DNA of 64,000 nucleotides from Bacteroides sp. (lineage in GTDB: Bacteria; Bacillota; Clostridia; Lachnospirales; Lachnospiraceae), in the NCBI GenBank assembly GCA_023666705.1, contig JAMPBO010000004.1:113895-177894 (forward strand), written 5' to 3'. The translations under genes were made by a program, and so were the position numbers. Position 1 is the first letter of the stretch, and the number at the start of each line of letters is the position of its first letter. This document shows positions 1 through 64,000 of this stretch, one piece after another. The notes below the pieces were generated by a model, which was not told where the DNA came from, did no database searches, and worked only from the letters and a program-made list of their open reading frames with translations.

Positions 1-68
1 ATTTATTATAACAGAATTTTATCCATTAAACACATAAAAATATTGCATCTTAAATTTTTCCGGACAAT

Positions 69-683
69 TTATTTTTTCTTCTTGCCGATAAAATTTGCCC
101 CCATTAAGGAAGGTAATATATCTGTTTGACGTCCAATGTTGTTTAATTCGTTATGGGTAAGCGTATTTAGGTCCTTTAATTCCGAACTATCACCATATAT
201 TCTCTTAGATTTTTTAGGTTTTTTTTCGTCTTCTTCCTCTCCCCAATCAAACTCCAAATAGTAGCCGCCTGTTCCATCTTCATGGATAAACACTCCGTGA
301 CTTTTTACCAAGCCGCCAGTCAATTTACCTGACCACGGCATATCTGCGATTGACTGATACACTTTCTGCCGAAAGGCACTATCCTTTTTCATTCTGAATA
401 GGCTTTCCTTTGAAATAATTACAGTTCTACCACCATGCAAATCATATTTTTCTAACATTGCAGTATCATACAATTCTGCTTCTGCATCTGTTTTTGCACA
501 ACTGTTATCTACAACAACCGTATTAACATTAAACCTTTCGTCCAGAAATTTCTTCATTTCGGCAATATCTGTATTTTCATTTACCTGCTGTAGAAGCTTC
601 TCAAATCCATCTCCACGCTTTATTGCGTTGCTTGATGAATTTACAATATTACTGCTTTGTGGCAAAATTGCCTGTATATCCAT
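69..683 (-). CDS. DUF6033-like paralogue 1 (most divergent copy)
   Basis: A 204-aa protein of unknown function and the last member of a tandem paralogue array on this strand. It lacks an obvious signal peptide or membrane helix. It shares the array's layout: an unstructured N-terminus, a short helix that ends in a 'KFLDERF' type motif, an 'ISKESLFRMKKDSAF' segment matching the 'LEKMANDPE' segment of its neighbours, and a 'HGVFIHEDGTGGYYLEF' segment matching 'CGVIIHADGTVTYYL' in the next gene. It ends in a lysine-rich tail rather than the conserved SFDI(R/K)A tail of the other copies. The ATG follows AGGAAGG by eight bases. The resemblance to the DUF6033 family of Lachnospiraceae is from memory of sequence style and was not searched; the function is unknown. 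Confidence 0.75.
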   Translation of the reverse strand: MDIQAILPQSSNIVNSSSNAIKRGDGFEKLLQQVNENTDIAEMKKFLDERFNVNTVVVDNSCAKTDAEAELYDTAMLEKYDLHGGRTVIISKESLFRMKKDSAFRQKVYQSIADMPWSGKLTGGLVKSHGVFIHEDGTGGYYLEFDWGEEEDEKKPKKSKRIYGDSSELKDLNTLTHNELNNIGRQTDILPSLMGANFIGKKKK

Positions 684-794
684 ATTGTTGCCCTTCCTAT
701 ATGTGTTTCTCCATTGTTATCAATATTTATTGACGGTTCTTTAGTCATTCAGAACCACCTATGCCTCTTATGATAAGTCTGGACATATTTTGTC

Positions 795-1529
795 TTATTC
801 CAAAATGCCCGTTGCTTCCATGATGTGATTCTCGTAAGCCTCAATTGCGGAACTCATAACCTCTGATGTAGTTGTATATGTAACCCCGCTTGTGTCTACC
901 ATATAGCTTGCAATTACTTCCTCCATAGTTTGTTTCCTGTATGCTCTCTCCATCTCCTGCCTACGTTTTTCCGTTGCTTCTTGACTGCGTTTCAAATTCT
1001 CTTGACGTCGTGCCGCTTTCTTTTTCTGTTTTGCCTTTTGTTCAGCTTCTACCTTTGCTTTCTTTTCTGGTGATTCCTCACCGCTAAGATAATAGGTCAC
1101 AGTTCCGTCCGCATGTATTATTACTCCGCAGGAAGTAATCTTGTGTCCGATTGCTGCCATAAAAGCCTCCGTCTGTGGAAGGGAATCAAAGTGTTCCTGT
1201 ATTTTTTTCTCATAATAGGCAGCTTTTTCCGGGTCATTTGCCATTTGTTCCAAAATATTTGACGCAATAACAACATTTCCAGTCCCCGCAGTTCCCGCAC
1301 CAATACGATCTATGCTGCTTTGGTCTTTTCCTACATTCTGGATAGACACCCCTGCCCCATATCTCTGTTTCAAATATTCCGTGTAGGCATCTACCTTTGA
1401 CGTACCTGCCGCTTCCCCTGTTTTCTGTAACTGCTCCGTAAAACTTGCTCCACTTATGGCTGTTTTTTGTGTCCTGTTTGCATATTGATATGCACCCGCT
1501 AAAACGTCATTTACTCCTAAAATACTCAT
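795..1529 (-). CDS. DUF6033-like paralogue 2
   Basis: A 244-aa hypothetical protein starting MSILGVND, chosen over an upstream in-frame codon because GGAGGAG sits six bases before this ATG. Its order of parts is the one seen across the array: a low-complexity N-terminus, a 'YLKQRYG' motif near residue 58, an 'ASNILEQMANDPEKAAYYE' segment near 100, a beta-like 'ITSCGVIIHADGTVTYYL' segment, then a long Lys/Glu/Arg-rich helix (about residues 155-205) and a tail. The charged helix predicts a coiled coil. Its start overlaps the region just after the stop of a 50-aa ORF (1541-1693), so the two are probably translated together. No catalytic motif is visible. Confidence 0.8.
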   Translation of the reverse strand: MSILGVNDVLAGAYQYANRTQKTAISGASFTEQLQKTGEAAGTSKVDAYTEYLKQRYGAGVSIQNVGKDQSSIDRIGAGTAGTGNVVIASNILEQMANDPEKAAYYEKKIQEHFDSLPQTEAFMAAIGHKITSCGVIIHADGTVTYYLSGEESPEKKAKVEAEQKAKQKKKAARRQENLKRSQEATEKRRQEMERAYRKQTMEEVIASYMVDTSGVTYTTTSEVMSSAIEAYENHIMEATGILE

Positions 1530-1540
1530 TTTTTCTCCTC

Positions 1541-1693
1541 CTAACAACACGGTTCACTAAATTCGTTTTTCTTTGCCGTAACGCCCGTATCTCTCATGTA
1601 TTTATCCACCTCATGCTTTACAAGGCAGATAAAAACATCACATACATATTTTTCATATGTCCTTTTCACCACCGCATATTGCATTTTTATCAT
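1541..1693 (-). CDS. small 50-aa ORF coupled to paralogue 2
   Basis: A 50-codon reading frame beginning MIKMQYAVV and ending SEPCC. An AAAGGAGAA ribosome site lies directly in front of the ATG. Its TAG stop is part of the TTAGGAGGAG ribosome site of the next gene (795-1529), a layout typical of translational coupling. It is basic in the middle, has no membrane helix and no recognised domain, and carries a paired Cys-Cys at the C-terminus. It is the only open frame in the 1530-1885 gap with a good ribosome site. It may be a real small protein or a leader peptide for paralogue 2; no homologue is known to me. Confidence 0.5.
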   Translation of the reverse strand: MIKMQYAVVKRTYEKYVCDVFICLVKHEVDKYMRDTGVTAKKNEFSEPCC

Positions 1694-1885
1694 ATGTTCT
1701 CCTTTGGCTCTCCCTTAAACTATCGGAACATATAAATTTCTAACTAATGCCGATGACGTGAAAAGACACTTTGATAACGTAAATGGACAGTGCAAAGCGA
1801 GAATTATAACGATACCAGCCATTTGCAACATTTCTGATATGCTTTTCCCTATCGACAAATTTTAGAGGATTTTTGTGTACTTTAC

Positions 1886-2617
1886 TTATGCCCTAATATC
1901 AAAGCTTACCCCTGTGGACGCAGATGTATCAATCGATGCCGTGACAACCCTCTGCGTAACCGTTTTTATATCTGTACCTGTTGCACTTACCGTATACGTT
2001 CCCAGCTCTGTCCCTGCTTCTTCGGTTGCTTTTTGCTCTGCACGTTTTTTCGCTGTTTTTTCTTCCTCTGCCTTTTTTTCTGCCCGCTTTTTGGATGCCT
2101 TTTCCTCTGCCGTTTTCTTTTCCTGTGCTTTTCTTTTTGCATTTTCCCGTGCTATCTTTCCATCAGGATCATTTGTACCCGATGATATTATGGTTATATT
2201 TCCGTCGGCATCAAATTTGTAGGTAAGACTTGTCAAGGTTCCCAACGAATGAGATACGGCATATGCGGCACAATCAGGAATAGCCGCCAGATTCTCCTCC
2301 AAATATTTAGCCTTTTCAGGGTCATTCATGCATTTTTCTAAAAATGCACCTGAGACTGAAACCGTTGTCGGAACACCCTCCATTGAGGTTGTCCCTATAT
2401 TCATATAACTGTACTTTCCCTGTAAATATTTGGAATAGTCATTTACATTTTTATAGCCTGTCTTTATCTCCTCTTTTTTGGTTACACCGGGCGTCGAGGT
2501 TTTCAGCTCCACAACACTTGTTATTACATTACTTTCCTTTGTGGTACCTACATTTTTTGCTACATTCGTACTGCTTGCTGCATAATGATTATAATTGTTT
2601 GTAATCTCCATTGACAT
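1886..2617 (-). CDS. DUF6033-like paralogue 3
   Basis: A 243-aa hypothetical protein. The start is placed at MSMEITNNY, six bases after GGTGA; the same start context is repeated in the split copy upstream (3887). It has a 'YSKYLQGKYSYM' motif, a 'GAFLEKCMNDPEKAKYLEENL' segment, a 'TYKFDADGNITI' strand, a long Lys/Glu/Ala coiled-coil-like stretch of about 50 residues, and a C-terminal module (TGTDIK..Q.., SFDIRA at the end) that is nearly identical in the next two copies. The intergenic DNA before it (about 2640-2715) is also repeated at about 4010-4085. This points to recent tandem duplication. No enzymatic motif is seen. Confidence 0.8.
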   Translation of the reverse strand: MSMEITNNYNHYAASSTNVAKNVGTTKESNVITSVVELKTSTPGVTKKEEIKTGYKNVNDYSKYLQGKYSYMNIGTTSMEGVPTTVSVSGAFLEKCMNDPEKAKYLEENLAAIPDCAAYAVSHSLGTLTSLTYKFDADGNITIISSGTNDPDGKIARENAKRKAQEKKTAEEKASKKRAEKKAEEEKTAKKRAEQKATEEAGTELGTYTVSATGTDIKTVTQRVVTASIDTSASTGVSFDIRA

Positions 2618-2717
2618 ATTAGTCACCATTCCTTTCATTTTTAAATAATTCCTATAAATCCAACAGTCCATAAAAGTATATTTTAATCCCTCTTGCAAAA
2701 TACAAGAATAACAACAC

Positions 2718-3887
2718 CTACGCCTTTATATCAAAGCTTGTTCCTGTCGGGGCATCTGTACTAAGAGACACAGCGATAATTTTCTGCGAAACAGCTTTTA
2801 TATCCGTTCCTGTTACGGTATATTTACCCATTTCTGTCCCCGCTTCTTCGGCTGCTTTTTTCTCCGCCTGTCTTTCAGCCGCCTTTTCTTCCTCTATCTT
2901 TTTCTCTGCCCGCTTCTTATCAATCTTCTCTTTTTCTTCACGTTTCTTTTTTGCCTTTAAATAACGTTCTTCCTCTGCCTTATACTTTTTCTGTAGTTTA
3001 TTAACATCACTATTTCCATTTCCTGCATTTGCAGTTCTCATGCCGCCACAAGACGACTGCCTGTTTCCATCTGCATCATATGTAACAGTTCTTCCTCCAA
3101 GCACGACACCATCTCTTTTCGCCCACCCATAAACCATTGAATTTGCTGCCGCTTCTCCTGACAAATTCCATTCTATTTCCTTTGCAAATTCAGGGTCATT
3201 TGCCATTTTCTTCAAGCAGTCATACGAAAGATTTACAGTAACTTTGCCACTATTGCTTGCCAACACACCACCATTTGTATTGAAATTTATCTGTGGAAAT
3301 TTTTTACATAATTTCTCATAATATTCCTGTACCTTATCCTTGCTGTTTGTTGGTGTATTTGTTTTTACCTCTAAACTTTTTCCTTTCTCATGCTTTTTAT
3401 CCAATTTTTCTTTTTGTTTCTCATCTGTATTTAATATAGTTGAATTTTGTTTTGCACCGTTGGTTCTTGTCATACCACCACAAGTAACAGAAACATTCCC
3501 ATCAGCGTCCATTATAACCGTAACACCATGTATCACTACATTGTCTGCCTTAGCTTGTGTAAACATATTTTTCTGTCCCTGAACCATACCATTCAAATTA
3601 AACTCTACTTTTTTTGCAAATTCTGAATCGTTTGCCATTTTCTCAAGACATTTACTAGAAAGATTTAAAACAACTCTATTTTCATTTCCACTCACATTTC
3701 TGCCACCTGTGTTAAATGTAATATTTCCAAACTTTTTACATAGTTTCTCATAATATTCCTATACCTTATCCTTACTGTTTGTTGATATATTTGTTTTTCT
3801 CTTTATCGCCCTATTATCTGAATTTTCCGTGTTATCCGTATAATTTAATGCATAATGATTATAATTGTTTGTAATCTCCATTGACAT
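2718..3887 (-). pseudogene. DUF6033-like paralogue 4, split by an in-frame amber codon
   Basis: The reading frame runs from MSMEITNNY at 3887 to SFDIKA at 2718 but is interrupted by one TAG at 3759-3761. The residues on both sides are in the same frame. An internal duplicate in the same gene reads KDKVQEYYEKLCKKF, while the interrupted copy reads KDKV-stop-EYYEKLCKKF, so the TAG corresponds to a CAG glutamine codon. The gene carries two tandem copies of the family's core domain, each with 'KMAND.EFAK' and a 'VI.DADGN' strand, making it the longest member. The downstream part (from about 3695, GTG) could restart. It is either a fresh pseudogene or a suppressed or recoded gene. Confidence 0.75.
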
Positions 3888-4080
3888 ATCAGTCACCATT
3901 CCTCGTATTATAAAGTAGTAGTGTTTATAGTCCCTCTCCAAGGACTGTATGCTATACTGTTGGAGATACTATGGATTGGTTCTTCATTCTTACCACCTTT
4001 TGTTTTAAAAGAATTCCTAAAAATCCAACAGTCCATAAAGGTATATTTAAGCCCTCTGCAAAATACAAGAATAACAATAC

Positions 4081-4734
4081 CTACGCCTTTATATCAAAGC
4101 TTGCTCCTGCCGAGGCATCTGTGCCAAGAGACACAGCAATAATCTTCTGCGAAACAGCTTTTATATCCGTTCCTGTAACACTTACGGTATATTCGCCCGT
4201 TTCTGTCCCTGCTTCTTGGGCTGCTTTTTTCTCTGCCTGTCTTTTTGCTGCTTTTTCTTCCTCTGCTTTCTTTTCTTCTCGTCTCTCCTTAATTTTTTCT
4301 TCCAGCTCTTTTCTTGCTTTCTCTGTTCCCGGGTCAGCTTCAACCTGAGTAACAACTTCTGTCGTCATACTGTCATATCCGTTCATAGTGATATTGCAGC
4401 TTATCAATTTTGCACCTTGTGCTGCTACCGTTGATTTTATATTATTAACTACTTTTGGTATCAAGGATAAATTGTATTCCAGCCACATAGATGTTTTTTC
4501 ATCATTTGCGGCTTCTGCTAAAAGAGAACTGTTTATTGCTACAGTATAATCTGAGTTTTTCAGGCAGCCATATTTTTCCGTCAAATACGCTCCATACTCA
4601 CGAGTATTACTGTATGTTTTCTCTGTTGCCTGATTGCCTGTCGTTTTTCTCGCACTTTCAGGACCGTTCTTTTGTTTCGTGTCAGTACAGTAATTACTGT
4701 ACCGTGTATAATCATTTACTCCTGTAATTGCCAT
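4081..4734 (-). CDS. DUF6033-like paralogue 5 (first gene of the array)
   Basis: A 217-aa hypothetical protein starting MAITGVNDYTRY, with GAGGAGGG seven bases before the ATG. It has 'YLTEKYG' near residue 55, 'SSLLAEAANDEKTSMWLEYNL', and then a Glu/Lys-rich helix and the array's common C-terminal module ending SFDIKA. It is the promoter-proximal gene of the array. A LytTR-type repeat pair (4831-4860) lies about 100 bases upstream, so this gene is the likely entry point for transcription of the following copies. No signal peptide is visible; how or whether the protein is exported is unknown. Confidence 0.8.
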   Translation of the reverse strand: MAITGVNDYTRYSNYCTDTKQKNGPESARKTTGNQATEKTYSNTREYGAYLTEKYGCLKNSDYTVAINSSLLAEAANDEKTSMWLEYNLSLIPKVVNNIKSTVAAQGAKLISCNITMNGYDSMTTEVVTQVEADPGTEKARKELEEKIKERREEKKAEEEKAAKRQAEKKAAQEAGTETGEYTVSVTGTDIKAVSQKIIAVSLGTDASAGASFDIKA

Positions 4735-4830
4735 AATTTTGCCCTCCTCGAATTTTATCAGCCTTGTCTTTCCATTTCAGATAGCTACTACTTTATTTAT
4801 CGTATTATTTATTTTGACTATTATAAATTT

Positions 4831-4860
4831 GCCGTGAACCACTCTGTTTTGGGTGTGAAA
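4831..4860. promoter_or_regulatory. Candidate LytTR regulator binding site before the paralogue array
   Basis: On the minus strand the sequence reads TTTCACACC, a 12-base spacer, then GTTCACGGC. This is two imperfect 9-bp direct repeats 21 bp apart, the spacing known for AgrA/LytTR-type regulators. A TATAAT-like hexamer follows a few bases downstream towards the array. The same 9-12-9 arrangement with nearly the same half-site occurs before the LytTR regulator gene (7117-7146). Binding is inferred. Confidence 0.5.
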
Positions 4861-4873
4861 TTATAGTGTTGTA

Positions 4874-6316
4874 TCAATTTGCCACCGCAGGCTTCCCATT
4901 CATCATTACAGTAAGGCTAAATTTCTTTCTTTTCTCTGTATTAGTAATTACAATATCAATATCGCCCATATACTTCTTGGCACATCTTTGAATATTTGAA
5001 ATGCCGATACCATGCAGCTTTTTATTCTTTTTGCTGCTGATTGGCAAGCCGTTTTCTTCCTCAATGATAACTGTATCGCAAAAATCATTTTCAACCTCAA
5101 TAAAAAACAAGCTCCCCTTCACATAAGATGACAGCCTTATCTGTTTTTGTTCCTCCACCTTACAACACGCTTCTATGGCATTTTCCAGTGCATTATTCAG
5201 GATAACGGCAATATCATAAACATCTATTGAAAGCTTTGACGGATAGGTAAAATCCACATCAAACCGTATCTGCTTTTTCTCCATTTCCTGTCCCTTTTGA
5301 TGAATAATAATATCCGTAATGGGATTTCCTGTCTGATAGGCAAAGTCCAGCTTTTTTACAGTGTCCTCCATCTTGCCAATGTAACGCTCCAATTCTTCAT
5401 TTGCCGAACCGCCCTCCTGCTTTACAAGCAGGGAAATATTTGCCAAATGGCTTCTCATGTCGTGCCGCAGTCCCCTCATATCCGTATAGACGTCCTGTAT
5501 TTCCGAGATTTCCCGTTGCATTTGCTGCACTTGATTTTCCAGTATGGCACGCTTCTTTGTCTCCTCGTTGTACTCCACCAATTTCTGAAATAACACAACG
5601 CTGGCAATCATTGTCAAAAACAGAAGCACGCAAATAAACGGCACCCAAAACTTCGCAGCGGGAACCGTGTCATAAACCATAATTGTCATTCCATTTTCAA
5701 CCGATATAATCAACTTTTTTATTGTCACGGAAATGCAGAGTGCCGTAATACATGGCAAAATCAAAAACATATTTTCCTGCAAGTGCAATGGATAATCTTT
5801 TTTTATAAATGTTCTGCTCATGAGAAATACATACACAAACAACAGCAGGGCATACACCAGCAAATCAACAAGCATTAAAACGATAACGGAGAGGTTGAGC
5901 CATAAATACACCCTGTCCATTGTATTTAGTATATCTTTTTCCAGCAAAATATTTAAAAGTTTATTCTGCAATTCACCAAAGGCAATACTAAGCACACTGA
6001 CAATATGTTTTACAATTTCTCTCCCCGCAACAAAGCTGAACACAACAAAAAACTGTTTTTGCAAATCCACTTTAAAGAATAGAAGCTGCATGGACAGCAG
6101 GATACAAATATTTAAAATGATGCCTGTGACTTCATGGAATGAAAATTTGTTGTCCAATCGTTCAACAACAAAAATCTGAATTAACATATATACAGCAGTC
6201 CATAACACCCACACTGACCGTTTCCTAAATTTTTTCTGCAAAAAATTTCGTGTGTAGACACCGCTGAATATACTGTCAATGAAATATATACAGACTAGGA
6301 ATACCATATCAGACAT
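4874..6316 (-). CDS. AgrC/ComD-like GHKL sensor histidine kinase
   Basis: A 480-aa sensor kinase. The N-terminal half has about six hydrophobic segments (residues 5-235), as in peptide-pheromone receptors. A coiled linker follows, then an H-box 'RHDMRSH' with the phospho-accepting His near residue 284, an N-box 'NALENAIEAC' near 375 and a glycine-rich 'HGIGISNIQR' near 435, the hallmarks of the GHKL ATPase family. The start is ATG at 6316 after GGAGGGC; it overlaps the end of the regulator gene (stop 6309-6311) by eight bases, so the two genes are coupled. No agrD or agrB gene is seen nearby, so the signal is unknown. Its likely partner is the LytTR regulator just upstream. Confidence 0.85.
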   Translation of the reverse strand: MSDMVFLVCIYFIDSIFSGVYTRNFLQKKFRKRSVWVLWTAVYMLIQIFVVERLDNKFSFHEVTGIILNICILLSMQLLFFKVDLQKQFFVVFSFVAGREIVKHIVSVLSIAFGELQNKLLNILLEKDILNTMDRVYLWLNLSVIVLMLVDLLVYALLLFVYVFLMSRTFIKKDYPLHLQENMFLILPCITALCISVTIKKLIISVENGMTIMVYDTVPAAKFWVPFICVLLFLTMIASVVLFQKLVEYNEETKKRAILENQVQQMQREISEIQDVYTDMRGLRHDMRSHLANISLLVKQEGGSANEELERYIGKMEDTVKKLDFAYQTGNPITDIIIHQKGQEMEKKQIRFDVDFTYPSKLSIDVYDIAVILNNALENAIEACCKVEEQKQIRLSSYVKGSLFFIEVENDFCDTVIIEEENGLPISSKKNKKLHGIGISNIQRCAKKYMGDIDIVITNTEKRKKFSLTVMMNGKPAVAN

Positions 6317-7034
6317 TGATAAGCCCTCCATTTTTTACATACCGCATATATGCCTTGACAAAATCACTATATTTTCGCTGTGCAAGTATCAGCCTATCCC
6401 CATTTGCAACCTCTATGGTGCTTGCATTATAGGAAATAATATTCTCCATATTTACAAGATAACAGCGATGGCAACGGTAAAAGCTGCTGCCTGTTATATG
6501 CTCCATCGCCTCCATCTTTCCATAACACTCCAATGTACCCATTTTCGTATGAATAATGACCTTTTTGTTTGCACTCTCAATATAATAAATATCCCTGATA
6601 TAAACTTTTCTCTGCGTGTCAGTGCTTTTCACCAAAATGTACCGTTTTGTCTGCTCATCTGCCGCCAGCAGCTCCTTTGCTGCCCGTCCGAATACATTGC
6701 TGAACTTTTCTTCATCCACAGGCTTTAACAGATAATGAAACGCCGATACATCAAATGCATCGTTCATATATTTTTCATAGCCTGTCACAAAAATGATAAT
6801 ACTCTTTGCCCCTGTTTTTTTCTCCTGCCCACAGCGAATGTGCTTTGCAACGTCCATGCCCGACACTTCCCCCATTTTCACGTCCAAAAAATAAATGTCA
6901 AAGTGCTCCTGTCGCTTCAATAGCTCCTCCCCAGTTGCAAATTCCGTAATCTGAGCATAACCTGCCTGCTCTTTTATCAAGGAAATAATTTGCCCCCTCG
7001 TTGCTTTATCGTCATCGCAGACTGCTATTTTCAT
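6309..7034 (-). CDS. LytTR-family response regulator (AgrA-like)
   Basis: A 241-aa regulator. Residues 1-120 form a receiver domain: acidic DDD near residue 7, phospho-Asp in 'FLDVKMGEVSG' near 51, and Lys in 'LLKPVDEE' near 105. Residues about 135-235 match a LytTR DNA-binding domain ('YILVKSTD', 'FYRCHRCYLVNMENI'). MKIAVCDDD at 7034 is preferred to a GTG four codons earlier. It is the first gene of a two-gene operon with the GHKL kinase. A LytTR-type repeat pair sits at 7117-7146, which suggests autoregulation. Confidence 0.88.
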   Translation of the reverse strand: MKIAVCDDDKATRGQIISLIKEQAGYAQITEFATGEELLKRQEHFDIYFLDVKMGEVSGMDVAKHIRCGQEKKTGAKSIIIFVTGYEKYMNDAFDVSAFHYLLKPVDEEKFSNVFGRAAKELLAADEQTKRYILVKSTDTQRKVYIRDIYYIESANKKVIIHTKMGTLECYGKMEAMEHITGSSFYRCHRCYLVNMENIISYNASTIEVANGDRLILAQRKYSDFVKAYMRYVKNGGLINV

Positions 7035-7116
7035 AAACTGTTTCACTTCCTTTGGTTTTTATGAAATAATCCTTATCTGATGTATCGGCTTATTTCATTT
7101 TTATATTTTGTCCATT

Positions 7117-7146
7117 GGTGTGAAATACTAATTTTAAGGTGTGAAT
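7117..7146. promoter_or_regulatory. Candidate LytTR regulator binding site before its own gene
   Basis: Plus-strand GGTGTGAAA at 7117 and GGTGTGAAT at 7138 are direct repeats 21 bp apart with a 12-bp spacer. They lie about 85 bp before the LytTR regulator start. A second pair with the same geometry lies before the DUF6033-like array. The repeat is seen; binding by this regulator is inferred from family behaviour. Confidence 0.5.
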
Positions 7147-7237
7147 TTTTTAACAAGAAATGTATCATGTGATATTGGTAATAATTCGCCGAGATAATGC
7201 TTGAAACCCTTTGCTAATTATGATATATTAAATGCAA

Positions 7238-7269
7238 GTGGAGGCATCTGCTGTTATAGACGCCCCCAC
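7238..7269 (-). terminator. Hairpin downstream of the 32-aa peptide gene
   Basis: A 12-bp stem (7238-7249 with 7258-7269, G-U pairs allowed) with an eight-base loop. On the minus strand it lies 75 bases after the stop of the small membrane peptide. No long T-run follows, so termination strength is uncertain. Confidence 0.5.
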
Positions 7270-7270
7270 A

Positions 7271-7295
7271 GGAGTTACCGATAGACGGTTAGCCC
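7271..7295 (-). repeat. Conserved 3'-UTR motif, inverted partner of 7515-7544
   Basis: The minus strand reads GGGCTAACCGTCTATCGG followed by TAACTCC. A similar motif occurs on the plus strand at 7515-7544 (GGGCTAACCGCCTACC...GGTACTCC). The pair faces outward around the 32-aa peptide gene. Such paired motifs are what one expects in type I toxin-antitoxin cassettes, where two overlapping RNAs share complementary ends. Confidence 0.5.
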
Positions 7296-7343
7296 GATTT
7301 CATTAAGTACAAAATAGTCGCTTAACTTGTCAGGTGTGGGCGG

Positions 7344-7442
7344 CTATTTGTGCGTTTTGTTACTATCCTTACCGATAGAATATCCTATTCCAAAGCAGGT
7401 CAAGCCAAAACTCAACACTGCAATCAGTCCTAAAATATCCAT
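7344..7442 (-). CDS. 32-aa hydrophobic peptide, type I toxin-like
   Basis: A 32-aa peptide beginning MDILGLIAVLSFGL and ending GKDSNKTHK. It has one membrane helix (about residues 4-22) and a charged, Lys-rich C-terminal tail, the form of holin-like and Fst/TxpA-type toxins. AGGAGGGC lies directly upstream of the ATG. The surrounding UTR has hairpins and a shared inverted motif on both sides (7271-7295, 7515-7544), compatible with an antisense RNA antitoxin. Similar short 'LGLI..LS..C.G.GY..GKD' peptides are, from memory, common in Lachnospiraceae. It could instead be a harmless small membrane protein. Confidence 0.6.
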   Translation of the reverse strand: MDILGLIAVLSFGLTCFGIGYSIGKDSNKTHK

Positions 7443-7490
7443 TGGCTTAGCCCTCCTTTCCCAGATTCCCTTATGGGTTTCTATGTAAAC

Positions 7491-7544
7491 GGAGGGTCAC
7501 AGTCCCTCCGAAGAGGGCTAACCGCCTACCATCTTGGTACTCCC
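7491..7544 (+). ncRNA. Possible antitoxin RNA region or 5'-UTR structure
   Basis: A stem-loop GGAGGG-N7-CCCTCC at 7491-7509 is followed by the motif GGGCTAACCGCCTACC at 7515. It sits just upstream of the 32-aa peptide on the opposite strand. It could be part of the peptide gene's 5' UTR or of a divergent or antisense RNA. No promoter was identified with certainty. Confidence 0.3.
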
Positions 7545-7627
7545 AAGAAAATATTAACACATTGCGATATGTTTTTCAATTGAATTTTTAATACTGCCTA
7601 TAGGAAATTCAGAGAAATTCCCTAAAA

Positions 7628-7651
7628 AATCCCACCAAAATCGGTGAGATT
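7628..7651 (-). terminator. Rho-independent terminator of mpg
   Basis: The minus strand reads AATCTCACC, a six-base loop, GGTGGGATT, then a run of T. It lies about 75 bases after the mpg stop codon. Confidence 0.75.
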
Positions 7652-7723
7652 CATTTATGAACGATGCTGCTTATATCACAGCTATATAGCAAGCGGCATT
7701 TAATTTATGCACCGAATCATATA

Positions 7724-8308
7724 TTACTTCGATACATATGGATTATCCTGAATGGAAAATCTCCACAAATAATCCTTTGCCTCCTCTGCATAATCTATAT
7801 TTATCCGCTTTGTTTTTAAAATACAATCCTTTGGTACAGGTATTTCATCTTCCAGATACAGCACATTTTCACACAAATCATCACCGTAATTTTCCTTGGT
7901 TATCCCCATTGCCTGACAAAGCTTGCCCGGACCATTGCATAGGTTTTTTATTTTGTCCGTTTTTCTTCTCTTTTTCATCAGGTCGATACCCTCCAGCGGC
8001 TCAAGTGCCCTGATAAGCACAACCTCAGGCATATCCTTTTTGTTCGTAACAATATTCATGCAAATGTACATGCCATATATTAAATACACATATGCATATC
8101 CACCCTCGCCATATTGAATTTTTGTCCTTGCGGAATTACGGTTGCCGTAAGAATGTGCTGCTTTATCCATCGGTCCTATATAAGCCTCCACCTCCACGAT
8201 TTTTCCTTTTGTGATGCCTTCCTCCGTAACATGGACTAATGTTTTCCCTAATAATTCCTCTGACACTACTAATGTATCACGATTATAAAAACTACGTTTT
8301 AGTTTCAT
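7724..8308 (-). CDS. mpg: DNA-3-methyladenine glycosylase (AAG/Mpg family)
   Basis: A 194-aa base-excision repair enzyme that removes alkylated purines such as 3-methyladenine and hypoxanthine from DNA. Its length fits the bacterial Mpg family (about 200 aa). Seen motifs are 'GKIVEVEAYIG' near residue 37 (family Glu that activates water), 'AHSYGNRNSART', 'GYAYVYLIYGMY..MNIV', 'EVVLIRALEPLEG' and 'LCNGPGKLCQAMGI'. The start is set at MKLKRSF because AAAGGAC lies eight bases upstream; ten further residues could be added by an earlier ATG. A 125-bp structured repeat lies 44 bases upstream. It appears monocistronic, with a terminator after it. Confidence 0.93.
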   Translation of the reverse strand: MKLKRSFYNRDTLVVSEELLGKTLVHVTEEGITKGKIVEVEAYIGPMDKAAHSYGNRNSARTKIQYGEGGYAYVYLIYGMYICMNIVTNKKDMPEVVLIRALEPLEGIDLMKKRRKTDKIKNLCNGPGKLCQAMGITKENYGDDLCENVLYLEDEIPVPKDCILKTKRINIDYAEEAKDYLWRFSIQDNPYVSK

Positions 8309-8352
8309 AAAATATTGTCCTTTCATAGCTATAAGCAAATTTTCCTATAAAG

Positions 8353-8477
8353 GAACACAGTGCCTTCGGCACTCTTTATGCTACCACAGCCTTAACGGCA
8401 CTTTGGGCGAATCCTAGCAGGCTTTTTAACCCTGCCTTATACGGAAGTCCAAAGAACCTTCATATAAAGCGAAAAAT
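8353..8477 (-). repeat. 125-bp structured dispersed repeat, copy A
   Basis: This copy aligns without gaps to 59778-59902, with about 17 differences by hand count. Both copies have the stem-loops GTGCCTTCGGCAC and GCAGG...CCTGC. In both places the element lies upstream of a minus-strand gene in the same orientation (mpg here, an XRE regulator there). It has no long ORF. Confidence 0.85.
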
Positions 8478-8497
8478 CCTTCGCCTTATGACGAAGG
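8478..8497 (-). terminator. Terminator hairpin at the hydrolase stop codon
   Basis: The minus strand reads CCTTCG, an eight-base loop, CGAAGG, followed by ATTTTT. The TAA stop of the hydrolase lies inside the loop. It borders the 125-bp repeat directly. Confidence 0.6.
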
Positions 8498-9061
8498 GCC
8501 AATTTCACTTTTGCCAGACAGCTCCAGCTCTACACACTTACAAGCTTCACCTATAATTTCCAAATCCCTGAAGCAATTTCCTGCTTCCAATGAATGATTT
8601 GCACCCGCAAAGGTTTTCAGGGAAAGTCCCAGTCTTTGGCAGCCTTCCTCCACCACAGCAGTTTCGCACCACGGATCACTTAATCCATGCAGTACAATAC
8701 CGCTTTCTTCCCTTGCAACAGAAAAGGTCTGTGGCACAGGAGTAAAATAAATGTGTTTTGCACCCACTGTATAGTCATTATCATAAACTGCCGCCACAAC
8801 CGTTCCGATGCTCTTTGAGATAAACACAACGCTTTCATACGCTTTAAAATCCACATTGCAAAGCAGCTCCTCTGCCTGCTTTCTGGCAATGTCAAAGGAC
8901 TGCTTCATTTTCTCCTCATTCCCTTTTACATCCTTGGGAAATCCTGTATAATTCACCTCGATGATATGGTAACCAAGCTCCCTTGCTAATTTCTTCCCAT
9001 AATACAAAAGCGGTTTATCTGTATGGTATCCAATTCCCGGAAAAAAGACTGCTGCCTTCAT
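8486..9061 (-). CDS. Small alpha/beta-hydrolase
   Basis: A 191-aa cytoplasmic protein with a compact alpha/beta-hydrolase fold. The N-terminal strand 'AAVFFPGIGY' is followed by a nucleophile elbow 'ISKSIGT' near residue 83 (G-x-S-x-G variant with S-K-S-I-G), 'LHGLSDPWC' near 125 for the acid, and 'GANHSLE' near 153 for the catalytic His. The substrate is unknown; families of this size include dienelactone-hydrolase-like and KANL3/Tex30-like enzymes. The ATG at 9061 is preceded by AAGGAGAT. It stands alone between the ADP-ribosyltransferase-like module and mpg. Confidence 0.75.
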   Translation of the reverse strand: MKAAVFFPGIGYHTDKPLLYYGKKLARELGYHIIEVNYTGFPKDVKGNEEKMKQSFDIARKQAEELLCNVDFKAYESVVFISKSIGTVVAAVYDNDYTVGAKHIYFTPVPQTFSVAREESGIVLHGLSDPWCETAVVEEGCQRLGLSLKTFAGANHSLEAGNCFRDLEIIGEACKCVELELSGKSEIGPSS

Positions 9062-9092
9062 GCTAATATCTCCTTACGAAATTTTATTTCTT

Positions 9093-9187
9093 TAGGCAAT
9101 TGCGAAACTATGTTTTTAGATAATACGTTGTGCACAACTCACTTTTTGAAACCACTAAGTTTTGAAAATCACTAGCTTCACAATCGC
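9093..9187. repeat. MITE-like foldback element, medium copy
   Basis: It begins TAGGCAATTGCGAAACTATG, the left end shared with 13418 and 25513, and contains 'AGATAATACGTTGT' and 'GCACAACTCACTTTTTGAAACC' found in the long copy, with about 140 bp of the middle missing. The right end is degraded, so the end coordinate is approximate. Confidence 0.6.
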
Positions 9188-9206
9188 TTCGTTTTATCAT
9201 ATCTCC

Positions 9207-9416
9207 TTACCAGGCATGTTTTCCCGTAGTAAGCAAACTATCAATATCCATAAAAGCATTTTCTATCCGCTCAGTGTGATATCCCCAGTAATTATCATAA
9301 ATTTCCTGCGTTATACCACATGCGTCCCATTCCTGCAAAACATCAGCCGTTTTTTTATTTTTATAATCAGCATAGTATTCAAGCAAATACATAAAAAACT
9401 GCATTTCAACCGTCAT
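9207..9416 (-). CDS. DUF3791-family protein
   Basis: A 69-aa protein starting MTVEMQFFMYLLEYY. The start lies one base after the stop of the preceding gene and behind AGAGGTGAG, so it is translationally coupled to it. The 'YLLEYYADYKNK...VLQEWDACGIT..IYDNYWGYH' layout fits the short DUF3791 family, usually found beside DUF3990 genes. It is the third gene of a three-gene operon. Role inferred: antitoxin or accessory partner of the ADP-ribosyltransferase-like protein. Confidence 0.7.
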   Translation of the reverse strand: MTVEMQFFMYLLEYYADYKNKKTADVLQEWDACGITQEIYDNYWGYHTERIENAFMDIDSLLTTGKHAW

Positions 9417-9417
9417 A

Positions 9418-9663
9418 TTACTCACCTCTGATATAAATTGAATTACATGGATTGCCTGTGATTTTTTCGACTTCCCACATATCAAAAATAGCCCCTGCAC
9501 CATACGAAATTAAACCATGTTCCTCATCTTCTAACATTGCATGCGTTTGTGAACATACAAACTCGTGCAAAGCATCCATAAAATTATAGCCATACTTTTC
9601 AATTATCATATTGACCACAGCTTCATTATAATAATCAATAATTTCGGGCTCTAATCGTGTCAT
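9418..9663 (-). CDS. Small protein of the DUF3990/DUF3791 module
   Basis: An 81-aa helical, acidic protein without a recognised domain. Its ATG overlaps the stop of the upstream DUF3990 gene by four bases (ATGA-type), and its stop is one base before the next start, so the three genes form one tightly coupled unit. Motifs seen are 'IDYYNEAVVNMIIEKYG' and 'GLISYGAGAIFDMWEVE'. Companion genes of this size are usual next to DUF3990. It may be an immunity or antitoxin subunit, which is inference from position only. Confidence 0.65.
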   Translation of the reverse strand: MTRLEPEIIDYYNEAVVNMIIEKYGYNFMDALHEFVCSQTHAMLEDEEHGLISYGAGAIFDMWEVEKITGNPCNSIYIRGE

Positions 9664-10139
9664 ACTTCAATTACCTCCGAAAAGTTCAGAATTTTTAATG
9701 CTCTTTCCGTCTTAAATGTATACTGGTCTTTTAGTTTTTGCGGAAGCAATAACTGTATCGCAATATCTTCTGAAAAATATCCCTTCAAATAATTATTAAC
9801 GGTACGGATTGCTTGGTCATTTGCTACTGGTCCAATTATTATATCATACTTATCCTCTTTTATCACACCTGTCCGATTTGCCGAAATATATTGAAGCCAA
9901 TCTTTATTTGGTTTTTCAAACAATAAAATATTAAAAGAACGCATTTGGCTTTCTTCAACATGAAAAGCAGATACTAAGGGTTCATTTTCTCCACGATTTT
10001 TTGTTGTACGGATTGCCCACTTTTTCGCCTGTTCAAAGTCACTGGTAAGATAAAATCCAGCACCAAAATCCAACAATCTTTTTGACAAAATCAACTTTGG
10101 CTCTCTTACTTCTACATTACTGCCATGATATAATACCAA
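9660..10139 (-). CDS. DUF3990-family protein, ADP-ribosyltransferase-like
   Basis: A 159-aa protein. The N-terminus 'LYHGSNVEV' and the following 'LLDFGAGFYLTSD' with 'QAKKWA' match the DUF3990 family, which belongs to the ART (ADP-ribosyltransferase) superfamily: a His-Gly-Ser strand, then an F-G-x-G-F-Y-x-T motif that would hold NAD. 'DIIIGPVANDQA' near residue 105 is in the place of the third ART motif. It has no signal peptide, so it would act inside the cell. It is the first gene of a three-gene operon with two small partners and probably acts as the toxin or modifying enzyme. Target unknown. Confidence 0.75.
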   Translation of the reverse strand: MVLYHGSNVEVREPKLILSKRLLDFGAGFYLTSDFEQAKKWAIRTTKNRGENEPLVSAFHVEESQMRSFNILLFEKPNKDWLQYISANRTGVIKEDKYDIIIGPVANDQAIRTVNNYLKGYFSEDIAIQLLLPQKLKDQYTFKTERALKILNFSEVIEV

Positions 10140-10344
10140 AAAATATCCCTTCCTTTTAGGTAAACAAATTCATTTATCCTATCATCAATCAAAGTTTAAC
10201 GATGTACTATTTACAATATTTTCCGCAAAATATAATGTATATGCATGCATATTATATCATACAAATATTTTTTTCAACATACAATTATTTATATTTTACG
10301 AAACTAAAACTCTATGCCAGTATATCAGGATTTTAATTTAGAAA

Positions 10345-10385
10345 AATGCCCTCAGCTGTGTCCAAAATACACAACCAAGGGCATT
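10345..10385 (-). terminator. Terminator of the FtsX-type ABC operon
   Basis: Arms AATGCCCT (10345-10352) and AGGGCATT (10378-10385) with an inner TGTGT/ACACA pairing, followed on the minus strand by a T-run. It lies about 50 bases after the last gene of the ABC operon. The rest of the 10140-10437 gap shows nothing else. Confidence 0.7.
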
Positions 10386-10437
10386 CCAACATAAATTTTT
10401 ACAGCCACATTATCTATACATGTCTACATACATTCCC

Positions 10438-11541
10438 CTAAAACTCCGTAACATCCGCCTTACTCATCATTCTTCCCTTCGACCAAATTACAGGAGCAAG
10501 AACCAGCAGCTCACATATCACAAACCCAATCAGCCCCAGCTTTGAGAAGTACACAAGATGCAGTCCCTTCGGCTGATATACCAGCTCATTCACAAGATAT
10601 GTAAATGTGAAAATAACCAAAAATCCTATCAGGCAGGCGGCAAAATTCATGGCAAGCACCTCTGCAGCGACCTTCGCCTTCACTTTCTTTTTGCTCCTTC
10701 CGAGTGCCTTATAAACGCCAAATTCGTATGTCCTTTTCAGATACTGCCCCGTGACAACCGAATTGACCGTAACTGCAAGAACAACGGCTATAATAACATC
10801 AATGACGTAAAAAAGAATGTAAAACACACCTAATTGCTCCTCAACCACAGCTCTCTCAGATTGTGAAATCTGAACCTTTCTGTCTCCTGCCAGCTCTTTC
10901 ACATAATCGTACAATTCCTGCCCCTCCATGGTATCGCTGAAAACATACATGCGACCTAAGTTGCTGTCATCCTCATAGAGATAAAACGTGCAAAAGCTTC
11001 CATCGTCTATCAGTACATCTACCGTATAGGCTGTATCCAATTCTTCAGCAAAGCTTCTATCAACCGTATCTCCCAATTTAATTCCCTTATTCTTTGCAAA
11101 ATCCTGACTGATAATCATGCTCTTATGCTTACAGCCTGAAAAATCTCCCTCTATTCCCAAATGGTCAAATACCTTCTCCATATCGGAAATAGAATTGAAT
11201 ACATAGCAGTAACCACCCATATCAAGATTTAGAACGGTTCCATGCTGCATGCTCGGAAATCCAAGGGCGGATGACATAACCATATCCAGTTTATCATCCT
11301 GCTTCACGACCTCTACAAAATCAAAAAAATCCTTAAATTCCTCATCTGTACTTTGCATACTGATTCTTACCAGTTTATCCGAATATTCAAGTTCCTTTTC
11401 AAAGGTATACGGTGCCGAATAAATATAATTCCCTGCAAGGAACATAAGGCTTGCCAAAAACATCATAAACATGCACAGCATCGCCCTCCCCTTATTTTCC
11501 TTCATATAATAAAGTGCCGAAAACGGATTTTTATTCTTCAT
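10438..11541 (-). CDS. FtsX-family ABC transporter permease
   Basis: A 367-aa membrane protein. One helix near residues 20-38 is followed by a large extracytoplasmic domain (about 40-225) and three C-terminal helices with the FtsX core 'LKRTYEFGVYKALGRSKKKV' near 275. This is the MacB/LolE-like topology. The start is MKNKNPFSALYY, which overlaps the end of the ATPase gene by 11 bases and follows AGGAAAGGA. With the ATPase and the second permease it forms an exporter or mechanotransmission complex. A two-component system just upstream suggests a drug- or envelope-stress-responsive role. Confidence 0.85.
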   Translation of the reverse strand: MKNKNPFSALYYMKENKGRAMLCMFMMFLASLMFLAGNYIYSAPYTFEKELEYSDKLVRISMQSTDEEFKDFFDFVEVVKQDDKLDMVMSSALGFPSMQHGTVLNLDMGGYCYVFNSISDMEKVFDHLGIEGDFSGCKHKSMIISQDFAKNKGIKLGDTVDRSFAEELDTAYTVDVLIDDGSFCTFYLYEDDSNLGRMYVFSDTMEGQELYDYVKELAGDRKVQISQSERAVVEEQLGVFYILFYVIDVIIAVVLAVTVNSVVTGQYLKRTYEFGVYKALGRSKKKVKAKVAAEVLAMNFAACLIGFLVIFTFTYLVNELVYQPKGLHLVYFSKLGLIGFVICELLVLAPVIWSKGRMMSKADVTEF

Positions 11542-12217
11542 CTTTTTTCCTTTCCTGCTTTGCATTACTAAGCCTTCCATCCCAAATTTCCACAATCATG
11601 TCTACATCCGAAAGGATAGATCTGTCATGAGTTACCACAATCACCAGTCTGTCCTCCGAATATTTTTTCAAAATCCGCATGACATTAAATGCATTTTCAT
11701 GGTCCAGCGACGCTGTCGGCTCATCTGCAAAAATAACCCTCGGATTATTTATGATTGCCCTTGCAATTGCAGTTCTCTGGCATTGTCCTCCCGAAAGCTT
11801 GGACGGACGCTTATTAAAATCCCGTTCCTTTAAGCCCAAAGCCGAAAGAATTTCTGCCGCCCTTTCCTTTAATTCCTTGTCATTGCTTATCCCTGCGACA
11901 ACCACGTTATCCATTGCGGTCATATATGGCACCAAATAATGCTTTTGAAATACAAAGCCAAATTCATTCCTGCGTAAGCTTTCCCTCTGTCTGTCAGAAA
12001 ATGCCGTAATATCCTGCCCATTATAAAGAATCGTTCCCTCCGTAGGCTTTTTAAGCGTGGACATACAATACATCAACGTGCTCTTTCCACTGCCCGACGG
12101 TCCGATAATCCCTACCATTCCTTTATCAGGCAGTACCAAATCAACCCCATTTAAGGCATACATTTTCTCATCCGAATCCATGTCATAGATCATACTTACA
12201 TTTTTTATTTCAAACAT
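11531..12217 (-). CDS. ABC transporter ATP-binding protein (MacB/LolD-like)
   Basis: A 228-aa ATPase. Walker A 'GPSGSGKST' is near residue 40, the Q-loop 'FGFVFQKHYLVP' near 87, signature 'LSGGQCQR' near 142, Walker B 'VIFADEPTASLDH' near 163 and the H-loop 'VTHD' near 198. It powers the two FtsX-type permeases on either side. Eleven bases separate it from the upstream permease and its stop overlaps the next start, so the three are one transcription unit. The substrate cannot be told from sequence. Confidence 0.92.
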   Translation of the reverse strand: MFEIKNVSMIYDMDSDEKMYALNGVDLVLPDKGMVGIIGPSGSGKSTLMYCMSTLKKPTEGTILYNGQDITAFSDRQRESLRRNEFGFVFQKHYLVPYMTAMDNVVVAGISNDKELKERAAEILSALGLKERDFNKRPSKLSGGQCQRTAIARAIINNPRVIFADEPTASLDHENAFNVMRILKKYSEDRLVIVVTHDRSILSDVDMIVEIWDGRLSNAKQERKKDEE

Positions 12218-12228
12218 AGTTTCCTCCT

Positions 12229-13389
12229 CTATTCTTCTATCATGTCTATCGTTTTGATATTACCTACCGTTACTGTTACCGGTATCTGCAAAATTCCTAT
12301 AATTGCAGCAAGCACTGCCAATATCTGAAGCAGATGTTTCGGATAGAAATATTTATAAATAAGTCCCATCGGCTCCAAAAGAAAGGTTCCAAGGAAAACC
12401 ATTGCAAAGACAGCCAGTACAGCTCCGATTATTATGCTACTCCCAAAAATAATAAACAGCTCCCGCATTATCATCCCATATACATCTTTTCTGCCAAAAC
12501 CAATGGATGCGTAAAGACAATATTCATTTACCCTGCTCCGCATAAATGATACATATGCCACAAGGATTGAGATTGCCAAAAAGATACTCACAACAATCAA
12601 AATTGCAAGCAGTGCCACATCAATCTCTTTCGTCACCAAGTTTCTATACGAATCAGCCCAATCAGGTACATCAAAAATCGTATCATTTTCTGTAGGCGTA
12701 ATTCCAATATCAGAAAGCAGCTTTGTCATGTCCGAATTTGCCTCATCACATAAAACTACAATGTACCATCCTGAGTTTGTATAGCCCATAGGCGTTCCGA
12801 CGCAGACCAAGTGTTCCGATTCCAGCACCCCAACCACCTGAAATGTCCGACCAAAGCTCTGCTCATTGAAATATCCGCCTATTTTCATTTTTTGATTTTT
12901 TAAAACGGTTTCATCCACAAGAATTTCTCCGTCTCCCTCAGGCAGCCTTCCTTCTATGAGCCTCGCCTCCATATGATTTAAAAACGTTGGGATTTCTTCT
13001 TTTTCGAGCAACGGAAAATCATATCCGACATTCCCGACTATTCCCTGATAAACAGCCGATAAGGTCTGCGTCAGCGTCGCACCCTCAATTCCCTCATGCT
13101 TTTTTATATCCTCAATTATTTTGTTTCTTGCAGTATCAATTGCCAGATTGTATTCTTCATCCGAGGCATAATCCTCCTTGTCTACACCCATGGTGTCAGG
13201 CGTAAGGGATATGTATGCTACCTTTTTCGGCTGCTCTAAAAAAAGCTCCTTGAAGCTTTCCTGCGTGGTAAGAAGCAGAAAATTAATAACATACATCGTC
13301 ATAAATGTTAATGCAATTGCCACTATCATAACCCAGACCTGCTTCTTATTATTTCTGACAAATTTCAGTGCCGACAGTTTCGTTTTCAT
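12229..13389 (-). CDS. FtsX-family ABC transporter permease
   Basis: A 386-aa membrane protein with one N-terminal helix (residues 20-40), an extracytoplasmic domain of about 215 residues, and three C-terminal helices with 'MRSRVNEYCLYASIGFGRKDVYGMIMRELF' style FtsX core sequence (motif near residue 290). It pairs with the 367-aa permease. It is the first gene of the ABC operon; its ribosome site AAGGAGGACAAA is just before the ATG. A 51-bp foldback element lies immediately upstream and may separate it from, or link it to, the response-regulator gene. Confidence 0.85.
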   Translation of the reverse strand: MKTKLSALKFVRNNKKQVWVMIVAIALTFMTMYVINFLLLTTQESFKELFLEQPKKVAYISLTPDTMGVDKEDYASDEEYNLAIDTARNKIIEDIKKHEGIEGATLTQTLSAVYQGIVGNVGYDFPLLEKEEIPTFLNHMEARLIEGRLPEGDGEILVDETVLKNQKMKIGGYFNEQSFGRTFQVVGVLESEHLVCVGTPMGYTNSGWYIVVLCDEANSDMTKLLSDIGITPTENDTIFDVPDWADSYRNLVTKEIDVALLAILIVVSIFLAISILVAYVSFMRSRVNEYCLYASIGFGRKDVYGMIMRELFIIFGSSIIIGAVLAVFAMVFLGTFLLEPMGLIYKYFYPKHLLQILAVLAAIIGILQIPVTVTVGNIKTIDMIEE

Positions 13390-13417
13390 TTTGTCCTCCT
13401 TGTTTTGATATTACAAT

Positions 13418-13468
13418 TAGGTAATTGCGAAACTATTTTTTGAAACCGTTGAGTTTCGCAATTGCCTA
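13418..13468. repeat. MITE-like foldback element, 51-bp minimal copy with direct-repeat flanks
   Basis: Almost entirely the two terminal inverted repeats (TAGGYAATTGCGAAACT and its complement). It is flanked on both sides by ATATTACAAT (13408-13417 and 13469-13478), which looks like a target-site duplication. It lies between the response-regulator gene and the ABC operon. Confidence 0.75.
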
Positions 13469-13558
13469 ATATTACAATGTTAGTAGTTTATTACATTTCC
13501 CAATAATAAAAAAGTGACCGTGGTAATATTATGCATATAACCACAGTCATAAATGTAA

Positions 13559-14212
13559 TTATTTTTTCAATTCCACAATCAGCTTCACCCTGTCGTGAAT
13601 TCCCGTTTTATCATATATTGTGGAAATGTAATTTTTTACCGTCCCCTCCGAAATATATAACCGCTCTGCTATTTGTCTGTTCGTCAGTCCCTCAGTCATC
13701 AGAAAGCATATTTCCTTTTCCCGTTCTGTCATGCCTGCCGAAAAGTCCCCCTGTATTTTATCAGCGTTTTCCTTTCGCTGACTGTCCATATTATGATTCA
13801 TCAAAGCCGCAAGCCTCATCATAACCTTTGGGTCTAATACCGTAATTCCACCCATAATCTGATTTACTGCCCCTAAGATAACATCCTTGCCGCTATCCTT
13901 TAACAAATATCCGTCTGCACCTCCTGCTATCGCCTCCGTGATATTTTTGTCATCATAAAACGTAGTCAGCACCAAAATCTTAATCTCCGGATATTTTGCT
14001 TTCATGATCTGTATAAGCTCTATGCCGCCCATCCCCTTCATATTCAGGTCAACAAGAGCTATGTCACAGCTTTCCTTTATGCCGTCCAAAATGCCTATTG
14101 CTGAGTTTCCGTCATTTGCCTTTCCGACTATTTCCATATTATTAAATGACAATATAACCTCCAAGCTGTCAAGCAGAAGCTTCTCATCGTCTACCAGTAA
14201 TACCTTATACAT
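13559..14212 (-). CDS. NarL/LuxR-family response regulator
   Basis: A 217-aa regulator with an N-terminal receiver (acid pair in 'LLVDDEKLL', phospho-Asp in 'ALVDLNMKGMGG' near residue 54, Lys in 'YLLKDSGK' near 104) and a C-terminal LuxR-type helix-turn-helix ('LTNRQIAERLYISEGTVKNYIS'). It overlaps the kinase gene by eight bases. It probably controls the FtsX-type ABC operon just downstream, as in LiaSR- or YvfTU-like systems. Confidence 0.9.
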   Translation of the reverse strand: MYKVLLVDDEKLLLDSLEVILSFNNMEIVGKANDGNSAIGILDGIKESCDIALVDLNMKGMGGIELIQIMKAKYPEIKILVLTTFYDDKNITEAIAGGADGYLLKDSGKDVILGAVNQIMGGITVLDPKVMMRLAALMNHNMDSQRKENADKIQGDFSAGMTEREKEICFLMTEGLTNRQIAERLYISEGTVKNYISTIYDKTGIHDRVKLIVELKK

Positions 14213-15347
14213 TTAACTCCACCACACTCTTAAATCCATTCTCATTTACAAATTCCGTTTTCCCGCCACATTTTTCCACATAGGAAATAATCTTCCTGAT
14301 ACCAAATCCATTTTCGATTTTCGCCTTGCTGTTTGATACACAAAAATCACTATGCCCGTTGTCCGAGACATCCAGCCTGATATGGGCAGTATCTCCCAAT
14401 AGAAATACGACAAATTCATTTGCATTTCCATGCTTCACACCATTTGTCAACAGCTCCTGCAATGCACCCGTAAGAAACACTGCATGGTCATGTGGTATAT
14501 TGATATCGTCCATAAGCTGCCTGAAATCCCAATCTACGTAAATGTCAGTGTCCATCATAAATTCATTTATAATCATTTCCATCTCACATTTCAAATCCAC
14601 AGCCGATATTTCTACATTTTCTTCATCCAAAACACGCACCGCCCGCCTGATGGATTCCAAGCTGCCACGAATACGGCTGTTGGCATCATTCATCCGTTTT
14701 CTTGCTTCCTCAGGCTTCACATCATAAAGAACATCCGCCGCATCCAATGTCATTATGGCAGCCGTTATGGAATGTCCCACGCTATTATGAATATTCCTGC
14801 TGATATTTTCTCTCTCAACCAGCCTTGCATTTTTCTCTGTCAGAAAATTTTGCATGACAAGCTGTTCATTCAACCGTTTTTCGTGCATTTCACTGACGTT
14901 GGAAGCCATAAGCTTTTCGCTCTCCCGCAGCTTCCTCTTTTCTATCTGTTCCATCAGGCGATAGATAAGCACAAGCAGCAAAAACCCGACAGCCAAAAGT
15001 AGCATACCCACGATAACCATTGCAAATGTCATGTTCCGATATACAAGCAGTGCCGTAGCAAAAAACATACACATGCCCAAAATAATCCGTATATATTCCC
15101 TTGCAGCATCAAGAAAAAAGAAAACAACAAAGCCTGCAAAGCTGCCTGACAGCACAGCAAACAATGTCATTAAAATAATTTCCACGACAAGCAATGCCCT
15201 GCTTTTTTCTTCGTTAAACGCTTCATAAGTCGTGAATATCATCAGCAAACCCGCAAGGATGATAAGAAGCTCCAGCGATTTGCCAGTTGGCAGACTTATG
15301 AGGGTAAGTATTATAATTATAATGTTGTAGAAAATTTGTGGTGTCAT
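14205..15347 (-). CDS. NarX/LiaS-type sensor histidine kinase
   Basis: A 380-aa kinase. The first 135 residues hold about five short membrane helices with little extracytoplasmic sequence, so it probably senses within the membrane. A dimerisation helix carries 'ISRNIHNSVGHSITAA' with the His near residue 188 (HisKA_3 type). The ATPase domain has the N-box 'ALQELLTNGVKHG' near 297 and 'NGFGIRKI' near 350. It is coupled to the LuxR-type regulator (8-bp overlap) and lies upstream of an FtsX-type ABC operon, so it is likely its stress sensor. Confidence 0.87.
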   Translation of the reverse strand: MTPQIFYNIIIIILTLISLPTGKSLELLIILAGLLMIFTTYEAFNEEKSRALLVVEIILMTLFAVLSGSFAGFVVFFFLDAAREYIRIILGMCMFFATALLVYRNMTFAMVIVGMLLLAVGFLLLVLIYRLMEQIEKRKLRESEKLMASNVSEMHEKRLNEQLVMQNFLTEKNARLVERENISRNIHNSVGHSITAAIMTLDAADVLYDVKPEEARKRMNDANSRIRGSLESIRRAVRVLDEENVEISAVDLKCEMEMIINEFMMDTDIYVDWDFRQLMDDINIPHDHAVFLTGALQELLTNGVKHGNANEFVVFLLGDTAHIRLDVSDNGHSDFCVSNSKAKIENGFGIRKIISYVEKCGGKTEFVNENGFKSVVELNV

Positions 15348-15422
15348 GTCAATTTCCTTTTTAAGGTGACTTATTCTATCGCAACTCTTCTGTTTAATAC
15401 CAACGCCACTAATATTACATCA

Positions 15423-16454
15423 TTAATATCTTACAGGAATATCCGATGGGAAAATTTTCACATGACTATATCCCTGATATGACATCTTTTCTTCAAGAAT
15501 TATTTTTTTTGCAGTTTTTCTTTTTTCATCTTCCATTGGGTCAAACCCTACGCTATATACGCTTTGTCTATTTCCGAGTGAATGTTCAATATATGGTACA
15601 ATATATTCTCCTTTATATCTATATTTCACCTCAAATTCCATTTTGTCACCATTTTTTTCTTTAAATGGTACTGTTGGTACAATAATTAATACTCTAACCT
15701 CTTTTTCATGTTCAAAGCATTGCTTCTTGAAACAAAAACGCAACTCATTTAAAAATCCCTGTACCTCTTTCTTAATAAGATCATCCTTACCTGAGTCTTC
15801 AATAGAACAAAACAATTCAAACATTTTTGCAATCATATCTTTTAATATTTGTTTTTTTATCTTTTCATCATATATAACTTTTAAAGTTTTTATTATGTAG
15901 CCTTTTCCATATGTTTCAACAAAATCCAGTTGTTCAAGATGCAATATATCAATTCCCACATTATACCCATGATAAGCCGTTCCCTTTACATAATAATTCC
16001 ACATTGGCAAACTATCCATTTCTGATGAAAAACAACATAAGTATGGTGTTCCTTGCATAAACTCAATTCTGACACATGAAACTTCTTCTCCATCATATTT
16101 ACTGCCAATAGACTCAGCATTAAATGAAAATAAATACTTATTTTCTGTTGTAACATCTACTATTAATTTATGAAACTCCTCACTGATATCTTTATTATTA
16201 TACATGTCCATTTCAACTTTCTGAAAGACATCTGACACATCATTACCTTCACTAATATCATTTAATGCATCATAACGTGAAAAATAAAATGTTGGTTTGT
16301 CTCCACGCAATATACCATCCAGACCTTCAGGCGAAGTATAATGATATATAAACAACTTATCATTTCGTATACTTTCAAATACCTCACCTCTTATTTGTCT
16401 CAATTTATTTTTTACATATAATATTTTTTGAACATTTGGATTTATCTCACACAT
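15423..16454 (-). CDS. DUF2971-domain protein
   Basis: A 343-aa cytoplasmic protein. Near residue 37 it has 'LFIYHYTSPEGLDGIL' and 'FYFSRYDALNDISEG', the opening signature of DUF2971, and further on 'LCCFSSEMDSLPMWNYYV' with 'YHGYNVGIDI', the second conserved block. DUF2971 proteins are often found in defence or mobile regions; their activity is not settled. The ATG follows AGAGGG. It is AT-rich and adjoins an HNH-nuclease gene and a membrane protein gene on the same strand, with intergenic gaps of 75-125 bases. Confidence 0.8.
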   Translation of the reverse strand: MCEINPNVQKILYVKNKLRQIRGEVFESIRNDKLFIYHYTSPEGLDGILRGDKPTFYFSRYDALNDISEGNDVSDVFQKVEMDMYNNKDISEEFHKLIVDVTTENKYLFSFNAESIGSKYDGEEVSCVRIEFMQGTPYLCCFSSEMDSLPMWNYYVKGTAYHGYNVGIDILHLEQLDFVETYGKGYIIKTLKVIYDEKIKKQILKDMIAKMFELFCSIEDSGKDDLIKKEVQGFLNELRFCFKKQCFEHEKEVRVLIIVPTVPFKEKNGDKMEFEVKYRYKGEYIVPYIEHSLGNRQSVYSVGFDPMEDEKRKTAKKIILEEKMSYQGYSHVKIFPSDIPVRY

Positions 16455-16578
16455 TTATTTTCCCTCTTGTAAATTTCAAATTTTTGTATCTCATATTTCA
16501 CTACCAGAGCATCAGTTTATATTTTTTCAAAACATTATACACATTTATAATAATACCCTATTATCAAATTAATTTCTT

Positions 16579-17691
16579 CTATATTTTTCTGCCTGTGTAA
16601 ATCCAATCTTTAAATCCACAATTCTTTGCTGACTGATAAATTGGCTGAATTACCTCTCTTAATGCATTTTCAAAGCAAGTAAAGTCCTGCCCTGCCCGAT
16701 AAATTCTCTCTCGTATCTCATTGCTATTCAAATGCTCTTTTGCACACTTTTCAAATTCATCATGTACAGCATTATATTTCCACATTATTTCATATGATAG
16801 AAACTCCAACCTTACAAACTTCGGAAAATAAATATTCCAATTCGGCAAACTATTATTCTTACTGCTATTAATACTTTGTATTGTTGGATGAAGATTCCAA
16901 AATTCATCATGTGCCACATAAGACCAAGGAACAAAATGGTCAATGGAAATATTGTTATCAGTTAATTGTGTATGTCCATATATTTCATACAAAGGTTGAA
17001 TTGATAATAACACTTTCCAATATTTCTTAACTTTCTCTAATTTTCGTTCTTTTGGTGGATACAATTTATCTGCAATTCCCGGAACATTTGGATTGCGTTT
17101 CTGTATATATATTATCATATTATATTGAAGCCATCCTTTTATAATTTCCTGATTTTTATGTATATATGAAGCCCATTCCTCACTAAATCGAATTATTGTC
17201 TGCAATCCATTTAGCACTTCAAAATAATACATAAGCCTTTGTTTCTGATTGATTTTAGCAATCAGTTCTCTTTCTGATATGCTCCATTCTTTTCCTTTAA
17301 TATTATTCATAAACGGAGCTTGCAAACGGTATGGTACATTCCTCGTTAACACCCTTTTCCGTTTTATTACTTCTTTATCAGTGCATGCCTTTAAATAATT
17401 GATTATAGTTTCTTTTTTTTCTGAAGATTTCATGTTAGATATTTTCTGTAAATAATATACCAAACTCTCAAGCGTATCTTTGGGACCTAAATTCAAATGA
17501 TATTCTGTCACCATATACCATGCACTTGCAATCATCTCGTTAATAAGTTCGTCATATGTTATCTGTGTTTTACCTTCCAAAACTTTGGTAACAAGTGCCT
17601 GAAACCAAAAAAACTTATAGCATTCGCTTGTATTGTCAAATAATCGACTTAAATATTGAATTTCAAGGTCATCTGAATATGGTAACTGCAT
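16579..17691 (-). CDS. HNH-endonuclease domain protein
   Basis: A 370-aa protein with a largely helical N-terminal two thirds of unknown function. Near residue 255 it carries 'NNISIDHFVPWSYVAHDEFWNLHP', followed by 'SINSSKNNSLP', an HNH pattern: D-H for metal and general base, N for support, and a third polar site 'SSKNN'. The lack of Cys pairs separates it from the McrA-like HNH proteins in the island further along. The start is ATG at 17691 after AAGGTG. It sits between a DUF2971 gene and a membrane protein gene in an AT-rich block, which suggests a phage-defence role (inference). Confidence 0.72.
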   Translation of the reverse strand: MQLPYSDDLEIQYLSRLFDNTSECYKFFWFQALVTKVLEGKTQITYDELINEMIASAWYMVTEYHLNLGPKDTLESLVYYLQKISNMKSSEKKETIINYLKACTDKEVIKRKRVLTRNVPYRLQAPFMNNIKGKEWSISERELIAKINQKQRLMYYFEVLNGLQTIIRFSEEWASYIHKNQEIIKGWLQYNMIIYIQKRNPNVPGIADKLYPPKERKLEKVKKYWKVLLSIQPLYEIYGHTQLTDNNISIDHFVPWSYVAHDEFWNLHPTIQSINSSKNNSLPNWNIYFPKFVRLEFLSYEIMWKYNAVHDEFEKCAKEHLNSNEIRERIYRAGQDFTCFENALREVIQPIYQSAKNCGFKDWIYTGRKI

Positions 17692-17765
17692 AAATCACAC
17701 CTTCATCTCTTAGAAATTTTTATTACCTATATATATTTTTCACAAAAATGCATATTGTTCTATAT

Positions 17766-18866
17766 CTATTTCTCATTTTTGACATCATGTTGCGTATTTT
17801 CTACTAAAATATTTTTCCTGTTTTTTAAATCGGCTAATTGTGTAATAACAAGTGGTATCAGTATTACACTACATAGAAATTCATAACTTTCACTTCCTTG
17901 TGCTGAAAAAATACAATTATATTTGTCAATAATGTAAACTACTATACACGAAACAAGCAATGATAATCTAGATAAAAAAATAATTGTTTTCCCTTGGTCT
18001 CCACTAAGCCTACTTATAAGTTTTCTAAAAATACCACGTGCAACAATAAAAGGAAATTTTATAATTAAATAAACAAGTATACGCATCCACTGGAACAAAC
18101 TATCAATAATAAAAAAAACTATTTCCCCCAATATATGTATTATATGACATATATGATAACCAATTTTGGTTTTATTGAATTTTAATATTTTTACTTTTTT
18201 TGCCGAAAAATTTTTAATCTTCTTTTTATGTCGTTTTTTTCTGTTCTTTTTTTGTTTCCCACCTTTTTTACCCATTTGGGAATTTATAAAAATAATTATA
18301 TTATGTAATGACAAAACAAAAAACGATGAAATAAAAAAAATATTTAAATAATACAAAAGAATCAAAACAAGGATTAGAATAAAGTCTTTCAGTGCAAATG
18401 GTAACTCCAATAATACAGATTGTACAACTATGCTTTTATCATTTAAATATTTTATAAACCAAAAACCACCCCCAGAAAAACATCCTGCAAAAAATAATGT
18501 TCTTTCTTTTTCTTTTGTCAAAATAAAATCATAAGATTTTATAAATACATCTTGAACAAATGACCATATGCTATACAAAATCAAAACCATAGCCAACACT
18601 AGAATTACCATTACAAAAATAATCATTATCACTTTAATTTGATTCTTAATAATATAATGCAATACTAAAATATTACAGATAATTATCACCAACGTTTGGC
18701 CCATATCTTTTACATTATCTGATTTATAATCAATACCATCCTTTTTGCATCCTACACCAGTACTGTTCTTTAATAATACTGAAATTATAACATTTACAAT
18801 AACATAAAAAATAAAAGAACAAAAAAATACATATATTAAATTTTTTCCAAAGTGTATACTTTCCAA
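17766..18866 (-). CDS. Polytopic membrane protein of unknown function
   Basis: A 366-aa protein with about eight hydrophobic segments (near residues 10-30, 55-75, 78-105, 130-145, 160-195, 245-262, 272-285, 305-320) and a strongly basic cytoplasmic loop near residue 200 (KKGGKQKKNRKKRHKKK). The start is unusual: the frame is closed by TAA directly upstream of a TTG at 18866, and GAGAGGAG lies about 14 bases before that TTG. The next ATG would lose the first helix. No family is recognised. It may form a unit with the HNH and DUF2971 genes. The 18867-19154 stretch upstream shows no gene. Confidence 0.6.
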   Translation of the reverse strand: MESIHFGKNLIYVFFCSFIFYVIVNVIISVLLKNSTGVGCKKDGIDYKSDNVKDMGQTLVIIICNILVLHYIIKNQIKVIMIIFVMVILVLAMVLILYSIWSFVQDVFIKSYDFILTKEKERTLFFAGCFSGGGFWFIKYLNDKSIVVQSVLLELPFALKDFILILVLILLYYLNIFFISSFFVLSLHNIIIFINSQMGKKGGKQKKNRKKRHKKKIKNFSAKKVKILKFNKTKIGYHICHIIHILGEIVFFIIDSLFQWMRILVYLIIKFPFIVARGIFRKLISRLSGDQGKTIIFLSRLSLLVSCIVVYIIDKYNCIFSAQGSESYEFLCSVILIPLVITQLADLKNRKNILVENTQHDVKNEK

Positions 18867-19154
18867 TTAAATTATTAATTCTCCTCTCACTTACATGCGT
18901 ATGGTTTTTCACTTCTTCCATTTATTTCTCTAAAATAACATTAATAATTTTATAGTTTAAACTCACATCCAATCTTTTGTTTTTTATCAGTTTTGTTATA
19001 TTCTAGTCATTTCATCCTCTATATTAACTACCTTTTCTTCCATGGCAAATATAGATTTTAAAACAAATAGCACCATGCATTTTACTTCGTTCTTATGCTG
19101 AGTCCCCTTTCTTTTCCACATCCGCTACAAAAATCCCGTTCTCTTTATCTGCTA

Positions 19155-19919
19155 TTACCTTTTTGCAATTACAATAGGTTGATAAAATCCTGTTTCATCA
19201 GGCATTTTCCATGTCACTTCTCTGCAACCATTGGAAAGCAGTAAATTTGTAAATTCTGATCTTCGAACAGCTCTATATTCACAGTCAAATTTGCTGATTT
19301 GCAATTTGTCTTCATCGTCTATGATATACTGCGTAAAATTGTAATTGTCACCATGCCAGTCCCACGTTTGAAATGAAACTCTCTGTCCCTTGTCCGTTTT
19401 ATGTATATAAGGTGCTGTATATGTTGGTTTTTCTTTCAACAGCATATCATAATCCCTGATACTGGCAATGAACATACCACCATTTCCCATTTGATTTATA
19501 ATACTTTTAACAGCGTTTTCTAATGCACGGGATGAAAGCATATGCGGCAAAGCATTGTCCATTGCAATGACAATATCAAACTGTTCTGCAAAAGCTTCTG
19601 ACAAGTTACAAAAATCTGCCTGTTTAAAACTAATTTCGGCTCCATGTTCTGCTGCCAACCGCTTTGCTTCCGTAATTTCTCCATCACTTATATCAGAACC
19701 CGTCACATTGTAACCAAGCAAAGCAAGTCCGAGTGCCTGCGTTCCTATTCCACAGGCACAATCAAGAATTCGTGATGTATCACCAAATCCGTTATTTCGG
19801 AAGATTCCACTTAAAAAAGCAGCCTGCTCATGCATCGTAGTCTCCCAACCAAGAAAAAGCTTGTCATATTGAGATGCCATATCATTATAAAAAGATTGGG
19901 TAATATTCATGTCAGGCAT
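19155..19919 (-). CDS. SAM-dependent class I methyltransferase
   Basis: A 254-aa cytoplasmic enzyme. The SAM-binding motif I 'ILDCACGIGTQALGLALLG' is near residue 45, motif II acid in 'VTGSDISDGEI' near 68, and motif IV 'FDIVIAMDNALPHML' near 112. The N-terminal 'QSFYNDMASQYDKLFLGW' helix resembles glycine/sarcosine N-methyltransferase-like proteins, where Tyr and Asp help hold the amine. The substrate is not identified. GGAGAGG precedes the ATG. It is alone between the accessory block and a chemotaxis receptor gene. Confidence 0.85.
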   Translation of the reverse strand: MPDMNITQSFYNDMASQYDKLFLGWETTMHEQAAFLSGIFRNNGFGDTSRILDCACGIGTQALGLALLGYNVTGSDISDGEITEAKRLAAEHGAEISFKQADFCNLSEAFAEQFDIVIAMDNALPHMLSSRALENAVKSIINQMGNGGMFIASIRDYDMLLKEKPTYTAPYIHKTDKGQRVSFQTWDWHGDNYNFTQYIIDDEDKLQISKFDCEYRAVRRSEFTNLLLSNGCREVTWKMPDETGFYQPIVIAKR

Positions 19920-20040
19920 TTTACCTCTCCTTCAGCACCATAAACGGCTTCTAATGGTCTTTTACAACCTTTCAAATTCATCATATATAGCATGATACCT
20001 ATGCATCGCCTCATATGATAAAAGCCATAACTTTACCAGC

Positions 20041-21765
20041 CTACAGCTTAAACTTTCCGACCTCAGCATTTAACTTGTCAACAATTCCCAAATTGAAATC
20101 TGCCTCTTTTTCGATGTCGCTGACATTTCCTGTTAATTCCACTGCTGTCTCCGTTACGTTCATTACGCCTGCCGCACACTCTGACACAGTTATTTTTACA
20201 GCATCCAAAGCATCCTTGATGTCATTCATGCTGCTCTTTAACTGTTCGCTTTCTGCTGCAAATTGCTGCATCATTCCCTGCATATCTCCAACATTATCCT
20301 GATAGCTCTCACTTGTCTCCAAAAGCTTTTCATAGCCTTGGATTGCAGTATGGTTCATAAACTGAATCATTTTTTCAGCTTCCTCTGCCAATTCATCTAC
20401 CGTTTGAATTACCTCGTTTGTCACATTTTCAATTGCCGTTGCAGATTCCGCAGAATTTGCCGCCAATTTACCAATTTCGTCTGCAACTACAACAAAACCC
20501 CTGCCTGCTTCTCCTGCTCTGGCTGCTTCTATACTGGCATTTAACGCAAGGAGATTTGTCTCCTCCGTAATGCTGATTATATTTTTTGTCAGCTCCCTGA
20601 TTTTTTCTACGTCCTTGGACTTTTCAACCTTTTGCTGTACAGTTTCCGCCATATCAGCGACCTGAACGACAGCTTCTTCCTTCGCTTTTACCGCCTTGTT
20701 ATATACTTCCGAGGCATTATTCATAATTTTGTCTGAGGAAATTCTGCCGTCCTCAGCCTGTTCGTAAATTTCTTCTATTGCAGCAAACACCTGCTTCGTA
20801 GCCTCATTTACCTGCTCCAGTGCAGAGCTGGATTGCTCGATTGCCGCACTCATTTCCTCCATCGCTGCCGATACGTCCGTAATTCCTATTTCAGCATGGG
20901 ACAATTCATTTGATGTTGCACGGGAGGTTTCTCTTAGCTGTTCTGCATTTTCAGCTATATTTAACATAATCGACCGTATATGCTGCAATAAATCATTGAC
21001 ATTTTCCGCAATCATTTCCATCTCGTCCCCTGTATGAACATCCAATGTCTGCGTCAAATCGCCCTCATTATGTACCAGCTCGTAAATTTTGCCATCCACC
21101 ATATACAATTTTTTTATAACCAGACTGACCATAAGATTCAGCACAGCCAAAGCAAGCAGCAGGCATACAATTGAAATCTGTATAACACGCTGCAAAGCCA
21201 CATCCAAGCGTTCCACTACTCCTGATGCATCATAATCACAGCCTATAATTCCCACCACATTGCCGTCACTATCGGCAAGCGGCATGTATGCCGAAATCAA
21301 ATCACCATCATCAGTAGAATCAATATAATCCTGCACATACATTTCCCCATCAAAAACAGATTTTAATTCCTGATAGGTCACTTCAAATGTATCGCCAAAC
21401 GCATGACGGTTTGCCGTATTGTCTGCATCAACTCCATAAAATACCTTCTTTCCATCCGTATACAGCGTATACAGATACTGAATCCCGCAATCCTTCTTGA
21501 TGTCGCACATGGCATTGAACAATGCCTGATATTCCCCGCTTTGTCCATCCCCCACAGACAGTTTGCTCAGCCGTTCCACATCAACCGTCTTTGCAGAAAT
21601 CGTTGCCGCCATCTGTGCTTCCTCCACACCCATGGCAATTAACCCTTCCTTGGTACGCAGATAAGAATTCACTCCCATAACTATACACAGTAAGATAATT
21701 ACCATGCTTGTAGGAACTAAAATCTTAGTGCGAATACCAAGCCCCCTTGTTTTTCTTTTTTTCAT
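20041..21765 (-). CDS. Methyl-accepting chemotaxis protein
   Basis: A 574-aa membrane receptor. TM1 is at residues 15-33, an extracellular ligand-binding domain (Cache-like, about 35-185) follows with '[17 protein letters not shown]' and '[12 protein letters not shown]', TM2 is at about 193-213, then a HAMP linker and a long coiled-coil signalling domain. The highly conserved hairpin tip is '[21 protein letters not shown]' in part, near residue 405. It would bind CheW and CheA and implies that the host is motile. The start is ATG after GAAAGG. Ligand unknown. Confidence 0.93.
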
Positions 21766-22110
21766 ATTAAATTTTTCCTTTCGATTTCAGCGTCTTTTCT
21801 CGTATCTTAGGGTGTATTCTTTATCTGACGATGAAAGATTCATTATAGAAACATTTGAAAAAGATTCTGAAAATATAATATATATGACATTCGGTTAAAA
21901 TCATAAGCCAAACCATATGTGAGCTTTTCAAAGTGCTGTGGCTAAGTTTCTAACCTCGACAATTCATTATAACATGAAATGGTATGTTTGGCTATTTTTA
22001 TTTGTGTTGGGGTTTGCGAGATTGAATTTTGCGAGACCAAATTTTCCACAAAAATGGAGCAGTTTCCCATTCCAGCATCATCACACATATATATTTCCCT
22101 TAAATTCGAA
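21766..22110. other. Intergenic stretch before the chemotaxis receptor gene
   Basis: No gene seen. On the minus strand there are two TCTCGCAAA copies near 22005-22040 and a TATAAT hexamer near 21970 that could be the -10 of a receptor promoter, with only a weak -35. There is no clear SigD-type motif. Confidence 0.35.
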
Positions 22111-22140
22111 AATGCTATGGACTGTTCTGCCCATAGCATT
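22111..22140 (-). terminator. Terminator after the PIN toxin-antitoxin pair
   Basis: AATGCTATGG and CCATAGCATT form a perfect 10-bp stem with a 10-base loop, followed on the minus strand by TTT. It lies three bases after the antitoxin stop. Confidence 0.7.
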
Positions 22141-22143
22141 CGT

Positions 22144-22317
22144 TTACAATTTCATCATTTTATTTTCTTTCATCCTCGCAAGTAATTCTGCCGCACCCTT
22201 TCTTGTATCTTCCACAATTTCAGCAGGTGTCATCTTAATATGCCGAAGTGAATTATATTCTCTTATTTTCCTAATATCCTCCACGTCAAACCTCTCGCTT
22301 ACCATTGGCTCATTCAT
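22144..22317 (-). CDS. Small antitoxin partner of the PIN protein
   Basis: A 57-aa charged protein starting MNEPMVSERFDVEDI. It has 'DIRKIREYNSLRHIKMTPAEIVEDTRKGAAELL', the size and pattern of antitoxins that accompany PIN ribonucleases. Its start overlaps the end of the PIN gene by eight bases; GGGG lies nine bases upstream of this ATG. An earlier ATG (22326) would add three residues. Here the toxin gene comes first, the reverse of the common VapBC order. Confidence 0.65.
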   Translation of the reverse strand: MNEPMVSERFDVEDIRKIREYNSLRHIKMTPAEIVEDTRKGAAELLARMKENKMMKL

Positions 22318-22798
22318 AGTTATCATCCCCGCTTTCTATCAGAACAGAGGGCGGATATATCAACAAATCCTTATAGCCCTCTAATGTTGTTATTACTTTA
22401 ACTCCTCTGACTGTCTTTACATTTACAATATGCTTAAAATTCCATGATGTAATAATATCACATCCCGCAAGTATAGCTGCCGCAATATGCTGGCAGTCAT
22501 CAAAACTTTTCTGCTTTAAAATGCCAAAATCAATAAACTTCCCAGCTAATTCAACTGTATCTTCGTCTGTTTCAATTATATTATAATCTATCTGACCCAA
22601 ATAATCCAATAATATATTCAGTTTTTCCTCATTGCAGTCACTAATCTCCCTGATTACAATATCCGAAATATATACCTCATATACCTTATTCTTAAATAAT
22701 TCCCATAAATCCAGTGTATTCTGCATCTTTTCTGGTGCATCCGGCTGATACAAATAACTGACCACAGAAGTGTCCAAATAAATTTTAAGTTTCCGCAT
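22310..22798 (-). CDS. PIN-domain ribonuclease, toxin-like
   Basis: A 162-aa protein. The first strand 'IYLDTSVVSYL' supplies the first metal-binding Asp (residue 8), 'YISDIVIREISD' supplies the central Glu, and 'SFDDCQHIAAAILAGCDIITSWNFKHI' supplies the later acidic residues. These make up a complete PIN active site for RNA cleavage. It is the first gene of a two-gene operon with a small antitoxin. The combination suggests a type II toxin-antitoxin system; the RNA target is unknown. Confidence 0.82.
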   Translation of the reverse strand: MRKLKIYLDTSVVSYLYQPDAPEKMQNTLDLWELFKNKVYEVYISDIVIREISDCNEEKLNILLDYLGQIDYNIIETDEDTVELAGKFIDFGILKQKSFDDCQHIAAAILAGCDIITSWNFKHIVNVKTVRGVKVITTLEGYKDLLIYPPSVLIESGDDNYE

Positions 22799-22873
22799 AA
22801 CCGTCCCTCCCCATTTCAGTATACTATATCACAATCAAGCTTACCATACATAATCGTCTATTCTTAAAATACA

Positions 22874-23323
22874 TCAAATAACAAAATTAACTATCCCATA
22901 TATCAGATGACATATTGTAAAAATAGAAATCGGAATAACTGCTATTAAATTCTTCCTGTCAATCGCCCAAAACATAAATGCCATGCATGGTGGAATCGTC
23001 AGACCTAATATGACAATTGCACTAACTATGCCCGAATAATAAACAATCCAGCTTGCAAAATATAGCAAACAGCAAATTAGCACCATAACAATAAAAGGGG
23101 TAATGCTTAGTTTTTTCCGTTCCCGGTTTATTAAAATACAAAGCATGCCAATCATCAAAATCTGACATACCGATGCAATCATATCAGGTATTTTTGTAAT
23201 GGAGCTTACCCTTAATACGTCATTGGGTGCGGGAATGGCAGACCAAATAAAAGTCGGTATCATAATAATTAAAAATAGCACCAATCCCCAAATATCAAAG
23301 CCAAGCTTGTATTTTTTTAACAT
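22874..23323 (-). CDS. Small integral membrane protein, unknown function
   Basis: A 149-aa protein starting MLKKYKLGFDIWG, with five predicted helices (near residues 8-26, 44-62, 72-90, 96-115, 124-145). GGAGAT lies eight bases before this ATG; an earlier in-frame codon was not used. No known domain is recognised. It is monocistronic, between the toxin pair and the EamA-type gene. Confidence 0.7.
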   Translation of the reverse strand: MLKKYKLGFDIWGLVLFLIIMIPTFIWSAIPAPNDVLRVSSITKIPDMIASVCQILMIGMLCILINRERKKLSITPFIVMVLICCLLYFASWIVYYSGIVSAIVILGLTIPPCMAFMFWAIDRKNLIAVIPISIFTICHLIYGIVNFVI

Positions 23324-23541
23324 TGTGATATATCTCCTGTTACTATAAATGTATAACCTTTGCACATTATATATCTAATATACTGAAAACACAACAATCG
23401 CTATGTTCCTATACAAGTGTGTAACTTCATGGACTACCCAATAGCATTATAAGCATTATTGTGGTAAAATTGAAACGTAGAAATAAGCAAAAGCAGCGTT
23501 TTGCTCATAACCATTAAAATGTGAACTGGAGGAAACGGTAA

Positions 23542-23955
23542 ATGTGGATTGTGCTTGCCTTACTGTCAGCTATTTTTGCAGCACTTACTTCTATACTTGC
23601 GAAAATCGGAATAGACGGCGTTAATTCTAATCTCGCAACAGCAATCAGGACTGTTGTTGTCGTTGTTATGGCATGGGGAATGGTATTCCTTACACATACA
23701 CAAAAAGGTCTTTCAAGCATAAACCGAAAAAGCTGGTTATTTTTAATTCTGTCAGGTCTTGCAACAGGTGCGTCTTGGCTTTGCTATTATAAGGCTTTAC
23801 AAATGGGTGATGCATCTAAGGTTGTGCCAATAGACAAGCTCAGTGTCGTTATTACATTAATTTTAGCGTTTGTGTTCTTACACGAGGAATTTACGGTCAA
23901 ATCCTTAATCGGATGCATTTTGATTGGTGTCGGAACATTGGTAATGGTTCTGTAA
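23542..23955 (+). CDS. Half-size EamA-family transporter
   Basis: A 137-aa membrane protein with one EamA (DMT) domain of about five helices, instead of the usual two domains. Seen motifs are 'LSAIFAALTSILAKIGIDGVNSN' near the start and 'GASWLCYYKALQMGDASKVVPIDKLSVV' in the middle, ending with 'FLHEEFTVKSLIGCILIGVGT', the conserved helix-end of the family. Single-domain members act as dimers. CTGGAGGAAA precedes the ATG. Its 3' end overlaps the 3' end of the converging GNAT gene by 51 bases. Confidence 0.88.
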   Translation: MWIVLALLSAIFAALTSILAKIGIDGVNSNLATAIRTVVVVVMAWGMVFLTHTQKGLSSINRKSWLFLILSGLATGASWLCYYKALQMGDASKVVPIDKLSVVITLILAFVFLHEEFTVKSLIGCILIGVGTLVMVL

Positions 23956-24423
23956 AATCAACAACATTATATATTCTTCCTCATTTTCATCTATGATTTC
24001 AAAGCCAAGCTTTTGATACATTTTCACAGCGTAATTTGCCTTTTGCACTGCCAATGACGTTTTATGATACCCGCTTTCCCTTAACTCCTGCAACATACGT
24101 TTCATCATATCGGTTCCTATTCCCAAGCCTCTGTATTCCTGATACAAAGAAATCGCAAAGGATGGTACACCGTCCTCTACATGTCCATAATCTTCCATGT
24201 TTCGTACCCATACAGCACCAACAATTTTTTCCTCAACCTCTGCCACAAAGCAAATGTCGCCCTCCCTGCTCCCAAAATTCTTTACATAAACCTGAAGCTC
24301 AGGCTGATTTATAATTGACCTCGGTGGAGCCTCAACTCCTTTTGGAATAAAAATTGCCTCATACAAAAAATCCTCTAATACTTTATATTCCGCTTCCCGT
24401 ATATGCCTAATGTTATAATTCAT
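23905..24423 (-). CDS. GNAT-family N-acetyltransferase
   Basis: A 172-aa acetyl-CoA-dependent acetyltransferase. The start MNYNIRHIREAEY is preferred over one eleven codons earlier. The acetyl-CoA loop 'YRGLGIGTDMMKRML' (Q/R-x-x-G-x-G/A) is near residue 103, and 'NYAVKMYQKLGFEII' near 138 is the usual last helix and strand. The final 17 codons lie within the end of the opposite-strand EamA gene. Acceptor unknown. Confidence 0.85.
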   Translation of the reverse strand: MNYNIRHIREAEYKVLEDFLYEAIFIPKGVEAPPRSIINQPELQVYVKNFGSREGDICFVAEVEEKIVGAVWVRNMEDYGHVEDGVPSFAISLYQEYRGLGIGTDMMKRMLQELRESGYHKTSLAVQKANYAVKMYQKLGFEIIDENEEEYIMLLILQNHYQCSDTNQNASD

Positions 24424-24494
24424 TTTTCCTCCCTTGACAATCAGAATGTTATCCAATACATGCCTTATTCTATATTCATTTCCCCTCGATTTTT

Positions 24495-24962
24495 TTATCT
24501 TTTAAGCTCCATTTCTACTTCCATTTTCACAAAACCATACATTTCATATAACGGTTTTCCCATATCCGTGGCTTCTAAGGAAATCATGGAAACGCCCTGT
24601 TCCTTTGCCTCCTGTACCAGCAAATCCAATGTATGAAATGCAATCCCCTGTCTGCGGTAATCAGGATGCGTATACATATTCATAATATACGCCTTTTGCC
24701 CGCTTGGGTTGTGATACGTCGGCATGACCTGATAAAAGCTCACCCCACCTGCTCCGATAAATGTGCCCTTATCATAAACCAAATAAGCAATATGTGTCCC
24801 ATTTTCCAGTGCTTCTTCATAATATGCACGGGACTCCTGCTCCACGAGGGACATATCACTGTCCGCCGTCAGCCGATTTGCCGCCCGAAGCACCGTAATT
24901 CTTGTTTGTACTAATTCGTCAATATCTTTTATGGTTGCCCTTTTATATTCATATGCCTGCAT
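24495..24962 (-). CDS. GNAT-family N-acetyltransferase
   Basis: A 155-aa enzyme starting MQAYEYKRATIKDID, with AAAGAGGT before the ATG. The acetyl-CoA binding loop 'YRRQGIAFHTLDLLV' is near residue 107, preceded by 'AYIMNMYTHPD', and the C-terminal 'GKPLYEMYGFVKME' closes the fold. It is the middle of three adjacent acetyltransferase genes on the same strand. Acceptor unknown. Confidence 0.87.
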   Translation of the reverse strand: MQAYEYKRATIKDIDELVQTRITVLRAANRLTADSDMSLVEQESRAYYEEALENGTHIAYLVYDKGTFIGAGGVSFYQVMPTYHNPSGQKAYIMNMYTHPDYRRQGIAFHTLDLLVQEAKEQGVSMISLEATDMGKPLYEMYGFVKMEVEMELKR

Positions 24963-25003
24963 TTTATATACCTCTTTCCCTAAATTCAGACCACAAAACA
25001 TTT

Positions 25004-25483
25004 CTAATTGCTGCCCATGGTAATTTTATGCAGTCCTTTTTCCATCACGTCATACACAAGCACCACTCCATTTTCTAATGCATATTCATCATGTTTTAAC
25101 GTGTGATAACCAAGCTTTTCATATAACATCACCGCTGGCAATGAGGCGTCCAAAATTGCCGTATCATAGTTGCCGCTTATCTGCGTTTCCAGCTTTTTTA
25201 TGATAAATGTTCCGTACCCCTTATGCTGATACTCAGGCAATACATAAACTCTTGTAATATGGTTTCCCACAAAACAGCCTGTCCCAATCATTTTACCATC
25301 TGCCTTGAGGACACTTACATTTCCATTCTCAATATCCTTTAAAATGGCTTCCCTGCCATGAAGCTCACAGAAAAAATCCACCACTTCCTTTGGGTAATAC
25401 TTCGGATATATCATTGTTATTGTATGCTGCACCACATCGTATACAGCTTCCAAATCCGCTATTGTTGCCATTTCGTATTTCAT
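25004..25483 (-). CDS. GNAT-family N-acetyltransferase
   Basis: A 159-aa enzyme starting MKYEMATIADLEAVY; CGGAG lies seven bases upstream. The cofactor loop 'YQHKGYGTFIIKKLE' is near residue 89, and 'LPAVMLYEKLGYHTLK' is the terminal helix and strand. It is first in a row of three GNAT genes. A 238-bp foldback repeat lies just upstream and separates it from mutY. Confidence 0.87.
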   Translation of the reverse strand: MKYEMATIADLEAVYDVVQHTITMIYPKYYPKEVVDFFCELHGREAILKDIENGNVSVLKADGKMIGTGCFVGNHITRVYVLPEYQHKGYGTFIIKKLETQISGNYDTAILDASLPAVMLYEKLGYHTLKHDEYALENGVVLVYDVMEKGLHKITMGSN

Positions 25484-25512
25484 TCTTTTACTCCGTTCCA
25501 TTTTATATTAAT

Positions 25513-25750
25513 TAGGTAATTGTGAAACTATGTTTTTTAGATAATACGTTGTACAAAATATATAATTCAATGCATGGTATGTCACACGTAACGGTACTAA
25601 GCTCGAAAATACCTCGCTAAGTACCGACGGCATTAGTCCTAAGGAATCTGTCTGCTTCGCATCCACCTTAGGACATACAAAGCACCTTGCGTATGAATTA
25701 TACATTTTGCACAACTCACTTTTTGAAACCGTTAAGTTTCACAATTGTCT
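25513..25750. repeat. MITE-like foldback element, long copy
   Basis: The left end TAGGTAATTGTGAAACTATG and right end AGTTTCACAATTGTCT are inverted repeats shared with 9093 and 13418. The arms continue pairing inside (ATAATTC near 25562 with GAATTAT near 25693). Two apical hairpins follow: GGTACT...AGTACC around 25592-25624, and TCCTAAGG...CCTTAGGA around 25637-25673. It lies between mutY and a GNAT gene and ends next to the mutY stop codon. Confidence 0.75.
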
Positions 25751-26794
25751 TTACATCTGCTTCACTATATCCAAACACGGGCGAAATGCCGACGGCACAG
25801 CCACATCATGCTCCAATTCTTCCAGCGTAACCCAGTGAAGCTGCTCACACATCCTGCTGCACGTCAGATAATATGCTGTCATCCTCCACTCTACATGGGT
25901 AAACACATGGGTATAATGAAAACACATTTTCATCTGCTCAGGGACAGTATTCCAACTGCCTGCTGTATCTGCCGCCTGCTGCTCTATGAGAGTCCCCTCC
26001 ACATTCGGAAATTCCCACATTCCTGACAGCAGCCCCTTACCTGTCCGTTTCCGCACTGCTATCCTGTCCCCGCACTGCAAAACAAACACTGTTTTCTCCT
26101 CCTGCCTTCTGTTTTTCTTCTCATCACGCACAGGATAGCTCTGCCATGTATCGTGTTCCCTTGCAGAGCACAGATTTTTCAAGGGACATTCCCCACACCT
26201 TGGCGACCCATTGGGCAGACATACGGTTGCACCAAGCTCCATCAGCCCCTGCGTCAATGTGCCACAGTGTCCCTTAGAATATGCCTCTGCCAGCTTCTCC
26301 CGGATTTTCTTTTTCGTTGCCTGCTTATCAATGTTGGAGGAATCCTCCATCACTCTGGTATAAACCCGCAGCACATTTCCGTCCACAGCAGGCGTTGGCA
26401 GGTCAAAGCAAATGGAGCCTATGGCTCCTGCCGTATATTCCCCGATGCCTACAAGGGACAAAATCCCTTCATATGTGTTTGGGAACCTACCATCCAAATC
26501 CTCCACAATGGTAATCGCCGCCTTTTTTAAATTCCGTGCCCGGTTATAATATCCAAGCCCTTCCCACAGCTTTAATAAGTAATCATCCTCCACAGCAGCC
26601 AAGTCCTCAATGGATGGAAGTGCCTCCAAAAAACGCTTATAGTATTCCTTTACTGCCTCCACCCGTGTCTGCTGCAGCATAATCTCTGACAGCCAGACAT
26701 GGTACGGCTCCTTATCCTTCCGCCATGGCAAGTCCCTTGCATGTGTCGGATACCAGTCAATTAAATATTGGGCTAGCTTCTTGCATTTGTTCAT
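25751..26794 (-). CDS. mutY: A/G-specific adenine DNA glycosylase
   Basis: A 347-aa repair enzyme that removes adenine mispaired with 8-oxoguanine. The helix-hairpin-helix 'LVGIGEYTAGAIGSI' with the catalytic 'AVDGNVLRVYTRV' Asp is near residues 120-145. A 4Fe-4S site follows as C-X7-C-X2-C-X5-C near residues 190-210. The C-terminal part (about 230-345) is the NUDIX-like recognition domain ('GLLSGMWEFPNVEG'). The early 'DLPWRKDKEPYHVWLSEIMLQQTRV' helix set is typical. Length and order are normal for the family. It appears monocistronic. Confidence 0.95.
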   Translation of the reverse strand: MNKCKKLAQYLIDWYPTHARDLPWRKDKEPYHVWLSEIMLQQTRVEAVKEYYKRFLEALPSIEDLAAVEDDYLLKLWEGLGYYNRARNLKKAAITIVEDLDGRFPNTYEGILSLVGIGEYTAGAIGSICFDLPTPAVDGNVLRVYTRVMEDSSNIDKQATKKKIREKLAEAYSKGHCGTLTQGLMELGATVCLPNGSPRCGECPLKNLCSAREHDTWQSYPVRDEKKNRRQEEKTVFVLQCGDRIAVRKRTGKGLLSGMWEFPNVEGTLIEQQAADTAGSWNTVPEQMKMCFHYTHVFTHVEWRMTAYYLTCSRMCEQLHWVTLEELEHDVAVPSAFRPCLDIVKQM

Positions 26795-26974
26795 TTTATA
26801 CCTACTTAATATAAATTTCTGTTAATTATTCACACCATGTCACTCATTGGCTCCATGTGAATTATAGCATAAAGAGAAGATATAGTGTAGGAAATCATAA
26901 TAAGGTTTTATTTGTTAATACATATCTTGTTTGTGTTATATTGTGAACCCTTCGCAACAGGACGACCATTTTTA

Positions 26975-27002
26975 TAAATAAAACAAAATCCTGCTCCGAT
27001 AT
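26975..27002 (+). promoter_or_regulatory. SigD/FliA-like motility promoter
   Basis: TAAA at 26975-26978, a 16-base spacer, then TCCGATAT at 26995-27002, close to the TAAA-N15-GCCGATAT consensus of flagellar sigma factors. It is about 90 bases before the 366-aa gene. The remaining 26795-27091 gap holds nothing else clear. Confidence 0.45.
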
Positions 27003-27091
27003 ATAATTCGATTAACAATATCGATACCGAGCTAAGGATGGCGACATATTTCCACGGACGGATGCTTACGGAAATCAGGAGGTCGAGGAAT

Positions 27092-28192
27092 ATGAATATT
27101 ACAGCAACAACTAGCAGATACGAATACTACACGAACAAGGCAGACAGAATAAAAAATGGTCAGCCTGCAGATAATACCGAAGCACTTTTTGGAAAAAGGG
27201 AAAATGACGTTCCCTACGGATATTTAGCAAATAACGGAGTAATTACATATCATGGAGTAACATTTGTATGCGATTCCGAAAACAACCGGCTTTTACTCGG
27301 CGACTGTTCCAATCCTAAAAACTGCATAAATGTGCCACTTTCTGGCGGTGGAACTCTTGTTTTTAACAGAAATAATATTAGCTCCATTTCACAGGCGATA
27401 GGCATGTTCAGCCCTGAGGACATAAGCAGAATTATGAGAGCAATTGCAGAGGATGCAAAGAGTAAGCAGGTACAAAATGAAATTGATGAAGAGATCGACG
27501 AAACCGCAGGCGAACTTGCAGACAGTGCAAATGGCGTATCAGATAATACTTCTTCCGATACAACGGAAACCTCAAACGATGACAGGATAGATGACTACGA
27601 CACAGATATGTCTGCATCAGATTCCTCTAAAACCGATTATATGAAAAAGGGGCAGGAAAAGATTGAGGACATCAGAGAGCTTGCCGAGAAGGAGCAGGAA
27701 AAACGGATAAAGAATGAACAAAAAATCTATGCATTGGACGAAAAGGAAAATGTTTTGTATGATAATGCCACTGCTACCCTCAAATCCCTTATATCTGAAA
27801 TTTCCATCTGCCACTACGCTGATGATGCAGGCGAACAGACCTTATATATAACCTGCTATACGGAGGAAGGTATTTTTTGCAGACAGCAGGGACAAACCGA
27901 TGGCTTTCTTTGGAGCATAAAATACTCTGAGGACAGCCAATATGAAAAGGTTACAAATTTTCTGAACAATTTTGACAGCAGCGATAACTTACGATTTGCC
28001 TCCCATGAAAATTTTTGGAGAGATTTTTTAAGCGGTGCACTTGATACAGTCGGATTTATGGATTTTTGGAGTACGACAACTAACGGTATCCCTGATTACA
28101 CAAAAGCAGTTGGTGATTCTACCTTTATTGATAGCAATAAGGTTAAATTTGCAAAGTATATGAACCACTCCGCCTTTGTATTTGTGGAATAG
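27092..28192 (+). CDS. Unrecognised 366-aa protein behind a SigD-like promoter
   Basis: It starts MNITATTSRYEYY; AGGAGGTCGAGG lies directly upstream, so an in-frame ATG 18 codons earlier is rejected. There is no signal peptide or membrane helix. Residues 1-115 are mixed; about 120-200 are acidic and low complexity (Asp, Ser, Thr, Glu-rich); about 195-230 form a charged coiled coil; 240-366 are globular ('EISICHYADDAGEQTLYITCYTEEG'). The style (N-terminal 'Y..Y.NKAD', acidic linker) resembles other Lachnospiraceae proteins that adjoin motility genes. The function is unknown; a terminator follows. Confidence 0.7.
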   Translation: MNITATTSRYEYYTNKADRIKNGQPADNTEALFGKRENDVPYGYLANNGVITYHGVTFVCDSENNRLLLGDCSNPKNCINVPLSGGGTLVFNRNNISSISQAIGMFSPEDISRIMRAIAEDAKSKQVQNEIDEEIDETAGELADSANGVSDNTSSDTTETSNDDRIDDYDTDMSASDSSKTDYMKKGQEKIEDIRELAEKEQEKRIKNEQKIYALDEKENVLYDNATATLKSLISEISICHYADDAGEQTLYITCYTEEGIFCRQQGQTDGFLWSIKYSEDSQYEKVTNFLNNFDSSDNLRFASHENFWRDFLSGALDTVGFMDFWSTTTNGIPDYTKAVGDSTFIDSNKVKFAKYMNHSAFVFVE

Positions 28193-28213
28193 ACTAGCTG
28201 ATTTAAAAATAAT

Positions 28214-28250
28214 AAACCACTCCGTCACCAGTTCAGGAGTGGTTTTTCTA
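28214..28250 (+). terminator. Terminator after the 366-aa protein gene
   Basis: AAACCACTCC (28214-28223) and GGAGTGGTTT (28236-28245) form a 10-bp stem, followed by TTTC. It lies 22 bases after the stop codon. Confidence 0.8.
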
Positions 28251-28318
28251 TGTCTCCACGCATTGCACAGTTCCCTATTTTACTTTCACCGCAATACACT
28301 AGACAATGCGTACATTTT

Positions 28319-28347
28319 TTGACTTTACAAAATAAAAGCAGTATAAT
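28319..28347 (+). promoter_or_regulatory. SigA-type promoter of the hybrid kinase gene
   Basis: TTGACT at 28319-28324, a 17-base spacer and TATAAT at 28342-28347, about 50 bases before the kinase start. This is near-consensus for the housekeeping sigma factor. Confidence 0.7.
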
Positions 28348-28397
28348 AATGCCGTACAATTATAGGTCTTTAGGGAAATATTATTGGAGGACTTATT

Positions 28398-30575
28398 ATG
28401 GAAAAGAAAAAAAGAAGTGAGCTACATAAAAAGTGCATGCTGGTTGTACCTTTTATCATTGTCTTTTGCATATTAGGTGCAGTTGTCTTTAGGGCTTCGA
28501 AGCAAATATCCAGCGAGATGTCTCAGGCAGCAATCAGTAATTTAAGCGAAAATTTGGAATTAATCAGCAATACGATAGAAACACTTATGAACCAACAGGC
28601 AAGTTTTCAGAAAATGATTGCACAGGAGCTTGCAGATGCCAAGGATTTAGATGACGTGATCCAATCCTACGAGGGAAATGATGCGATGGTAAAGCTTTCC
28701 GTGCTTTTATCCGATAAGAAAGAGGGAATTTCCAATACAGGAGAACCATTTACAGCGGATGCACTGAATTTTTCGGCAGGAAAGACAGTGGATGGGCTGC
28801 CACTGTCCGAATCTTATGTAAACAGTATGGGAACTTGGGCATATACAATGAAATGCCCGATTATAAAAGATGGAAAAGAGATTGCAACACTTTACGTGGA
28901 ATACATTTATGATGTCTTTGACAAAACACTTCCAAACAGCTTCTATAATAATGAAGCAAAGCTATACCTGTTTGATACAGCAAGCGAACGGCTTGTATTA
29001 AAGCCAAAAGGAATGAGCGAGCTTGAAGCTGGGCATATGACACTGGACGATTTTTACTATGCCAACAAAATCAACGATTCTGCTACCCAGTCCAATGTTG
29101 CCACACATATGAAGGATGGAAAAAACGTAATGTTCTACCATGATATTCGGAACGAGGAATCGTTGGTGTATATGTGGTCTGTCAACGACGGTTCGGCATA
29201 CCTGATTGGTTATGTGCCTATTGTGGCGATACAACGGGAAGGAAATGCAGTAAACCAAAATATACTTACCGTTGTATTTGTTACGCTGGCTGCATTTTTC
29301 AGCTGCTGCGTTCTTTATTTCATTTATGAAAGACAGCATAATAAAATCCGAAAAGAGCGGGAGGCAGAACGGGAATTTCATAACAAACAGTTGAAGGAGG
29401 CTTTGCAGGCAGCACAAATTGCAAGCAGTTCCAAGACAATGTTCCTTTCCAACATGTCCCATGACATCCGTACACCGATGAATGCCATCCTTGGTTTTGC
29501 CACGTTGCTTGAAAAAGATGCAGACAACCCGAAGCGGGTGCGTGATTATACAGGAAAAATCAAATCCTCCGGTCAACATCTGTTAAGCCTGATTAACGAT
29601 GTTTTGGACATATCCAAAATTGAGAGTGGAAAAGCCGTACTCACAATCGGAGAGTTTACACTGCAGGATATGATTGATGCTGTTGATGCAATTATCCGCC
29701 CTGCCGCAAAGGCAAAAAAACAGAATTTTACCATTTCTGTTACGGACGTTAAGCATAAGCGTTTGATAGGTGATGAAACAAGGCTGAACCAGATTTTAAT
29801 TAATCTTCTTTCCAATGCGGTAAAATATACGCAGGATGAAGGAAATATCTGGTTACGCATCACAGGACTTACACAGCGTTCCAGCCAGTATGAGCATATC
29901 CGGATAGAGGTAGAGGATAATGGATATGGAATGACGCCTGAATATCTGAAAACGATTTTTGATGCATTTACAAGAGCGGAAAACAGCACAACAAATAAGG
30001 TACAGGGAACCGGTCTTGGCATGGCGATTACGAAAAACCTTGTGGAGCTTATGGGCGGAACAATAGAAGTTACAAGCGAAATGGGTTCGGGAAGCAAATT
30101 TGTTGTGGAGCTTGAGCTTCACATTCCTGAAACGGAGCTGTCGGAAAGCCAGGATAATGGCAGCCAGCCAGCAGCCGATGCTGAGGATGACTGTCTGAAC
30201 GGAAAACATTTCCTTGTGGCAGAGGACAACGAGATTAATTCAGAAATTTTATGTGAGCTTCTGCAGATGGAAGGTGCATCCTGTGAAATTGTGGAAAATG
30301 GTCAGTTAGCCGTAGAAACATTCCAGCATGCACCGCCTGAAAAGTATGATGCAATTCTGATGGACGTTCAGATGCCTATAATGAATGGCTACGATGCAAC
30401 ACGGGCAATCCGTTCTTTGGAGCGGGAGGACGCAAAACAGATACCGATTATTGCCATGACAGCGAACGCATTTGCCGAGGACGTGAAAGACGCTCTTGAG
30501 GCAGGCATGAATGCACACATTGCAAAACCAATTGATATGACTTTGCTGAAGAAAACAGTCAGTCAGTATTTATAA
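28398..30575 (+). CDS. Hybrid sensor histidine kinase / response regulator
   Basis: A 725-aa membrane protein. TM1 is at residues 14-33; an extracellular Cache-like domain spans about 35-285; TM2 is at about 290-312. A coiled linker leads to the HisKA domain with 'SNMSHDIRTPMNAI' (His near 353), the ATPase domain with 'NQILINLLSNAVKYT' near 460, 'DNGYGMTP' near 515 and 'GTGLGMAITKNLVELMGG' near 540, then a receiver domain with the phospho-Asp in 'ILMDVQMPIMNGYD' near 654. No DNA-binding output is attached, so it acts through phosphotransfer or by self-control. It is followed by a solute-binding lipoprotein gene, perhaps its ligand partner. Confidence 0.93.
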   Translation: MEKKKRSELHKKCMLVVPFIIVFCILGAVVFRASKQISSEMSQAAISNLSENLELISNTIETLMNQQASFQKMIAQELADAKDLDDVIQSYEGNDAMVKLSVLLSDKKEGISNTGEPFTADALNFSAGKTVDGLPLSESYVNSMGTWAYTMKCPIIKDGKEIATLYVEYIYDVFDKTLPNSFYNNEAKLYLFDTASERLVLKPKGMSELEAGHMTLDDFYYANKINDSATQSNVATHMKDGKNVMFYHDIRNEESLVYMWSVNDGSAYLIGYVPIVAIQREGNAVNQNILTVVFVTLAAFFSCCVLYFIYERQHNKIRKEREAEREFHNKQLKEALQAAQIASSSKTMFLSNMSHDIRTPMNAILGFATLLEKDADNPKRVRDYTGKIKSSGQHLLSLINDVLDISKIESGKAVLTIGEFTLQDMIDAVDAIIRPAAKAKKQNFTISVTDVKHKRLIGDETRLNQILINLLSNAVKYTQDEGNIWLRITGLTQRSSQYEHIRIEVEDNGYGMTPEYLKTIFDAFTRAENSTTNKVQGTGLGMAITKNLVELMGGTIEVTSEMGSGSKFVVELELHIPETELSESQDNGSQPAADAEDDCLNGKHFLVAEDNEINSEILCELLQMEGASCEIVENGQLAVETFQHAPPEKYDAILMDVQMPIMNGYDATRAIRSLEREDAKQIPIIAMTANAFAEDVKDALEAGMNAHIAKPIDMTLLKKTVSQYL

Positions 30576-30689
30576 CGGACGACACACCATTGCCCGTCAT
30601 TATGACAGCTTAAGCAATAAGATGGAGCATTCCTTACCAGATGTAAGGGTGATTAACCACAACGATATTGTACCAGAAAGGAGAAAACA

Positions 30690-32006
30690 ATGAACCGAAG
30701 TATAAAAAAATTCACAACAATATTCCTTGCAGTGACAATGATGCTTTTGACTGCATCATGTGAACAAAAAGCACAGACAGGCGATAATCTTGTGAAAGAG
30801 GATGAAAACGACAAAAAAACCATTGCAGTATACGTACCAATGGAGCGTTCAAAGCCCGATGCTACAAATGCCGCAAGGACGGCGTTTGACAAAACCGTTA
30901 TCATGGCTGAAGAACAATTGAATGTAACCATAGAATATACTACCTATACAGCAAATGATTATCAGGAAAAATCTTATGATGACGTAGCATTGGAACGCAT
31001 CCGAAACCACATGGATGATTTTTATCTGCTGAATCCTGACGTCCTCCAAAAAACGGGTGAAGAAGGCAGATTGGCGGATTTGTCAAACCTATCCTGCGTG
31101 AAGAACCTGCGGGAGGTTGTCAAAACGGCAAATACGGTAGATGGAAAGCTGGTTGGAATACCACAGGAGGTTGTTGTTTATGGGCTGTTTGTAAATAAGG
31201 ACATGTTTGACCAGTATGGACTTGAACTGCCGAATACACCGGATGAATTTTTGGAATGTTGCAGGGTATTTAAAGAAAATGGCATAGAGACACCAATTGG
31301 AGCGAACCGCTGGTGGCTGGAGACATTCGTTTTTGCACAGGCATATGCAGAGCTTTACAATGGCGGTAATACTGAGGAACAAATTGCAGCATTAAACAGT
31401 GGAGAATGCAAATACAGTGATTATATGCGGGAAGGCTTTACATTTTTAAAGAAGCTGATTGACCTTGGATATATTGATGCTGAAACCGCCTATACGTATG
31501 AAGCAATTGAAGGCGAAGGGCCTGATTTCCTTGCACAGAAAACACCAATTGTAATGGCATATTGGGGTGCCGCAAATGCTGAAACAGCTTATGGAAATCC
31601 TGATTTTAATATGGTAGTTATCGGTTTTCCGAGCGAATATGGACAGATGCCGGTAATGTCCATGACAGGCTTGTCGGTAGTGGCTGATTCCGAGCACTTA
31701 GAAGATACGCTGGCTGTGCTTGAGGTAATGCTTTCCGATGAAGCACTACAGGCTTATGCAGAGACAAATAATGTAATATCACCTTCAAAAAATGTTGAAG
31801 TGGATTTCATTCCTGCACTACAACCACTCAATAATTTGGTTAATAGCGGGACCTATGTGTTAGCCAGCAACGCAGGTATGAAAGTGGAACAATGGGGCAA
31901 TACATGCCAGATTGTCCGCATGTTGCTAAACGGTGCATCCGTAGAGGAATGTATGGAGGAATTTGACAAGCTACAGGAGGAAGTGCTTTCTTCTAGTGGG
32001 GAGTAG
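30690..32006 (+). CDS. Family 1 extracellular solute-binding lipoprotein (orphan)
   Basis: A 438-aa protein with a type II signal peptide (hydrophobic core at residues 8-22 and lipobox 'LTASC', Cys at about 24). The mature part has the features of sugar-type ABC solute-binding proteins: 'VYGLFVNKDMFDQYGLELPNTPDEFLE' near residue 162, 'GIETPIGANRWW', and a C-terminal helix set. No permease or ATPase genes adjoin it. It lies 114 bases after the hybrid kinase gene on the same strand, which suggests that it may bind a ligand for sensing rather than import. A perfect ribosome site AAAGGAG precedes it. Confidence 0.88.
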   Translation: MNRSIKKFTTIFLAVTMMLLTASCEQKAQTGDNLVKEDENDKKTIAVYVPMERSKPDATNAARTAFDKTVIMAEEQLNVTIEYTTYTANDYQEKSYDDVALERIRNHMDDFYLLNPDVLQKTGEEGRLADLSNLSCVKNLREVVKTANTVDGKLVGIPQEVVVYGLFVNKDMFDQYGLELPNTPDEFLECCRVFKENGIETPIGANRWWLETFVFAQAYAELYNGGNTEEQIAALNSGECKYSDYMREGFTFLKKLIDLGYIDAETAYTYEAIEGEGPDFLAQKTPIVMAYWGAANAETAYGNPDFNMVVIGFPSEYGQMPVMSMTGLSVVADSEHLEDTLAVLEVMLSDEALQAYAETNNVISPSKNVEVDFIPALQPLNNLVNSGTYVLASNAGMKVEQWGNTCQIVRMLLNGASVEECMEEFDKLQEEVLSSSGE

Positions 32007-32109
32007 GGGTTGTTTACAGATTTGGATTGATTGGTTTTGCAAGTTTACTTTCAATAGTGTATTTTGTCCATTTTCTATGTTAACAAATAATGGGGAGTTG
32101 GTAATTGAG

Positions 32110-32141
32110 AAGCCCATGCAAGTGACAAGTTGCATGGGCTT
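32110..32141 (+). terminator. Terminator after the solute-binding protein gene
   Basis: AAGCCCATGCAA and TTGCATGGGCTT form a perfect 12-bp stem with an eight-base loop, followed by TAAATTTT. It is 103 bases after the stop codon. Confidence 0.7.
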
Positions 32142-32214
32142 AAATTTTAAGGGGAATTCGTTATCTTTGAAAACCCAAATGATAATCCATCTACTCTTGC
32201 AGCTATTTTATCTC

Positions 32215-32676
32215 TCACTCACAAATCACTTTCTCATATTTATGATACGTAATAGATACTCCTGTCATCTCCTCTAAACTATATGTACCTTTTTTTAAAA
32301 TAATAATTTCATCTTGTATTTCACAATTCATAACCACAAATTTGCCCTCATAATTCGATACAATAGCTCTATTTTGTTCAATAACTTCGTATGCTACCTT
32401 ATCATTAATTTCATAGTTCATTTTAATTGTGAGTCCCATTACTGTATTCAAAATATATAGTAACAATGCTATCGCCAATACTAACTTTTCAATTATAAGG
32501 AATTTCTTTTTTGAAAAAAAGAAATTCCTTATAATCGCAAAATATGCAATCAATATGTCGGCAACTAGAAATATTACAACCACCACATAATTATCTAGAA
32601 ATTCCCTTAACCAATCCCAATGAATAAAATCAATAAGATTAATTGTATATAATATATTTTGAGCAAACAAAATCAC
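32215..32676 (-). CDS. Small membrane protein, probably the distal part of a split gene
   Basis: From the GTG at 32676 this frame encodes 153 aa with three helices and a soluble C-terminal domain of about 70 residues ('AYEVIEQNRAIVSNYEGKF'). The GTG has no ribosome site and lies inside the first helix. The frame stays open upstream to 32724 but offers no ATG, GTG or TTG there. The preceding gene (32718-33038) stops in an A-rich tract exactly where a one-base shift would join the two frames (see findings). The start is therefore uncertain, and the gene may be only part of a longer protein. Confidence 0.5.
   Translation of the reverse strand: MILFAQNILYTINLIDFIHWDWLREFLDNYVVVVIFLVADILIAYFAIIRNFFFSKKKFLIIEKLVLAIALLLYILNTVMGLTIKMNYEINDKVAYEVIEQNRAIVSNYEGKFVVMNCEIQDEIIILKKGTYSLEEMTGVSITYHKYEKVICE
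32492..32535. repeat. Perfect 21-bp inverted repeat inside a coding frame
   Basis: Positions 32492-32512 pair perfectly with 32515-32535; the loop is two bases (GA). It falls in the coding frame of the small membrane protein, where it encodes part of a Phe- and Lys-rich cytoplasmic loop. In RNA it would form a very stable, AU-rich hairpin. Confidence 0.8.
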
Positions 32677-32717
32677 AACTGTGGAAAGAAAAGTTACTAT
32701 TACACATACTTTACTGT

Positions 32718-33038
32718 TTATTTTTTATTCAAGTATGCAAATATTAAAGGATACAAAAGCAGCGTAAATGCTGAAAAAATAAAAATCAATTTATCCTCAA
32801 ACATTTCTGTTCCACTAAAATATTTTTTATCTATTCCATAAAAACTTGCACACGAAACAGCAAAACTCTTGGAAATTATCCGATACACTATTCCTACCAA
32901 TATAATACATGTCGGCAATCCTATTCCCAAAATATTCCATATATTAGTTTTAAAAAATTGTTTGATCATATTATTTTTTGTACTTTTAAATACATTTCCT
33001 TGACTATCAACTATATTTTTGCCTTGTTCATCCTGCAT
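32718..33038 (-). CDS. Two-helix membrane protein, probably the proximal part of a split gene
   Basis: A 106-aa protein with helices near residues 35-53 and 84-102 and no recognised family. AAGGAGGAAT precedes the ATG. It ends in Asn-Lys-Lys-stop, where the coding strand has six A residues before TAA. If read one base back after that tract, translation continues without interruption into the 32215-32676 frame, giving one membrane protein of about 270 aa. A frameshifted pseudogene and programmed slippage both explain this. Confidence 0.6.
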   Translation of the reverse strand: MQDEQGKNIVDSQGNVFKSTKNNMIKQFFKTNIWNILGIGLPTCIILVGIVYRIISKSFAVSCASFYGIDKKYFSGTEMFEDKLIFIFSAFTLLLYPLIFAYLNKK

Positions 33039-33478
33039 ATCTATTCCTCCTTATTGTTAACTGTTTTATCTCCTATAACCAGTCATTTTCCCCCTATCAT
33101 CTCACGGACAAATATCTATTTTTAAACCAAGGCATCACTAGCGTAAATCCAACCTGTTTTACTCCACCTTATACCTACTCATATTCATTTGACAGACCTT
33201 TGACGGCAAGCAATAGAAAATCCATTATCCACTCCAATAATCTTCAGATTCCTATGTAGTAATTTGAACACTAAATAACTCTCGCATTAAATCCTCCCGC
33301 ATTAAAACCGTTCATTATTCGTGCTACGTAACTCTCAATCTGATAAAGTACATAGTTATATTGTACATACAGCTTTCTATAATCACTAGATATTCTATAA
33401 GATTTTCTACAGACAATCATCCCCTGCTTTCAAATTGCTGTAAATCGAAACGCTGTTTAGTCAATTCAATGCACTCAT
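33039..33478. other. Intergenic stretch upstream of the split membrane gene
   Basis: No gene, hairpin or repeat could be supported in these 440 bases. The sequence is AT-rich, with no frame of useful length that has a ribosome site. Confidence 0.4.
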
Positions 33479-36331
33479 TCATGTACTACTTTTTATTATT
33501 TCTTGCTTTAACATTGATATATCGCAATGATTATTTTTCGGTTCTATTCTATCTAAAACTTTTTTTTCAACAGATTGCGTCCAATATATTTTCAGTTTTT
33601 CTCTCGCTCTTGTTATAGCAGTATAAAAAATACTATGCGTTATTAATTCATCAATATCATCTGTTATTATAATCTTAACAGAATCATACTCCAAACCCTG
33701 TGCTTTATGAATTGATACCGCATATGCTATTTGAAATGGCACTACATTTTTTGACACATTATCATCATCCTCATCTGTGCTTTTATTTTTATAAACCTCA
33801 AATCTGATTATAGAATTTCCTTTCTCTGATACACCTACAACTTGAAAATCCACATTTTCGTTATCTAAGTTCATCAATGGTCTTTCAATTTCTATATCAA
33901 ATTGAATTCGTTCCGTTACTTTACCAGCTTCCAAAAGTCTAAAATCAACAATCCTCCCTTTCATATTGTTATGAATAATAGGAATTTGATCCTTACTTTT
34001 TGTAAAAAATGCATCAGCAGAATCGTTAAATAAAATTGGATCTCCAACTTTATACCTCTGTATTCCTCTCCGTATTTCTTTCCTGTTGTTGTTTTCTTGC
34101 ATAAAATGATTTATATTGTTTATTCCATATAATCCACCATAATTTAAACACAAAATAATCTCATTTTCTGATGCAGGACTTAAAATTGAAGGATCCAGAT
34201 TAGCCGAATACCCTCCTGCTTGTAGTCGGTCTAAAATATCATCCTCCATTTTACGCACATTATCCCATAGTGCCTGTAGCTGCTTACTATTACTTCTATA
34301 GGGTTTTACTAACTCACATATTGCAGTTGTTGGAAGAAAACCACGTATTGCATCAAACCAATTTCCAAATTCTATTGCCTCTATCTGATAAGTATCCCCA
34401 ACCAAAACAAGTAATTTAAACTTAGCTAATTCCAAAAATTCTTTCATTTCCTTATTGCTAATCGTACTGCACTCATCCATGAATATAATATCATATTCCC
34501 TCTTTATATCGTCATTGTATTTATTATTAAACTTTGAAATAGTCAGAAATTCACAATCCGATGTTACCGCAACCTTTCTCTTCAAATTATTAACAGCCGG
34601 ATTGGTATATGCCAAATACAATTTCGAATATTCTTTTAAAAAGCTAGAAATATAGTTAATGAATGTAGTTTTTCCCGTTCCTGCTGCTCCATATATCACT
34701 GACACGTGAGATTTATCAAACATTGTTACCAGTGCTTTTTTCTTTTCTTCTGATATATTATAATCATTATTTTCAATCCAATGTGTTGCAGTATTTGAAT
34801 AATTATCCACACCACTTCGAGTCAAACCTTTAATAGTTTTAATTATATATACGGTATCATCTCTATACGCTTCAATAAATATATATCCTCTATCTATAAT
34901 TAATCTACGGGCTTGCTGTTTCTTCGTATTTGGCAGCTTTTTGTTATATACATTTTTTAATGTCTCTACATCCTCAAAATTACCAAGTCTATACTTTTCT
35001 CCCACTTGTTCCAGCTGAGTATACAGCATTCCCTTTTGTTCTGTATTATTCTTTATAATTCTTGCCATAAATTCGTGTTCACGCCCAGTTGCATCCAATG
35101 CTATTAATAAATCCGATATACTTGGAACATGTTTCTTCAAACCCGAACAAAATGGCATTGTATCAAACGGAAGGCATTCATTTGCTAAATATAAATTAGA
35201 AATCCAATTGTTTCCGCCCAAATATTCCCATCTTCCAGTATAATAATCCTTCTTATAACTCTCATGATATTGCTCTTTAATAACGCGATTATTCAAATGA
35301 TGAAGCAAATACCTTAAAACATTACAGCCTACTCCTTGCTTCTTAATAAGTTCTCTACAATAATCTAACAAATCAAAAAAATGATATGCTTCTGTATTTG
35401 GAACAATCTGATTACGGACATTATTATACATTTCATCAGGATAAACAACTATCTCCGCTAAACTCCTTCCTGTTTCTGTCAAATATTTAGCAAGATTACG
35501 TTCCTCCGCTTTTCCAATGGCTTTAGACTGATTATTGATTAACTTGCTGAAATTTTTAAATTCACAGGGGCGAATGCTTACTTCCCAATCTAAAATAATC
35601 CTTATAGGCATATACTTATCAAACATTTCTATATAATCATCTTCTATAGCCAATTTCACAGCATAAAAATCTGTTATTTCTAGTCTCGTAAACGCAATTA
35701 TCCTATCTGTTTTACTTGCTTTATCATTCGCTGAAATAAATGCCACTTCATAATATATTTTATTATTGTAAAAAAACGGTTTTACATTTTGAATGTAAAA
35801 GCGATCATATTTAAAAGCTTTCCTTTGTACCATTTCATATCCATCAACCTTTTGAGCTATTTTAAAATAATACTCATTCAAACTCTCATCTGCTTCAATT
35901 GGAAATTCTTCCAAATTAACTAAAACATCAAGAGAATATTTATCATGTAGCAATATTTTAAGTCTAAGAAGACATTCGTAATATTTCAGCATTAACCGCT
36001 CCGAATTTTCTTCCTCCAAAGTCCGATGTGATACAGATACCTGCAAAAAATGATGAAATCGAGATAAGTATCTCAAAGAATTTTGACTTTTAGCATATTT
36101 TACAGCCTGTTTAACATTATCCTGTGTGTCTTCAATATCACTACCATTTGCATATATTTTCAACATAATATGCTCGACAAAATGTCTTAACTGTGACAAT
36201 ATATCTTGTGAAATTTCCCCTCTCGTTGAATTGCTCAAATTACTTATATGTCTACATATAACCTTATCAATATCTAAAATTTGCTTATCAATTTGCAAAA
36301 TCCTATCCATAAACTCACCTGCCACTTTCAT
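33479..36331 (-). CDS. Large ATP-dependent helicase with an uncharacterised N-terminal half (UvrD/RecD-like)
   Basis: A 950-aa protein. The first 530 residues match no family that I recognise. Walker A 'VIYGAAGTGKTTFINY' is near residue 548, the DEXX box 'IIFMDECSTIS' near 620, 'LVLVGDTYQIEAI' (motif III) near 650, 'KPYRSNSKQL' near 685 and the late motifs 'AVSIHKAQGLEYDSVK' and 'YTAITRAREKLKIYW' near 878-920. These are superfamily 1 helicase motifs. It is the last gene in the restriction island, so it may work with the HNH proteins and the methyltransferase. The ATG at 36331 follows GGGAGAG; a later ATG is possible. Confidence 0.85.
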   Translation of the reverse strand: MKVAGEFMDRILQIDKQILDIDKVICRHISNLSNSTRGEISQDILSQLRHFVEHIMLKIYANGSDIEDTQDNVKQAVKYAKSQNSLRYLSRFHHFLQVSVSHRTLEEENSERLMLKYYECLLRLKILLHDKYSLDVLVNLEEFPIEADESLNEYYFKIAQKVDGYEMVQRKAFKYDRFYIQNVKPFFYNNKIYYEVAFISANDKASKTDRIIAFTRLEITDFYAVKLAIEDDYIEMFDKYMPIRIILDWEVSIRPCEFKNFSKLINNQSKAIGKAEERNLAKYLTETGRSLAEIVVYPDEMYNNVRNQIVPNTEAYHFFDLLDYCRELIKKQGVGCNVLRYLLHHLNNRVIKEQYHESYKKDYYTGRWEYLGGNNWISNLYLANECLPFDTMPFCSGLKKHVPSISDLLIALDATGREHEFMARIIKNNTEQKGMLYTQLEQVGEKYRLGNFEDVETLKNVYNKKLPNTKKQQARRLIIDRGYIFIEAYRDDTVYIIKTIKGLTRSGVDNYSNTATHWIENNDYNISEEKKKALVTMFDKSHVSVIYGAAGTGKTTFINYISSFLKEYSKLYLAYTNPAVNNLKRKVAVTSDCEFLTISKFNNKYNDDIKREYDIIFMDECSTISNKEMKEFLELAKFKLLVLVGDTYQIEAIEFGNWFDAIRGFLPTTAICELVKPYRSNSKQLQALWDNVRKMEDDILDRLQAGGYSANLDPSILSPASENEIILCLNYGGLYGINNINHFMQENNNRKEIRRGIQRYKVGDPILFNDSADAFFTKSKDQIPIIHNNMKGRIVDFRLLEAGKVTERIQFDIEIERPLMNLDNENVDFQVVGVSEKGNSIIRFEVYKNKSTDEDDDNVSKNVVPFQIAYAVSIHKAQGLEYDSVKIIITDDIDELITHSIFYTAITRAREKLKIYWTQSVEKKVLDRIEPKNNHCDISMLKQEIIKSST

Positions 36332-36370
36332 CAAAGCATCTCTCCCAAAATTCCTTTGAAACCAAATTTT

Positions 36371-36690
36371 CTAGTTAATAACATCCATATCACTATCTCT
36401 AGGCACAAAAATATCTACCTTTAATTTAGCTAATCGCTCATCAAGTCCTTTTCGTCTTTGTTCATAATTTGAAATTATAATAACCACCTAAAAAATACGG
36501 TCAACAAATTGCTCATTAAACACTCTTATCTTGCGAAAAGACACTATCATTGAAATTTAAGGTTGCGTTATTTCATCACTTCCAAATAATTTCAAAACAT
36601 TTGATGACATATTTGGCTTGCAAATTCCATCGCAGTCGATATTGTTGTTTTCCCTGTTCCATTCATTTCACATCTAATATTCAACTTTTT
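36371..36690 (-). pseudogene. Decayed AAA ATPase gene remnant
   Basis: Reading the minus strand in three frames recovers parts of an ATPase: 'NIRCEMNGTGKTTIS' (P-loop), 'LKLFGSDEITQP', 'RVFNEQFVDRIF' and 'NYEQRRKGLDERLAKLK', joined only by shifts and stops. The 'VFNEQFVD' motif after the P-loop is typical of the AAA_13-type ATPases of which anticodon nucleases such as RloC are members. Only remnants are left, between the helicase and the first HNH gene. It fills most of a 416-base gap. Confidence 0.55.
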
Positions 36691-36750
36691 ATACCTATAC
36701 CTCCTTTTTGCAATTTTTAATTGTCAAAATCACATTATTTATCAATTTTT

Positions 36751-37563
36751 TTATTTATTATCCTCCACAATATTCTTCAATTCATCCACTGAAACAATAT
36801 AACTTCTAAATCTATGCAACATCCTATGGCAATTAGCACAAACACAGATAAGGTCAGTTGCTGGATTAATTACTGTCTCCTCGTCAAGGGACGAAAGCGG
36901 TTCTATATGATGTACCTCTATGTATCCTTTCCCCAATTCCCCATAGACTTCTTGAAAATCAAAACCACATATCATGCACCTTGTTCCATGTATTCGTATC
37001 GCTTCCTCACGATTGTGCGAATTTCTTTCATACTTTGTAGTATAATATCCAGTCTTCTTTCCCTCTGTTTGACTTTCTGCAACTACATAATGCGTTTCAT
37101 TGCTTAAATTATTCTCATAAGTCTCACTTGAGCGTATCCTAGCAACAAGATTACAATTCCAATGGTAGCCTCTGTTAAAATCCGATACATACTGCTTGGG
37201 AACTGTTGATAGTACATCTTCATAAGATGTCTTGTACCAACGTGTCATATAATCATTTACTCCAGATAACTCTCTTTTATCAAAATGATGGTTTTCCTGT
37301 AAATTTCTGATATATGCGGTCTCACTCAACCTCACCTGATCATTCCCGACCAAGTAAGCCTCTTTAAGCGGTCTAGGCAAACTATTTACATCTATTCCTG
37401 CTTTTAAATAAAATCTTGTTTGTGCTCCACCTGCCCCTGACTGCTTATTATCCTCTGTAACTAATGTAATCAGAGAATCATCTTTTGTTAAAAATCCCAA
37501 AAGTTCATAATACTCATTTTCATTTTGAAATAATAGTTTGTTCCAGCCATCAAGTTGTGCCAT
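36751..37563 (-). CDS. HNH endonuclease (zinc-stabilised, McrA-like domain)
   Basis: A 270-aa protein. The start ATG at 37563 follows AAAGGAC. Residues 1-175 include 'GAGGAQTRFYLKAGIDVN', possibly DNA recognition. The C-terminal HNH has 'CMICGFDF' near residue 205, 'YIEVHHIEPLSSL' near 225 (catalytic His pair) and 'NPATDLICVCANCHRMLH' near 245, with two Cys pairs for zinc. It lies 26 bases after the 405-aa HNH protein gene in the same operon as the fused methyltransferase. It may be the cutting subunit, or a separate modification-dependent nuclease. Confidence 0.85.
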   Translation of the reverse strand: MAQLDGWNKLLFQNENEYYELLGFLTKDDSLITLVTEDNKQSGAGGAQTRFYLKAGIDVNSLPRPLKEAYLVGNDQVRLSETAYIRNLQENHHFDKRELSGVNDYMTRWYKTSYEDVLSTVPKQYVSDFNRGYHWNCNLVARIRSSETYENNLSNETHYVVAESQTEGKKTGYYTTKYERNSHNREEAIRIHGTRCMICGFDFQEVYGELGKGYIEVHHIEPLSSLDEETVINPATDLICVCANCHRMLHRFRSYIVSVDELKNIVEDNK

Positions 37564-37589
37564 AACCAAAGTCCTTTCTTTTATTCATG

Positions 37590-38807
37590 CTATACATAGT
37601 ATTTCTCAATTCGATTAAGCAATCCATCAAAATCCATTTCCTGCACATCAAAGAATTCTTCTGTTTCCAACCCCGTATTCAATACTGTTTGATATAAAAA
37701 GAAATCATATATAATTGGTTCTGCCTTACCACCCAACAAATTTTCCCTGATTGAACCAGTCTTAGCTATTAAGCACAAATATTGATATACTCTGTCTATA
37801 TACTGCGTGTTATTATTGGGATGTGCATAGGAAAAATGCTGTGTTGGTGTCAATGCAATTAAATTTTCCACAAGGTCTGCAATCTCTGGATATTCGTTAA
37901 TTGGAAAGATATGATGCATTTGCGTAGCCTTGTCCCCCAGATGTCTTTCCTCTTTATTTTCCGTCACCCCATCACGATAAAGATCATTGAACCTACGAAG
38001 ATTTTTCTTAGCTCGCTCAATTCTGTATTTTGTCATATAATCTTCATTTGGCTTTGGAAGTGTTATCGCATAATCAACTCTCGTCATATTCTTTGGTTTT
38101 TGTGAAAGTATATCTCTCCAATTCCTCTGATTATACAAGAGCATATCTTGTGTAATGATATCCTTTGAGAGATTTCCCCGCACTGTTCCACACTTCTTAT
38201 ATTTACACGCTAATGGATTTAAAACCTTTGTAAATATTCGTCCACACTCGGTTGATCCATTTATTGGCGTGTTCTTTATTATAAAATCAGTATATCCATC
38301 TTTTAATCCATAAAAGCTATTCTTATCCTGCAATCGAAAAAAATATTCAAACAATCTATATATGCCACTATCTTTTAATACTTTCTCAATATATAGGCAC
38401 AAAAAATTATAGCTGTTTCTTTCTCTAAAACTAATATACTTTAAAATATCTTGTTCAACAACGGAATAAGTATATGCATGACCATCTTTCTCACCATGAA
38501 TTACACCCGCTGCATCAAGTAACTTTATTGGTTGTCCAAAATACTTATCATACTCATTGAACGCTTTTTCCGTCGGATTAGGCTTACTGAAAATCTGCTG
38601 TACATTTTCTACTGTATAATCATTATACCAAATATCATTAACTGTAAAAGTTTTATGACTCCGATTACTTACATACTCAACAATACAATCTGATACTAAA
38701 CATATAACATCCATTGTACACTTTTGGTCAATCCATCTTCCATTATGCGTTTTTCTCACATCATAATCGTGAGAATTCAGAAATTCCTGTATTGTTATAT
38801 TATCCAT
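37590..38807 (-). CDS. Putative restriction endonuclease with an HNH-type active site
   Basis: A 405-aa protein translationally coupled to the methyltransferase: its ATG overlaps the methyltransferase's last codons by eight bases. Near residue 300 it has 'DKATQMHHIFPINEYPEIADLVENLIALTP', an HNH motif with H-H, N and a late 'QHFSYAHP' His. The N-terminal half has no recognised domain and may recognise DNA. The position next to a double-domain methyltransferase suggests that it is the cognate restriction enzyme of a type II or IIS system. The recognition site cannot be read from sequence. Confidence 0.75.
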   Translation of the reverse strand: MDNITIQEFLNSHDYDVRKTHNGRWIDQKCTMDVICLVSDCIVEYVSNRSHKTFTVNDIWYNDYTVENVQQIFSKPNPTEKAFNEYDKYFGQPIKLLDAAGVIHGEKDGHAYTYSVVEQDILKYISFRERNSYNFLCLYIEKVLKDSGIYRLFEYFFRLQDKNSFYGLKDGYTDFIIKNTPINGSTECGRIFTKVLNPLACKYKKCGTVRGNLSKDIITQDMLLYNQRNWRDILSQKPKNMTRVDYAITLPKPNEDYMTKYRIERAKKNLRRFNDLYRDGVTENKEERHLGDKATQMHHIFPINEYPEIADLVENLIALTPTQHFSYAHPNNNTQYIDRVYQYLCLIAKTGSIRENLLGGKAEPIIYDFFLYQTVLNTGLETEEFFDVQEMDFDGLLNRIEKYYV

Positions 38808-41325
38808 TACAACATCTCTCCTTTAACACGCCATAGAAAAACACACTTGTAGCATCAACATTAAGCGAGCGGGTCTGATAATTTCTCGCAATCTGATAAA
38901 AGTGTCGATATTCTTCCGACGCAAAATATTCCATTTGTGCCTCTGTAAGTTCTAAGCCTTCCTTCGGTATAAGCACCGCCACAGAACCATTAACAAGCAT
39001 ATTTCCTTTATTTCTCATCACTCTAGGCTTATAAGTCATATTCGGTGTTAAATATACATTCTGATTTCCTATAAATCTGTATGCACTAAGATTTTGTGCA
39101 ATTTTCTCTTCAATATAGGAATCATATCCTGGAATATCTATAATTTTCTTCCCATCATCACTTATATTACGAGATTTAAGTACTCTTAAACAATGATTAT
39201 TTTTATCTGACGTAGTATTGGAATTAGTAATTTGTCTATCTCTAAAAACAGTAAACATATCAAAATCCAACTGCTCTGACACACGATCAAAAAATTCATC
39301 CCTATATATAATCCAATAAGGATAATCTTCATCTGTAATATATCCCTGTTTCTTTATCTCACTTCTTCTAAGTGAAAGAGATTCTACAATAGTTTTATCT
39401 GGTCTCTCATTACAACTGATAAAAAGACAAATTGTCTCTACTAAAACACCTTTAAATCCATTTTCTCCAAAGTCCTGAATACAGGTTATCTTTTTACCCG
39501 CCAGCAAATCACGAGTAATTGCAAATTCTGGTGTATTCAAAACAGCTTTGGGCATTATCATTGTCACATAATCAGAAATATTCATCGCTTTTTCTAAGAA
39601 AAATTCAAAAGTATTGGTAGTATTCTTGTTAATGTTATTTTCTAAATACTTTGCAGCCTCCTTTGCTTTTAATTTATAAAAAGGAGGATTACCTATTACC
39701 AAATCATAATGCTTATCAAACTTATATAACAAAGCATCCGCATTTATAAACTCTATTTTAATATTTGCAGGAATTTGTTGCCTTTCCAATAACATCTGCA
39801 AAATTTCCAAATTATTATTATCTATATCTATTACGTCCACATAGACTTTCTTTATTTCCTCATATTTTTTCCATATAAATGGCAAAAAGTTCCCCACTCC
39901 AACCGATGGTTCAAGTATATAAATCTCATCCTTATCAAAATCTGGCATCTGCTTATAAATTTCATTTATAATGTACTTATTAGTATAATAAGCTGCATTA
40001 TTTTCCCTTTTTGAATTTGCAAGTTCCGCAATTCTAGCAAGTGATGCATTTCCCAAATTTAAGGAATTCTCCCTAATAAAAGTAATGAGCTTTTCCCCAC
40101 TCTCTAAACCATATCTATCGATAGTTTGATTGATACTGGCGTTAGTAAAATGTTCTTGTTCCATAAAATTTTTGATATTACAGGCAATCCGATAAAAAAT
40201 TTCAGTTGGTACTGCCTCGCCAATACTTTGACGAATTTTTATTTCTTCTTTCTTCAACAATGCTTGCTTTGCTTTTAATGTCATAACATTCAATTCATCA
40301 ATGGACTTATCTACCCATCTAAAATCTTCAGGTATTGTCATCATTCTCATAAGTTCGCGAATTGAAAATACTCTATCTTCTTTCGGATGAACTGTATTCT
40401 GGCTTGCAAGCTGATCATTTCTCGTATGAATACAAGGAGCAACTTTATTCCAAAATTGTCTTGTATACTTGTCACCATTTTTTCGTATATTAGGAACTAT
40501 TTTTCCATCAACAACTTTGTGCGGACGCTTTAACACATCTTCATTATCAAATGCCGACTCGCCCTCTTTTAAGTCGTGTATCCAACATCTCATTTCTTCT
40601 GGATAAGTTCTGAAAGCATGATAAAAATCATGTTCACATATTTCTCCCCATTCAAGTGATGGCATACCTCCAATAACATCTTTCAATGTTTTTTCTTTCA
40701 CATATGTAGGATAAAGTTCTATTGGTGCCACATACTCTGACATTGCCTTATTTACCCCGATTACAACTGTTCTAGTTCTTGATGAATTAGAACCATAATT
40801 TTTAAAGTTAAGCATCCTACTTGTAATTATATAGTCTGAACTTAATTCATCCATAATTACATCACCAATAGCCTTAACCTCTCCGTCAGGAGATGTGCAT
40901 CCTGTTTTCATAAATGCAGCAACATTCTCAAATATAAAGAATCTTGGACTAATCTTTTGTATCAAACGAATAGATTCCACCACCAAACTGTTACGCACAA
41001 TCTCATTTTCAGCTTTCTTATGGTTCGCCACAGACATTCCTTGACAAGGTGGTGTTGCAATGAATACATCCACCTTATCATTCCCCAATTTCTCCCATCT
41101 CTTTATTTCTTTAAAAATTTTACTCTTAGTTTCATCCGTTGTAATATCATCACAAATATATCCCGACTCAAATTTACACTTATGATTAAACTTCTGCACA
41201 TTTAATCGCCTTTCTATTAACTCATTTGTTGCAATACACTCAAAGCCAGCTTTTTTAAATCCGTAGCAGCCCACCCCCGCACAACTGAATAAACTTATAT
41301 AGGTTAATGTTTTATCCTTTAACAT
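38800..41325 (-). CDS. Fused DNA cytosine-5 and adenine-N6 methyltransferase
   Basis: An 841-aa protein with two complete methyltransferase parts. Residues 1-400 carry m5C motifs: 'YISLFSCAGVGCYGFKKAGF' start (motif I), 'ATPPCQGMS' near 95 (catalytic Cys, motif IV) and 'FFIFENVAAF' near 133 (motif VI), with 'SIREL.RMMTIPEDF' in the late part. Residues about 420-841 carry 'ILEPSVGVGNFLPF' near 473 (SAM site) and 'DLVIGNPPFYKL' near 548 (NPPF/Y motif of adenine methylases), followed by a possible target-recognition domain. Two methyl marks suggest an asymmetric target, modified on a different base in each strand. It is the first gene of the restriction operon. Confidence 0.9.
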   Translation of the reverse strand: MLKDKTLTYISLFSCAGVGCYGFKKAGFECIATNELIERRLNVQKFNHKCKFESGYICDDITTDETKSKIFKEIKRWEKLGNDKVDVFIATPPCQGMSVANHKKAENEIVRNSLVVESIRLIQKISPRFFIFENVAAFMKTGCTSPDGEVKAIGDVIMDELSSDYIITSRMLNFKNYGSNSSRTRTVVIGVNKAMSEYVAPIELYPTYVKEKTLKDVIGGMPSLEWGEICEHDFYHAFRTYPEEMRCWIHDLKEGESAFDNEDVLKRPHKVVDGKIVPNIRKNGDKYTRQFWNKVAPCIHTRNDQLASQNTVHPKEDRVFSIRELMRMMTIPEDFRWVDKSIDELNVMTLKAKQALLKKEEIKIRQSIGEAVPTEIFYRIACNIKNFMEQEHFTNASINQTIDRYGLESGEKLITFIRENSLNLGNASLARIAELANSKRENNAAYYTNKYIINEIYKQMPDFDKDEIYILEPSVGVGNFLPFIWKKYEEIKKVYVDVIDIDNNNLEILQMLLERQQIPANIKIEFINADALLYKFDKHYDLVIGNPPFYKLKAKEAAKYLENNINKNTTNTFEFFLEKAMNISDYVTMIMPKAVLNTPEFAITRDLLAGKKITCIQDFGENGFKGVLVETICLFISCNERPDKTIVESLSLRRSEIKKQGYITDEDYPYWIIYRDEFFDRVSEQLDFDMFTVFRDRQITNSNTTSDKNNHCLRVLKSRNISDDGKKIIDIPGYDSYIEEKIAQNLSAYRFIGNQNVYLTPNMTYKPRVMRNKGNMLVNGSVAVLIPKEGLELTEAQMEYFASEEYRHFYQIARNYQTRSLNVDATSVFFYGVLKERCCNG

Positions 41326-41707
41326 AACAATACACCTCTTTGTTTTCTTATCATTTCACAATCAAGTCTTACTAGTTTTATTATTTTGCATTCTATCACA
41401 AAAGGAGTCCGATAAAACTCCCTCGGATATTTTTCTTTTTTTGCATAGAACTTTAAAACACATTTTAGCATACTTTTAACATTTTCTCCACTACCGTTTT
41501 GTTACTATTAAACAGCATAAACATTTTTTAGATTACTTTTCACAAAGGCAGGAATACACACGTAATACATATTTCCACAAAAATATCATTCACAAGTGAA
41601 GACCACTGCACCATCAATGTCATTACACCACGGCAATTCTGCAATAGAGCATATCTATTTGAATCAATAGCCACACTTACAAACGCTATTTGCAACATTC
41701 ATTTGAA
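41326..41707. other. Intergenic stretch upstream of the methyltransferase
   Basis: No gene or clear structure was found in these 382 bases. AT-rich; promoter elements for the methyltransferase probably lie here, but none is convincing. Confidence 0.4.
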
Positions 41708-42405
41708 TTATCTAATCAATTTGTTATTTTCATCCTTCTCTACTATCTCATACCCCATACTCCGATATCCTTTCCTTCGTTTTTCGTACATTTTCATCGC
41801 CTGACTAATTTTTGAATCGAGATAATCATATACACGAACCTCTTTTTTCTCGTGATACTCCCTATGTAAACGTCCCGCATACTACTTTACCCACCCACTC
41901 CATGAAATTGGCAACGTCAAAAACAATGTATCTAAAACGGGATAGTCAAATCCTTCATCGATATATTTACTTGTTGCAATAATTACCCTTCGTGTATTTT
42001 CAGGAAGCCCCAGCAATTCATCCATGGTTGCCTCACGTTCCTTCTTTTTAATCCACCATACAACTTAAAAACCTTAACATGCGGGGAAAGCAGTCGTTCC
42101 AGCAGCTCAATATGCTCTTTTCTCTCTGTCAGTATAATCGGATACCTGTTCTCATCCAGACAGCTTCTCACATCCATCACGATTTGCATATTTCTGATTG
42201 GATTTGCATACAAATAATCATACAATTCATTGATTGTATATTCATCCTGCAAATCATTTGCAGTTATTCCAGTTTCCAAAACATATACCTTAAATAAACC
42301 CTTACCATTCACATGATGCAAACCGTTAAAACAAGTTTTTCTACGCCATCTTTTGCTGTAATAAATTGTTTGTTCGTCATAAACTGCTATCCCCTTTCCT
42401 TGCAT
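41708..42405 (-). pseudogene. Decayed DEAD/DEAH helicase C-terminus, possibly a TOTE-type system remnant
   Basis: The minus strand encodes helicase domain 2 in pieces: 'LDENRYPIILTERKEHIELLERL' with 'VKVFKLYGGLK', then a frameshift near 42045, then 'RRVIIATSKYIDEGFDYPVLDTLFL', 'LPISWSGWVK', a TAG where glutamine is expected, 'YAGRLHREYHEKKEVRVYDYLDS' and a Lys-rich tail. 'IDEGFD' and 'AGRLHR' are motifs V and VI of superfamily 2. The endings resemble helicases of TOTE conflict systems, from memory. It is broken by at least one frameshift and one stop and lacks its N-terminal half. Confidence 0.7.
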
Positions 42406-42531
42406 TTTATTATTCAGTTCATTTCCGAACAGTTATATTGTTTTATATATTAGTAGTTTATTTTGTACTATCAATACTTTAATGCAAAGACATTTCATTT
42501 TTGTACTGTTGGTGTTATACTGTATATAGGT

Positions 42532-42775
42532 TTAAAAAATGGATTAAATGAATCCACCATAAAAAATTATGAATTAGGAAACCATTATCCCAACGAATCA
42601 ACCTTGTTGAATATTGCAAATATATTCAGTATCTCTCGATTTTGATGACGATGAACAATTGATGTTTCAGGAGATGATTGAAAATGTAGAAATTACAGAA
42701 GCATTAAAGGATTTGTTTTCAGATTTCTCCTATGTGAAGATAACGATGAAACCAGAGAAGGAATTGGATACTTAG
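42532..42775 (+). pseudogene. Decayed XRE-family regulator
   Basis: 'GLNESTIKNYELGNHYPNESTLLNIANIF' is the recognition part of a Cro/CI helix-turn-helix; the frame then shifts and continues as 'FDDDEQLMFQEMIENVEITEALKDLF' in another frame to the TAG at 42773. The first helices are missing. It lies 14 bases before the 536-aa gene on the same strand and may once have controlled it. Confidence 0.6.
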
Positions 42776-42789
42776 AGAGGCAAAATATT

Positions 42790-44400
42790 ATGGCTAAAAA
42801 CAAAATACAAATATCTCATTTAAATTACGGCGAACTTCATATATATTATCCCGTTAAATTTGATACCAAATTATCTTTTTCGATTTTATGCAATACACTT
42901 TATAAAAGCAGCATAAGTTTCAATGAAGAATACCAAGAAAAGATAATGAATTCATTAGGAACTTCTTTATCTAATGCAACCAACGATTTCCAACAGCAGA
43001 TATCAGAATCCGATATAGATGATACTCACATAACACTTAAAGTACGTGATACCAAAACCAACAAAGTGTATCAACCCCTTGCAGATTATGAATCTGACTA
43101 TGAAATAGATTCAGACAATATCCGCTTTGAGTTTCTCCCTTCTGATTCATCAGTATCTCTAAATATTGTCAGTACTGAATTAGAAGCACTTCAACAGCGT
43201 CTTGCAAGAATGGAAAAAGAATTTGATCTATCTTCTAAAATTTATGGTGACTCTTTCACCTTGAACCAAAAAAGAATTCTCATGCTTCCTTTCAAAGCCA
43301 AATTAACCAATGGCAAATTTGTTTGGCTACATGCTATACTAATTGTTTTTTCTAACAAAATGGGAGTTTTAAAGTTAGAACTTCCTCTCATAGATGCCGA
43401 TGTCTCTCCATTAAAAGAATATAATATAGACTCCTTGGTAAATTCTATTGATAACTGTTGGAAAATAAATAATGTTGATTCTGATATAAAATTATCAGAT
43501 TTACCTAACCACTATTTGAAGTCCATCGTAGACAACAATAAAGTGAACATTATCAAATATAATGGTGAAATAAGAAATATCCTCTTTATTGATTTCGATG
43601 AAATGCCTAATCAAATAAATAGTATGTCGACAGAACTTCAAGAAGAACTTTTTAGAATTATTTCTGCACCTGTCCCAGATTATTCATATACTTCCTATTC
43701 TAAAGATGCCCGAGAACATATGATTAAATATAGCTGGGGAAATCACGGAATGAAATACATCATTAAAACCAACGGAGGAGTACTTTCCTTAATCGATAAG
43801 AATTTGCTTAACTATTATATCAGTGAATTCAAAGCCGAAACAAACACTTCTGTCCTAGATAATGACGATTACACATATATGTGCAATCTATTGGCTAATG
43901 ATATAAATACCAACATTGAGTTTGCTATATTAATTATAATGTTAAAAAAGACAAATGTGTGTAATAATATTTATAACAAGACACAAAAAAGACGTGATTT
44001 ATTTAAAATCCGAAAAGAATATTATCAAAACATTTTATTTATTAACGAATTACAAAACACATGTTACGGAACAGTGATAGAGCAAACTTCTCAAATCGAA
44101 AAGATGATGCCTCTTTATCTCAAGACAGAAATAAATAATTCTAATCAAACTGCATTAGATAATATTTTAAAAGATGAAGACCAAAAGAAGAATGAACATT
44201 TTTTGAATTTCATATCAATAGGTAGTCTAATGCTCTCACTAATATTCGGACTACCTTCCATCTATGAAGCACTGATTATTTTACATAAAGTCTTTTATAT
44301 TACAAATAACATTCCATACATCACATTAGAAAACTTCAGCGTAGTATTGTGGCTATTGTTAAATATTTTTATAATAATAAAACTATTGCTCAAAAGATAA
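42790..44400 (+). CDS. Undescribed 536-aa protein with two C-terminal membrane helices
   Basis: An acidic, soluble N-terminal part of about 465 residues is followed by two hydrophobic helices (about 475-495 and 510-532) and a basic end 'IIKLLLKR'. The arrangement, with a long cytoplasmic domain, a helical segment before the membrane ('ALDNILKDEDQKKNEHF') and two helices at the end, is like that of CorA-type channels or membrane-acting defence effectors, but no signature of either is visible. No motif is recognised. AGAGAGG precedes the ATG. It is on the opposite strand to the restriction genes and follows an XRE remnant. Function unknown. Confidence 0.7.
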   Translation: MAKNKIQISHLNYGELHIYYPVKFDTKLSFSILCNTLYKSSISFNEEYQEKIMNSLGTSLSNATNDFQQQISESDIDDTHITLKVRDTKTNKVYQPLADYESDYEIDSDNIRFEFLPSDSSVSLNIVSTELEALQQRLARMEKEFDLSSKIYGDSFTLNQKRILMLPFKAKLTNGKFVWLHAILIVFSNKMGVLKLELPLIDADVSPLKEYNIDSLVNSIDNCWKINNVDSDIKLSDLPNHYLKSIVDNNKVNIIKYNGEIRNILFIDFDEMPNQINSMSTELQEELFRIISAPVPDYSYTSYSKDAREHMIKYSWGNHGMKYIIKTNGGVLSLIDKNLLNYYISEFKAETNTSVLDNDDYTYMCNLLANDINTNIEFAILIIMLKKTNVCNNIYNKTQKRRDLFKIRKEYYQNILFINELQNTCYGTVIEQTSQIEKMMPLYLKTEINNSNQTALDNILKDEDQKKNEHFLNFISIGSLMLSLIFGLPSIYEALIILHKVFYITNNIPYITLENFSVVLWLLLNIFIIIKLLLKR

Positions 44401-44702
44401 TTTCCAAAGTTATTGTCATTCTATTATCACCAGACGTAACAGAGCCAAGAAACGCCGTGAATTTGGCATTTTTTGGCTCATTTGTACTATTCGAACTCGG
44501 CAAGTTTACTCTGTATCTTAAACTATTTTGTTTAATGTTCGCTGTAAAAATGCCGTTATTTTACTTCAATTATACAATTTATTTTGGCTTACTGATTTTC
44601 TGTTGCCAAAACGTTGCCATGTATTTATTATATCAAAACCGGTAAATAAAGCAATCCTTTTAAAACTAAAATACAAAATTATTTATATATGTGCAATCAC
44701 TC
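44401..44702. other. Intergenic stretch between the defence island and guaA
   Basis: No gene is supported. Open frames here lack ribosome sites and overlap the ends of the neighbouring genes. It marks the border between the AT-rich island and the housekeeping block, with the two flanking genes converging. Confidence 0.4.
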
Positions 44703-46244
44703 TCACTCCAACTCTATCGTTCCCGGCGGCTTCCCCGTACAATCATACAGTACCCTATTTACCCCCTTAACCTCATTGACAATTCTATTCGTTACCTTGG
44801 CGAGTACCTCCCATGGAAGTCCGGCTGCCTCGGCTGTCATAAAGTCGCTTGTGCACACGGCACGAAGTGCCACGGCGTAGTCGTAGGTACGCTCGTCGCC
44901 CATTACGCCGACGCTTCTCATGTTGGTGAGTGCTGCAAAATATTGTCCGAGGGTTTGGTCTATGCCAGCATTTGCGATTTCCTCACGGTAAATGGCATCT
45001 GCCTCCTGCACGATGCGGACCTTCTCAGCAGTAACCTCGCCGATAATACGAATTCCCAAGCCTGGTCCAGGGAATGGCTGACGGAATACAAGATACTTCG
45101 GTATGCCAAGCTCAAGACCTGCCTTACGCACCTCATCCTTAAACAAAAGACGGAGCGGCTCTATAATTTCCTTAAAATCAACATAATCAGGAAGTCCGCC
45201 TACATTATGGTGGCTCTTGATGACTGCCGAGTCTCCAAGTCCCGACTCAATTACATCAGGATAAATCGTTCCTTGAACAAGGAAATCAACTGCTCCGATT
45301 TTCTTCGCTTCCTCCTCAAAGACACGTATAAATTCTTCACCGATTATTTTTCTTTTATTTTCAGGCTCCGTTACGCCTGCAAGCTTAGAGTAAAAGCGTT
45401 CTTGGGCATTGACACGTATAAAATTCAAATCATACGGTCCGTCAGAACCGAATACGGCTTCAACCTCGTCGCCCTCATTCTTGCGGAGCAAGCCATGGTC
45501 AACAAATACACAGGTAAGCTGCTTTCCTACCGCCTTCGCCAAAAGGACAGCCGCAACGGAGGAATCCACGCCCCCTGAAAGAGCACATAATACTTTGCCG
45601 TTTCCTACCTTTTTGCGGATTTCCTTTATTGTCGTTTCCACAAATGAGTCCATACGCCAATCACAGGAACAGCCACAAACCTTTGTCACAAAATTGGAAA
45701 TCATTTTCATACCCTCTTTGGTATGCATAACCTCAGGATGGAATTGCGTTGCATATAATTTTTTTTCAGCACATTCCATGGCAGCCACAGGACATACAGG
45801 CGTGCTTGCCGTAACAACAAAGCCCTCAGGTGCCTTTGCAATATAGTCTGTATGGCTCATCCAGCATACAGTCTGCTTTGAAACGCCCTCAAACAATACG
45901 CTGTCTCCCATAATGGAAATCTCTGCATGACCGTACTCACTGACAGGTGCTGTTTCAACCCTGCCTCCAAGTGTGTATGCCATAAGCTGTGAACCATAGC
46001 ATATTCCAAGTATAGGTATGCCCATCTCATATATTTCCTTATCATATCTTAGGGAATCCTCAACATAAACGCTGTTTGGCCCACCTGTAAATATAATCCC
46101 CTTCGGATTCATTTCCTTAATCTGTTCAATGGAAATCGTATATGGGTGTACCTCCGCATACACATTACATTCCCTTACCCGGCGGGCAATCAACTGATTG
46201 TACTGTCCTCCAAAATCAAGTACAATAATAAGCTCCTTTTTCAT
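44703..46244 (-). CDS. guaA: GMP synthase (glutamine-hydrolysing)
   Basis: A 513-aa enzyme that converts XMP to GMP with glutamine and ATP. The N-terminal class I glutamine amidotransferase has '[11 protein letters not shown]' (catalytic Cys near residue 80) and 'QFHPEVMHT' (catalytic His near 167). The ATP-PPase part has the P-loop '[15 protein letters not shown]' near 225. The C-terminal dimerisation domain has '[12 protein letters not shown]' near 387 and ends 'KPPGTIELE', where W is usual in place of L. Length is normal. AGGAGA lies before the ATG. No purine riboswitch was recognised in the short upstream gap. Confidence 0.97.
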
Positions 46245-46370
46245 ATGTTTCTCCTCTCACAATTAACGGTCATGCTTTCAATAGAAACTGACACACCCTA
46301 TAAAATCATCTGTAAAAGCAACAAATATAAACTACACGAGGCGAGCCAAAAAAGCCCGCCTGCATGTATG

Positions 46371-47615
46371 TTACATCATACCTTTTATAACCTCCTCAGC
46401 CTTTTGAAGCTGAAGATCGTCCTCATAATCTATATTTACTGCATTCGTTCTGTCCGTAAGCTCAACCTCGTAATCAGGCTCAATACCAACCTCGTGAATG
46501 TCATTTCCACCCGGGGTAAAGTATTTTGCCACCGTTATCTTGATGGCGGTTCCATCTGACAAAGGAAGCACTGACTGTACAATTCCCTTTCCGAAGGTTG
46601 TCGTTCCAACCAGCTTTGCAGTATTGGTATCCTTCATGGCACCAGCAAATATTTCAGATGCACTTGCACTGTTTCCATTTGTCAAAACTACCATAGGAAG
46701 CGATACGTTATGGTCATCCTTATCATCATAGGAAGCGATAACCTTACCATCCCGGTCCTTCGTTGTAACAATGTTACCGCCGTCAAGTGTATATTCACAC
46801 ATATTTACCACACTGTCAAGAAGTCCTCCCGGATTGTCGCGGACATCCACTATAATTCCGTCCACGCCTGCGTTCTCTAAGTCGTCGATTGCCTCCTTGT
46901 ACTCCTCGTCCGTATTGCCATAAAACTGTGTAATTGAAATGTATCCAATGTTATCATCCAAAATCTTATAATCCACAGATACATTTTCCACATCCGCCCT
47001 CTTAATGTCAAACTCCATGTAGTCATCCTCGGACGGCCTGTATATCTTGATATGTGCGGTCGTTCCCTTTTCTCCTCTTATCATTTCCACAACAAGGGTA
47101 AGCTCCTGGTCTATAATTTCCGTTCCGTCAACCTCGACAATCACATCATCCGCCATAAGCCCCGCCGCCTCAGCAGGACTTCCCTTTATCGGACGTACAA
47201 CCGATACCTTCATAGATGCATCCTGTGTTACCACGGCACCGATTCCGAAATATTCACCCGAGTTATCCTCCTGCAAATCGGCATATTCCTCTGCGGTATA
47301 ATACACGGAATAAGGGTCATCCAAGCCGTTCATAATTCCGTCATACAAGGATTCCTCCTGCTTATCCGAGTCACGGTCAAAGTAAAAATACGCATCTATG
47401 TATCTGTTAATCTCGTTTATTTTCCTCTGTACATCCTTGTCATCCAGCATGTCAGATACATCTTTGTACTCTTTTTTATTTTCGCCCGCTTTTTCCGAAT
47501 CCGTTTCTATCGTTATGCTGCTTCCACCACCGTTGTCACCTGAAAATGAACATCCAACTGCTGAAAGTGCAAGTGCCAAAGCCAAGCCACCCGCTAATAA
47601 TTTTTTCTTAAACAA
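46371..47615 (-). CDS. S41-family C-terminal processing peptidase (CtpA-like)
   Basis: A 414-aa exported protease. A type II signal peptide ends in the lipobox 'LSAVGC' (Cys at about 22). A PDZ domain (about 110-195; 'GIGAVVTQDASMKVSVVRPIKGSPAE') binds substrate C-termini. The S41 peptidase domain has 'DVRDNPGGLLDSVV' near 260, and the catalytic Ser in 'NGNSASASEIFAGAM' near 315 with Lys in 'GTTTFGKGIVQS' near 340. It follows the M23 peptidase gene by 18 bases, the normal order in Clostridia, and probably shares its operon with ftsE and ftsX. Confidence 0.94.
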   Translation of the reverse strand: MFKKKLLAGGLALALALSAVGCSFSGDNGGGSSITIETDSEKAGENKKEYKDVSDMLDDKDVQRKINEINRYIDAYFYFDRDSDKQEESLYDGIMNGLDDPYSVYYTAEEYADLQEDNSGEYFGIGAVVTQDASMKVSVVRPIKGSPAEAAGLMADDVIVEVDGTEIIDQELTLVVEMIRGEKGTTAHIKIYRPSEDDYMEFDIKRADVENVSVDYKILDDNIGYISITQFYGNTDEEYKEAIDDLENAGVDGIIVDVRDNPGGLLDSVVNMCEYTLDGGNIVTTKDRDGKVIASYDDKDDHNVSLPMVVLTNGNSASASEIFAGAMKDTNTAKLVGTTTFGKGIVQSVLPLSDGTAIKITVAKYFTPGGNDIHEVGIEPDYEVELTDRTNAVNIDYEDDLQLQKAEEVIKGMM

Positions 47616-47632
47616 TATTATCGCTCCTCTGA

Positions 47633-48811
47633 TTATTGTAAGTACGGTAATGGATCAACATAATTACCGTTTATTCTGACAGCTATATGACAGTGAGGAC
47701 CCGTAGACTGTCCCGTGCTTCCTGCATATGCTATCACCTGACCCTTGGAAACTACCATCCCTGTTGACACTGCAAAGGAACTATTATGTCCATACACCGT
47801 AGTCATTCCACCGCCGTGGTCAATAACAACATAATTTCCGAGGGAATAACTCCATCCCGCCGTAATTACCGTTCCTGCCTCACTTGCAACAATAGGTGTT
47901 CCTGTCGGGCAAGGAATATCTACTCCATGATGGAATGACATTCCAAGAAGGTCTCTCGGACCAAAGTATGAGGAAATGTAATAATAACCATTGACAGGCC
48001 ATCCGAGTGCGCCACCCGTATAATAAACCGTTCCGCCATTTCCTGCAGCAGCAGCGGCTGCGGCTGCCTCTGCCGCTTTTCTTTCTGCCTCAGCAATGGC
48101 AGCATCGGTTTCCTCAATGGCTTTCTGGTATTCCGCTACCATAGCCTCATATTGGTCAATGGATTCACCATAATTGGCAACCTGCTTTTCCTTGCCATTT
48201 ATAACAATCTCAAGTGCTTCCTTGCTCTCACTTACCTCTGCCTCAATTTCCTTAACTGCACTAAGGTCACTCTCAAGCTTGACCTGTGTATCAGCAATCA
48301 GCTTCCTGATGGAAATAAGGTCAGCAAGCATTTTTGCATCATATTTATAAATCTGGTCAACATACTCCGATTTGTTTACCATATCGGCAACATCGGATGA
48401 GGAAAACAAGGTATCCATATAGTCAACATTTCCATTTTCATATGCATACTGTATCCGGAGCTTCATTGCCTCATACTGCTTCTTTTCATCTGCCTGTGCA
48501 TCCTCAAGTTCCTTTTTTGTCGTCTCAATCTCACCCTCAAGCTCTGTTCTTTGAGCTTCCAGCTCCACAATCTGTGTATTATATTCCGAAACCTTGGCAT
48601 CCAACTCCTTAATAGCTTCCTTGATACCGAGCTGTTCCTGCTCAAGCTGGCTTAAAATCCCCTCAGCCTCCTCTTTTTTGCTCTCGTTTTCTTTCTTTTC
48701 TTCCTGCAAATCAGATATGCTGGTTGCCTTAACATATGTAACATTCGACAGCCCGATTGCTGCAATCAGTGCAAATGTAACAACTGTCTTTATACTTCTA
48801 CGCATAATCAT
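47633..48811 (-). CDS. M23 murein peptidase with coiled coil (EnvC-like)
   Basis: A 392-aa secreted protein. The signal peptide (residues 1-28) is followed by a long coiled coil (about 30-250, rich in Glu, Lys, Gln), an Ala-rich linker 'AAEAAAAAAAAGNGG', and a LytM/M23 domain from about 285. Zinc ligands are seen in 'HHGVDIPCPTG' near 302 and 'GPHCHIAVR' near 370, with 'VYGHNSS' near 340. This is the layout of EnvC/CwlO-type hydrolases controlled by FtsEX, and the gene lies seven bases after ftsX. It likely cleaves peptidoglycan at division or elongation. Confidence 0.93.
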   Translation of the reverse strand: MIMRRSIKTVVTFALIAAIGLSNVTYVKATSISDLQEEKKENESKKEEAEGILSQLEQEQLGIKEAIKELDAKVSEYNTQIVELEAQRTELEGEIETTKKELEDAQADEKKQYEAMKLRIQYAYENGNVDYMDTLFSSSDVADMVNKSEYVDQIYKYDAKMLADLISIRKLIADTQVKLESDLSAVKEIEAEVSESKEALEIVINGKEKQVANYGESIDQYEAMVAEYQKAIEETDAAIAEAERKAAEAAAAAAAAGNGGTVYYTGGALGWPVNGYYYISSYFGPRDLLGMSFHHGVDIPCPTGTPIVASEAGTVITAGWSYSLGNYVVIDHGGGMTTVYGHNSSFAVSTGMVVSKGQVIAYAGSTGQSTGPHCHIAVRINGNYVDPLPYLQ

Positions 48812-48817
48812 ACCTCC

Positions 48818-49726
48818 TTAAACCTTAAGATGCTTCCTTGTTGTAAGCACGCTGGCAACAAGACCAAGTCCGATACCTATAATAATCGATACAGGGATAA
48901 GCACTGCAAATAGTTCACTGATAGGCACGAATGCAAATAAATTCTTGACGACTGCAAACCTGCCTATTACATATGCAACCACATTGTCATACATAAAGTA
49001 TACTAATATTATAGGCAAAAGAGACCCAACAAGTCCAATGGTAATTCCTTCCACGATAAACGGTGCCCTTACAAAAAAGTTCGTTGCACCAATCAGCTTC
49101 ATTATGGCAATTTCTTCCTTTCTGACCGTGATACCGATTGTGATTGTATTGCTGATAAGGAACACGGAAACAAGCAACAGTATTAAAATAATACCAATTG
49201 AAGCATATGTTACCACACTGTTCAGTGCTGCAATACCATCTGCCGTAACCTCAGAGCTTAACACATTTCTGACACCATTCAATTCCTTTAGGTAATTGAC
49301 AAACTCCGCCTGTTTATCCAGATTTTTCAGCGTTATCTTGTAAGATGCACTGTTCTTAAGTGGATTGTCGCCTGCAAATGCCTCAAGTGCCGCCTCATAG
49401 TCCTCGTAATTTTCCTTTGCAAACTTCTCCCAAGCCTCGTCAGCTGATACAAAATCCATTGTATTTATTTCATCCCGAAGCCTGATCTGTTGTCCAATCA
49501 AAGTGATATTTTCATCCGAAATACCCTCGTCAAAAAATACTGATATGGTAACCGTATTTTGCAGGTCCGTCATTGCAGACCTGAAATTGACAATTACGCA
49601 ATAAAAAATTCCAAACAGAAACAGACATGACACAATTGTTCCTACTGATGCCAGTGAAAACAAAAGATTTCTTCTTATATTTTTAAAGCCCTGCCTGATG
49701 CTGTATAATACTGAACTAATCCTCAT
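48818..49726 (-). CDS. ftsX: Cell division protein FtsX
   Basis: A 302-aa permease-like protein. TM1 is at about residues 22-44, an extracellular domain (45-170) binds the peptidoglycan hydrolase, and three helices follow (about 175-195, 225-250, 268-290). The core 'ITIGITVRKEEIAIMKLIGATNFFVRAPF' style sequence is near residue 197. It overlaps ftsE by 11 bases. With FtsE it transmits a signal to the M23 protein encoded next. Confidence 0.95.
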   Translation of the reverse strand: MRISSVLYSIRQGFKNIRRNLLFSLASVGTIVSCLFLFGIFYCVIVNFRSAMTDLQNTVTISVFFDEGISDENITLIGQQIRLRDEINTMDFVSADEAWEKFAKENYEDYEAALEAFAGDNPLKNSASYKITLKNLDKQAEFVNYLKELNGVRNVLSSEVTADGIAALNSVVTYASIGIILILLLVSVFLISNTITIGITVRKEEIAIMKLIGATNFFVRAPFIVEGITIGLVGSLLPIILVYFMYDNVVAYVIGRFAVVKNLFAFVPISELFAVLIPVSIIIGIGLGLVASVLTTRKHLKV

Positions 49727-50405
49727 CTATATATCCACCCTTTTGTTCATCACTTATGATTTCACCCTTTTTGAGAGTAATAACACGTTTCTTCATCATG
49801 TTGACAATTTCCTTGTTATGGGTTACCACAACAACCGTAGTCCCCTTTTTATTGACATCCTCCAAAAGCTTCATAATTTCCCATGAATTCTTTGGGTCAA
49901 GGTTACCTGTCGGCTCATCGGCAAGCAAAATCTCAGGCTTATTCACAAGGGCTCTTGCAAGTGCCACCCTCTGCTGCTCACCACCAGAAAGCTGTTTCGG
50001 ATATGATTTGTACTTATCTGCCAATCCTACCAGGGTAAGCATTGCCGGGACCTGCCTTCGGATGTACCTTGTAGGAACCTCGATTACCCTTTGTGCAAAT
50101 GCCACATTTTCATAGACGGTTCTGTCCTTAAGCAGACGGAAATTCTGGAAAACCACTCCGATTCTTCTCCTGAATTTCGGAATGTTTCGTCTCTTAAGTC
50201 TGTTAAAGTTAATATCCGCCACAGTTATATTTCCTGATGTAGGTTCCAGCTCCTTCAACAAAAGTCTCATAAGGGTTGTTTTTCCCGAACCACTGGAGCC
50301 AACAATAAACACAAACTCTCCATCCTCTATTTTAAAATTGATGTCATTGAGTGCGTATGTTTTACCTCCCGGATATCTCATCTTAACATTTTCTAATGAT
50401 ATCAT
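49716..50405 (-). CDS. ftsE: Cell division ATP-binding protein FtsE
   Basis: A 229-aa ATPase. Walker A 'GSSGSGKTTLMRLL' is near residue 36, signature 'LSGGEQQRVALARAL' near 138, Walker B 'ILLADEPTGNLDPK' near 158 and H-loop 'VVVVTHNKE' near 190. 'VFQNFRLLKDRTVYENV' is characteristic of FtsE. It acts in the cytoplasm with FtsX at the septum. First gene of the ftsEX - M23 - S41 block. Confidence 0.96.
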   Translation of the reverse strand: MISLENVKMRYPGGKTYALNDINFKIEDGEFVFIVGSSGSGKTTLMRLLLKELEPTSGNITVADINFNRLKRRNIPKFRRRIGVVFQNFRLLKDRTVYENVAFAQRVIEVPTRYIRRQVPAMLTLVGLADKYKSYPKQLSGGEQQRVALARALVNKPEILLADEPTGNLDPKNSWEIMKLLEDVNKKGTTVVVVTHNKEIVNMMKKRVITLKKGEIISDEQKGGYIDED

Positions 50406-50445
50406 AATATTCTCCTACCTGTATGTCCTTGGTGCAAGCAACAGC

Positions 50446-51534
50446 TTAATAATCCAACGACTCCATATATTTCATGTACTTTACTACCATAAGTGCTATC
50501 TTAAATGTAATGGCGTCCTCAAACACCCGCAAATCAAGACCGGTACTTTTCTCCAGCTTATCAAGTCTGTAAACAAGCGTGTTTCTGTGGATGTAAAGCT
50601 GTCTTGACGTCTCTGATACATTCAGACTGTTCTCAAAGAATTTATTGATGGTTGTAATTGTCTCCTCGTCAAATTCGTCTGGTGATTTACCATCAAAAAT
50701 CTCCTTGATAAACATTTTACAAAGTGGTATCGGAAGCTGGTAAATCAATCTGCCTATGCCAAGATTGCTGTATGCAATAATCCTTCTGCCATTGTAGAAT
50801 ATCTTTCCTACATCAAGGGCAAGCTTTGCTTCCTTATAGGAACGTGAAACCTCCTTAATCTCGTTCACGATAGTTCCATATGCAACATTTACGGAAGACA
50901 TCGCCTCCGTGTTAAGCATATCAACAATAACCTTTGCAGTCTTCTGCATGTCATCATAATTTTCGCTCTGCTTAACCTCCTTGACAAGAATAATATTTTT
51001 CTCATCAACAGCAGTGATAAAGTCCTTTGTCTTACTTGAAAATAATGTCCTGACTGTCTCAAGGGCATTGGTATCCTTTTCATTTTTCGTTTCAATTATA
51101 AATACGATTCTTCTTGCGTCCGTCTCAACATGCAGCTTTTTTGCCCTGTTGTATATATCAACCAGCAAAAGATTATCCAAAAGAAGATTTTTAATAAAAT
51201 TGTCTTTGTCAAACCTCTCTTTGTATGCAACAAGAAGATTTTGAATTTGGAAAGCAGCAACTTTACCAATCATGTACACATCCTCTGCTTCACCTTTGGC
51301 AAGAATCACATACTCCAACTCATTCTCATCGTATACCTTAAAAAATTGAAAGCCCATCATAACCTGACTTTCTGCCGGGGAGTCTGCAAATGCAACAACG
51401 GCATCCTCATATGCATCCGTATCCCTGATTGTAGATGCAAGGCTCTTTCCTTCCGTATCCATAACACACAAATCAGTACGTGTAATCGATTTAATGCCGT
51501 CAATAGTATCCTGTAGTATCTGATTTGAAATCAT
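50446..51534 (-). CDS. CdaR/PucR-type transcriptional regulator
   Basis: A 362-aa regulator. The first 130 residues resemble a sugar-diacid recognition domain ('LCVMDTEGKSLASTIRDTDAYEDAV'), the middle is a GGDEF-like PucR domain, and residues 305-355 are the C-terminal HTH: 'FFENSLNVSETSRQLYIHRNTLVYRLDKLEK' in part. The family controls sugar acid or glycerate use, but no such genes adjoin it. It has a separate promoter region with phased TGTTACAA repeats, and it follows the msmX-like gene, with a terminator between them, so autoregulation is likely. Inducer unknown. Confidence 0.85.
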   Translation of the reverse strand: MISNQILQDTIDGIKSITRTDLCVMDTEGKSLASTIRDTDAYEDAVVAFADSPAESQVMMGFQFFKVYDENELEYVILAKGEAEDVYMIGKVAAFQIQNLLVAYKERFDKDNFIKNLLLDNLLLVDIYNRAKKLHVETDARRIVFIIETKNEKDTNALETVRTLFSSKTKDFITAVDEKNIILVKEVKQSENYDDMQKTAKVIVDMLNTEAMSSVNVAYGTIVNEIKEVSRSYKEAKLALDVGKIFYNGRRIIAYSNLGIGRLIYQLPIPLCKMFIKEIFDGKSPDEFDEETITTINKFFENSLNVSETSRQLYIHRNTLVYRLDKLEKSTGLDLRVFEDAITFKIALMVVKYMKYMESLDY

Positions 51535-51555
51535 CGTATCACTCCTTTTGAATTT

Positions 51556-51597
51556 TGTTACAAAAGTGTTACAATTTGTTACAAACTTATTGTAACA
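51556..51597. promoter_or_regulatory. Helically phased TGTTACAA operator cluster
   Basis: TGTTACAA occurs at 51556, 51567 and 51577, that is every 10-11 bases, and as its reverse complement TTGTAACA at 51590. It begins about 20 bases before the CdaR-type gene start, so it covers its promoter region. Confidence 0.6.
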
Positions 51598-51679
51598 AAC
51601 GTGTCAACTATTGTCAACTTATTTATGTAAATAACTTATTGTAAACCAACCACATAGAGTATATTTTACATTATAATTC

Positions 51680-51721
51680 AAAAAAAAAAAAGAGGAAATG
51701 CACAAAAATATGCATTTCCTC
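51680..51721 (-). terminator. Rho-independent terminator of the MsmX-like gene
   Basis: An 11-bp perfect stem GAGGAAATGCA / TGCATTTCCTC (51692-51721) followed on the minus strand by a run of 12 T. It lies 31 bases after the stop codon. Confidence 0.95.
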
Positions 51722-51752
51722 AAATAATTCACATTTTAAACAAATTTTGTTA

Positions 51753-52865
51753 TTAGTTCGCTACAACTTCTCCTGTATCCTTGTCGAAGATATGTACCTT
51801 GCTAAGATCAAATGCAAACTGTACAGTATCTCCAGGTCTTGCTGTAGTACGGGCGTTAACTCTTGCAGTAATATCAAACTGGTCAATTGTGAAGTACAGG
51901 TAAACTTCTGCACCTAACATTTCGTAGATATTAATTCTTGCATCAATTACGCTCTCTGGTGATGACTCAATGAAGAGCTGCTCATCATGTATATCCTCAG
52001 GACGAATTCCGAGAACAACTTCCTTATCAATAAAGTCACCTGCAATAAGCTTGGAAGCCTTAGCATCTGGTACCTTAATTGAATGGGAACCAAACATAAG
52101 AAGCACATCGGAACCTGACTTCACAACCTTACAATCAATGAAGTTCATAGGTGGCATACCCATGAATCCTGCAACGAATAAGTTACATGGATTGTCGTAA
52201 AGGTTCTGTGGAGTATCTACCTGCTGTACAATACCATCCTTCATAACTACGATTCTTGTACCAAGCGTCATAGCCTCTGTCTGGTCATGTGTAACGTAGA
52301 TAATTGTTGTCTGAAGTCTCTGATGAAGCTTTGAAATCTCAACACGCATCTGAACTCTAAGCTTTGCATCAAGGTTTGAAAGTGGCTCGTCCATAAGGAA
52401 TACCTTTGGCTCACGGACAATTGCACGTCCCATAGCAACACGCTGTCTCTGTCCACCTGATAAAGCCTTTGGCTTTCTGTCAAGAAGATGTTCGATATCA
52501 AGTATCTTTGCAGCCTCATGTACTGCCTTGTCAATCTTCTCACTCGGAACTTTTCTGAGCTTAAGACCAAATGCCATGTTATCATAAACTGACATATGTG
52601 GGTACAGAGCGTAGTTCTGGAATACCATCGCAATATCTCTGTCCTTAGGCTCTACATCGTTGACCATCTTGTCTCCAATCCAAAGCTCACCTGAACTGAT
52701 GTCTTCGAGACCTGCGATCATACGAAGTGTTGTTGATTTACCACATCCTGAAGGACCAACGAAGATAATGAATTCCTTATCGTCAATTTCAAGATTGAAA
52801 TCCTTAACAGCGTTGAAACCATTTGGGTAAATCTTGTAAATATTCTTAAGTGATAAACTAGCCAT
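51753..52865 (-). CDS. Sugar ABC transporter ATPase (MsmX/UgpC-like)
   Basis: A 370-aa ATPase that can energise several carbohydrate ABC importers. Walker A 'GPSGCGKSTTLRMIAG' is near residue 36, Q-loop 'MVFQNYALYPHMSVYDNM' near 80, signature 'LSGGQRQRVAMGRAIV' near 134, Walker B 'VFLMDEPLSNLDAKLR' near 155 and H-loop 'YVTHDQTEA' near 190. The C-terminal 130 residues are an OB-type regulatory domain ('GIRPEDIHDE'). No permease genes adjoin it, typical of a shared ATPase. GGAGGAAAA precedes the ATG; a strong terminator follows. Confidence 0.93.
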   Translation of the reverse strand: MASLSLKNIYKIYPNGFNAVKDFNLEIDDKEFIIFVGPSGCGKSTTLRMIAGLEDISSGELWIGDKMVNDVEPKDRDIAMVFQNYALYPHMSVYDNMAFGLKLRKVPSEKIDKAVHEAAKILDIEHLLDRKPKALSGGQRQRVAMGRAIVREPKVFLMDEPLSNLDAKLRVQMRVEISKLHQRLQTTIIYVTHDQTEAMTLGTRIVVMKDGIVQQVDTPQNLYDNPCNLFVAGFMGMPPMNFIDCKVVKSGSDVLLMFGSHSIKVPDAKASKLIAGDFIDKEVVLGIRPEDIHDEQLFIESSPESVIDARINIYEMLGAEVYLYFTIDQFDITARVNARTTARPGDTVQFAFDLSKVHIFDKDTGEVVAN

Positions 52866-53048
52866 TATAATTTTCCTCCTTAGATTAGCTAAAGTTTTTC
52901 TGACTTATGATGTGATAATTTTACAACAATCCAATTTCAAAAGCCATATTACTATTCCACAAAGAATACGCAAAAATATTGTCTAATTTGTATATGAATT
53001 ATTTTTCGACATATTTTTTATCCATTTTAACCAAAAATAAGCAGGGGA

Positions 53049-53909
53049 CTACCCCCTAAACTTTGTGAAACCTTCACCAAATGCTTCCCTGATATCACCC
53101 ACAAAGCAAATTGCTTTTTCATCCATTTTGTAAATAATTTGCTTGACTTTTACAATTTCCTTGCCTGACAGGACACACATTATCATTTGTTTTTGATCGT
53201 TCGTAAAGGCTCCTTTTACATCAATAAAGGTTGCACCTCTTTTCAGCGTATTTACAATATAATCAACAATTTCTGTCTCTGCATCGGATATTACATAAAG
53301 AAGCTTTGCCCTGTTTGGTCCCTCTACCATATAATCGGACATCCTCGTCACCACAACAATCCCGATAAGCGAGTATATTCCTTTTTTCACGCCAAATGTC
53401 CCTGCTCCCGCAACCACAATCACAGCATCCACAATTGCAAGCACCTTCGGTATGGATATATGGCGTACCCTTTGGTTTATCAGGGTTGCCAGCAAATCAG
53501 TACCACCGGAGGATGCGTAGCTGCAAAAAACAAGCCCCAGTCCTATTCCCATACAGGTTCCTCCCGCTATAATATCCGCCAGCATATCACCCGTCAGAAT
53601 ATCAAATTGAGGCAATATACCAAGAAACAGAATAAGCGTAAATGTGGCAAATAATGTCCTGTAAAACATTTCCCGTTCCAGCCGCTTAAAACCTGCAATA
53701 AACAGCGGAATATTAAGCAGTGCACTTATCACCCACATGGGAACATCCAAAACAGCCTTTACGATAATGGAAATACCGGATGCCCCTCCAACAACAACAC
53801 CCATAACGTCAAAAAAGCTCACTACCGCCGTTGCCATCAAAAATGTTCCTACAACAATCATAACCGTATCATAATATTTACCTAATTTTCCCATAAAAAA
53901 ATTCTTCAT
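53049..53909 (-). CDS. YitT-family membrane protein
   Basis: A 286-aa protein with five to six helices (about residues 12-32, 50-70, 78-95, 105-130, 145-175) in the YitT/DUF161 pattern ('FFDVMGVVVGGASGISII', 'GGTCMGIGLGLVFCSYASSGGTDLLA') and a C-terminal DUF2179 domain (about 205-280; 'RGATFIDVKGAFTNDQKQMIMCV'). Function is not established for the family. Its first ATG lies inside one arm of a 16-bp hairpin and has no ribosome site; ATG six codons later is an alternative start. Confidence 0.88.
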   Translation of the reverse strand: MKNFFMGKLGKYYDTVMIVVGTFLMATAVVSFFDVMGVVVGGASGISIIVKAVLDVPMWVISALLNIPLFIAGFKRLEREMFYRTLFATFTLILFLGILPQFDILTGDMLADIIAGGTCMGIGLGLVFCSYASSGGTDLLATLINQRVRHISIPKVLAIVDAVIVVAGAGTFGVKKGIYSLIGIVVVTRMSDYMVEGPNRAKLLYVISDAETEIVDYIVNTLKRGATFIDVKGAFTNDQKQMIMCVLSGKEIVKVKQIIYKMDEKAICFVGDIREAFGEGFTKFRG

Positions 53910-53933
53910 AAATTTAATTATGAAGAATTTTTT
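53896..53933 (-). promoter_or_regulatory. 16-bp hairpin over the yitT-type start codon
   Basis: Arms 53896-53911 and 53918-53933 are perfectly complementary, with a six-base loop and T-rich ends. The start codon (53907-53909) is in the arm. It can act as terminator of the upstream LytR_C gene, or hide the start of the downstream gene. Confidence 0.65.
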
Positions 53934-53965
53934 GGATATTTATACAGAATAGACCAATTTTACTT

Positions 53966-54517
53966 CTACTGTCCGTCGTCATCTGCGGTTCCGATAATAA
54001 TGACAATATCCTTGCCATCAACTGACGCCGCAGTTCCCTCTGTCACCACGCCCACCTCATAGGTTGCGTTGTCAAAATACTGGAGCAAATCCTTGCCGAC
54101 GCCTTCCTCTCTCGCCACGATTCTCGTGTGCTCCTGTGTATCGGAATAATCTGCCGCCTCCGTATTTGCATATCCGTATTCATTCAGTCTTCCACACCAT
54201 CTTCCCGCAAGACCTGTAGTGTTCGTACTATTCAAAACGAGTATACTCTTGTCAAAGGACTCTGATACCGCCTCAGGCTCCTCCGTATCCTCCGAGGTAT
54301 CCTCCTCAGGATTGATAATCAGGTCATCATGCCCCTCTGCCTCTGTAATCACGTGGTTATCCACCGTCGTAACCGGTTCATCCTTCTTCTTTTTTCCATC
54401 CTTTGCAACCTTTGAAAGAAAAAATATACCAAATGCAATGATTGCAACTCCCAATATAATAACGACTGCCCTCAATAAAATTGAGAAAAACAGACCTACC
54501 GGACTTTGTTTCTTCAT
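53966..54517 (-). CDS. LytR_C domain membrane protein
   Basis: A 183-aa protein starting MKKQSPVGLFF, with one N-terminal helix (about residues 8-30), an acidic linker (about 40-85, Glu/Asp-rich) and a C-terminal LytR_C domain (about 90-183; 'ILVLNSTNTTGLAGRWCGRLNEYGY' in part). The domain is usually linked to LytR-CpsA-Psr cell-wall ligases but here stands alone. Extracytoplasmic domain is expected. GGAGGTTTAT precedes the ATG. Confidence 0.85.
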   Translation of the reverse strand: MKKQSPVGLFFSILLRAVVIILGVAIIAFGIFFLSKVAKDGKKKKDEPVTTVDNHVITEAEGHDDLIINPEEDTSEDTEEPEAVSESFDKSILVLNSTNTTGLAGRWCGRLNEYGYANTEAADYSDTQEHTRIVAREEGVGKDLLQYFDNATYEVGVVTEGTAASVDGKDIVIIIGTADDDGQ

Positions 54518-54721
54518 ATAAACCTCCAAACTGTCTTCATGTCACTTTTGACAGTATAACAAATACTGATAATATTTTCAACCTTTTTCCGAATTGCATC
54601 ATACCCTTGACACTACTTTGAACTATATACTATGATAATTAGGAATATACAAAAATATCATAAAGAGCTTCGCAATCACCTAACAAATATTATGTTTGTG
54701 TTCCTCAGAAAGGATATAAAT

Positions 54722-55450
54722 ATGAAATCAATTATTATAACGGGAGCCTCAGGCGAAATCGGAAGTGCCCTTGCAAAATGTGTCGCCGCAGACTATGACT
54801 ACATTGCAATCTGCGGCTGCAAAAATACAGATGCCCTAAATACCCTCGCAGCATCCATAAACCAAACGGGGCACTGTGCCTGCAAAAGCTTTGCAGGTGA
54901 TATGGGAAATTTTGATTTTGCTGCCTCAGTCATTCATACTGTTGCCGCAGATGCGGGCAGGATTGACGCACTTATAAACAATGCTGCCATTTCGGAAACC
55001 GGACTTCTCACGGATATGTCTCCCGCAGCATGGCACAACATTATGTCAACCAATGTGGATTCCGTATACAACACCTGCCATGAAGCTGTCCCATACATGG
55101 TACGGCAAAAAAGCGGAACAATTATAAACATTTCCTCCGTATGGGGACTTGTGGGTGCCTCCTGTGAGGTGGCATACTCTGCGACAAAGGGTGCGGTCAA
55201 CAGCTTTTCCAAGGCACTTGCCAAAGAGCTTGCACCAAGCGGCATTTCCGTAAATGCTATCGCCCTTGGCGTGGTTGACACAAAAATGAACAGTCATTTG
55301 ACCACGGAGGAAAAAGCACAGCTTGCTGAGGAAATTCCATACGGAAAAATGGCAGCTCCCGAAGAAGCCGCCATCTTTATAAAAAATATTTTGTCCATGC
55401 CATCCTACTTCACAGGTGAAGTCGTAAAATTTGACGGCGGTTGGATATAA
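54722..55450 (+). CDS. Short-chain dehydrogenase/reductase (SDR)
   Basis: A 242-aa NAD(P)-dependent oxidoreductase starting MKSIIITGASGEIG; AGAAAGGA is seven bases upstream, so an in-frame ATG 30 codons before is rejected. The cofactor motif 'TGASGEIGSAL' is near residue 7, 'NNAAIS' near 86, catalytic Ser in 'NISSVWG' near 136, and 'YSATKGAV' (Tyr and Lys) near 150. It resembles FabG-like 3-oxoacyl reductases, but the substrate is unknown. It is the only plus-strand gene in this block. Confidence 0.9.
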   Translation: MKSIIITGASGEIGSALAKCVAADYDYIAICGCKNTDALNTLAASINQTGHCACKSFAGDMGNFDFAASVIHTVAADAGRIDALINNAAISETGLLTDMSPAAWHNIMSTNVDSVYNTCHEAVPYMVRQKSGTIINISSVWGLVGASCEVAYSATKGAVNSFSKALAKELAPSGISVNAIALGVVDTKMNSHLTTEEKAQLAEEIPYGKMAAPEEAAIFIKNILSMPSYFTGEVVKFDGGWI

Positions 55451-55451
55451 G

Positions 55452-55512
55452 AAAAAGGGGGCTGCCCAAGGATTTACAGCACACAGTTGTTTACCCGTGA
55501 CAAGCCCCTCTT
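55452..55512. terminator. Bidirectional terminator between converging genes
   Basis: Near 55454 AAAAAGGGGGCT and near 55503 AGCCCCTCTTT can pair, with A- and T-rich ends. It lies between the SDR gene (plus) and the ABC permease gene (minus). Confidence 0.6.
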
Positions 55513-55517
55513 TATTT

Positions 55518-56780
55518 TTACTCGCCCTTTTTCAGCCCTTTCAAAGCCGTTGTAAGCTTAATCGGATTCCCATACCGAAGGGTGGACGCCCGGAATATCT
55601 TTCCTCCAATGATACCCATAACAACTACTGATGCATACAGTATGACTGCAGATACGACAATCTCCCATGTTACTACATCGCCCATGGCAACCCTTGCAAA
55701 CATTGCACTGTATGAAGAGAACGGAAGGAAGGAACATACCTTCATTGCCACGCCATCTATATTGGAAAGCTGTATCAGCGTTATAAAGTATACAATCATA
55801 ACGAGCATCTGTGCAGTTCCTGCGGACTTATTCAAATCCTCAATCTTGGAAACAAGTGCTCCAAGTGCCCCATACATAAAGGCATAGAACAGGAAGCCAC
55901 CAATTCCGAATACGGCAAATGCACCAACTACATTGGCAGGTATATTTAGGAATTGTCCGATATCAAATGACCAGTATGACTTGTTTATCTGATAGGAGCC
56001 AAGCAGGCTTCCTCCCACAAGTCCCACCTGAAATACAGTTGCAATTGCTCCTGCAAACACCTTTCCAAACAAAAGTGCCGTTGATGATGTACTCGTCACA
56101 AGTATTTCTATGGAGCGGTTGCTTTTTTCGTTTGTTACACCCGTTGCAATTGTCGTTCCATACATTACGATAATCATAAATACCAAAATAATAAGAATGT
56201 AGCAGTAGAAATAATTCGTAACACTGTCCTTTCCAAGTACAGTTTCATTTACATTTATTTCAAGATACTCCAGTGCGAGAAATTCATTCTCGTCAAGATT
56301 ATTGACCTCGCAATACTTCTTTTTTGCAGACATTTCCATGACTTCCGCAAATATTTGCGTATTTTCGTCAAACATGCCACGGTTAAATACATAATAGTCA
56401 TAAGCGTCATATGCCCTGACAACGTAGCCTGCCTCTGCCTCCTCATTTTCAACCAGCGATTTCACAGCATCCGCACTGTCGCAGATTTTAAACTCTGTCT
56501 CACCGAAATATCCATTGAGAAGCTCCATATCAACAAGCCCCTCAGCATCGTAGAGTGCCATATATGTCACTTCGCTGTCTTCACCATCCTCATTTTCTGC
56601 ACCGCCTGACGATTCTGACAGCTCCGTGTCATCCTTGGAGGACTTATCCGTGTTGATGAATCTTGGCACAAACATAATGACTGCACATACAAGACAGATT
56701 AGCAGCGTTGATATCACATAAGATTTACTTTTAAAATAATTTGCCAGCTCAAACTTTAATATCGTTCCAAAACTTTTCAT
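55518..56780 (-). CDS. ABC-2 type permease (NatB-like)
   Basis: A 420-aa membrane protein. TM1 is at about residues 18-38, followed by a large extracellular domain (about 40-190, acidic, starting 'DKSSKDDTELSESSGG') and five C-terminal helices (about 195-390). 'TGVTNEKSNRSIEILVTSTSS' near residue 222 is the conserved loop of NatB/YhaP proteins. It is encoded 18 bases after its ATPase and probably exports sodium or a toxic compound. Confidence 0.85.
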   Translation of the reverse strand: MKSFGTILKFELANYFKSKSYVISTLLICLVCAVIMFVPRFINTDKSSKDDTELSESSGGAENEDGEDSEVTYMALYDAEGLVDMELLNGYFGETEFKICDSADAVKSLVENEEAEAGYVVRAYDAYDYYVFNRGMFDENTQIFAEVMEMSAKKKYCEVNNLDENEFLALEYLEINVNETVLGKDSVTNYFYCYILIILVFMIIVMYGTTIATGVTNEKSNRSIEILVTSTSSTALLFGKVFAGAIATVFQVGLVGGSLLGSYQINKSYWSFDIGQFLNIPANVVGAFAVFGIGGFLFYAFMYGALGALVSKIEDLNKSAGTAQMLVMIVYFITLIQLSNIDGVAMKVCSFLPFSSYSAMFARVAMGDVVTWEIVVSAVILYASVVVMGIIGGKIFRASTLRYGNPIKLTTALKGLKKGE

Positions 56781-56798
56781 TTCCGTGTACCTCCTCTC

Positions 56799-57785
56799 CT
56801 ACCTTTTTCGCCCGAACAGTCCTTTTTTCTTCGGCTGTTCCTCGTCTTTATTCTCATTTTCTTCCTCAGCTTCCTCCTCGCCTACCCTTGATACAAATAT
56901 ATCATTTAATGCAGGCTCATAAGCACCAAAGGTCTTAATATCCACGTTCTGCTCCCGAAAGGCATCCAAAAGCTGCCACTGGTCAATGCCATCTTTAATA
57001 TTTAATATGACATAGTGCTTGTTTACATCATGCACTGTTACCTGTTCCGACAGCTTACTCTCGCAGACGCCTTTAAGCTCCTCCAACGTAAGATTGTTTG
57101 CACATACAATTCTTCTTCCCTTGCCATACTCTGTTTTTATCTCATCCAAATTTCCTGCAAGGGCAATATCACCATGATTAATAATTACAATATCCTCGCA
57201 AAACTCCTCTACATAGCTCATTTGATGGCTTGAGAAAATCACAATTCTGCCCTCTGCAATAAGCTCACGGATTACATCCTTCAGTATTTGGGCATTAACC
57301 GGGTCAAGACCACTGAACGGCTCGTCAAGAATCACAATATCCGGCTCTCCCACAAGTGTCGCCGCAAGCTGAACCTTCTGCTGGTTTCCCTTTGAGAGCG
57401 TATCTAATTTTCTTGTTTCATATTCGATAACATCAAGCTTGGTAAGCCATTTCTTCGTGCTCTCCAACGCTTCTTTTTTGTTTTTTCCTCTCAGCATGGC
57501 AAGGTATACCATCTGCTCCGTGACCGTCTTTTTCGGATAAAGTCCTCTCTCTTCAGGAAGATACCCAATCTGACTGCTCTTTGGCACAAATTTTTCCCCA
57601 TCCAGCGTTATCTCTCCCTCATTTGCCCTGAAAACGTCCATAATAATTCTTATGGTTGTTGTCTTTCCTGCACCGTTTCTTCCAAGAAGACCAAGTGCCC
57701 TTCCACTTTTTACGGAAAAACTTATGCCATGCAAAATTTCCTTGTCCTCAAAGCTTTTCTTAATGTTTGTAAGCTTAAGTTCCAT
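56799..57785 (-). CDS. ABC transporter ATPase (NatA-like)
   Basis: A 328-aa ATPase. Walker A 'GLLGRNGAGKTTTIRI' is near residue 33, signature 'LSKGNQQKVQLAATL' near 128, Walker B 'IVILDEPFSGLDPVN' near 148 and the H-loop 'IFSSHQMSYVEE' near 182. The C-terminal 100 residues are a DUF4162-like domain with an acidic and basic tail ('EEEAEEENENKDEEQPKKK'). It works with the NatB-like permease. Confidence 0.9.
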   Translation of the reverse strand: MELKLTNIKKSFEDKEILHGISFSVKSGRALGLLGRNGAGKTTTIRIIMDVFRANEGEITLDGEKFVPKSSQIGYLPEERGLYPKKTVTEQMVYLAMLRGKNKKEALESTKKWLTKLDVIEYETRKLDTLSKGNQQKVQLAATLVGEPDIVILDEPFSGLDPVNAQILKDVIRELIAEGRIVIFSSHQMSYVEEFCEDIVIINHGDIALAGNLDEIKTEYGKGRRIVCANNLTLEELKGVCESKLSEQVTVHDVNKHYVILNIKDGIDQWQLLDAFREQNVDIKTFGAYEPALNDIFVSRVGEEEAEEENENKDEEQPKKKGLFGRKR

Positions 57786-57817
57786 CGTTTTCTCCTTTCA
57801 GTTACATATATTTCACA

Positions 57818-58009
57818 TTACTCCCAAAACAACTCATCCAATGTTTTACCCAGTTCCCTGCAAATGGCAATACAAAGCTTAATCGTGGGATTGTAATCTC
57901 CCTTTTCTATGGCATTTATCGTCTGCCTCGAAACATTGACCCTGTTTGCCAAATCCTGCTGTGACAGATCAAGAGCAGCCCTTGCAGATTTTAATCTTAA
58001 ATTCTTCAT
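57818..58009 (-). CDS. Small XRE regulator (YozG/ansR-like)
   Basis: A 63-aa helix-turn-helix protein; 'LSQQDLANRVNVSRQTINAIEKGDYNP' is the recognition part. Its ATG overlaps the stop of the membrane gene upstream by four bases. It lies just before the NatAB-like operon and could control it together with the membrane protein. Confidence 0.9.
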   Translation of the reverse strand: MKNLRLKSARAALDLSQQDLANRVNVSRQTINAIEKGDYNPTIKLCIAICRELGKTLDELFWE

Positions 58010-58536
58010 TGCTGCTCATCCTCTTTCTTATCCATGGCACTTTTTAGCAAAAGTACGATGCATGTTATAGTAAACACAGCCGCACATGCAAGACTGGTAC
58101 AGCCGCCCGTAAGCACTCCGTCTACAATCACCTCGCCCCGCTTAATGGCTTCTATGGAAAACGAAATATACAATATGCTGAGTGCTACCGCCATAACAAT
58201 ATATGACTTACGGCTATGGTTTACAGGAAAATATCCCTCATTCCATATACAATAACTTACATGGACTCCCACACTTAAACAAATACCGATTATGGCCACT
58301 GCATCCGTATCTATCACATGCTTATCCATAACGCTTTCCACCAGACAGGTACATGCAAGAAATGCTACCATTATAAAAAAGCAATACTGATACCCCTTGT
58401 ATCTGACAAGCTGCTGTCTTTCGTCGTAATCATCCGTTCCATTACTCTTTTTCCTGCGTCTGTAAACTGCCAGTACAACTGTGGCAATCCAAGCAACAAG
58501 AAATCCGATAAAGAAGCCTGATGAAATGTCACCCAT
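58006..58536 (-). CDS. Membrane protein paired with an XRE regulator
   Basis: A 176-aa protein with five helices (about residues 5-25, 50-70, 78-98, 110-130, 140-165) and a 'DERQQLVRYKGYQYCFF' motif that is common in small regulator-linked membrane proteins (DUF2178-like). It is the first gene of a two-gene operon with the 63-aa regulator (ATGA overlap). A TTGACA-N17-TATTAT promoter lies about 50 bases upstream. Function unknown. Confidence 0.78.
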   Translation of the reverse strand: MGDISSGFFIGFLVAWIATVVLAVYRRRKKSNGTDDYDERQQLVRYKGYQYCFFIMVAFLACTCLVESVMDKHVIDTDAVAIIGICLSVGVHVSYCIWNEGYFPVNHSRKSYIVMAVALSILYISFSIEAIKRGEVIVDGVLTGGCTSLACAAVFTITCIVLLLKSAMDKKEDEQQ

Positions 58537-58585
58537 ATGTCCTACACCTCTCTCAAAAAACTTTACATTGTCTCATTGTGAGAAC

Positions 58586-58614
58586 ATAATACTCCCATAT
58601 CCGTCATGTGTCAA
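58586..58614 (-). promoter_or_regulatory. SigA-type promoter of the membrane/XRE pair
   Basis: On the minus strand TTGACA (58609-58614), a 17-base spacer and TATTAT (58586-58591), with the ATG at 58536. It is close to the housekeeping consensus. TTTACATT and AATGTAAA copies lie around it. Confidence 0.7.
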
Positions 58615-58720
58615 TAGTGAATGTAAAATATTTTTTACATAATGGTTTTTTTTTTTTACTTTTTGTAGTCAAGGGATTACATTCAAAATATTTTGGCACA
58701 AATATCCATTCCACCTGTTT

Positions 58721-59548
58721 TTATTTTCCGCCCCGCTCAAGCCTTGTTGTCTCTCTGGAATACACGAGTACCTGAACCAGCCAAATTAGCAGCACAACGA
58801 CAATCGGGAATAATCCTGTATGAAACGCAAAGTCAGCCACAATTCCCAGCACCCAAAAATAGCAGCACATCATGTTCGATACACGAAACGCCTTGTAGGA
58901 TGACCTGTATATGACCATTTTTTGTGCTTCGTCACAGCTTTCTTCCCACTTTTTATTAAAATCCATATCATATATGCTTCCGTTCTTTTCCGGATTCATA
59001 ACCTTGACAAGATTCACCATCCGTTTTTGCAGCATGATACATATAATCAGGCTTGCCATAAAATCGATTATGACAATCCAAAAAATAATCATTTCGTGGT
59101 TCTTTGGAAGCTCCACGGATAAATCAATATGGATACATGCCGCAAAAAGAAACATGCCCAAAATTTGCATCACATTTGTACAGTTAGCAGGAAAATCCAG
59201 CTTCCTCTCAATATCATCCAAAACTTCTTCCTCCACACCATCCCATTCATCCAACCGCTTTTCCTGTCTGTGTACCATGCCGAAAACAACAATTAATTCC
59301 ACAATATTAATAAATAAAAAAACGGATGGCAGGACATACGCCAGCACAACCTCTATCTGCTCCATTGCCGCCCTGATTGCTTCCAGATTATCTTCAATGA
59401 CATGTGCCGCCTTACCCACACCAATTCCTACGATAAAGCAGATTACCATAATAATGATAAAAGGCTTGAAGGATTTCTTATCCTCCTTTTTGTTTCTTTC
59501 TTCATATTCGATTAAGGTCTTTTGTGTTTCTGACGGTTCTTCTCTCAT
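58721..59548 (-). CDS. Membrane protein paired with a second XRE regulator
   Basis: A 275-aa protein with five to six helices (about residues 28-50, 68-92, 125-142, 152-172, 222-262). The N-terminus is charged and cytoplasmic. No family is recognised with confidence. Its ATG overlaps the stop of the XRE gene by four bases. The layout mirrors the other pair (58006-58009) in reverse gene order. Confidence 0.75.
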   Translation of the reverse strand: MREEPSETQKTLIEYEERNKKEDKKSFKPFIIIMVICFIVGIGVGKAAHVIEDNLEAIRAAMEQIEVVLAYVLPSVFLFINIVELIVVFGMVHRQEKRLDEWDGVEEEVLDDIERKLDFPANCTNVMQILGMFLFAACIHIDLSVELPKNHEMIIFWIVIIDFMASLIICIMLQKRMVNLVKVMNPEKNGSIYDMDFNKKWEESCDEAQKMVIYRSSYKAFRVSNMMCCYFWVLGIVADFAFHTGLFPIVVVLLIWLVQVLVYSRETTRLERGGK

Positions 59549-59754
59549 TTCTCATCCTCCTCATATTGAAATATATCCTCAACAGACGCATTACATACTC
59601 CCGCTATTTTTAAGGCGAGTGTAACGGATGGAGAATAATCCCCACGCTCTATCTGACTGATTGTCTGTCTCGACGTGCCTACCAGTGCACCCATCTGCTG
59701 CTGGTTTACGCCGAGCTTCGCACGATATTCCTTTAACTTATTATTTAACGGCAT
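59545..59754 (-). CDS. Small XRE regulator
   Basis: A 69-aa helix-turn-helix protein starting MPLNNKLKEYRAKLG, with GGAGGTG five bases before this ATG (an ATG seven codons earlier is the alternative). The motif 'VNQQQMGALVGTSRQTISQIERGDYSPS' is typical. It is cotranscribed with the 275-aa membrane protein. A consensus promoter overlapped by two dyads lies 170 bases upstream, and a 125-bp repeat occupies most of the leader. Confidence 0.9.
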   Translation of the reverse strand: MPLNNKLKEYRAKLGVNQQQMGALVGTSRQTISQIERGDYSPSVTLALKIAGVCNASVEDIFQYEEDEK

Positions 59755-59777
59755 ATGCACCTCCGCTTTTGACATAC

Positions 59778-59902
59778 GAACAAAGTGCCTTCGGCACTCT
59801 TTATACTACCACAATTTTAATGGCACTTTGGGCAAATCCTAGCAGGATTTTTAATCCTGCCTTATAAGGAAGTTCGAAGAACTTTCTTATAAAAGAAAAA
59901 AT
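59778..59902 (-). repeat. 125-bp structured dispersed repeat, copy B
   Basis: A gapless partner of 8353-8477. It lies between the promoter at 59925 and the XRE start codon and therefore forms most of the 5' leader of that mRNA. The stems GTGCCTTCGGCAC and GCAGGATTTTTAATCCTGC are perfect here. Confidence 0.85.
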
Positions 59903-59953
59903 GACAACTTTCCTTGTCATCGTCATTATACAAATGACAAGGAAAGTTGTCAA
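59902..59953 (-). promoter_or_regulatory. Consensus promoter overlapped by two operator dyads
   Basis: Minus strand: TTGACA (59948-59953), exactly 17 bases, TATAAT (59925-59930). The dyad TGACAA-N6-TTGTCA occurs at 59902-59919 and 59935-59952; the two copies are 33 bp apart and are themselves inverted, giving a 19-bp perfect inverted repeat. One covers the -35/spacer and the other the start region. A T-run follows, so the hairpin could also terminate the Na/Pi gene. Confidence 0.8.
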
Positions 59954-59984
59954 GATAATTATATTCTTGAAATAAGAAACGTAT

Positions 59985-61754
59985 TTATTTACTGCTTGGC
60001 AGCATGTATTTCTGCTCAAATGCAATGTACTGATTTTCGAACCACAGGGCGTCCGTCTTAACCTCCTTGCGGTATCCGTGAGCGTCCATCTCATCCTCCT
60101 CAACCTGGATGATGCATACTGCTATATTCGAGCAATGGTCCGAAATACGCTCATAGGTATCCGTAATATCAGAAAGACTAAGTCCAAGCTCAATGGTACA
60201 TTTTCCTTTTCTAAGCCTCTTAACATGTCTCCTCTTAAGCTCTTTATTCAGGTCATCAATAAGGTCTTCCAACGGCTGAACCATGGCAGCCATTTCTCTG
60301 TCATTATTTTCCAGTGCCAGAACCGTCATATCAAGAATGTCACTCAAAGCTCGTCCATACACGGAAAGCTCCTCCATTGCTTTCTTAGAAAAGCTTTGCT
60401 CCTTTTCATGCATCTGCTCCACACCCAGAAGAATGTTTACGGCAAGGTCAGAGATACGTTCAATATCTCCAATGGAATGAAGAAGCACCGACAGGATATG
60501 ACTGTCCTCCTTGGATAAATCCTTGCTGCTGAGTCTTAAAAGATACGTGCCAAGCTCGTCCTCATACCGGTCCACAAGATCCTCGGTATCCCGTACATCC
60601 TGTGCCTTTTCCTCATCAAAATTTCCAATTAAGGAAATTGCCTGAAGCACACTCTCTCTTGAAATATGAGCCATCTTTATGGCAACCTTTCTTGACTGCA
60701 TAATTGCAAATCCTGGTCTGTCAAGAAATACAGGATCCAAAAGCTGGAGTACATTGTCCCTTACCTCAACCTCATCGTCCTTATCCTTAATAGTCTTAAC
60801 TGCAAGGAACTCAAGGAAGCCCGCCAGCGGCAGAAGCACAAGGGTTGCCGCAACATTAAAGAATGAATGGACAACTGCGATGCCTGCAGGATTGGCAGCC
60901 ATATTCAAAAAGTCATACTGCAAAAATATATTTGAAACATAAAAGCCTATCATAAACAAGGCAGTTCCGATTACATTAAAGTAAAAGTGCACTGCTGCCG
61001 CCCTTTTCGCATCCTTGCTGGAACCCATGCTTGAAAGGATTGCTGTCGTACAGCTTCCGATATTTTGTCCCATGATAATCGGTATGGCAAGTGCATAGGA
61101 TACTGCTCCCGTGGAGCATAGTGCCTGTAATATACCAACGGAAACCGATGAGGACTGCATAATTGTCGTAAGTAAAAGTCCCACCAAAAGTCCCAGTACC
61201 GGATTGGTAAACTTGGTCAATATACTTGTGAATGCAGGGACATCTTTAAGCGGCTCCACAGCTGTGCTCATGGCATTCATTCCATACATCAGGATGGCAA
61301 AGCCAAGGAATATGGTTCCCAAATTGTGTTTTTTCTCACTCTTACAAAATACTACAAATATAGCACCGATTACCGCAAGTATCGGAGTGAAGGAGGTGGG
61401 CTTCAACATCTGAACAAAGAAGTTTCCGCCCTCAATTCCCGTGAGTGAAAGCAACCACGACGTCACAGTCGTACCAATATTGGCACCCATAATAATTCCT
61501 ACTGCCTGATTCAGCTTCATAATACCTGAGTTTACGAAGCCGACAACCATAACGGTGGTTGCTCCTGATGACTGTATCACAGCCGTAACCCCCGCACCCA
61601 GCAGTACGGCAGACAATCGGTTGGACGTAAGCTTTTCCAGTATTTTCTCAAGCTTTCCTCCAGACATCTTTGCAAGTGCATCTCCCATGACATGCATACC
61701 ATAAAGGAACAATGCAAGTCCGCCTACCATGGATAAAATATTAAAGATATCCAT
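59985..61754 (-). CDS. Na/Pi cotransporter family protein with PhoU-like domain
   Basis: A 589-aa membrane protein. Residues 5-310 are two inverted Na_Pi_cotrans repeats, each with the glutamine-serine signature ('TAVIQSSGATTVMVVGFVN' near 58 and 'TTIMQSSSVSVGILQAL' near 195). Residues about 340-560 form a cytoplasmic PhoU-like helical domain ('ISRESVLQAISL', 'HSIGDIERISDLAVNI', 'RISDHCSNIAVC'). It imports or balances phosphate with sodium. It appears monocistronic. Confidence 0.93.
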   Translation of the reverse strand: MDIFNILSMVGGLALFLYGMHVMGDALAKMSGGKLEKILEKLTSNRLSAVLLGAGVTAVIQSSGATTVMVVGFVNSGIMKLNQAVGIIMGANIGTTVTSWLLSLTGIEGGNFFVQMLKPTSFTPILAVIGAIFVVFCKSEKKHNLGTIFLGFAILMYGMNAMSTAVEPLKDVPAFTSILTKFTNPVLGLLVGLLLTTIMQSSSVSVGILQALCSTGAVSYALAIPIIMGQNIGSCTTAILSSMGSSKDAKRAAAVHFYFNVIGTALFMIGFYVSNIFLQYDFLNMAANPAGIAVVHSFFNVAATLVLLPLAGFLEFLAVKTIKDKDDEVEVRDNVLQLLDPVFLDRPGFAIMQSRKVAIKMAHISRESVLQAISLIGNFDEEKAQDVRDTEDLVDRYEDELGTYLLRLSSKDLSKEDSHILSVLLHSIGDIERISDLAVNILLGVEQMHEKEQSFSKKAMEELSVYGRALSDILDMTVLALENNDREMAAMVQPLEDLIDDLNKELKRRHVKRLRKGKCTIELGLSLSDITDTYERISDHCSNIAVCIIQVEEDEMDAHGYRKEVKTDALWFENQYIAFEQKYMLPSSK

Positions 61755-61795
61755 AAAGTTCTCCTTATTGTTAAAGTTATGTAGTAAATGGCATA

Positions 61796-64000
61796 TTAGC
61801 CAACTATTAACAATAATACAACCTTAAACAAGTCTCCGTCAACAATTATTTCAATTTGTCCCTTTTGCAGCTCCATCAGGCTTCTCGCTATGGATAATCC
61901 AAGACCGCTTCCCTCCGTATTTCTGGAACGGTCACCGCGGACAAACCGCTCCATAAGCTCGTCACCCGTAATGTTAAGCTCGTTTTGTGAAATGTTTTTA
62001 AAGGTCACGCTGATATAGCCGTTTTTGCAGTTTTCAACGTCCACATAAACCCTGGAATTATCCTGTGCATACTTCTCTATGTTATTTACAAGATTCTCCA
62101 TCACTCTCCACAGCAGCCTGCCGTCTGCCATAACGTAATATTCTTCCTCACATTTTACAATTGTCTTTATTCCTTTCTTTGTCAGCTTATCTTCAAATTC
62201 CGCAAATACCTGATTAATAATTACCTGTATTCCCATTTTTTCAAGGGTGACATCCACATTACCCGTAGATGCCTTGGAGGCGTCTATCAAATCCTGTATC
62301 AGCTTCTTCAGCCGTGCCGACTGCCGGTCAAGAACCTCAATGTATTCCACTGCTGTCCCGTTCTTAAGCTCCTCTTTCTTTAGCAAATCCACATAATTAA
62401 TAATTGACGTAAGCGGTGTTTTCAAATCATGGGAAACGTTTGTGATAAGCTCCGTTTTCATGTGCTCACTCTTCAACGACTCCGCAACCGCATTGGAAAT
62501 TCCGTTTTGGATGCTGTTTAAGCTTTCCGCATGCTGCTCAAATTCGCCAAGCATGTTTTCGGTGTTAATCCCATAATCCAGTTCTCCGCCTGCAATCCGT
62601 TTTCCTGCTTCCTTCAGCTTACTCCAATTGATGCACACAACAATCAATATGGCACCAAATACAAGCTTTTCCAGTATCCAGATGATAGCAAACGGTACAA
62701 ATGCCTCGCATAAAACCGTAAAGGCTTCCAGTGCTGCTACCAATATAAATACCCCAAAATATTTTCCGTATACATTTAAGTTGTTCCAAAGTGCCTTAGA
62801 ATAACGTCTGATTGCTTTTCCAAGCTTTTTTGTACCCTTGGATAAAAGCTTCAGCAGCCTATAGCATATGGTATTTTTGAAAATGCCGCCCACCTTAATT
62901 CTCGCTGCTGTGGTATAAAGCAATATTGGGGCAATAAATGCCAGTACCCCACAACCAAGAGCCACATAAAAATCCTGACCTGCCCATACAACACCAGCCG
63001 GTATAAACGCACATGGTATTAATACAAGGAATATATCATAAGGTATTTTATCAACAAAGGATAAATAAAGCTCCTCAGAGGCTTTACCGTGACCTGCCGC
63101 AGCCACAAGGTATGCACCAAGCAAAAGGGTAAGCAAAAGGGAAATCACCAGTATTTTGACCCCATTATCCACTAAAATATCAATATATCTTATAATTGGG
63201 GAGTAATAAAAATTATCCTTAGCGGTAATATCGGACTTCACATAGTAATTATACGCAATATCCTCATAATTTGTACATACCACATCCACATGATATGCCA
63301 TGGCGTCACTGTCAAAATACTCCGAATAATTCCACGTATCATATTTAGCAGCAATATCTAAGAAAAAGTAATTGTATTCCAGGCAAAAATCGGGGTCCAT
63401 GTCCAGATAACACCATTTCCCGTCATCTCTTTGGAATGCATGAATCCCATTATTTGCAACATAATTTCTGTCCTCGACGTAAATATTCGAGCCGTATAAT
63501 GTACCGTCCCCGTTTAAATCATACAGATTATTTATAACGTCATAATCATAAAAATACTTGTAGTAGGAAGGGACATCCAGACATATATTTTCGTCTAAAT
63601 TTCTGTATGAATTATATTCATCATCATATTCTTCCCCTGGTTCTTCTGTTGTAATACCTGCCTCAGTTACATATTCATTTGCTTCCGTAACAGCAACTTC
63701 CGTAGTCGCTGCAGCAGTAGTCGCAATCCCTGTATCATATACATTTACCTTGTAAGTTTCTTCTCCTCCCATATTGTTCACGATAAGGGAAAAGGACGCA
63801 TCATCTATCCTGCCCCGCAAAAGGTCATCCGTTTTATCTTGTGCCACATAATATACTAAGCTCTTTGTAACATCTGCCGTAGGAACAGACACAATATCAT
63901 AACCCGTATACTGATAATCACTGCAGGTAAAGTTTGACAATGACGGTAAATGTGCTTTATTTGGTATCATTGGCTCCAATGAAAAAGCTAGGTTTGAATT
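61796..64000 (-). CDS. Sensor histidine kinase, N-terminus cut off by the window
   Basis: At least 734 codons; the frame stays open to base 64000, and the first available TTG (63979) has no ribosome site, so the true start lies outside. The visible part opens with an extracytoplasmic domain of about 270 residues that is rich in Tyr, Asp and Asn ('EEPGEEYDDEYNSYR'), then several helices (about residues 275-450), then HisKA 'ITNVSHDLKTPLTSI' near 515, the N-box 'VMENLVNNIEKYA' near 630 and 'GSGLGLSIARSLMELQKGQI' in part near 690. It is likely a membrane stress sensor; its regulator gene is probably outside. Confidence 0.9.
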   Translation of the reverse strand, partial: NSNLAFSLEPMIPNKAHLPSLSNFTCSDYQYTGYDIVSVPTADVTKSLVYYVAQDKTDDLLRGRIDDASFSLIVNNMGGEETYKVNVYDTGIATTAAATTEVAVTEANEYVTEAGITTEEPGEEYDDEYNSYRNLDENICLDVPSYYKYFYDYDVINNLYDLNGDGTLYGSNIYVEDRNYVANNGIHAFQRDDGKWCYLDMDPDFCLEYNYFFLDIAAKYDTWNYSEYFDSDAMAYHVDVVCTNYEDIAYNYYVKSDITAKDNFYYSPIIRYIDILVDNGVKILVISLLLTLLLGAYLVAAAGHGKASEELYLSFVDKIPYDIFLVLIPCAFIPAGVVWAGQDFYVALGCGVLAFIAPILLYTTAARIKVGGIFKNTICYRLLKLLSKGTKKLGKAIRRYSKALWNNLNVYGKYFGVFILVAALEAFTVLCEAFVPFAIIWILEKLVFGAILIVVCINWSKLKEAGKRIAGGELDYGINTENMLGEFEQHAESLNSIQNGISNAVAESLKSEHMKTELITNVSHDLKTPLTSIINYVDLLKKEELKNGTAVEYIEVLDRQSARLKKLIQDLIDASKASTGNVDVTLEKMGIQVIINQVFAEFEDKLTKKGIKTIVKCEEEYYVMADGRLLWRVMENLVNNIEKYAQDNSRVYVDVENCKNGYISVTFKNISQNELNITGDELMERFVRGDRSRNTEGSGLGLSIARSLMELQKGQIEIIVDGDLFKVVLLLIVG

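What the first reader, a model, noticed from the sequence alone, without database searches (positions are those of the whole stretch)
69..4734. Tandem array of five fast-evolving paralogues next to an Agr-like two-component system
Five related genes (one split) sit head to tail on the minus strand. They share a core with 'L.KMAND.E.A' and 'V.I.ADG' segments, while three share a nearly identical C-terminal module ending SFDI(R/K)A and repeated intergenic DNA (2640-2740 against 4010-4110). N-termini differ. This pattern (conserved C-terminus, variable core, domain duplication in one copy) suggests diversification by recombination, as in secreted effector or bacteriocin families. The array is followed upstream by a GHKL kinase and a LytTR regulator with matching binding sites, suggesting that the proteins are produced at high cell density. 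The family looks like DUF6033, which has no assigned function.
Basis: partly seen in the sequence, partly recalled or inferred. Interest (0 to 1): 0.75.

Follow-up and report, generated by a model that had tools for sequence, protein, structure and literature searches.

The report
Flagellum-linked DUF6033 array under LytTR control
A row of five related genes of unknown function in a motile gut-type bacterium turns out to belong to the swimming-gene (flagellar sigma factor) programme and sits under a dedicated sensor/regulator pair; the proteins are probably sent out through the flagellum's own export channel, which would make this a switchable set of secreted proteins rather than a density-controlled bacteriocin cluster.

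Summary
Window 69-4734 (-) carries five tandem genes that all pass the Pfam DUF6033 cut-off. One is a two-domain copy with an in-frame TAG. They follow a LytTR regulator and a GHKL kinase. No paper in the library mentions DUF6033.

New here:
- In 299 genomes (almost one per genus) of the family, 98 of 99 DUF6033 genomes have the flagellar export gate protein FlhA (p=1.5e-36). A type VII secretion marker shows no association. Outside the family, 4 of 4 have FlhA.
- Core DUF6033 genes and the regulator operons carry flagellar sigma-28-type promoters.
- 18 of 22 regulator-kinase-DUF6033 operons, from about ten genera, share one promoter plan: a 9-bp tandem LytTR-type repeat (period 21-22) about 35 bp upstream of the sigma-28 -10. 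In the whole own genome the repeat's best match is this operon; a weaker match lies before the first DUF6033 gene.
- Proteins carry either an N-terminal FxxxL motif placed as in FliE, FliK and FlgD of this genome, or a C-terminal hDh(K/R)x tail, never both.

Best reading: sensor-controlled flagellar-regulon proteins, probably exported by the flagellar type III apparatus. Export is inferred. 'High cell density' is unsupported: no agrB or agrD is adjacent.

The parts
7117..7146 (-). Tandem LytTR-type box upstream of the regulator: ATTCACACC-N12-TTTCACACC, period 21
   Evidence: best match in the whole own genome, 1 mismatch; same architecture in 18 of 22 operons
7082..7112 (-). Sigma-28 (FliA/SigD) type promoter; -10 GCCGATAC at 7089-7082, 35 bp downstream of the start of the second LytTR box
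   Evidence: consensus of the group from PMC3720852
6309..7034 (-). LytTR-type response regulator (Response_reg + LytTR), 241 aa
4874..6316 (-). GHKL (HATPase_c_5) sensor kinase, 480 aa, about six hydrophobic segments in the N-terminal half
4831..4860 (-). Second tandem LytTR-type box (TTTCACACC-N12-GTTCACGGC) between the kinase and the first DUF6033 gene
4797..4804 (-). Possible weak sigma-28-like -10 (TACGATAA) before gene 5
   Evidence: score 12.5, below the background's 95th percentile: suggestive only
4081..4734 (-). DUF6033 gene 5 (first of the array), 217 aa, C-terminal tail SFDIKA
2718..3887 (-). DUF6033 gene 4: two DUF6033 domains, tail SFDIKA; in-frame TAG at 3759-3761
   Evidence: intact orthologue in a sister species
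3996..4301 (-). Repeat copy A (C-terminal module of gene 5 plus intergenic DNA), 84.7% to copy B
2631..2932 (-). Repeat copy B (C-terminal module of gene 4 plus intergenic DNA)
1886..2617 (-). DUF6033 gene 3, 243 aa, tail SFDIRA
795..1529 (-). DUF6033 gene 2, 244 aa; N-terminal FTEQL motif at residue 30, no tail
69..683 (-). DUF6033 gene 1, 204 aa; N-terminal FEKLL motif at residue 27, no tail

Best explanation
The array is one member of a recurring module: LytTR regulator, GHKL membrane kinase, then one or more DUF6033 genes. DUF6033 proteins belong to the flagellar (sigma-28) programme of Clostridia, mainly Lachnospiraceae, and are most likely exported through the flagellar type III apparatus. 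Proposed mechanism: once hook completion frees sigma-28, the regulator/kinase operon becomes transcribable. The kinase senses an unknown extracellular cue and phosphorylates the LytTR regulator, which binds the tandem repeat abutting the -35 and activates the sigma-28 promoter (autoregulation), and binds the second repeat before gene 5 to switch on the array. The products leave the cell through the flagellar channel: some as early-type substrates (hydrophobic N-terminus plus FxxxL docking motif, like FliE, FliK and FlgD), others through an unidentified receptor of the C-terminal hDh(K/R)x tail, possibly a late-type chaperone. Outside the cell they act as secreted or flagellum-associated proteins. 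Shown: family, linkage, co-occurrence, promoter architecture, motif statistics. Inferred: regulator binding, sigma-28 use, export, extracellular role.
For: Family. Linkage of LytTR, GHKL and DUF6033 in the own genome (three places), in about ten genera and in one other family. FlhA co-occurrence: 98 of 99 DUF6033 genomes against 57 of 200 others, p=1.5e-36; 4 of 4 genomes of other families over the cut-off. Type VII marker WXG100 not associated (30 of 99 against 52 of 200, p=0.49) and absent from the own genome. Sigma-28-type promoters: 9 of 10 regulator heads reach the background's 95th percentile (p=1e-6) and core DUF6033 genes are shifted (p=2e-9). LytTR-type repeat at fixed distance from the sigma-28 -10: 12 hits with at most 1 mismatch in 2.13 Mb against 1.0 after shuffling, 11 of the 12 directly before these operons or a lone DUF6033 gene; 18 of 22 operons. 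In another family a DUF6033 gene with a perfect sigma-28-type promoter lies 5 kb from flhA and a fliA-type gene and beside a FlxA-family gene. N-terminal FxxxL in tail-less members: 35 of 66 phenylalanines against a base rate of 0.18, p=1.4e-10, clustered at residues 27-32; FliE, FliK, FlgD and the protein after FlgD of the own genome have it at 33-37. Two-part signal known from PMC8983047. No transmembrane-type hydrophobic segment in the five proteins.
Against: Co-occurrence is not corrected for phylogeny, and within the genus FlhA is nearly universal (36 of 37) while DUF6033 is in 26 of 37, so the genus adds no independent losses. One DUF6033 genome, G235, lacks FlhA. FxxxL also occurs often in unrelated proteins (410 of 1,234 phenylalanines); the case rests on its position and on the low base rate in these proteins. 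Half of the members lack it. The own-genome core gene has no clear sigma-28 promoter within 250 bp (score 10.5). RiPP-linked members lack sigma-28-type promoters, and the L181 operon (other family) has the LytTR pair but no sigma-28 site. Sigma-28 control alone would also fit a cytoplasmic motility protein.
Confidence: 0.6

Rival explanations
1. DUF6033 proteins are cytoplasmic modulators of flagellar assembly or chemotaxis (chaperone-like, anti-sigma-like or motor modulators) that belong to the sigma-28 regulon but are never exported.
For: Same co-occurrence and promoter evidence; highly charged long helix in the models; one conserved single copy in many genomes.
Against: About half of the tail-less members carry an N-terminal motif placed as in early export substrates; disordered first 26-45 residues in both models, as expected of export substrates; large diversified arrays are unusual for core chaperones.
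Confidence: 0.25
2. DUF6033 members decorate or adjust the flagellum itself (hook- or filament-associated proteins), the paralogues giving alternative surface coats selected by the sensor. This is only partly distinct from the best explanation: export is shared, the site of action differs.
For: Sigma-28-type control, FliE-like N-termini, FlxA-family neighbours, one widespread core copy.
Against: No homology to any structural flagellar family; the models do not show the paired N- and C-terminal helices typical of axial proteins.
Confidence: 0.3
3. The array encodes competing secreted toxins or bacteriocins, regulated by peptide quorum sensing.
For: Tandem, variable, duplicated genes with a shared C-terminal module; 0-14 copies in one genus; a DUF6033 branch inside CLI_3235-type RiPP clusters in three genomes.
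Against: No recognisable toxin, immunity gene or leader peptide; no agrB or agrD beside the operon; purifying selection; sigma-28-type promoter.
Confidence: 0.1

Closest known systems
Pfam PF19498 (DUF6033)
   Same: All five genes match it above the cut-off
   Different: No function, solved structure or paper was found for the family; here it gains a flagellar link
Early flagellar export substrates (FliE, FliK, FlgD; two-part N-terminal signal, PMC8983047)
   Same: Hydrophobic extreme N-terminus and FxxxL about 27-32 residues in for part of the family, as in FliE, FliK and FlgD of this genome
   Different: Not known flagellar parts; encoded away from the fla/che cluster in this genome; under LytTR plus sigma-28
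Non-flagellar proteins exported by the flagellar apparatus (Campylobacter Cia proteins and FlaC; e.g. PMC2764114, PMC4863622)
   Same: Proposed route
   Different: Clostridia; multi-copy, with a dedicated two-component system; export not shown
Agr-type LytTR/GHKL systems
   Same: LytTR regulator, GHKL polytopic kinase, 9-bp repeats with 12-bp spacer
   Different: No agrB or agrD in the operon; the sites abut a sigma-28-type promoter; the output is the DUF6033 array
FlxA family (PF14282)
   Same: FlxA-like gene directly beside DUF6033 genes in two other families (L179 over the cut-off, L185 below it), the second with the same C-terminal tail
   Different: Unrelated sequence family

Membership tests
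DUF6033 (PF19498) | Score over the curated cut-off of 25 bits | tested here: met
   all five genes; gene 1 only just (25.2 bits)
Flagellar type III export substrate | Found only with a flagellar export gate | tested here: met
   98 of 99 genomes in the family, 4 of 4 in other families; one exception, G235
Flagellar type III export substrate | Export depends on FlhA/FlhB | not testable with these tools
   needs a secretion assay
Early-type flagellar substrate | Hydrophobic N-terminus plus FxxxPhi motif about 26 or more residues downstream | tested here: inconclusive
   Met in genes 1 and 2 of the window, not in genes 3-5; 34 of 67 tail-less members
Sigma-28 regulon | TAAA-N15..17-CCGATA promoter upstream | tested here: met
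   Regulator operon in the window and most homologous operons; transcription not tested
Agr quorum-sensing system | agrB and agrD with the kinase and regulator | tested here: not met
   AgrB genes only on C2, C29 and C25, none on the window's contig C26
LytTR/GHKL two-component system | LytTR DNA-binding regulator and GHKL kinase; 9-bp direct repeats with 12-bp spacer | tested here: met
   binding itself not tested
Type VII (WXG100) secretion substrates | WXG100/ESX machinery in the genome | tested here: not met
   No WXG100 match in the own genome; no association across genomes
Bacteriocin / RiPP precursor | Precursor signature or maturation genes beside it | tested here: not met
   None recognised in the window region; present beside a different DUF6033 branch

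The most novel reading that the evidence does not exclude
Motile Clostridia use the flagellar export gate as a general secretion system for a large, diversifying family of non-flagellar proteins (DUF6033), and have wired individual sets of them to dedicated LytTR/GHKL (elsewhere BlaI/BlaR1-type) sensors through a composite LytTR-plus-sigma-28 promoter, so that only cells with a completed hook and the right cue release them.
Probability: 0.4. Interest if true: 0.85.

Novelty: new variant of a known kind. Interest (0 to 1): 0.66.

Why it matters
DUF6033 is in a third of the genera sampled in a dominant gut family (99 of 299 genomes) and had no assigned function. Tying it to the flagellar export gate and to a defined composite promoter gives a first testable function. 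If the proteins are exported, commensal flagella would be secretion devices with a sensor-controlled cargo, which bears on how motile gut bacteria deal with neighbours and hosts.

Tried and rejected
Fold: neither model gave a convincing match to a solved structure (Foldseek best E 0.67 and 0.49; VIA, run on the core model only, best Z 4.6), and a profile search of PDB sequences gave nothing. Only 42 and 20 sequences fed the models (mean pLDDT 69 and 75), so no claim of a new fold is made.

Strict whole-genome pattern TAAA-N14..16-GCCGATA in the own genome: 7 hits, the same number as the reversed control, so uninformative alone.

Type VII route: rejected. Agr quorum sensing proper: rejected for lack of agrB or agrD beside the operon. 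Positive selection on the array: not seen at whole-gene level. Within-genus loss of flagella as an independent test: impossible, nearly all members have FlhA.

NCBIfam gave no credible match for the five proteins. Rfam found no RNA in the window. Two alignments failed on a stop codon in one locus and were redone without it. Literature searches found no DUF6033 paper and, among the papers listed, none on LytTR acting at sigma-28 promoters.
Full report
What is there. On the minus strand from 7146 down to 69 the window holds, in order: a tandem repeat, a sigma-28-like promoter, a LytTR response regulator (6309-7034), a GHKL sensor kinase (4874-6316, overlapping by 8 bp), a second tandem repeat, and five DUF6033 genes (4081-4734, 2718-3887, 1886-2617, 795-1529, 69-683). 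All five pass the Pfam cut-off, the last one just. The second gene holds two DUF6033 domains and is interrupted by one TAG; the sister species G602 has it intact. Segments made of the C-terminal module, the intergenic DNA and the next gene's first codons are near-duplicates, so the array grew by segmental duplication. The orthologues evolve under purifying selection (dN/dS 0.23-0.40), while copy number ranges from 0 to 14 within the genus.

The module recurs. The own genome has 13 DUF6033 hits. Three groups (the window, L015, L016) follow a LytTR/GHKL pair and two (L012, L013) lie beside a BlaI/BlaR1-type pair. LytTR-GHKL-DUF6033 operons were found in about ten genera and in a second family (G558, L181). 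A single better-conserved 'core' DUF6033 copy stands alone in most genomes that have the family.

Link to the flagellum. Among 299 genomes, almost one per genus of the family, 99 have DUF6033 and 155 have FlhA; 98 of the 99 have FlhA (p=1.5e-36, not corrected for phylogeny). All four genomes of other families with a match over the cut-off have FlhA. WXG100, a type VII marker, shows no association (p=0.49) and is missing from the own genome. In G558 a DUF6033 gene with a perfect sigma-28-type promoter lies about 5 kb from flhA and a fliA-type gene and next to an FlxA-family gene.

Promoters. The sigma-28 consensus for this group of bacteria is TAAA, a spacer of 15-17, then (M)CGATA or CCGATAT (PMC3720852). 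Scored over 250 bp, 9 of 10 regulator heads and 18 of 33 core-type DUF6033 genes reach the 95th percentile of 201 other genes from the same loci (p=1e-6 and 2e-9). Upstream of the -10 lies a 9-bp direct repeat with period 21 or 22, the spacing known for LytTR regulators (established knowledge of AgrA-type sites). A scan of 2.13 Mb for 'repeat, then 32-39 bp, then NCCGATA' gave 12 hits with at most one mismatch against 1.0 in shuffled sequence; 11 of the 12 are directly before these regulator operons or before a lone DUF6033 gene. Counting sister species, 18 of 22 operons have both elements at this distance (repeats with up to two mismatches accepted there). The repeat sequence differs between operons (TTTCACACC, TTTCGTTCC, TTTCATTCC, ACCGTTCAC) while the geometry is kept, as expected of regulators with separate specificities. 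In the own genome the window's repeat has its best match before the regulator and a 3-mismatch match before gene 5; the pattern as a whole gives no more hits than its reversed control, so the four other 3-mismatch hits count as chance. The regulator's predicted targets are therefore its own operon and the array.

Export signals. Early flagellar substrates carry a hydrophobic extreme N-terminus and a docking motif at least about 26 residues further on (PMC8983047). FliE, FliK, FlgD and the small protein after FlgD in this genome show it as FDTIL 34, FASFM 33, FLQLL 34 and FQAIL 37 (these genes were named by their sequence and place in the operon). Genes 1 and 2 of the array have FEKLL 27 and FTEQL 30. 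Over 131 DUF6033 proteins, those without a C-terminal tail have 35 of 66 phenylalanines in residues 20-50 followed by a hydrophobic residue at +4 (base rate 0.18, p=1.4e-10), mostly at 27-32; those with the tail have none of 14. Tail and motif exclude each other: 0 of 64 against 34 of 67, p=5e-13; 0 of 20 against 10 of 26 after clustering at 45% identity, p=0.002. The tail (hDh, then K/R/S/T/Q and one residue) ends 64 of 131 DUF6033 proteins but 7 of 842 background proteins; with a preceding glycine it also ends 9 of 206 same-strand neighbours that are not DUF6033, against 2 of 842 (p=1.4e-5). It therefore looks like a transferable C-terminal address. That it is a binding site for an export chaperone is conjecture.

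Structure. Models of a core protein and of gene 2 agree on a disordered N-terminus, a small alpha/beta domain holding the conserved VVLIDEEKIERMAxDE and VNDNGTxSFFAV elements of the core proteins, and a long charged helix. No solved relative was found. Confidence is moderate.

How it most likely works. Shown by sequence: family membership, module conservation, FlhA co-occurrence, composite promoter. Inferred: sigma-28 transcription, LytTR activation, export and an extracellular role. I put the flagellar link at about 0.9 and export at about 0.6. The cue and the target outside the cell are unknown. Density control is not supported, as no agrB or agrD accompanies the operon.

Novelty. Non-flagellar cargo of flagellar export is known in Campylobacter and relatives. 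A family-wide, multi-copy, sensor-controlled version in Clostridia, with LytTR sites joined to sigma-28 promoters, was not found in the library. Within the limits of an open-access library it is a new variant of a known kind.

Noticed in passing
L060 7083-18515; L182 9021-19368; L184 9209-16557: A DUF6033 branch heads or flanks CLI_3235-type RiPP clusters (precursor TIGR04065, rSAM maturase CcpM in L184, protease, ABC transporter) in three genomes of three families; these members lack sigma-28-type promoters.
   Followed up: partly
L012 7627-10499; L013 8992-11596; L071; L087; L191; L197; L198; L200: Other DUF6033 genes are coupled to BlaI/BlaR1 (Penicillinase_R / Peptidase_M56) pairs instead of LytTR/GHKL, so two unrelated kinds of sensor adjoin the same protein family.
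   Followed up: partly
L010 7907-8983, L091 8355-9461, L097 9675-10643, L185 1071-1838, L066 10271-10831, L076 8817-9395: Proteins that are not DUF6033 share the C-terminal hDh(K/R/S)x tail and sit beside DUF6033 genes; possibly the same export address on other cargo.
   Followed up: partly
L016 554-2169 and 9395-9961: Four paralogues of an unnamed family (MSIxGIG... N-terminus, some with an FxxxM/I motif) around a LytTR/GHKL/DUF6033 operon; no Pfam match.
   Followed up: no
window 7344-7442: Small minus-strand ORF MDILGLIAVLSFGLTCFGIGYSIGKDSNKTHK upstream of the regulator, resembling holin-like small toxins (judged by eye).
   Followed up: no
L186 9316-9960: The only genome of the family sample with DUF6033 but no FlhA (G235) keeps a short 214-aa core copy with an intact tail (GQTIDYSV); a relic after flagellar loss or an exception to the link.
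   Followed up: no
The genome search controls: Thermotoga maritima, a flagellate outside the Clostridia, gives a sub-threshold DUF6033 match each time.
   Followed up: no
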